Shown here: in pieces, positions 1 through 17,236 of the stretch
How the letters are laid out: the number at the start of each line of letters is the position of its first letter
Position numbering within the stretch: the stretch's first letter is position 1
From: Methylophaga sp.
GTDB lineage: Bacteria; Pseudomonadota; Gammaproteobacteria; Nitrosococcales; Methylophagaceae
Reading direction: 5' to 3'
DNA: 17,236 nt
NCBI GenBank assembly: GCA_014762585.1
Contig: JABURN010000172.1
Location: 1 to 17,236, forward strand
Notes under the pieces: model-generated
What the model was told of the DNA's origin: nothing
The model's input: only the letters and a program-made list of their open reading frames with translations
Database searches by the model: none
Translations under genes and position numbers: made by a program

Positions 1-80
1 GTAACCATGAGAGACAAAAACAACACCATCCAGGCTGCTGGCGGATGAAGCGTAAAAAATCTTTTTAATAGCTTTGTCAT
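1..80 (-). CDS. 5' end of an unidentified membrane or exported protein (runs off the left edge)
   Basis: The minus strand is open from an ATG at 80 to the window edge, 26 codons without a stop. The peptide starts MTKLLKRFFTLHPPAAW and continues into a hydrophobic run (MVLFLSLMV). Basic residues followed by a hydrophobic stretch are what a signal peptide or first membrane helix looks like. It begins 35 nt after the stop of the histidine kinase on the same strand with no terminator between, so co-transcription is plausible. The Shine-Dalgarno is weak (GAGTGA about 3-8 nt upstream). The family cannot be named from 26 residues, and a chance open frame is possible. Confidence 0.45.
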   Translation of the reverse strand, partial: MTKLLKRFFTLHPPAAWMVLFLSLMV

Positions 81-115
81 GATTCACTCATTAAGAGACT
101 TGTTATGCATTATGG

Positions 116-2917
116 TTAGAAGCTGTTGTTCAACACAGTTATTAAACGCTGAAAAGACTGGGACAGTTGCTCTATCAACTGATGAAATTTTTCTTGGTCT
201 CCCTCTTTAGCTGCCTGCTCCAGTTGCTGCGCACATGCTGACATCTCTTCAGCTGCCATATTGGCAGAGGCGCCTTTGATTTTGTGTGCCAGTTTGGCGA
301 TGGCGTCTTTTTCCCCTTCTCTACCTGCTTCCTCGATATCTGCCAGTTGCTGTGGCATATCGGCAAGGAAGTTTTCTACGACCTGCTTCATCAGTGACTC
401 ATCACCCATCAGACGATGGCTGAACAGTGATTTATCAAATACTTCCGAGTCGTTTTTCATATCAGTCACCTTGGTATCGACAAACGAAAGAGCAGTATTT
501 GAGTTATCAGCAAAATCAGTTTCTATGCTCAGCCATCTGCACATTGCCTGATAGAGCGATTCTGACTCTACCGGCTTCGCCAGATAATCTGACATTCCTG
601 CATCCAGGCACTTCTCTTTATCACCGCGCATGGCGTGGGCAGTGAGAGCAATGATCGGTATCTGATTATCGAATTGGCCTGACTGATCTGCCCTGATCTC
701 ACGGCTACACTGATAGCCATCCATCACCGGCATCTGACAGTCCATGAAAATCAGGTCATAACGGCGTTTCCTCAAAAGTGCCAGAGCAATTTCTCCGTTC
801 TCGGCCACATCCACTGTAGGGCCAAACATTTCAATTAAGCCCTTGGCGACAACCACGTTGATGTAGTTATCTTCAACCAGCAATATTCTGGCATCGATGA
901 TCTCGTGTTGGGTTTCGCTCTGAACCTGCTGTTCTAACAGACTACGTGTTTTGCCTGAAACAAACCCAAGCATGGCATTAAACAACTCTGACTGCACCAT
1001 GGGTTTACTTAAAACCAAACACTGTTCCTGTTGAACTTTTTTGTTAGAGCGACTCAATTCCCCATGATCTGCAATTAGTAAAAACTCACACAAAGTCCGG
1101 TTCTGCTGAACAAAGCTTTCACCCTCTGGCGACACAAAGTCTTCAATATCCATCAGAACAATGACTCTCTGGCTTTCCAAACTGCTTTGATGAAGCAGTT
1201 GCGTCAGGTCAGCGAAAGTCTCAGTTATTTGATAATTGATGTGCCAGTTTGTCATTACATCTTCAAAGTAACGTTGGTACCACGGTGTCTGACTGAGGAT
1301 CAGAAGGTGCAATTCAGCCAGCAGCCCCGTGTCTGAATGTGAAACCCGCTCACGACGGCTGCTTTCCAGTTTTAGCTCAAACCAGAAGGTTGATCCCAGC
1401 CCGGCTGTACTATTGACACCAATTTGTCCTCCCATCATCTCTACCAAGTGACTGCAGATGGATAAACCCAGTCCGCTGCCGCCGCGCTGACGGGTTGGAC
1501 TGGCGTCAACCTGACTAAAACGTTGAAACAGTTTTTTCTGTTCCACGTCGCTGATACCAATGCCAGTGTCAGAGACACTGAACCTGATGGTTTTCACATT
1601 TGCAGATACTGACAAGGTAACAACATCAAGAGTGACGCTACCGTTGTCGGTGAACTTAATGGCGTTGCCAATAAGGTTGTTGAGAATCTGCTTCAATCTG
1701 AGCCGGTCGACTCGCACTATCATTGATGGCATGTAATGAGCGGGGCATAAAAGATCCAGTCCTTTTTCATCTGCTCGACTCGCCATGGCTCGTGCCACTT
1801 CAGTCAACAAATCATTTAAGTCCACATTGCGTTCATGTAACTCAAGTTTCCCAGACTCAATTCTGGATAAATCAAGTATGTCGTTAAGCAGTCCAAGCAG
1901 CGTCTCGGCGCTTTTTCTGCTTATCGTCACTAGATTTGACTGACGACTGTTGAGCTCTGTCTCGGTGAGAAGATTGAGCGTACCAATAACACCATTCAGA
2001 GGTGTTCTCAGCTCATGGCTCATGTTGGCAAGGAACTCACTCTTGGCAACATTCGCCTGTTCTGCCTCTTCTTTTGCCTGAACCAGTTCGGTTGCGGCTT
2101 GTTTAGAAGCAGTCATATCTTCATAAGTGCCCAGTACACCAATGATTTCATCCTGCTCATTCTTGAGTGGGACTTTATTGGTGTTGAGCCAGATTTCATT
2201 GCCTTTAGCATCGACGATAAATTCTTCAATTTTCAGTAGTGGCTCTCCTGAAGTCATTACTGAGGTGTCATCTTCGATGAATTTATCGGCTACCCCCCCT
2301 TTCCAGGGCATGTCAAAATCTGTTTTGCCACTGAGCTCTTCCATGCTATTCATGCCGGCATCCTGAAGAAACAGTCTGTTACCACCAATAAAGGCCGACT
2401 GGCGGTCCTTCCAGAAAACCCGGACGGGGATCGCATCGAGAATGGTAGACAACATTTTGTTTGATTCGGATAACAGGCTTCGGCTTTTTTGCAGTTCTGC
2501 TTCAGCTTCTCTGCGCGAGCTATTTTCGTCACTTAATTGCTTGTTAAGGCTGATGAGTTCCTTCAAGTCAGGTAATGCCACCATGTCCGAGAGACGAGGT
2601 ATCAAATAGACCGCGGTGGCGACTGAAACTATGGCCGTCAGGGCTTTGAGCACGCCTTCCAGGTAATACAGCGGAAACCAGAGCGTGACGATACCCATCA
2701 AGTGGGTCAATCCGCAGGCGGTGATAAACCCTGCGAACAGGTAATAAACCGGCTTAAAGGTGATGTCATCTTTCTTTCTTACAAAGTAGATGATTCCGAT
2801 AGGTATCGAAAAGTAGGCAAGCGCAATGAAAATGTCTGATAAAACATGCAGGATTAGAAGCGTCACATCCCATGAAATACAAACGCCATGCGGCATAAAC
2901 TCGTGTATGTGATCCAT
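116..2917 (-). CDS. Hybrid histidine kinase with ETR1-like (ethylene-receptor-type) membrane sensor, PAS, REC and HPt domains
   Basis: 933 aa. Domains in order: an N-terminal three-helix membrane domain (about 18-108); PAS (about 150-270); HisKA with phospho-accepting His301 in HELRTP; HATPase with N-box NNLIGNAIKF, DTGIGI (450-455) and GSGLGLSI; a degenerate receiver-like stretch (about 535-650); a true receiver (about 676-795) with Asp726 in FMDCQMP and Lys781; and a C-terminal HPt with His878 in AHKIKG. This is an ArcB/BarA-type internal phosphorelay. The membrane domain resembles plant ETR1: SDIFIALAYFSIP and CGLTH match ETR1 SDFFIALAYFSIP and CGATH. Asp28, Tyr35, Ile38, Pro39, Cys68 and His72 all sit at a constant +3 offset from ETR1 D25, Y32, I35, P36, C65 and H69; Cys and His are the Cu(I) ligands. 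The start is supported by GGGAGG 6 nt upstream. Divergent from a response-regulator diguanylate cyclase, a possible partner. Ligand identity is inference. Confidence 0.93.
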   Translation of the reverse strand: MDHIHEFMPHGVCISWDVTLLILHVLSDIFIALAYFSIPIGIIYFVRKKDDITFKPVYYLFAGFITACGLTHLMGIVTLWFPLYYLEGVLKALTAIVSVATAVYLIPRLSDMVALPDLKELISLNKQLSDENSSRREAEAELQKSRSLLSESNKMLSTILDAIPVRVFWKDRQSAFIGGNRLFLQDAGMNSMEELSGKTDFDMPWKGGVADKFIEDDTSVMTSGEPLLKIEEFIVDAKGNEIWLNTNKVPLKNEQDEIIGVLGTYEDMTASKQAATELVQAKEEAEQANVAKSEFLANMSHELRTPLNGVIGTLNLLTETELNSRQSNLVTISRKSAETLLGLLNDILDLSRIESGKLELHERNVDLNDLLTEVARAMASRADEKGLDLLCPAHYMPSMIVRVDRLRLKQILNNLIGNAIKFTDNGSVTLDVVTLSVSANVKTIRFSVSDTGIGISDVEQKKLFQRFSQVDASPTRQRGGSGLGLSICSHLVEMMGGQIGVNSTAGLGSTFWFELKLESSRRERVSHSDTGLLAELHLLILSQTPWYQRYFEDVMTNWHINYQITETFADLTQLLHQSSLESQRVIVLMDIEDFVSPEGESFVQQNRTLCEFLLIADHGELSRSNKKVQQEQCLVLSKPMVQSELFNAMLGFVSGKTRSLLEQQVQSETQHEIIDARILLVEDNYINVVVAKGLIEMFGPTVDVAENGEIALALLRKRRYDLIFMDCQMPVMDGYQCSREIRADQSGQFDNQIPIIALTAHAMRGDKEKCLDAGMSDYLAKPVESESLYQAMCRWLSIETDFADNSNTALSFVDTKVTDMKNDSEVFDKSLFSHRLMGDESLMKQVVENFLADMPQQLADIEEAGREGEKDAIAKLAHKIKGASANMAAEEMSACAQQLEQAAKEGDQEKFHQLIEQLSQSFQRLITVLNNSF

Positions 2918-3072
2918 TTTTATCCTCCCAATGCTTTAACCATCCCGGTCTCAAACACTTACACTTCAGAAAATCTAGCACACAACCAAATAGCTTTGGT
3001 AAAGTGATTTATGAAACATATTGCCAGTTGCATGGATGAGTTAGTTAACATCTGCTGAGAAAAGAGGTTAAT

Positions 3073-4014
3073 TTGAAGTTATTAATTGCAGATGACGATG
3101 CCACCAGTCGTTACATACTGGAATCAGCGGCGACAAAATGGGGCTTTCATCCGGTGGTTGTTGAAGATGGACTAAAAACACTTGAAGTGATGTCAGGTCC
3201 CGATGCTCCCGGCCTCATTCTGCTGGACTGGGAAATGCCCGGGCTGGATGGTCTGAGCATAGCTAGACATCTGACGAGTACTAATCCAGAGCATCCACCA
3301 TACATCATCATGCTGACGGCTCGGGATAACAACAACGATATCGTATCAGGTCTCGCGGCCGGCGCTAGCGACTACATCACCAAACCTTTTGAGATTGATA
3401 TTCTCAAAGCGAGGCTACAACTCGCCAGACGTAATCTTGAACTGCAAAATAAACTGAATAAAGCCATGGCGAGACTTGAAACGCTGGCCAACGTCGATGA
3501 GCTCACGGGACTCCCTAACCGACGCGCCGCCTTGAAAGCCATCTCCACTCAGATAAACCGTAGTAAAAGAGAACAAGATCAGCTTTGTATCGGCCTCTGT
3601 GACATCGACTTTTTCAAGGAAGTTAATGATGGACATGGCCATGCCGCTGGAGATGACGTGCTTAAAGAAATCGCGGGCCTTCTGGAAGAGGGCTTCAGAG
3701 ATTACGATGTCATCGGGCGCTATGGTGGTGAAGAATTCATCTTTGCTGTGTCAGCAAATATGAATTCTGCTGATGTGCTGTTGGAACGGATCCGGGCTTC
3801 AATCAACCAGGCGACTTTCATGCTGTCAGGTCAATCTCACACCATTACCATGAGCTTCGGTGCTGTTATGGTCAGCAACGATGGGAAAACCCTCGATGAC
3901 TGGATTCTATATGCCGATGAAGCACTGTATCACTCAAAAGCATCAGGCAGGAACCGGGTGACTTTCTATGAAAGCGATTACTCTCAAGACATTGATTCAC
4001 CCATCTCAGCATAA
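3073..4014 (+). CDS. Response regulator diguanylate cyclase (REC-GGDEF, PleD-like)
   Basis: 313 aa, predicted cytoplasmic enzyme making cyclic-di-GMP from two GTP. An N-terminal receiver (about 1-120) has the acidic pocket Asp7-9, phospho-acceptor Asp52 in LLDWEMPG and Lys104 in TKPF. A linker helix leads into a GGDEF domain (about 138-305) with DELTGLPNR, CDIDFFKEVND and the active-site GGEEF at 218-222. An inhibitory I-site RxxD (R209-D212) lies just before it, so product inhibition is expected. The start is a TTG, chosen because AAAGAGG sits 5 nt upstream and the next in-frame ATG (residue 40) would remove half the receiver. It is divergent from the hybrid kinase, with 155 nt between them, so that HPt protein is a natural phosphodonor candidate; this is inference. 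No clear terminator separates it from the pqqA that starts 95 nt downstream. Confidence 0.93.
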   Translation: MKLLIADDDATSRYILESAATKWGFHPVVVEDGLKTLEVMSGPDAPGLILLDWEMPGLDGLSIARHLTSTNPEHPPYIIMLTARDNNNDIVSGLAAGASDYITKPFEIDILKARLQLARRNLELQNKLNKAMARLETLANVDELTGLPNRRAALKAISTQINRSKREQDQLCIGLCDIDFFKEVNDGHGHAAGDDVLKEIAGLLEEGFRDYDVIGRYGGEEFIFAVSANMNSADVLLERIRASINQATFMLSGQSHTITMSFGAVMVSNDGKTLDDWILYADEALYHSKASGRNRVTFYESDYSQDIDSPISA

Positions 4015-4054
4015 TACTGAGCTGTATGAGGTAAAAAGCTGATTACTGCTGATG

Positions 4055-4084
4055 TTGACTCGTCTAACATAACAATCGAGTCAA
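4055..4084 (+). repeat. Inverted repeat in the leader of pqqA copy 1
   Basis: TTGACTCG (4055-4062) is perfectly complementary to CGAGTCAA (4077-4084) across a 14-nt loop. It ends 25 nt before the pqqA ATG and has no T-run, so it is not an intrinsic terminator. It could be an operator or an mRNA hairpin. The second pqqA has a different inverted repeat at nearly the same distance. Confidence 0.6.
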
Positions 4085-4109
4085 TAGATAACAGTAGGAG
4101 GTGAGAACC

Positions 4110-4181
4110 ATGTGGACTAAGCCAGACTACAATGACATGCGTTTTGGTTTCGAGGTTACGATGTATATCAATAACCGTTAA
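4110..4181 (+). CDS. pqqA: PQQ precursor peptide PqqA (copy 1, orphan)
   Basis: 23-aa peptide starting MWTKPDYND and ending with FEVTMYINNR. It has the PqqA signature: an MW[TK]KP start and Glu15 and Tyr19 in E-x-x-x-Y spacing. These two residues are crosslinked by the radical SAM enzyme PqqE and end up as the backbone of pyrroloquinoline quinone, cofactor of methanol and other quinoprotein dehydrogenases. A strong Shine-Dalgarno (TAGGAGGTG) precedes the ATG, and a rho-independent terminator follows 23 nt after the stop, so it looks like a functional monocistron or the last gene after the diguanylate cyclase. No pqqB, C, D or E is in the window. It differs from the second copy (9109-9180) at only three residues (Asp6, Asn8, Asn21), although many third codon positions differ. 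Confidence 0.9.
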   Translation: MWTKPDYNDMRFGFEVTMYINNR

Positions 4182-4204
4182 TCGAAACTGATTAAATAAC
4201 TGGG

Positions 4205-4228
4205 AAACCCCGCTACGGCGGGGTTTTT
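4205..4228 (+). terminator. Rho-independent terminator after pqqA copy 1
   Basis: AACCCCGC (4206-4213) pairs with GCGGGGTT (4218-4225) around a TACG loop, followed by TTT. Strong GC stem with a short U-tract. Confidence 0.85.
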
Positions 4229-4245
4229 CATGCCCGAAAATATTT

Positions 4246-4274
4246 TTGACAGCGACTGACAAACCCGATAAATT
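4246..4274 (+). promoter_or_regulatory. Sigma70 promoter and long leader of the cold-shock gene
   Basis: TTGACA (4246-4251) and TAAATT (4269-4274) are separated by 17 nt, giving a start near 4281. The transcript would carry a leader of about 145 nt before the ATG at 4426. A long, foldable 5' leader is typical of cspA-family mRNAs, where it controls stability and translation with temperature. I do not recognise an E. coli-type cold box in it, so only the length and placement support a thermosensor role. Confidence 0.6.
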
Positions 4275-4425
4275 GAGATTAGCTTGAAAGTTGATCTGAA
4301 TATTTATTTTTCATTTCGATGCATTACCTTAAGTAGCTCGGCCTGTTTATTAATAAGTACTTCTGCACACCTTCCAGCTATACCCGCCTGCCAAGGCATG
4401 TTTTTATTAGTAAATAGGATTATTT

Positions 4426-4632
4426 ATGTCTACATCTACCGGTACTGTGAAGTGGTTTAACGAAACTAAAGGTTACGGCTTCATTGAACAAGAAAGCGGC
4501 CCTGATGTTTTTGCACATTTCAGCCAAATCAAAGGCGACGGTTTCAGAACCCTGAAAGAAGGCCAACGCGTTGAGTTCACTGTTAGCCAGGGCGCCAAAG
4601 GCCCTCAAGCTGAGAACATCACTGCCCTGTAA
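4426..4632 (+). CDS. Cold-shock protein, CspA family
   Basis: 68 aa, a single cold-shock (OB-fold) domain filling the whole protein, the usual family length. RNP1 is KGYGFI (15-20) and RNP2 is VFAHF (28-32); these bind single-stranded RNA or DNA through aromatic residues. The family melts mRNA structure as a cytoplasmic RNA chaperone, in cold shock or constitutively depending on the paralogue. The start has AGGA 6 nt upstream. The gene is monocistronic, with its own promoter and long leader and a strong terminator. Which Csp paralogue it matches (CspA, CspC, CspE or CspD) cannot be settled by eye, so no symbol is given. Confidence 0.95.
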
Positions 4633-4651
4633 TTTTTTTGCAGACAGTCAT

Positions 4652-4682
4652 AAAAAAGCCCCGTTCATCGGGGCTTTTTTTT
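4652..4682. terminator. Bidirectional terminator between csp and the SDR gene
   Basis: AAAAAAGCCCCG (4652-4663), loop TTCAT, CGGGGCTTTTTT (4669-4680). The A-run on one side and T-run on the other let it stop both convergent transcripts. The SDR stop codon (4681-4683) abuts it. Confidence 0.9.
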
Positions 4683-5430
4683 AGGCGGTGCCTGCTTCGA
4701 TTTCAATCACTTTACGAGCGAAACTCTCATATTCCTGCCACAACTCTCTGGCCATGGTGTCGGGGAACAGGTGACACTCCCCTTTTTTCAGTGCCTCGAT
4801 AATACCTTCAGCGACCAGACCAGGCGGTTCGGCAATATCGCTCAAACCGGCATTATTGGCCATATCGGTTGCAATCGGTCCGGGATGAACACTGAGGACC
4901 ACTGTATTCTGCTCCGCCATTTCATGACGCAAAGCCTGAGTGATTGAATAGGCCGCCGCCTTGGAGGCTGCATAGGTGGCAAAGGCCGGAAATGAACGCA
5001 GAGAAGCAATCGAATTTAATTGCACAAATGCACCGCCGCCATTGGCTTTGAGTACCGGAGCAAAGGCCTGCGCCATTCGTAACAGACCGGCGACGTTAAT
5101 ATCCATCTGCGTTTCCAGTGCGTCAATCGACTCCGGTTGCAAGGGGCTGGCATTTTTGAGTATGCCGGCATTGTTGATCACGATATCGACATCCTGCGCA
5201 TTCGCGGCCGCTGAAATGATGGTGCTCGGGCGACTCAGATCAATATGGATCGGCGTGACCCTGTCAGCGTATTGCTGTTCAAGATCGGCTACTGATTCCA
5301 GATTGCGCAGGCCCAGATAAACTTTGCGAACGCCACGCTCGAGGAAAGTCTCGACGATGGTTCTGCCGATGCCGCGATTGGCGCCGGTGACCAGCGCAAC
5401 TTTGTAATCAATATCAAATGGAGAATTCAT
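4681..5430 (-). CDS. Short-chain dehydrogenase/reductase (classical SDR)
   Basis: 249 aa, the usual length of a classical SDR with a Rossmann fold. The cofactor motif TGANRGIG is at 15-22, NNAG at 86-89, and the catalytic set Asn112, Ser140, Tyr153 and Lys157 (YAASK) is complete, so it should be an active NAD(P)H-dependent oxidoreductase. Arg42 after the second strand (GLRNL) suggests NADP(H), an inference. The substrate is unknown. The start is the ATG at 5430, which has GAGGA 6 nt upstream; an 18-residue longer frame to 5484 begins without a ribosome binding site and adds a His-rich stretch unlike the family. The gene is convergent with csp and divergent from the mechanosensitive channel. 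No functional partner is adjacent. Confidence 0.92.
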   Translation of the reverse strand: MNSPFDIDYKVALVTGANRGIGRTIVETFLERGVRKVYLGLRNLESVADLEQQYADRVTPIHIDLSRPSTIISAAANAQDVDIVINNAGILKNASPLQPESIDALETQMDINVAGLLRMAQAFAPVLKANGGGAFVQLNSIASLRSFPAFATYAASKAAAYSITQALRHEMAEQNTVVLSVHPGPIATDMANNAGLSDIAEPPGLVAEGIIEALKKGECHLFPDTMARELWQEYESFARKVIEIEAGTA

Positions 5431-5505
5431 GACATGTCCTCTACAGTCCGTGGTTGGGGTGTGATGATGACTCGCCGGAACCAATAAAGTTCAGTCTTAC
5501 TTTTA

Positions 5506-5534
5506 TTGCCATCAGTCGCCCAGTCACCTACATT
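5506..5534 (+). promoter_or_regulatory. Candidate sigma70 promoter of the MscS-family gene
   Basis: TTGCCA (5506-5511) and TACATT (5529-5534) are 17 nt apart, giving a start near 5541 and a leader of about 36 nt before the ATG at 5577. The -35 matches consensus at 5 of 6 positions and the -10 at 4 of 6. Confidence 0.45.
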
Positions 5535-5576
5535 ATTCTTGAATCAATTCTCACTAAATAATAACGAAGCAGAATA

Positions 5577-6878
5577 ATGGATAACTATAAAGCACTACTG
5601 GACCAGTTTCTGACGACAACGATGCACTGGCTGAGCAGTCCCAAATTCTATTCCCAGATAGGATTGATTTTGCTGGCTCTGTTAATTGCTTTCCCACTGG
5701 CTAAATTCCTCAAATCCCGCTCACCACTGCTAAGACAGGCTCCGACCGATGGTGCCATGCTCAATCTGAGACAGGGTATCTACCGACTACGGGACCTGGT
5801 ATTGCCGTTGATGATGATTCTGGCTTTGTCTATCGCCGCCGATATCGGTCAGGCTCTGATATCGCAAAGCTGGTTAATCAGGATCAGCCTCAGCGTGGCT
5901 GTCATCTTCATGCTCTATTCCATTATCAACCGCTTTGTCGAAAAACAACTGTTTCGCAAGCTTGCCATCTGGATAATCTTACCCATAGCTGTTCTGCATA
6001 TTCTCGGCTGGCTGGATGAGGTAGTCGAATATCTTGAAACTATTTCACTGCAAATAGGTAATTTCAAGATTTCAGCCTATGGTGTTGCCCGGGTATTGAT
6101 TTTCGGCTCTGTGCTGTTCTGGCTCGGTCGCCTTTCAAATCATGCCGGCCAGCAAATCATTCGTAATCAGGAAGATCTGGATCTGGGAACTCGCGAGGTT
6201 TTTGCCAAGTTGTTTCAGGTGACTTTGTTTGTGGTGGTATTTTTAATGCTGCTGCAAATTATGGGCATTAACCTGACCGCCCTTGCCGTATTTGGTGGTG
6301 CGGTCGGTGTCGGTCTCGGTTTTGGCCTGCAGTCGATTGCTTCCAACTTCATTTCCGGCATTATTCTGTTGCTGGATCGTTCTTTATCTGTTGGCGACTA
6401 CGTGGAAATGGAAGATGGCCGAGCCGGTACTATTCGTGAGTTGAAAATGCGTTCCACCACGCTGGAAACCTTTGATGGTAAGGACATCATGGTGCCGAAT
6501 GAACAATTCATTACCACCAGTTTCACCAACTGGACCCATAAAAATCAGAAGCAGCGTTACTCTTTGACCTTCCAGGTAGCCTACAAAACCGATCTGCATA
6601 AACTCTTTGAGTTGGTGCGTGAGGTGGTTGCCAGTCATCCCCAGGTTATCAGTGGTGCGGATATTCCTATTGAAGAAAGGCCCGATGCTGAAATTCAGGG
6701 ATTTGCCGACTCCGGTATCGATATTCTGGTCGAGTTCTGGATGGAAGGTATCGATGATGGCCGTAACCGGGTAGGTGGTGATTTGCTGCTGATGATCTGG
6801 GATACCCTGCAACAACATGGTATTGAAATTCCATTCCCGCAACGCGAAATCAAGATTCTCGGCCAAGCTGGACAGTAG
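5577..6878 (+). CDS. MscS-family mechanosensitive channel
   Basis: 433 aa, longer than E. coli MscS (286 aa), with about six membrane helices: near 24-42, 72-95, 100-118, 128-145, 168-188 and 207-228, followed by the pore helix. The pore region (about 230-265) has the Gly/Ala-rich pattern FGGAVGVGLGFG and then LQSIASNFISGIILLLDR, and the beta-domain entry SVGDYVEM follows at 271-278. RSTTLETFDGKDIMVPNEQ at 292-310 is the standard MscS cytoplasmic beta-domain. Such channels open under membrane tension to release solutes on hypo-osmotic shock. The extra N-terminal helices match the YbdG/YnaI-like or medium-length class rather than MscK; there is no large periplasmic domain. The start has only a weak ribosome binding site (GAAGCAG). 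A candidate promoter and a downstream hairpin suggest a single-gene unit. Confidence 0.93.
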   Translation: MDNYKALLDQFLTTTMHWLSSPKFYSQIGLILLALLIAFPLAKFLKSRSPLLRQAPTDGAMLNLRQGIYRLRDLVLPLMMILALSIAADIGQALISQSWLIRISLSVAVIFMLYSIINRFVEKQLFRKLAIWIILPIAVLHILGWLDEVVEYLETISLQIGNFKISAYGVARVLIFGSVLFWLGRLSNHAGQQIIRNQEDLDLGTREVFAKLFQVTLFVVVFLMLLQIMGINLTALAVFGGAVGVGLGFGLQSIASNFISGIILLLDRSLSVGDYVEMEDGRAGTIRELKMRSTTLETFDGKDIMVPNEQFITTSFTNWTHKNQKQRYSLTFQVAYKTDLHKLFELVREVVASHPQVISGADIPIEERPDAEIQGFADSGIDILVEFWMEGIDDGRNRVGGDLLLMIWDTLQQHGIEIPFPQREIKILGQAGQ

Positions 6879-6895
6879 TCGGTGACTTGATGGGA

Positions 6896-6919
6896 CAAAG
6901 CCCGCTTAACCGGGCTTTG
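6896..6919 (+). terminator. Probable terminator after the MscS gene
   Basis: Perfect 9-bp stem CAAAGCCCG (6896-6904) and CGGGCTTTG (6911-6919) around a CTTAAC loop. The following tract (CCTTGTG) is poor in T, so it may be a weak terminator or an mRNA-protecting hairpin. Confidence 0.6.
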
Positions 6920-7035
6920 CCTTGTGCACAAGATTTCATGCTAAGATGTTCTCACAGCGTTTCTGACCTTCACTTCTTATTCACAATGGCTGTTATGCAA
7001 TGGCTCTAGGTCAGTGACAAATTTGCGAGGTGAGT

Positions 7036-7434
7036 ATGAAATTCTCCCCCTTTATCGCGCCATCAATCGTTTTGATGATTGTTGCCTTTAATCAAACATT
7101 TGCCGGCTCCGCACTGGAAAATCAGGCAGCCGTGCAAATGAATGCCGAAAAAGACCGAATCCCTCAGCTCAGCGAGCCTTGTTATCAGGGCGGCCAAAAT
7201 CTTGACTGGACCATCGGTGAAAATGGGATGGCTGCAGCCAATCATCCGGCTTTCAGCAACGGCATCAAACGAATCTGTCAGGCGCGGGCCGAGTTATTCT
7301 TCGAAGGTTATGAGATAACACCTTTCATTGAGCCGGACTCTCAAACACAGGTCTTCCCGATCGTGTTTCAACCCAGCATCGATGAGATTAAGCAGCACCT
7401 ACGTCAAAACCTGCCCAAACTTCGTTTGATCTGA
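7036..7434 (+). CDS. Small exported protein of unknown function
   Basis: 132 aa. The start is the ATG at 7036, with GAGG (7027-7030) 5 nt upstream; a GTG two codons earlier overlaps that ribosome binding site. Residues 1-25 form a signal peptide (basic start, hydrophobic core, then TFA before GSA), so a mature periplasmic protein of roughly 108 aa is expected. It has two cysteines (in SEPCYQGG and KRICQAR) that could form a disulphide after export. I do not recognise the family. It lies between the MscS gene and ohrR, with no sign of co-transcription with either. Confidence 0.7.
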   Translation: MKFSPFIAPSIVLMIVAFNQTFAGSALENQAAVQMNAEKDRIPQLSEPCYQGGQNLDWTIGENGMAAANHPAFSNGIKRICQARAELFFEGYEITPFIEPDSQTQVFPIVFQPSIDEIKQHLRQNLPKLRLI

Positions 7435-7595
7435 TTGAGCCACGATTAATGGTTAGGAGAACTCAGCAGTGCAATCTGTCATCAACTCTGTTCCAGCCGG
7501 CTTAAATTAATGTCTTTTCTTGTCTTTTTTAGTTGACTAGTACTAATCCGCTTTTATTGTGCATAATATAGTGTGCACTTAAATGGACATATTTT

Positions 7596-7613
7596 TGTAT
7601 TGCTCGCAATACA
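7596..7613. promoter_or_regulatory. Perfect palindrome, probable OhrR operator
   Basis: TGTATTGCTCGCAATACA has two perfect 7-bp arms (7596-7602 and 7607-7613) and ends 18 nt before the ohrR ATG, just ahead of its ribosome binding site (GAGGA, 7620-7624). MarR/OhrR dimers bind such AT-rich palindromes and usually autorepress. A second, weaker repeat, GTGCA-N10-TGCAC, lies at 7559-7578 over a TATAGT (7567-7572) that could be the -10. Confidence 0.65.
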
Positions 7614-7631
7614 TCACCTGAGGATTAACGC

Positions 7632-8090
7632 ATGTCACAATTCGAAAACCTGAAATTAGACAAGCAACTGTGCTTCGCACTCTACAGCGCAACCAACAAT
7701 ATCACGCGTCTGTACCGTAGTCTGCTCGACGAATATGACCTGACCTATCCGCAATATCTGGTACTACTGGTGCTCTGGGAAAAAGATGGCATTGCGATCA
7801 AAGAGGTCATGAAAAAGCTGAACCTCGACTCTGGCACCCTCTCCCCTATCATCAAACGCCTGCAGAATGCCGGCATGGTTGAGAAAGTTCGTGCCGATAA
7901 AGACGAGCGTATTGTTCGTTTGCTGCTGACAGACAAGGCCAGAAAGCTTGAACCGAAGATTGCCAAAGTCCAGGAGCAAGTCGCCTGTCAGACCGCCCTG
8001 TCTTCCACAGAATTCTTTGAGTTACTTGAACAACTTAATACGCTGGCGGGTAATCTGTCTCAAAGAGGACAAAACAATAACGCAGCCTGA
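7632..8090 (+). CDS. ohrR: Organic-hydroperoxide-sensing MarR-family repressor OhrR (two-Cys type)
   Basis: 152 aa, a winged-helix MarR protein. LKLDKQLCFALYSA near the N-terminus is the OhrR signature. Cys14, Tyr28, Tyr39 and Cys119 are each offset by -8 from the sensing Cys22, Tyr36, Tyr47 and resolving Cys127 of Xanthomonas OhrR (numbers recalled from the literature), so a two-cysteine sensor forming an intersubunit disulphide is expected. LDSGTLSPIIKRL (65-77) is the recognition region, and DKDERIVRLLLT is the wing. Family role: release of DNA on oxidation by organic peroxides, derepressing ohr. No ohr peroxidase gene is in the window, so the target must be elsewhere or only itself. GAGGA lies 7 nt before the ATG. 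The stop codon lies inside the first copy of a tandem repeat. Confidence 0.88.
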   Translation: MSQFENLKLDKQLCFALYSATNNITRLYRSLLDEYDLTYPQYLVLLVLWEKDGIAIKEVMKKLNLDSGTLSPIIKRLQNAGMVEKVRADKDERIVRLLLTDKARKLEPKIAKVQEQVACQTALSSTEFFELLEQLNTLAGNLSQRGQNNNAA

Positions 8091-8130
8091 GTCAGGCTCT
8101 ATTACAAGCCTGAGTCAGGCTCTATTACAA
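8085..8130 (+). repeat. Perfect 23-bp tandem duplication containing a palindrome
   Basis: Bases 8085-8107 and 8108-8130 are identical. Each copy contains AGCCTGAGTCAGGCT, counting the preceding A: a 7-bp inverted repeat around a central G. The first copy holds the ohrR stop codon (8088-8090), so the duplication leaves the protein unchanged. The transcript could form two identical adjacent hairpins or one longer one. Confidence 0.95.
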
Positions 8131-8152
8131 AGGTTTACGCAATAAAGATCAT

Positions 8153-8185
8153 AAAAATCCCTGGCTCCTGACCAGGGATTTTTTT
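8153..8185. terminator. Bidirectional terminator between ohrR and the membrane protein gene
   Basis: AAAAATCCCTGG (8153-8164), loop CTCCTGA, CCAGGGATTTTT (8172-8183), then more T. The flanking A and T runs serve both convergent genes. Confidence 0.9.
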
Positions 8186-8186
8186 A

Positions 8187-8966
8187 TCAAATACGTAATG
8201 CGCCTATCAGTCTCAAAGCCAGCCAGACAAAGACTAATGGCAACAAGACCATAATCAGTACAAATTCAGCGAGCAGATACACTGCAGCTTCAACACCCTG
8301 CTCTGCACGGTTTTTCACTTGATTTAGCCGGCCCTGTATATCAATCCTGTCGCGCAGATTGCTGAACCAGCCCCCTGATTCCTGCTGATAGTGCTCATTC
8401 AACTCATCAACACTGCTCTGGGCAGATTGCAAAACCGAAACAGCTTGCTGACGTTCTGTCTGAAGCCACAGCTGGGTCTGATGCGAGACCAACGAAAGCA
8501 CCGGAACAGTCAATCTCAGAATGGTCAGAATCACCAGCATTTTCAACACTAATTGTCCAGATGCCCCAGCGGGTTTCAGAATGACGAGTAGCAGCGCGAG
8601 TACTGCCAATAAGGCAAGCAGAATCTGAATCCAGATATGATCCGACAACATCAGGATGATTTGCTGCACACCGATTGAGGCTGAGGCTATCAGTAATACA
8701 GAAGACACCTGTTCGATTAGATCATTAAGCGGATCGAGAATTTCCCCCGGCGTCAGGGTCAGGCCCACGCCCATCGGCTCAATGGACATCTCGGTGCCCT
8801 GAGCCACTGAAATAACCGCGTTAAGCCCACGTGCCAGCGCATAGACTGTCAGAGTCACTTTGAGCATTTGCGTCAGTTGATCGGCAAACGCCTGTTCCAG
8901 CGGCAGACAAGCGATAAGCAAACAAACGAGAGCAATACTGATAGCTGATTTCTGTCTCAAAGACAT
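8187..8966 (-). CDS. Membrane protein of unknown function
   Basis: 259 aa. Residues 8-28 form a signal peptide or signal anchor (ending QAFADQ). Further hydrophobic helices lie near 88-106, 112-130, 138-160 and 228-256. Between them, about 163-225 is a polar, Gln-rich, probably helical segment (ERQQAV, SAQSSVDELNEHYQQ, NQVKNRAEQ) that may form a coiled coil. The start has GGGAGG 4 nt upstream of the ATG at 8966. I do not recognise the family and see no catalytic motif. It is divergent from the second pqqA gene, with 142 nt between, which may be coincidental, and convergent with ohrR across a shared terminator. Confidence 0.75.
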   Translation of the reverse strand: MSLRQKSAISIALVCLLIACLPLEQAFADQLTQMLKVTLTVYALARGLNAVISVAQGTEMSIEPMGVGLTLTPGEILDPLNDLIEQVSSVLLIASASIGVQQIILMLSDHIWIQILLALLAVLALLLVILKPAGASGQLVLKMLVILTILRLTVPVLSLVSHQTQLWLQTERQQAVSVLQSAQSSVDELNEHYQQESGGWFSNLRDRIDIQGRLNQVKNRAEQGVEAAVYLLAEFVLIMVLLPLVFVWLALRLIGALRI

Positions 8967-9028
8967 GAAGCCTCCCGACCTTTAATGGTGCTAAGGAAAA
9001 TCCTGAGCAACAACGCGCTAATGGCTGA

Positions 9029-9056
9029 TTGTGCTTCCTGCGGCAATCTCTAAAAT
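9029..9056 (+). promoter_or_regulatory. Weak candidate promoter of pqqA copy 2
   Basis: TAAAAT (9051-9056, 5 of 6 to consensus) with TTGTGC (9029-9034) 16 nt upstream. This places the start near 9063, so that the inverted repeat at 9067-9085 would lie at the very 5' end of the mRNA. The -35 is poor. Confidence 0.3.
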
Positions 9057-9066
9057 AACAGACAAC

Positions 9067-9085
9067 TACTTGATGTTCTCAAGTA
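9067..9085 (+). repeat. Inverted repeat in the leader of pqqA copy 2
   Basis: TACTTGA (9067-9073) is perfectly complementary to TCAAGTA (9079-9085) around TGTTC. It ends 23 nt before the ATG, nearly the same place as the different repeat ahead of pqqA copy 1 (25 nt). Confidence 0.6.
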
Positions 9086-9108
9086 ATCATTAAATGAGGA
9101 GATTCACC

Positions 9109-9180
9109 ATGTGGACTAAACCAGAATATTCAGACATGCGTTTCGGCTTCGAAGTCACTATGTATATCTGCAACCGCTAA
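9109..9180 (+). CDS. pqqA: PQQ precursor peptide PqqA (copy 2, orphan)
   Basis: 23-aa peptide starting MWTKPEYSD and ending FEVTMYICNR, with the PQQ-forming Glu15 and Tyr19 in place. It matches copy 1 (4110-4181) at 20 of 23 positions. Differences are Glu6, Ser8 and Cys21; a Cys two residues after the crosslinked Tyr is unusual in what I recall of PqqA peptides. The Shine-Dalgarno (TGAGGAGA, 9095-9102) is strong, and a terminator follows 20 nt after the stop, so it is a self-contained unit of about 100-150 nt. No pqqBCDE is nearby. Many silent differences from copy 1 show that the two copies are not a recent duplication. It should feed the same PqqD/PqqE machinery encoded elsewhere. Confidence 0.9.
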   Translation: MWTKPEYSDMRFGFEVTMYICNR

Positions 9181-9200
9181 TACATAGCTTTAACGCAAGA

Positions 9201-9227
9201 AAAAGCCCCTTTCAGGGGCTTTTTTTA
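9201..9227. terminator. Bidirectional terminator between pqqA copy 2 and the diguanylate cyclase
   Basis: AAAAGCCCCT (9201-9210), loop TTC, AGGGGCTTTT (9214-9223), then more T. It serves the convergent minus-strand gene ending at 9239 as well. Confidence 0.9.
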
Positions 9228-9238
9228 TGTCTGACGTT

Positions 9239-10711
9239 TTATTCAGCGAGCTTGATACAGTTCCTGCCAGCACCTTTAGCGAGATAAAGCGCTTTGTCTG
9301 CTCGCTCGATCAGGCTGGTCATCGTCTCCCCCGCGGCTAACTCAGACAAGCCGGCACTGACGGTGACTGTGAGTCTGGTGTCATCAAAATGGAATGTCCA
9401 GGCCGAAATGGCGAGGCGAATCGCCTCGATTCTCTGCATAGCATGGGCCTCATCACAGTCACTGAACATCACCAGAAACTCTTCACCGCCCCAACGGCAG
9501 AGAACATCTTCCTTGCGTATATGCAGTTTGATGATCCGTGCCACCGCTTCAAGCACTTCATCCCCATGATGGTGTCCGTGATTGTCATTCACCTGCTTAA
9601 AGTGATCGATATCTATCAGCGCCAGGGAAAGTGGCTGTTGATGACGGCGGGATTTCGCCAGCGCCTGATCAAACAGGCTGTCAAACACCTGCCGGCTGGC
9701 AGCACCGGTCAACTTGTCTCGTGTCGCCATGGTTTCCAGTCTGCCCTGATATCCGCGTAGAGCGAGGTGGGCAATAAACAACACCACGATACTGATGGCG
9801 AGTGACACCAGAATGTTGATCCACAGTGCTGCTTCAACCTTTTCCGAGGCCGGGTCATTGACCTGTTCTACAATCAGAAACCAATCGAATTCCGGCACCA
9901 TACGACTGTTCAGATAAATCACGTTACCGTTTTTGGCTTCAAATGACACTGAAGCGCTAGGCGTGGTCAGAATACGGGTGAACAGTTTATCCAGGCCTTC
10001 CTTATTCTGAATGTGCAATTCATCGCTGTACTGACTGCTCTGCAGCATCACATCGCCCTGACGATTAACGAAGTAAATTTCACGGCCATAACGACGCTGA
10101 TAATTTTCAATCAGCTGAACCACACTCTCCATAGACAGGCCGACCCCGATCAGGCCGATGAACTCTCCCTGTTTGTTTTCCACCCGGTAATTAACAAAAA
10201 TACTCAGGCGGCTGCGATCAGCGGTGTCCTGATCAATATTGATCTCATAATCCTGGTTCATTTCGCGGGCACGGAAATACCACTGGTCAGCAGGCTCGGC
10301 TTCTGAAACCTTTTTGATGATGCCGTCAGGATGGTAGTAAAGCCGGCTTTTTTCAGAAACGAAAAAAGCGGTAATGGTCTCGTATTTGTCCTGGATTTGA
10401 GCAAGATAACGCTGCATTTGTTTTGGATCCTGCTCGCCCTTGGCTACCCAGTCGATGGCAAAGGTGTCATTTGCCATCAACGAGGAAATAAGCACGGGTT
10501 GCAGCAGATCACGCTGGATTTCAGAGTAGATGTTGTCACTGGTCAATGGCAGCATCTCCTGTTGCAAACGTTCTGCAATAGAATCACGCGCCACAAAATA
10601 GCCAATCAGGCTCGTTGCCAGAAAGCCCAGCAGGACAATCACACTGATGATGACGCTATAGAGACGTTTGCGGCTTTGCATAAGACTGAATCGCCTGAAA
10701 AAACCTGACAT
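9239..10711 (-). CDS. Membrane-bound diguanylate cyclase with periplasmic dCACHE-like sensor
   Basis: 490 aa from the ATG at 10711. A first membrane helix (about 17-40) is followed by a periplasmic sensor region of about 260 residues with Cache-type features (DQWYFRA, IFVNYRV, GEFIGLIGVGLSMESV), a second helix (about 296-318) and a cytoplasmic GGDEF domain. Active-site GGEEF is at 408-412, metal-binding ALIDIDHF before it, and an I-site RKED at 399-402. The usual DxLTGLxNR entry reads DKLTGAASR. It predicts ligand-controlled cyclic-di-GMP synthesis with product inhibition. Start choice is uncertain: a TTG at 10720, the ATG at 10711 and an ATG at 10681 are all in frame, and none has a good Shine-Dalgarno. 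It lies 125 nt after the small membrane protein on the same strand. The signal it senses is unknown. Confidence 0.9.
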   Translation of the reverse strand: MSGFFRRFSLMQSRKRLYSVIISVIVLLGFLATSLIGYFVARDSIAERLQQEMLPLTSDNIYSEIQRDLLQPVLISSLMANDTFAIDWVAKGEQDPKQMQRYLAQIQDKYETITAFFVSEKSRLYYHPDGIIKKVSEAEPADQWYFRAREMNQDYEINIDQDTADRSRLSIFVNYRVENKQGEFIGLIGVGLSMESVVQLIENYQRRYGREIYFVNRQGDVMLQSSQYSDELHIQNKEGLDKLFTRILTTPSASVSFEAKNGNVIYLNSRMVPEFDWFLIVEQVNDPASEKVEAALWINILVSLAISIVVLFIAHLALRGYQGRLETMATRDKLTGAASRQVFDSLFDQALAKSRRHQQPLSLALIDIDHFKQVNDNHGHHHGDEVLEAVARIIKLHIRKEDVLCRWGGEEFLVMFSDCDEAHAMQRIEAIRLAISAWTFHFDDTRLTVTVSAGLSELAAGETMTSLIERADKALYLAKGAGRNCIKLAE

Positions 10712-10777
10712 GATAGGCAAGCTGCGTGCTAAATACCAGTTCCAGCAAAACCTTTTTTACTATCGATCTTCGGTCGC

Positions 10778-10805
10778 TTACGATGGCCCTGCCCATCTCT
10801 CGTAA
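10778..10805 (-). repeat. Inverted repeat in the leader of the diguanylate cyclase
   Basis: TTACGA (10778-10783) and TCGTAA (10800-10805) flank an inner GATGG/CCATC pair (10782-10786 and 10794-10798), which overlaps the outer arm slightly and would leave a bulge. It lies in the predicted 5' leader of the minus-strand gene and could be an operator or a leader hairpin. Confidence 0.4.
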
Positions 10806-10814
10806 TGCAGCTCC

Positions 10815-10823
10815 ATCATAGCA
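10815..10823 (-). promoter_or_regulatory. Candidate extended -10 promoter for the diguanylate cyclase
   Basis: On the minus strand TGCTATGAT is an extended -10 (TG-N-TATGAT, 5 of 6 to TATAAT), without a good -35. The start would be near 10808, giving a leader of about 100 nt to the ATG at 10711. Confidence 0.35.
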
Positions 10824-10836
10824 AGCCTGACCTGAA

Positions 10837-11157
10837 TCAGCGCTCATCCTCATCAGGTAAATGGTAGTGCCTGTCTTCTGATTCATCACCACCAATCCGT
10901 TTGAAATAAAACACGCCAAAAGCAAAACTGGCCAGCAGGAGCAGATAGAAAATATCCAGATCATCGTCTTTAAACAGGCTCACAAGTGCCCAGGCCGGCG
11001 CAATATAGAAAACAATGCTGAATACGACAGCAATTGCTTTACCAAACTCTTTATAGGCACCACGATAAGCATAGCAACTGAACAGTCCGGTCAAAAAACC
11101 ACCGAACAGGGCCAGTATGAGATAAAGGATCATGCCGATCATGCTGACGTTTGACAT
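10837..11157 (-). CDS. Small integral membrane protein of unknown function
   Basis: 106 aa with three predicted membrane helices (about 5-28, 40-62 and 68-86) and a short acidic, His-containing tail (GGDESEDRHYHLPDEDER). The start has AAGGTG 5 nt upstream of the ATG at 11157. It begins 33 nt after the stop of the formyl-THF cyclo-ligase on the same strand without a terminator between, so the two are probably co-transcribed. I do not recognise the family and see no catalytic residues. The charged tail is likely on one face of the inner membrane. Confidence 0.75.
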   Translation of the reverse strand: MSNVSMIGMILYLILALFGGFLTGLFSCYAYRGAYKEFGKAIAVVFSIVFYIAPAWALVSLFKDDDLDIFYLLLLASFAFGVFYFKRIGGDESEDRHYHLPDEDER

Positions 11158-11190
11158 ACAAACACCTTAAATTTTATTGAACGCTACTGC

Positions 11191-11772
11191 TTAGAGGTCG
11201 GATGAGCTTTGAGGTTCAGCAATCTGAATGCCCGCTTCAGTAATAATACGGTGCATTGGTATATCCCATTCTTGCGGATGAATTGTTTCAAACCGCCCCA
11301 ATTCCATGCCAACACCGATTGTCTCGACGGGCTCCGCCATATCCGCCAGTGTCCTGTCGTAATAACCTCCACCATACCCCAAACGGTAATTGGCTTTATC
11401 AAAGCCCACCAGGGGCACCAGAAAACGGCTTGGTTTCAGCCACTCAGGTTCTTCAGGCACCGGGATATTCCAGATGCCAGTCACCATCGGCATACCCGGT
11501 TGCCAGCGTGCAAATTCCAGTTTGCGGGTTTCTTCATTAATAACAGGCACGGTTAAAACCCAACCGGCTTTGATTAATGCTGCCGCCAATGGCCGACAGT
11601 CGAGTTCTTTTTTGATAGGCCAGTACATACCCAGGATGCCAGGCTCACACTCAGATAGATACGCTGAAATATGATTCAGGCAGGCTTGTGCTATCTGATG
11701 ATGCTGCTCTGCAGATAACGCAGCCCTTGCAGCGAGCAGGCGCTGACGCTCATTTTGTCGCCAGGTTTTCAT
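11191..11772 (-). CDS. 5-formyltetrahydrofolate cyclo-ligase (MTHFS)
   Basis: 193 aa, the family's usual size. It converts 5-formyl-THF with ATP to 5,10-methenyl-THF, returning a dead-end folate to the one-carbon pool, in the cytoplasm. Visible signatures: Arg-rich start (WRQNERQRLLAAR), YWPIKKELD around 50-58, and the hallmark VPLVGFDKANYRLGYGGGYYDR-type block at 119-140, read in two parts as VPLVGFD and RLGYGGGYYDR. The ATG at 11772 (AGGA about 9 nt upstream) is preferred to one 14 codons earlier (11814), which has no ribosome binding site. In enterobacteria this gene (ygfA/fau) follows 6S RNA and zapA; neither is here, because flavohaemoglobin is divergent only about 100 nt away. The folate role fits a C1-using organism. 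Confidence 0.92.
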   Translation of the reverse strand: MKTWRQNERQRLLAARAALSAEQHHQIAQACLNHISAYLSECEPGILGMYWPIKKELDCRPLAAALIKAGWVLTVPVINEETRKLEFARWQPGMPMVTGIWNIPVPEEPEWLKPSRFLVPLVGFDKANYRLGYGGGYYDRTLADMAEPVETIGVGMELGRFETIHPQEWDIPMHRIITEAGIQIAEPQSSSDL

Positions 11773-11801
11773 CCTGTTCTTCCTTTCATCGAAATTTCCA
11801 C

Positions 11802-11830
11802 TTGACGCGCTCATAAGGCGTAAATAATAT
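11802..11830 (+). promoter_or_regulatory. Sigma70 promoter of the flavohaemoglobin gene
   Basis: TTGACG (11802-11807) and TAATAT (11825-11830) with exact 17-nt spacing. The start would be near 11837, immediately before the NsrR-like operator. Confidence 0.65.
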
Positions 11831-11839
11831 ACAACTTAA

Positions 11840-11862
11840 AATATGCATTTTAAATACCTGTT
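11840..11862. promoter_or_regulatory. NsrR operator upstream of hmp
   Basis: The core ATGCATTTTAAATACC (11843-11858) within a 23-bp site closely matches the known NsrR consensus (AAGATGCATTT, one base, AAATGCATCTT). Left half AATATGCATTT differs at one position; right half AAATACCTGTT differs at three. It covers about +3 to +26 relative to the predicted start, so bound NsrR would block transcription. The nsrR-like gene at the far end of hmp supports the assignment. Confidence 0.8.
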
Positions 11863-11877
11863 TAAGGGAGCCCATTA

Positions 11878-13089
11878 ATGAGCCCAGATACCATCGCCAC
11901 CATCAAAGCCACTGTACCTGTTCTGCAAGCCCATGGTGAACAGCTTACCCGGCTTTTTTATCAACGCATGTTCGAGAATAACCCCGAGGTTAAACCTTTT
12001 TTCAATCAGGCTCATCAGCAAGCTGGCAGCCAACAAAAAGCACTGGCCGGGGCTATCTGTGCGTATGCAGAAAATATTGATAATCCAACGGCTTTAGCTG
12101 CCGCAGTGGAATTGATTGCTCAGAAACATGCCTCCCTCGGTATCAAGCCCGAACACTATCCGATTGTCGGTCAGAATCTACTCGCGGCTATCAAGGAATT
12201 GCTTGGCGATGCCGCCACTGATGACATTATTAATGCCTGGGCTGAGGCCTATCAGGTACTGGCGGATATCTTTATTCAGCGAGAAGCCGAAATTTATCAG
12301 AGTCACGAGCAACAGCATGGCTGGCAGGGCTTTAAACCGTTTAAGGTAATTAAACGGGAAGATAACAGTCAGATCATCAGTTCCTTTTATCTGCAACCCG
12401 CTGACAACCAGCCTTTGAACCCGCATCTGGCAGGTCAATATATTACCGTCCGAGTCCCGGCGACTGAAGAGCATGAGCCGATGCGTAATTACAGCCTGTC
12501 TAATAAACCGGGTGATGATTATTACCGTATCAGCGTCAAACGGGAAACGGCCATTGAGAGTGAAGCACCTCACGGCCTGGTCTCAAACTTTCTGCATGAT
12601 CAGGTTGCAGCCGGTGACACTATCTGGGTGGGCCCTCCCTGTGGCGAATTCACCGTTCGCACCCCCACCGGTAAATCCATGGTAATGATTGCCGGCGGTG
12701 TCGGTATCACACCCTTACTGTCGATGCTGCATGCCAGCCTGGATAAAAACGATACAGCTCAAGTCACCCTGATTCAGGCGGCGGTTAATGGCGATGCGCT
12801 GGCCTTTTCAGAAGAAATTGCTGAACTTAAAGATAACAACAGTAATTTTGACTGGCATGTCCGCTACAGTGAACCGACTGATAATGACCGCTATCTGGGT
12901 CGTTTCCACAGTGAGGGTTTGATCGACGAAGATCTACTGGACTCGGTGGATAAATCAGCCGACTTCTATCTCTGCGGTCCGGCCGGCATGATGCAGCACT
13001 GCCATCGCTTATTAACCCAGGCAGGTATTCCGTCTGAGCAGATTCACCTGGAGGCATTTGGACCGGCGTTACAACTGGCGAGTGAGTAA
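11878..13089 (+). CDS. hmp: Flavohaemoglobin, nitric oxide dioxygenase
   Basis: 403 aa, standard Hmp length. It oxidises NO to nitrate with O2 and NAD(P)H in the cytoplasm. The globin domain (about 1-140) has proximal His84 (QKHASLGI), distal Tyr28 and Gln52, and Tyr94 and Glu137 of the proximal network. The FAD domain has RNYSLS (203-208), and the NAD domain has GGVGITP (273-279) and YLCGPAG (364-370). All parts are present, so it should be complete. AAGGGAG lies 7 nt before the ATG. A 17-nt-spaced promoter and NsrR box precede it, and nsrR is convergent downstream, so it is predicted to be induced by NO through loss of the NsrR iron-sulphur cluster. Confidence 0.96.
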   Translation: MSPDTIATIKATVPVLQAHGEQLTRLFYQRMFENNPEVKPFFNQAHQQAGSQQKALAGAICAYAENIDNPTALAAAVELIAQKHASLGIKPEHYPIVGQNLLAAIKELLGDAATDDIINAWAEAYQVLADIFIQREAEIYQSHEQQHGWQGFKPFKVIKREDNSQIISSFYLQPADNQPLNPHLAGQYITVRVPATEEHEPMRNYSLSNKPGDDYYRISVKRETAIESEAPHGLVSNFLHDQVAAGDTIWVGPPCGEFTVRTPTGKSMVMIAGGVGITPLLSMLHASLDKNDTAQVTLIQAAVNGDALAFSEEIAELKDNNSNFDWHVRYSEPTDNDRYLGRFHSEGLIDEDLLDSVDKSADFYLCGPAGMMQHCHRLLTQAGIPSEQIHLEAFGPALQLASE

Positions 13090-13097
13090 TTCGTCAG

Positions 13098-13117
13098 GTA
13101 GCTCAGGGATGAGCTAC
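13098..13117. terminator. Hairpin between convergent hmp and nsrR
   Basis: Perfect 8-bp stem GTAGCTCA (13098-13105) and TGAGCTAC (13110-13117) around GGGA. No T-run on either strand, so it is at best a weak intrinsic terminator, or a 3'-end stabiliser for both mRNAs. Confidence 0.5.
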
Positions 13118-13549
13118 TCAGGCGACATTCAGGCTTTGTTGTAATCTTGACTTGTTCTTGACCACATCCTGCAGGCTGTAGCCATCGAGTACTTCCAGAA
13201 AAGCTTTTTGTGCTTTGCGCAGTGCGCCATACAAAATGCAAACGTTATCTATGGGGCAGGCACACTGGTCACCAAAACACTCCAGTAGCTCAAGATTTTC
13301 TGTCTTGCGAATCAGCTTACCGATATTGATCTCCGCCGGCTGCAAGGCCAGTTTCAGACCACCGCCACGGCCGCGTTGGCTAAGAACAATCTTCTCCTGC
13401 ACCAGCTTTTGTGCGACTTTCGCTAAGTGATTGGTGGAAATCCCGTAGCGCTCGGCTGCGTCTTTGACCGTGGCAGGTTTATCGCCAGGATGGATTGCCA
13501 AATAAATCAGCAGACGCATCGCGTAATCCGAGTGTGTTGTGAGCTGCAT
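13118..13549 (-). CDS. nsrR: NO-sensing Rrf2-family repressor NsrR
   Basis: 143 aa. An N-terminal winged helix (about 1-65; THSDYAMRLLIYLA, YGISTNHLAKVAQKL, RGRGGGLKLA) is followed by the cluster-binding loop ECFGDQCACPIDNVC. Cys91, Cys96 (or Cys98) and Cys104 fit the three cysteines of NsrR (E. coli 91, 96, 102), and Asp8 matches the fourth ligand known from Streptomyces NsrR. The four cysteines leave some doubt over which is the spare. NO destroys the cluster and releases DNA. The position next to hmp and the NsrR box ahead of hmp distinguish it from IscR or RirA. AAGGAG lies about 7 nt before the ATG. A 40-bp palindrome sits upstream, probably for autoregulation. Confidence 0.9.
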   Translation of the reverse strand: MQLTTHSDYAMRLLIYLAIHPGDKPATVKDAAERYGISTNHLAKVAQKLVQEKIVLSQRGRGGGLKLALQPAEINIGKLIRKTENLELLECFGDQCACPIDNVCILYGALRKAQKAFLEVLDGYSLQDVVKNKSRLQQSLNVA

Positions 13550-13570
13550 TAACGTACTCCTTCAAACTGC

Positions 13571-13610
13571 GGTATAGTCTATCCCAATTAAAATGGGTAT
13601 AATGGATACC
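13571..13610. promoter_or_regulatory. Imperfect 40-bp palindrome upstream of nsrR
   Basis: Outer arms GGTAT (13571-13575) and ATACC (13606-13610) flank an inner near-palindrome CCCAATTAAAATGGG (13583-13597, one mismatched pair). TAT and TATA next to the inner arms extend the symmetry with a one-base shift. It lies 22 nt upstream of the nsrR start codon, so an autoregulatory operator for this or another Rrf2 protein is likely. It differs from the NsrR box at hmp. Confidence 0.55.
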
Positions 13611-13632
13611 GTTTTATATATTTTTGCTGTTT

Positions 13633-13646
13633 TTGATCTCAATCAA
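13633..13646. promoter_or_regulatory. Perfect FNR/ANR/DNR-type box
   Basis: TTGATCTCAATCAA matches the TTGAT-N4-ATCAA consensus exactly. It lies between nsrR (start 84 nt away on the minus strand) and the candidate RNA on the plus strand. A class II site at -41.5 would put a plus-strand start near 13681 or a minus-strand start near 13598. I see no convincing -10 at the plus position; TATACC (13596-13601, minus) is a possible -10 for nsrR. Confidence 0.7.
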
Positions 13647-13680
13647 ACCCTTAAGATCGCAAGCAATTTTCCAGCCATGC

Positions 13681-13800
13681 GACAAACCCAGGCATGAGAC
13701 AGCAGCAAATCAATAAAATTCGTTTATTTACAGTTCAGACCGGAGAGTCACTCCTCTTCTTCGGTTAGCTTTGAGCCTGCCGGATGCAGGCTCTTTTTTT
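13681..13800 (+). ncRNA. Candidate small RNA with CU-rich loop and strong terminator
   Basis: The strong terminator at 13773-13800 follows no recognised gene on its strand. Just before it, ACCGGAGAG (13739-13747) pairs with TTCTTCGGT (13757-13765, two G-U pairs), exposing a TCACTCCTC loop. CUCCUC is complementary to Shine-Dalgarno GAGGAG, a common seed in trans-acting small RNAs. The 5' end is uncertain: if the FNR-type box acts at -41.5, the RNA starts near 13681 and is about 120 nt, the size of E. coli FnrS, but no good -10 is seen there. TAAAAT at 13714-13719 is another possible -10. The same stretch holds a 24-codon frame (13694-13768) ending 4 nt before the terminator stem, with a poor ribosome binding site, so a small peptide gene is the alternative. 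Confidence 0.4.
13773..13800 (+). terminator. Strong rho-independent terminator with no assigned upstream gene
   Basis: GAGCCTGC (13773-13780), loop CGGAT, GCAGGCTC (13786-13793), followed by seven T. From here to the lipocalin start (13801-13926) I see no further clear structure or promoter. Confidence 0.9.
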
Positions 13801-13926
13801 CGGTCCATTCTCCCCCCAATAACTCATCCGCCCAACGCACAAATTCAGAGCAAGACGCGCTAATCTGGGGCTTCACGGCAAATTCACAGTTTCAGACCAA
13901 CACTGAGCCAAAAACAGGAGTCAGTG

Positions 13927-14475
13927 ATGCGCCAATACTTCAAAATCGGTTTGATTCTATCGGTTTGTCTCAGTCTATTAGGATGCCAGAGTATGTCGAA
14001 GCCCCCCTTGGACACGGTCGACTATGTTGATATTGAGCGATTTATGGGTGACTGGTACGTTATCGCCAATATTCCCACCTTTATCGAGGAAGAGGCTTAT
14101 AACGCGCTTGAGTCGTATGAGCTCAATGATGATGGCACCATTGCCACCACTTTTACGTTTAATGAAGGTGGCTTTAATGGTGAACTCAAAACCTATCATC
14201 CCAAAGGCTTTGTCGAGAACAGGGAAAGCAATGCTGTTTGGGGCATGCAGTTTGTCTGGCCGATTAAAGCCGATTACCGCATTGTCTATCTGACTGAAGA
14301 GTACAGTCAGGTGATTATTGGGCGAAACAAAAGAGATTATGTCTGGATTATGGCGAGAACACCGCAGATTCCGGAAGCCGACTATCAGCACATGCTGAAA
14401 CTGATTGCAGAGATGGGTTATGACATCAGCATGGTTCGCCGGGTGCCACAGCAACCGCTGCCAGACAGGGAGTAA
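13927..14475 (+). CDS. blc: Outer-membrane lipocalin lipoprotein (Blc family)
   Basis: 182 aa from the ATG at 13927, which has AGGAG 6 nt upstream; a GTG one codon earlier would be too close to it. A lipoprotein signal ends in LSLLGC with Cys20 as the lipidated residue; Gln at +2 predicts outer-membrane sorting. The lipocalin domain follows: the GxW motif is GDW (41-43) in FMGDWYVIANIP, with later strands such as YRIVYLTEEYSQVIIGRN and YVWIMARTP typical of Blc/apolipoprotein D-like proteins. Family role: binding of fatty acids or lysophospholipids during envelope stress. It is followed after 5 nt by a BLUF photoreceptor gene, so the two share an mRNA, which links the lipocalin to light or photo-oxidative stress; that link is inference. 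Confidence 0.92.
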   Translation: MRQYFKIGLILSVCLSLLGCQSMSKPPLDTVDYVDIERFMGDWYVIANIPTFIEEEAYNALESYELNDDGTIATTFTFNEGGFNGELKTYHPKGFVENRESNAVWGMQFVWPIKADYRIVYLTEEYSQVIIGRNKRDYVWIMARTPQIPEADYQHMLKLIAEMGYDISMVRRVPQQPLPDRE

Positions 14476-14480
14476 ATGGA

Positions 14481-14912
14481 ATGTATCTTGTGAGCCTGGT
14501 TTATGCCAGTACCCGTGCTGATGACTGGGAAGACAATGACATTTACCAGATTTTGTCCGAATCAGGAAAGAACAACGCAAAATCGTCTATCACCGGCTCG
14601 CTCTGCTTCAACGGGGACTATTTCCTGCAGTGCCTGGAAGGTGGCCGCACGGCGGTAAATGAGCTCTACCGCAGGATACATAATGATCGGCGCCACCGTG
14701 ATGTCATCCTGCTGCATTACAGTGAAATCACTCAGCGCAGCTTCGAGCAGTGGCACATGCTGTATGTGCCGGAGTCCAGAATCAGTGAGTCACAAATTCT
14801 GCGCTATTCCGGTCAAAAGCAATTCAACCCTTATCAAATGAGTGGTGCAAGCGCACTGCAATTATGCCGTGAACTTGCTTTCATCGCCCCCGAGGAGCAA
14901 TCAGAGCTTTAA
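14481..14912 (+). CDS. BLUF-domain blue-light photoreceptor (stand-alone)
   Basis: 143 aa. The first 95 residues form a BLUF domain that binds FAD. Tyr8, Asn32, Gln50, Trp91 and Met93 lie at the same spacing as Tyr21, Asn45, Gln63, Trp104 and Met106 of AppA (constant offset -13), so the photoactive hydrogen-bond network is intact. Other matches: ITGSLCFNGDYFLQCLEG and RRIHNDRRHRDV. The remaining 45 residues hold no known output domain, so it is a short BLUF protein that would act through a partner, as PixD or YcgF-like proteins do. It starts 5 nt after the lipocalin stop, with GGGAG overlapping that gene's end. It overlaps the convergent cysteine hydrolase by 12 nt. Confidence 0.94.
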   Translation: MYLVSLVYASTRADDWEDNDIYQILSESGKNNAKSSITGSLCFNGDYFLQCLEGGRTAVNELYRRIHNDRRHRDVILLHYSEITQRSFEQWHMLYVPESRISESQILRYSGQKQFNPYQMSGASALQLCRELAFIAPEEQSEL

Positions 14913-15494
14913 GTCATCGACCGAGTTGATCACTGCGGCATATAAATCCCGGGTTGAAGCGAGCGCCGCTTCGTGCACTTGTTTTGCCGGCAAGCTGCTG
15001 CCGTCTGGCGCATCCAGGCTACGCGTAGCACTAGCGCTGGCAACCACGGTCGGGTTATAGCCCAGGTTGAAACCACCATGAGCGGTTGAGTTAACGCACA
15101 TATGGGTCATGAATCCGGCCAGAATAATGTTCTCTATCCCCTGCCCGCGAAGGTATTCATCCAGTGGCGTCTGCACAAAAGCATTGGGGAAGTTTTTGGT
15201 AATCACATGTTCACCATCGGTCGGTGCAACTTCAGCGGCTATTTCACCCAAGGCAGTGTTGAGGTCATACGGTGAGCCTGCACCACCATCATGCTGAATA
15301 TGAAATACCGGTACGCCATTATCTCGTGCCAGCTGCAACAGTTTCTGAGCCTGTTTAAGGGCTTCTTCCACCCCTTCTAGCTGCATCACACCCTGACGGT
15401 AGGTGTTCTGGCAGTCGATCATAATCAGTGCCGAGTCACTCAGCGCTGAGGGCTGGTGTCCCAGTCCCACGATATCTCTCAATGTTGTATTCAT
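14901..15494 (-). CDS. Isochorismatase-like cysteine hydrolase
   Basis: 197 aa, the usual size for this family. The catalytic triad is visible: Asp27 in LIMIDCQN, Lys100 in VITKNFPNAF, and Cys133 in FMTHMCVNSTAHGGF. These enzymes hydrolyse amides or ethers of small molecules (nicotinamide, N-carbamoyl compounds, isochorismate); a Cys nucleophile rules out the EntB-type isochorismatases that lack it. The substrate cannot be told from sequence. GGAG lies 8 nt before the ATG at 15494. Its last 12 nt overlap the last 12 nt of the BLUF gene tail-to-tail, leaving no room for a terminator between them. It is divergent from the cation channel. Confidence 0.9.
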   Translation of the reverse strand: MNTTLRDIVGLGHQPSALSDSALIMIDCQNTYRQGVMQLEGVEEALKQAQKLLQLARDNGVPVFHIQHDGGAGSPYDLNTALGEIAAEVAPTDGEHVITKNFPNAFVQTPLDEYLRGQGIENIILAGFMTHMCVNSTAHGGFNLGYNPTVVASASATRSLDAPDGSSLPAKQVHEAALASTRDLYAAVINSVDDLKL

Positions 15495-15552
15495 TCCGGT
15501 ATCTCCAGTTTTTCCCTGACCTTAGCATAATCCAGGTACAAACACATGGCAG

Positions 15553-15580
15553 TTGCATAAATCCGGGCGACGGTTATTAT
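15553..15580 (+). promoter_or_regulatory. Candidate promoter of the cation channel gene
   Basis: TATTAT (15575-15580, 5 of 6) with TTGCAT (15553-15558) 16 nt upstream. The start would be near 15587, inside or at a GC-rich hairpin. Confidence 0.4.
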
Positions 15581-15582
15581 TC

Positions 15583-15600
15583 CGCGGGAATCAACCCGCG
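15583..15600 (+). repeat. GC-rich hairpin in the channel leader
   Basis: CGCGGG (15583-15588) and CCCGCG (15595-15600) around AATCAA. It ends 4 nt before the Shine-Dalgarno GGAG (15605-15608) and could limit translation or transcription start. Confidence 0.6.
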
Positions 15601-15613
15601 TTCCGGAGTCTCA

Positions 15614-16453
15614 ATGCAAGGTGTTAAATCCCATCGTCCATTCAGCCTGACCCGCATTTTTAATGCGATCAGAAGCAACCGCCTTTTCGAAATTATTGTT
15701 GTCGGCGTCATCCTGTTTTCCGCGCTTCTGGCTGGCGCTAAAACTTATGACATCTCACCCGCCGTGGTTAATATCATGGTCTGGCTCGATTACAGCATCA
15801 CCCTGTTCTTCCTTATAGAAATCAGCATTCGTTTTTTTGCTGAGGAACGCAAATGGCAATTCTTTAAAAGTGGCTGGAATATCTTCGATACCCTTATCGT
15901 GGTGATCAGTCTGATCCCGATACAGGACAGCGAGCTGGCATTGGTAGGCCGGCTGATTCGTATCTTCCGGGTGCTGAGGATGGTCTCTGTGATTCCTGAG
16001 CTGCGTACGCTCCTTAACTCATTGCTTAAAGCCCTGCCCCAGTTAGGTTATGTGGCATTGCTGATGTTCATTATCGTTTATATTTATGCCGCAGTAGGTA
16101 CAACCTTCTTCGCTAAAATTAACGACACACTGTGGGGTGATATCACGGTATCGATGCTGACGCTTTTCCGGGTCATGACCTTTGAAGACTGGACAGATGT
16201 GATGTACGAAACTATGGCAGTGCACCCTCTGAGCTGGATCTTCTACATCAGCTTTATCTTTCTCAATGCTTTTGCTTTTCTGAACATGCTGATTGGCATT
16301 GTGGTGAATGTGATGGAAAAGGAAAGTGCCGAACAGTGGCAGAAAGATCACGCTGACGAACCGACTGTAGCTGATTTATCCCGTCAGATTGAAGAACTCA
16401 AAGCGTTACTGGTGCAGCAATCAGAACTTCAGGCAATAAAAAAGGGAGCTTAA
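15614..16453 (+). CDS. Voltage-gated cation channel, one-domain (BacNav/CavAb-like)
   Basis: 279 aa from the ATG at 15614 (GGAG 5 nt upstream); the open frame extends 62 codons further back but without a ribosome binding site and into the opposite-strand gene. It has six helices: S1-S4 voltage sensor (about 25-125), with S4 carrying four arginines every third residue (R113, R116, R119, R122), then S5, pore loop and S6. The C-terminal 250-275 looks like the coiled coil that tetramerises such channels. The selectivity filter TFEDWTD (189-195) differs from the sodium-channel TLESWSM or TLESWAS. It matches the calcium-selective engineered CavAb filter TLDDWSD in having acidic residues at all three ring positions. 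Calcium permeability is inference. A terminator overlaps the stop codon. Confidence 0.9.
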   Translation: MQGVKSHRPFSLTRIFNAIRSNRLFEIIVVGVILFSALLAGAKTYDISPAVVNIMVWLDYSITLFFLIEISIRFFAEERKWQFFKSGWNIFDTLIVVISLIPIQDSELALVGRLIRIFRVLRMVSVIPELRTLLNSLLKALPQLGYVALLMFIIVYIYAAVGTTFFAKINDTLWGDITVSMLTLFRVMTFEDWTDVMYETMAVHPLSWIFYISFIFLNAFAFLNMLIGIVVNVMEKESAEQWQKDHADEPTVADLSRQIEELKALLVQQSELQAIKKGA

Positions 16454-16464
16454 GCTCCCTTTTT
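16444..16464. terminator. Terminator overlapping the channel stop codon, bidirectional with dps
   Basis: GGGAGC (16444-16449), loop TTAA, GCTCCC (16454-16459), then TTTTT; an A-run lies before it. The stem encodes the last codons and the TAA stop (16451-16453) is the loop. Confidence 0.85.
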
Positions 16465-16489
16465 CTATCAGTGAAAATAATCACTTGAC

Positions 16490-16957
16490 TTACTGCATGG
16501 CGCGCAGCATCCAGGCGGTTTTTTCGTGAACCCGCATACGGTCACCGACCAGTGCTGCGGTTGATTCATCATCTGCATCCTGTGCTTTTTTCAGCACTTC
16601 GCGGCAGGTTTTAACAACCTGTTCGTGACCGTGCGTCAATGTCACGACCATATCAGCAGCGCCGGGAACACCTTCTACCTCATCAATGCTGCTGAGTTCA
16701 GCAAAAGACTTGTAGGTACCAGGGGCAGCGATGCCCAGAGTACGAATACGTTCAGCGATATCATCCACAGCCTGAGCCAGTTCGGTGTAATGCTCTTCAA
16801 ACATCAGGTGCAGTTCACGAAATTGCGGACCCGTCACATTCCAGTGGAAGTTATGGGTCTGCAGGTACAAAGTATAGCTGTCTGCCAACAGACGTTTCAG
16901 TCCATCAGCGATGTCTTGTCTATCCTGCTTATTAATACCAATATCAATGGTACTCAT
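16490..16957 (-). CDS. dps: Dps-family DNA-protecting ferritin
   Basis: 155 aa, a typical Dps four-helix protein that forms 12-subunit shells, oxidises Fe(II) with H2O2 and protects DNA. The intersubunit ferroxidase residues are present: His38 (HNFHWNVTG), His50, Glu54, Asp65 and Glu69, spaced like E. coli His51, His63, Asp67, Asp78 and Glu82. The start is the ATG at 16957 with AAGGAGG about 6 nt upstream; an ATG 14 codons earlier would put that site inside the gene. The N-terminus ([14 protein letters not shown]) is short and has few lysines, so direct DNA binding is doubtful. It is convergent with the channel across a shared terminator. Upstream there are inverted repeats but no clear promoter. 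Confidence 0.94.
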
Positions 16958-16987
16958 TATTGTGCCTCCTTGTTCAGAGTTATAAAT

Positions 16988-17021
16988 GACCTTAGTCAAT
17001 CCGGCGAAGGTCAGGTTCGCC
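16988..17021. repeat. Overlapping inverted repeats upstream of dps
   Basis: GACCTT (16988-16993) with AAGGTC (17007-17012), and GGCGAA (17003-17008) with TTCGCC (17016-17021). The two are mutually exclusive as hairpins. They lie 31-64 nt upstream of the dps start and may be regulator sites for peroxide or stationary-phase control. The rest of 17022-17177 is AT-rich with no feature I can name. Confidence 0.4.
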
Positions 17022-17177
17022 TTAAATTTGATTTCATTCTATTAGCTACGTGACATAAAGTGAAACAAGTAATTCTGGTTAAATTAATCGACTGAATCGA
17101 TGGGCTTTTGTTCTTTTACCAATTACGGTTTTTCCAATCATATTAATTGAACTTATTCGTTTTACTTGCCATTCTCA

Positions 17178-17196
17178 ATTAATGATAATCATTCTC
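17178..17196. promoter_or_regulatory. Fur box upstream of the right-edge gene
   Basis: ATTAATGATAATCATTCTC matches the 19-bp Fur consensus (GATAATGATAATCATTATC) at 16 of 19 positions, with a perfect central palindrome AATGATAATCATT (17181-17193). CATTCTCAA occurs at both flanks (17170-17178 and 17190-17198), which may extend it to a tandem site. It is 17 nt upstream of the ATG at 17214, so iron repression is predicted for that gene. Confidence 0.85.
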
Positions 17197-17213
17197 AAAA
17201 AGGAGGAATCAGA

Positions 17214-17236
17214 ATGGCTAAGACAATCAGTTTCGC
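17214..17236 (+). CDS. 5' end of an iron-regulated gene (runs off the right edge)
   Basis: The ATG at 17214 is preceded by a near-perfect Shine-Dalgarno (AAAGGAGG, spacing 7) and a Fur box, so it is a real start. Only MAKTISF is readable. The family cannot be named; iron uptake, an iron-sparing enzyme or a regulator are all possible. Confidence 0.75.

Follow-up and report, generated by a model that had tools for sequence, protein, structure and literature searches.

The window, meaning the whole 17,236-nucleotide stretch of Methylophaga DNA analysed here, carries close to one end a minus-strand gene (positions 116..2917) for a hybrid histidine kinase of 933 residues, ordered EBD-PAS-HisKA(H301)-HATPase-REC(D726)-Hpt(H878), in which EBD denotes an ETR1-type ethylene-binding domain. 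The ETR1_N, PAS_4, HisKA, HATPase_c, Response_reg and Hpt matches each exceed the Pfam cut-off, and the HisKA, HATPase, REC and Hpt modules with their phospho-residues place the protein among HK-REC-Hpt kinases. A first-pass annotation of positions 2590-2917 (kinase residues 1-109, minus strand) had proposed a full relay, and His301, Asp726 and His878 are all present; its guess of a probable methylotroph likewise agrees with the genus, Methylophaga. BarA/TorS/ArcB-type hybrid kinases share the HK-REC-Hpt layout, and the best NCBIfam match is to BarA (457.6 bits, curated cut-off 890), beginning at residue 277, after the sensor.

An intergenic region of 155 bp (2918..3072), without a sigma-70-like promoter in a consensus scan, separates the kinase from a divergent REC-GGDEF response regulator gene with a TTG start (3073..4014, plus strand; 313 residues). 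On the other side, a further gene starts 35 bp past the end of the kinase gene (3..80, minus strand); its first 26 codons are present before the contig ends, and its product begins like the CHASE-domain hybrid kinases of two relatives. The first-pass annotation mentioned neither neighbour.

Elsewhere in the window, a gene for an NO-inducible flavohemoprotein (518 bits, cut-off 432) is convergent with one for an Rrf2-family repressor (together 11878-13549), which is most like NsrR at 113.5 bits (NsrR cut-off 182). A BLUF blue-light sensor gene (14481-14912) adjoins that of a Blc-like lipocalin (75.9 bits, cut-off 267), and a second diguanylate cyclase, of dCache-GGDEF type (9239-10720), is syntenic in two Methylophaga relatives, G048 and G050.

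The sensor keeps the ligand residues of ETR1

Residues 20-114 of the kinase (2576..2860, minus strand) match Pfam family PF25487 (ETR1_N) with E=1.3e-34 and 118.8 bits (cut-off 27), which rules out a chance match and bears out the ETR1-type domain recognised at first pass. An AlphaFold2 model from a 78-row alignment contains three predicted helices (residues 18-48, 55-80 and 84-113; mean pLDDT 85.4), with Asp28 to Pro39 in helix 1, Ile65 to His72 in helix 2 and Lys91 in helix 3. The modelled domain thus has the form predicted for a bacterial receptor, three helices with the putative copper ligands Cys68 and His72 in the second. No solved structure matched the membrane domain in sequence at E<=10.

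All seven positions of the AtETR1 binding list (D25, Y32, I35, P36, I62, C65 and H69) are kept in the kinase as D28, Y35, I38, P39, I65, C68 and H72, together with Lys91; the ETR1 letters in this comparison were checked by eight residue numbers. Six of these letters had been read correctly at first pass, and Ile65, which had gone unmentioned, corresponds to ETR1 I62 at the same +3 offset. That offset, earlier described as constant, holds through helix 2 to His72 and is lost beyond it: Lys91 aligns with ETR1 Lys91 at offset 0, which means that three residues are deleted relative to ETR1 between helix 2 and helix 3. Published excerpts of PMC11819568 state that ethylene binding by ETR1 needs seven residues, and number the Azospirillum receptor D35, C75 and H79 but K98, so that the three-residue deletion occurs there too.

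To place these residues in their family we aligned 288 sequences, comprising 240 proteins (the best 120 of 175 and the best 120 of 121 from two protein searches), 47 locus frames including that of the window, and AtETR1. With one gappy row (P0237) removed, 270 unique bacterial rows yielded 143 representatives at 80% identity. Among the matches listed, the equivalents of Cys65 and His69 are each kept in 142 of the 143 representatives, Ile62 in 139 and Tyr32 in 138; Asp25, Ile35 and Pro36 each reach 135, and Lys91 reaches 131. By conservation, the seven positions occupy ranks 2 to 20 among the 142 columns of these matches, or 2 to 25 once Lys91 is counted, against 51% conservation in the median column.

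It is very improbable that the membrane domain binds no ligand and merely anchors and dimerizes the kinase. Such a role is conceivable for diverged members, since His69 is replaced by Arg in L153 and L154 and Cys65 by Leu in L156, and these three perhaps lack the copper site, but in the window domain none of the eight positions has changed, and their columns belong to the best conserved of the family in the matches listed. Two of the eight also change together. Among the matches listed, Asp25 is missing from 8 representatives, 7 of which have no Lys91 either, whereas Lys91 is missing from 5 of the 135 that retain Asp25 (p=3e-8, uncorrected for relatedness), and eight rows of the family alignment form an Asn25/Asp91 group (ETR1 numbering). 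This joint change fits the Asp25-Lys91 contact from ETR1 modelling that is quoted in excerpts of PMC11819568.

Ahead of helix 1, the family alignment reveals a further motif, P9-H-G-x-C-x-x-W16 (2870..2893, minus strand). PHGxCxxW occurs in 135 of the 143 bacterial representatives among the matches listed, or 136 if Ala is allowed for Pro, and some of those without it are sequences cut off at that place. ETR1 is not known to carry it. Conceivably, though this is speculation, the motif might admit copper to the domain.

A further member of a known receptor type

Of 397 genomes sampled within the phylum, 33 have the EBD family, among them the genome of the window; 31 exceed the cut-off. The domain occurs in 17 of 57 genomes of the window's taxonomic family and in 14 of 24 Methylophaga genomes, and it was found in none of 14 named control genomes. 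The 80 loci kept from a whole-kinase scan of genome contigs, none with an EBD at E<=1e-5, served as controls only. This occurrence disagrees with the statement in excerpts of PMC4686702, citing an earlier study, that EBDs are generally absent from bacteria except cyanobacteria. A review, in excerpts of PMC7700396, describes many proteobacteria and cyanobacteria as encoding such domains with a wide range of outputs. Bacterial members have also been studied directly: saturable ethylene binding is reported for Azospirillum AzoEtr1, which is said to hold the seven residues (excerpts of PMC11819568), and ethylene responses are reported in Synechocystis and Geitlerinema, the latter with two predicted receptors that both have all seven (excerpts of PMC6682694). 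The first-pass view that the domain goes beyond the common bacterial sensor kinase is therefore not upheld, given a catalogued Pfam family, its spread over many Proteobacteria and published bacterial ethylene binding. The sensor is a good further example of the known bacterial ethylene-receptor type, and no new kind.

Arabidopsis ETR1 resembles the window kinase in its seven binding residues, Lys91, three membrane helices, and kinase and receiver modules. It has a GAF domain where the window kinase has PAS, is not known to carry an Hpt and signals through CTR1. AzoEtr1 of Azospirillum brasilense shares the N-terminal three-helix domain, the seven residues, the following PAS and histidine kinase and the three-residue deletion before the Lys, as far as excerpts of PMC11819568 describe it; it has only 525 residues, with a separate 135-residue regulator without output domain encoded downstream, whereas the window kinase has its own REC and Hpt and a REC-GGDEF neighbour. 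SynEtr1/UirS (slr1212) of Synechocystis also carries an EBD on a two-component kinase, and with it ethylene alters biofilm formation and phototaxis, but this protein is cyanobacterial and doubles as a UV-A photosensor; in excerpts of PMC6682694 and PMC5812497 its regulators are UirR and LsiR, and an Hpt-GGDEF relay is not mentioned.

Family membership leaves room for a Cu(I) receptor whose physiological ligand is something other than ethylene, such as another small unsaturated gas or copper itself. The occurrence across many Proteobacteria fits more than one ligand, the chemistry may partly differ given a PHGxCxxW motif common to the bacterial domains and not known from ETR1, and no known ethylene-making or ethylene-using enzyme appears among the 20 window protein entries scanned. 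We nevertheless judge such a ligand unlikely, as the residues that ETR1 uses for ethylene are kept and receptors reported to hold the same seven either bind ethylene, in AzoEtr1 (excerpts of PMC11819568), or occur in an organism that responds to it, Geitlerinema (excerpts of PMC6682694).

A divergent REC-GGDEF gene is the probable output

The REC-GGDEF protein has a receiver Asp52, a GGEEF active-site motif at residues 218-222 and an RxxD inhibitory-site motif (RDYD) at 209-212, and is on these motifs a predicted diguanylate cyclase. It is the probable output of the Hpt-bearing kinase. The same divergent EBD kinase/REC-GGDEF pair recurs at L191 and L196, in two genomes of one other family, where both kinases have REC and Hpt matches (the L191 Hpt at 22.3 bits, under the Pfam cut-off of 24.6). 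A single protein, P0059, joins the whole set as EBD-PAS-HK-REC-REC-Hpt-REC-GGDEF in collinear order, the window kinase aligning to its residues 9-930 (31% identical) and the REC-GGDEF protein to 991-1284. In addition, the six full-length proteins from other genomes of the genus that best match the REC-GGDEF protein (in G033, G036, G037, G048, G050 and G055) are all encoded beside Hpt-bearing genes, as identified with custom-built domain models and confirmed with Pfam for one of the six.

We also weighed the reading in which the kinase is an ethylene receptor but its Hpt feeds another, distant regulator. A GGDEF gene lies within 500 bp of 6 of 29 EBD proteins that are not themselves fused to GGDEF and of 10 of 63 ordinary hybrid kinases (one-sided p=0.39), a comparison based on crude longest-ORF gene calls, custom domain models and controls picked by similarity to the window kinase; enrichment of GGDEF genes beside EBD proteins is thus unsupported. 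This test began from 45 case and 80 control loci, with no focal gene in L113 (case) and L039 (control), and left out GGDEF-holding proteins and loci with less than 1 kb on either side, including the window itself (115 bp downstream). Conservation of the REC-GGDEF gene with the kinase is ruled out, as it is missing at the syntenic site of G048, G050 and G055, whose loci hold other GGDEF genes that are not adjacent to the kinase. Other partners are possible as well, the window genome having 80 matches to the REC-GGDEF protein when REC-only and GGDEF-only matches are counted.

Three observations speak against a distant regulator: the divergent pair recurs at L191 and L196, P0059 fuses the two proteins collinearly, and the best genus relatives lie in Hpt-linked contexts. 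Orientation points the same way: the pair is head-to-head in the window, L191 and L196 and in none of 10 GGDEF-linked controls, whose listed GGDEF genes all run in the direction of the kinase, a post hoc observation on too few cases to test. The recurrence probably reflects pairings of separate origin, since the window REC-GGDEF protein shares 38-42% identity with its best relatives in the genus but 35% with that of L191 and 33% with that of L196. Overall, a distant regulator seems to us an improbable destination for the phosphate, and the divergent REC-GGDEF protein remains our preferred partner.

Two EBD architectures within Methylophaga

The 14 EBD-positive Methylophaga genomes divide into 4 with the kinase (the window's, G048, G050 and G055), in all of which it occupies one conserved site adjoining SDR, MscS and MarR genes, and 10 with an EBD-GGDEF fusion of about 300-336 residues, two of the ten confirmed with Pfam. 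By simple count over genomes, none of the 24 of the genus holds both architectures. The fusion proteins (L101, L102, L104, L106-L109, L111, L112 and L114) have the same sensor and the same predicted second messenger as the window kinase, but join the sensor directly to the cyclase, sit at another genomic site and occupy a separate branch of the domain tree. Their existence adds to the case for c-di-GMP as the output of EBD sensing in Methylophaga.

In a FastTree phylogeny of 150 domains, with identical rows entered once, those of kinase type from the window's family group in one clade (support 0.98), whose ten tips are nine kinases and the unclassified L018. The GGDEF-type domains group in another, of 15 GGDEF tips (support 0.78), with L017, from another genus, placed elsewhere. 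Output labels (kinase, GGDEF or other) require 28 changes on this tree; 200 shuffles of the labels averaged 63 changes and never gave fewer than 55, which indicates that outputs are partly inherited and often exchanged. A neighbouring genus encodes an EBD-GGDEF-EAL protein (L115:7914-9752), possibly a bifunctional c-di-GMP enzyme under an EBD sensor.

A probable CHASE kinase gene begins at the contig edge

Window bases 80-3, on the minus strand, encode MTKLLKRFFTLHPPAAWMVLFLSLMV, which resembles the CHASE-kinase start HPPAAWLVLLLSLMV in G055. A CHASE-PAS-HK-REC kinase follows the EBD kinase gene in G055 after 42 bases and in G048 after 14 bases, by longest-ORF starts, and in neither CHASE kinase did Pfam find an Hpt. 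In these two relatives the CHASE kinases are complete (L099:10770-13805 and L103:2101-5535) and match PF03924 with E=3.9e-65 and 3.5e-65. No remainder of the CHASE kinase turned up in the assembly of the window (85.7% complete), whose sole CHASE match is weaker and on another contig; CHASE domains occur in 23 of the 24 Methylophaga genomes.

In G050 the kinase (L100:7944-10343) ends after its REC, with no Hpt and no CHASE gene at that site. By eye, this REC is like the EBD kinases in its first half and like the G048 CHASE kinase in its second. Such a mosaic is expected if two tandem receivers recombined with loss of sequence, and the G050 kinase appears to be what remains of the pair. In all, two sites show the whole EBD/CHASE pair, the window shows the start of it, and for G050, the fourth site, it is inferred.

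Among solved chains, the L103 CHASE domain matches 6k62, which we take to be Xanthomonas PcrK, with E=1.2e-16, and Arabidopsis histidine kinase 4 (AHK4) with E=8e-10. Changes at AHK4 T301, F304, R305 and T317 cost cytokinin binding wholly or strongly, according to excerpts of PMC1863423; L103 has S, V, T and Y at these positions (alignment by eye, hand-counted). A plant-type cytokinin receptor in the adjoining CHASE kinase is therefore unsupported, the AHK4 residues being unkept in L103. The bacterial chain 6k62 likewise lacks F304, R305 and T317, and loss of these residues is thus compatible with cytokinin-type ligands.

Discussion

Our preferred reading, held with moderate confidence, is that the kinase is a membrane-bound, bacterial-type ethylene receptor that relays to c-di-GMP, the second messenger governing the switch between swimming and settling, via the divergent REC-GGDEF protein. 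Cys68 and His72 would hold Cu(I) within the membrane, with tuning by Asp28-Lys91, and the copper would bind ethylene or a similar small alkene. Binding would alter autophosphorylation at His301, and phosphate would then pass to Asp726, to His878 of the Hpt and on to Asp52 of the REC-GGDEF protein. Phosphorylation of Asp52 would in turn raise or lower c-di-GMP synthesis, and through it attachment or motility.

Bacterial ethylene receptors that we found described in print come from cyanobacteria and the plant-associated Azospirillum, and their control targets are only partly known. The c-di-GMP wiring of such a kinase appears little explored, and a CHASE neighbour is unexpected. In excerpts of open papers on ethylene receptors and GGDEF, diguanylate cyclase or c-di-GMP, coupling of an EBD to c-di-GMP is not described; such coupling may well be published elsewhere, as a diguanylate cyclase gene is grouped with GeiEtr2 (excerpts of PMC6682694) and EBD outputs are wide-ranging.

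Methylophaga are marine methylotrophs that live on methanol, and their sensor, on a phosphorelay or fused to a diguanylate cyclase, poses a simple question: does ethylene change c-di-GMP? If it does, a molecular route would connect ethylene with biofilm formation, and ethylene-linked biofilm responses are reported for Synechocystis (excerpts of PMC6682694) and Azospirillum (excerpts of PMC11819568). More speculatively, the tandem EBD and CHASE kinases could form a two-signal module, sharing the single Hpt of the EBD kinase and setting c-di-GMP through the divergent REC-GGDEF protein, with ethylene-type sensing wired to c-di-GMP twice in one genus, by relay and by direct fusion. Were this tentative proposal true, free-living marine methylotrophs would read two algal- or plant-type cues in choosing whether or not to settle on phytoplankton.
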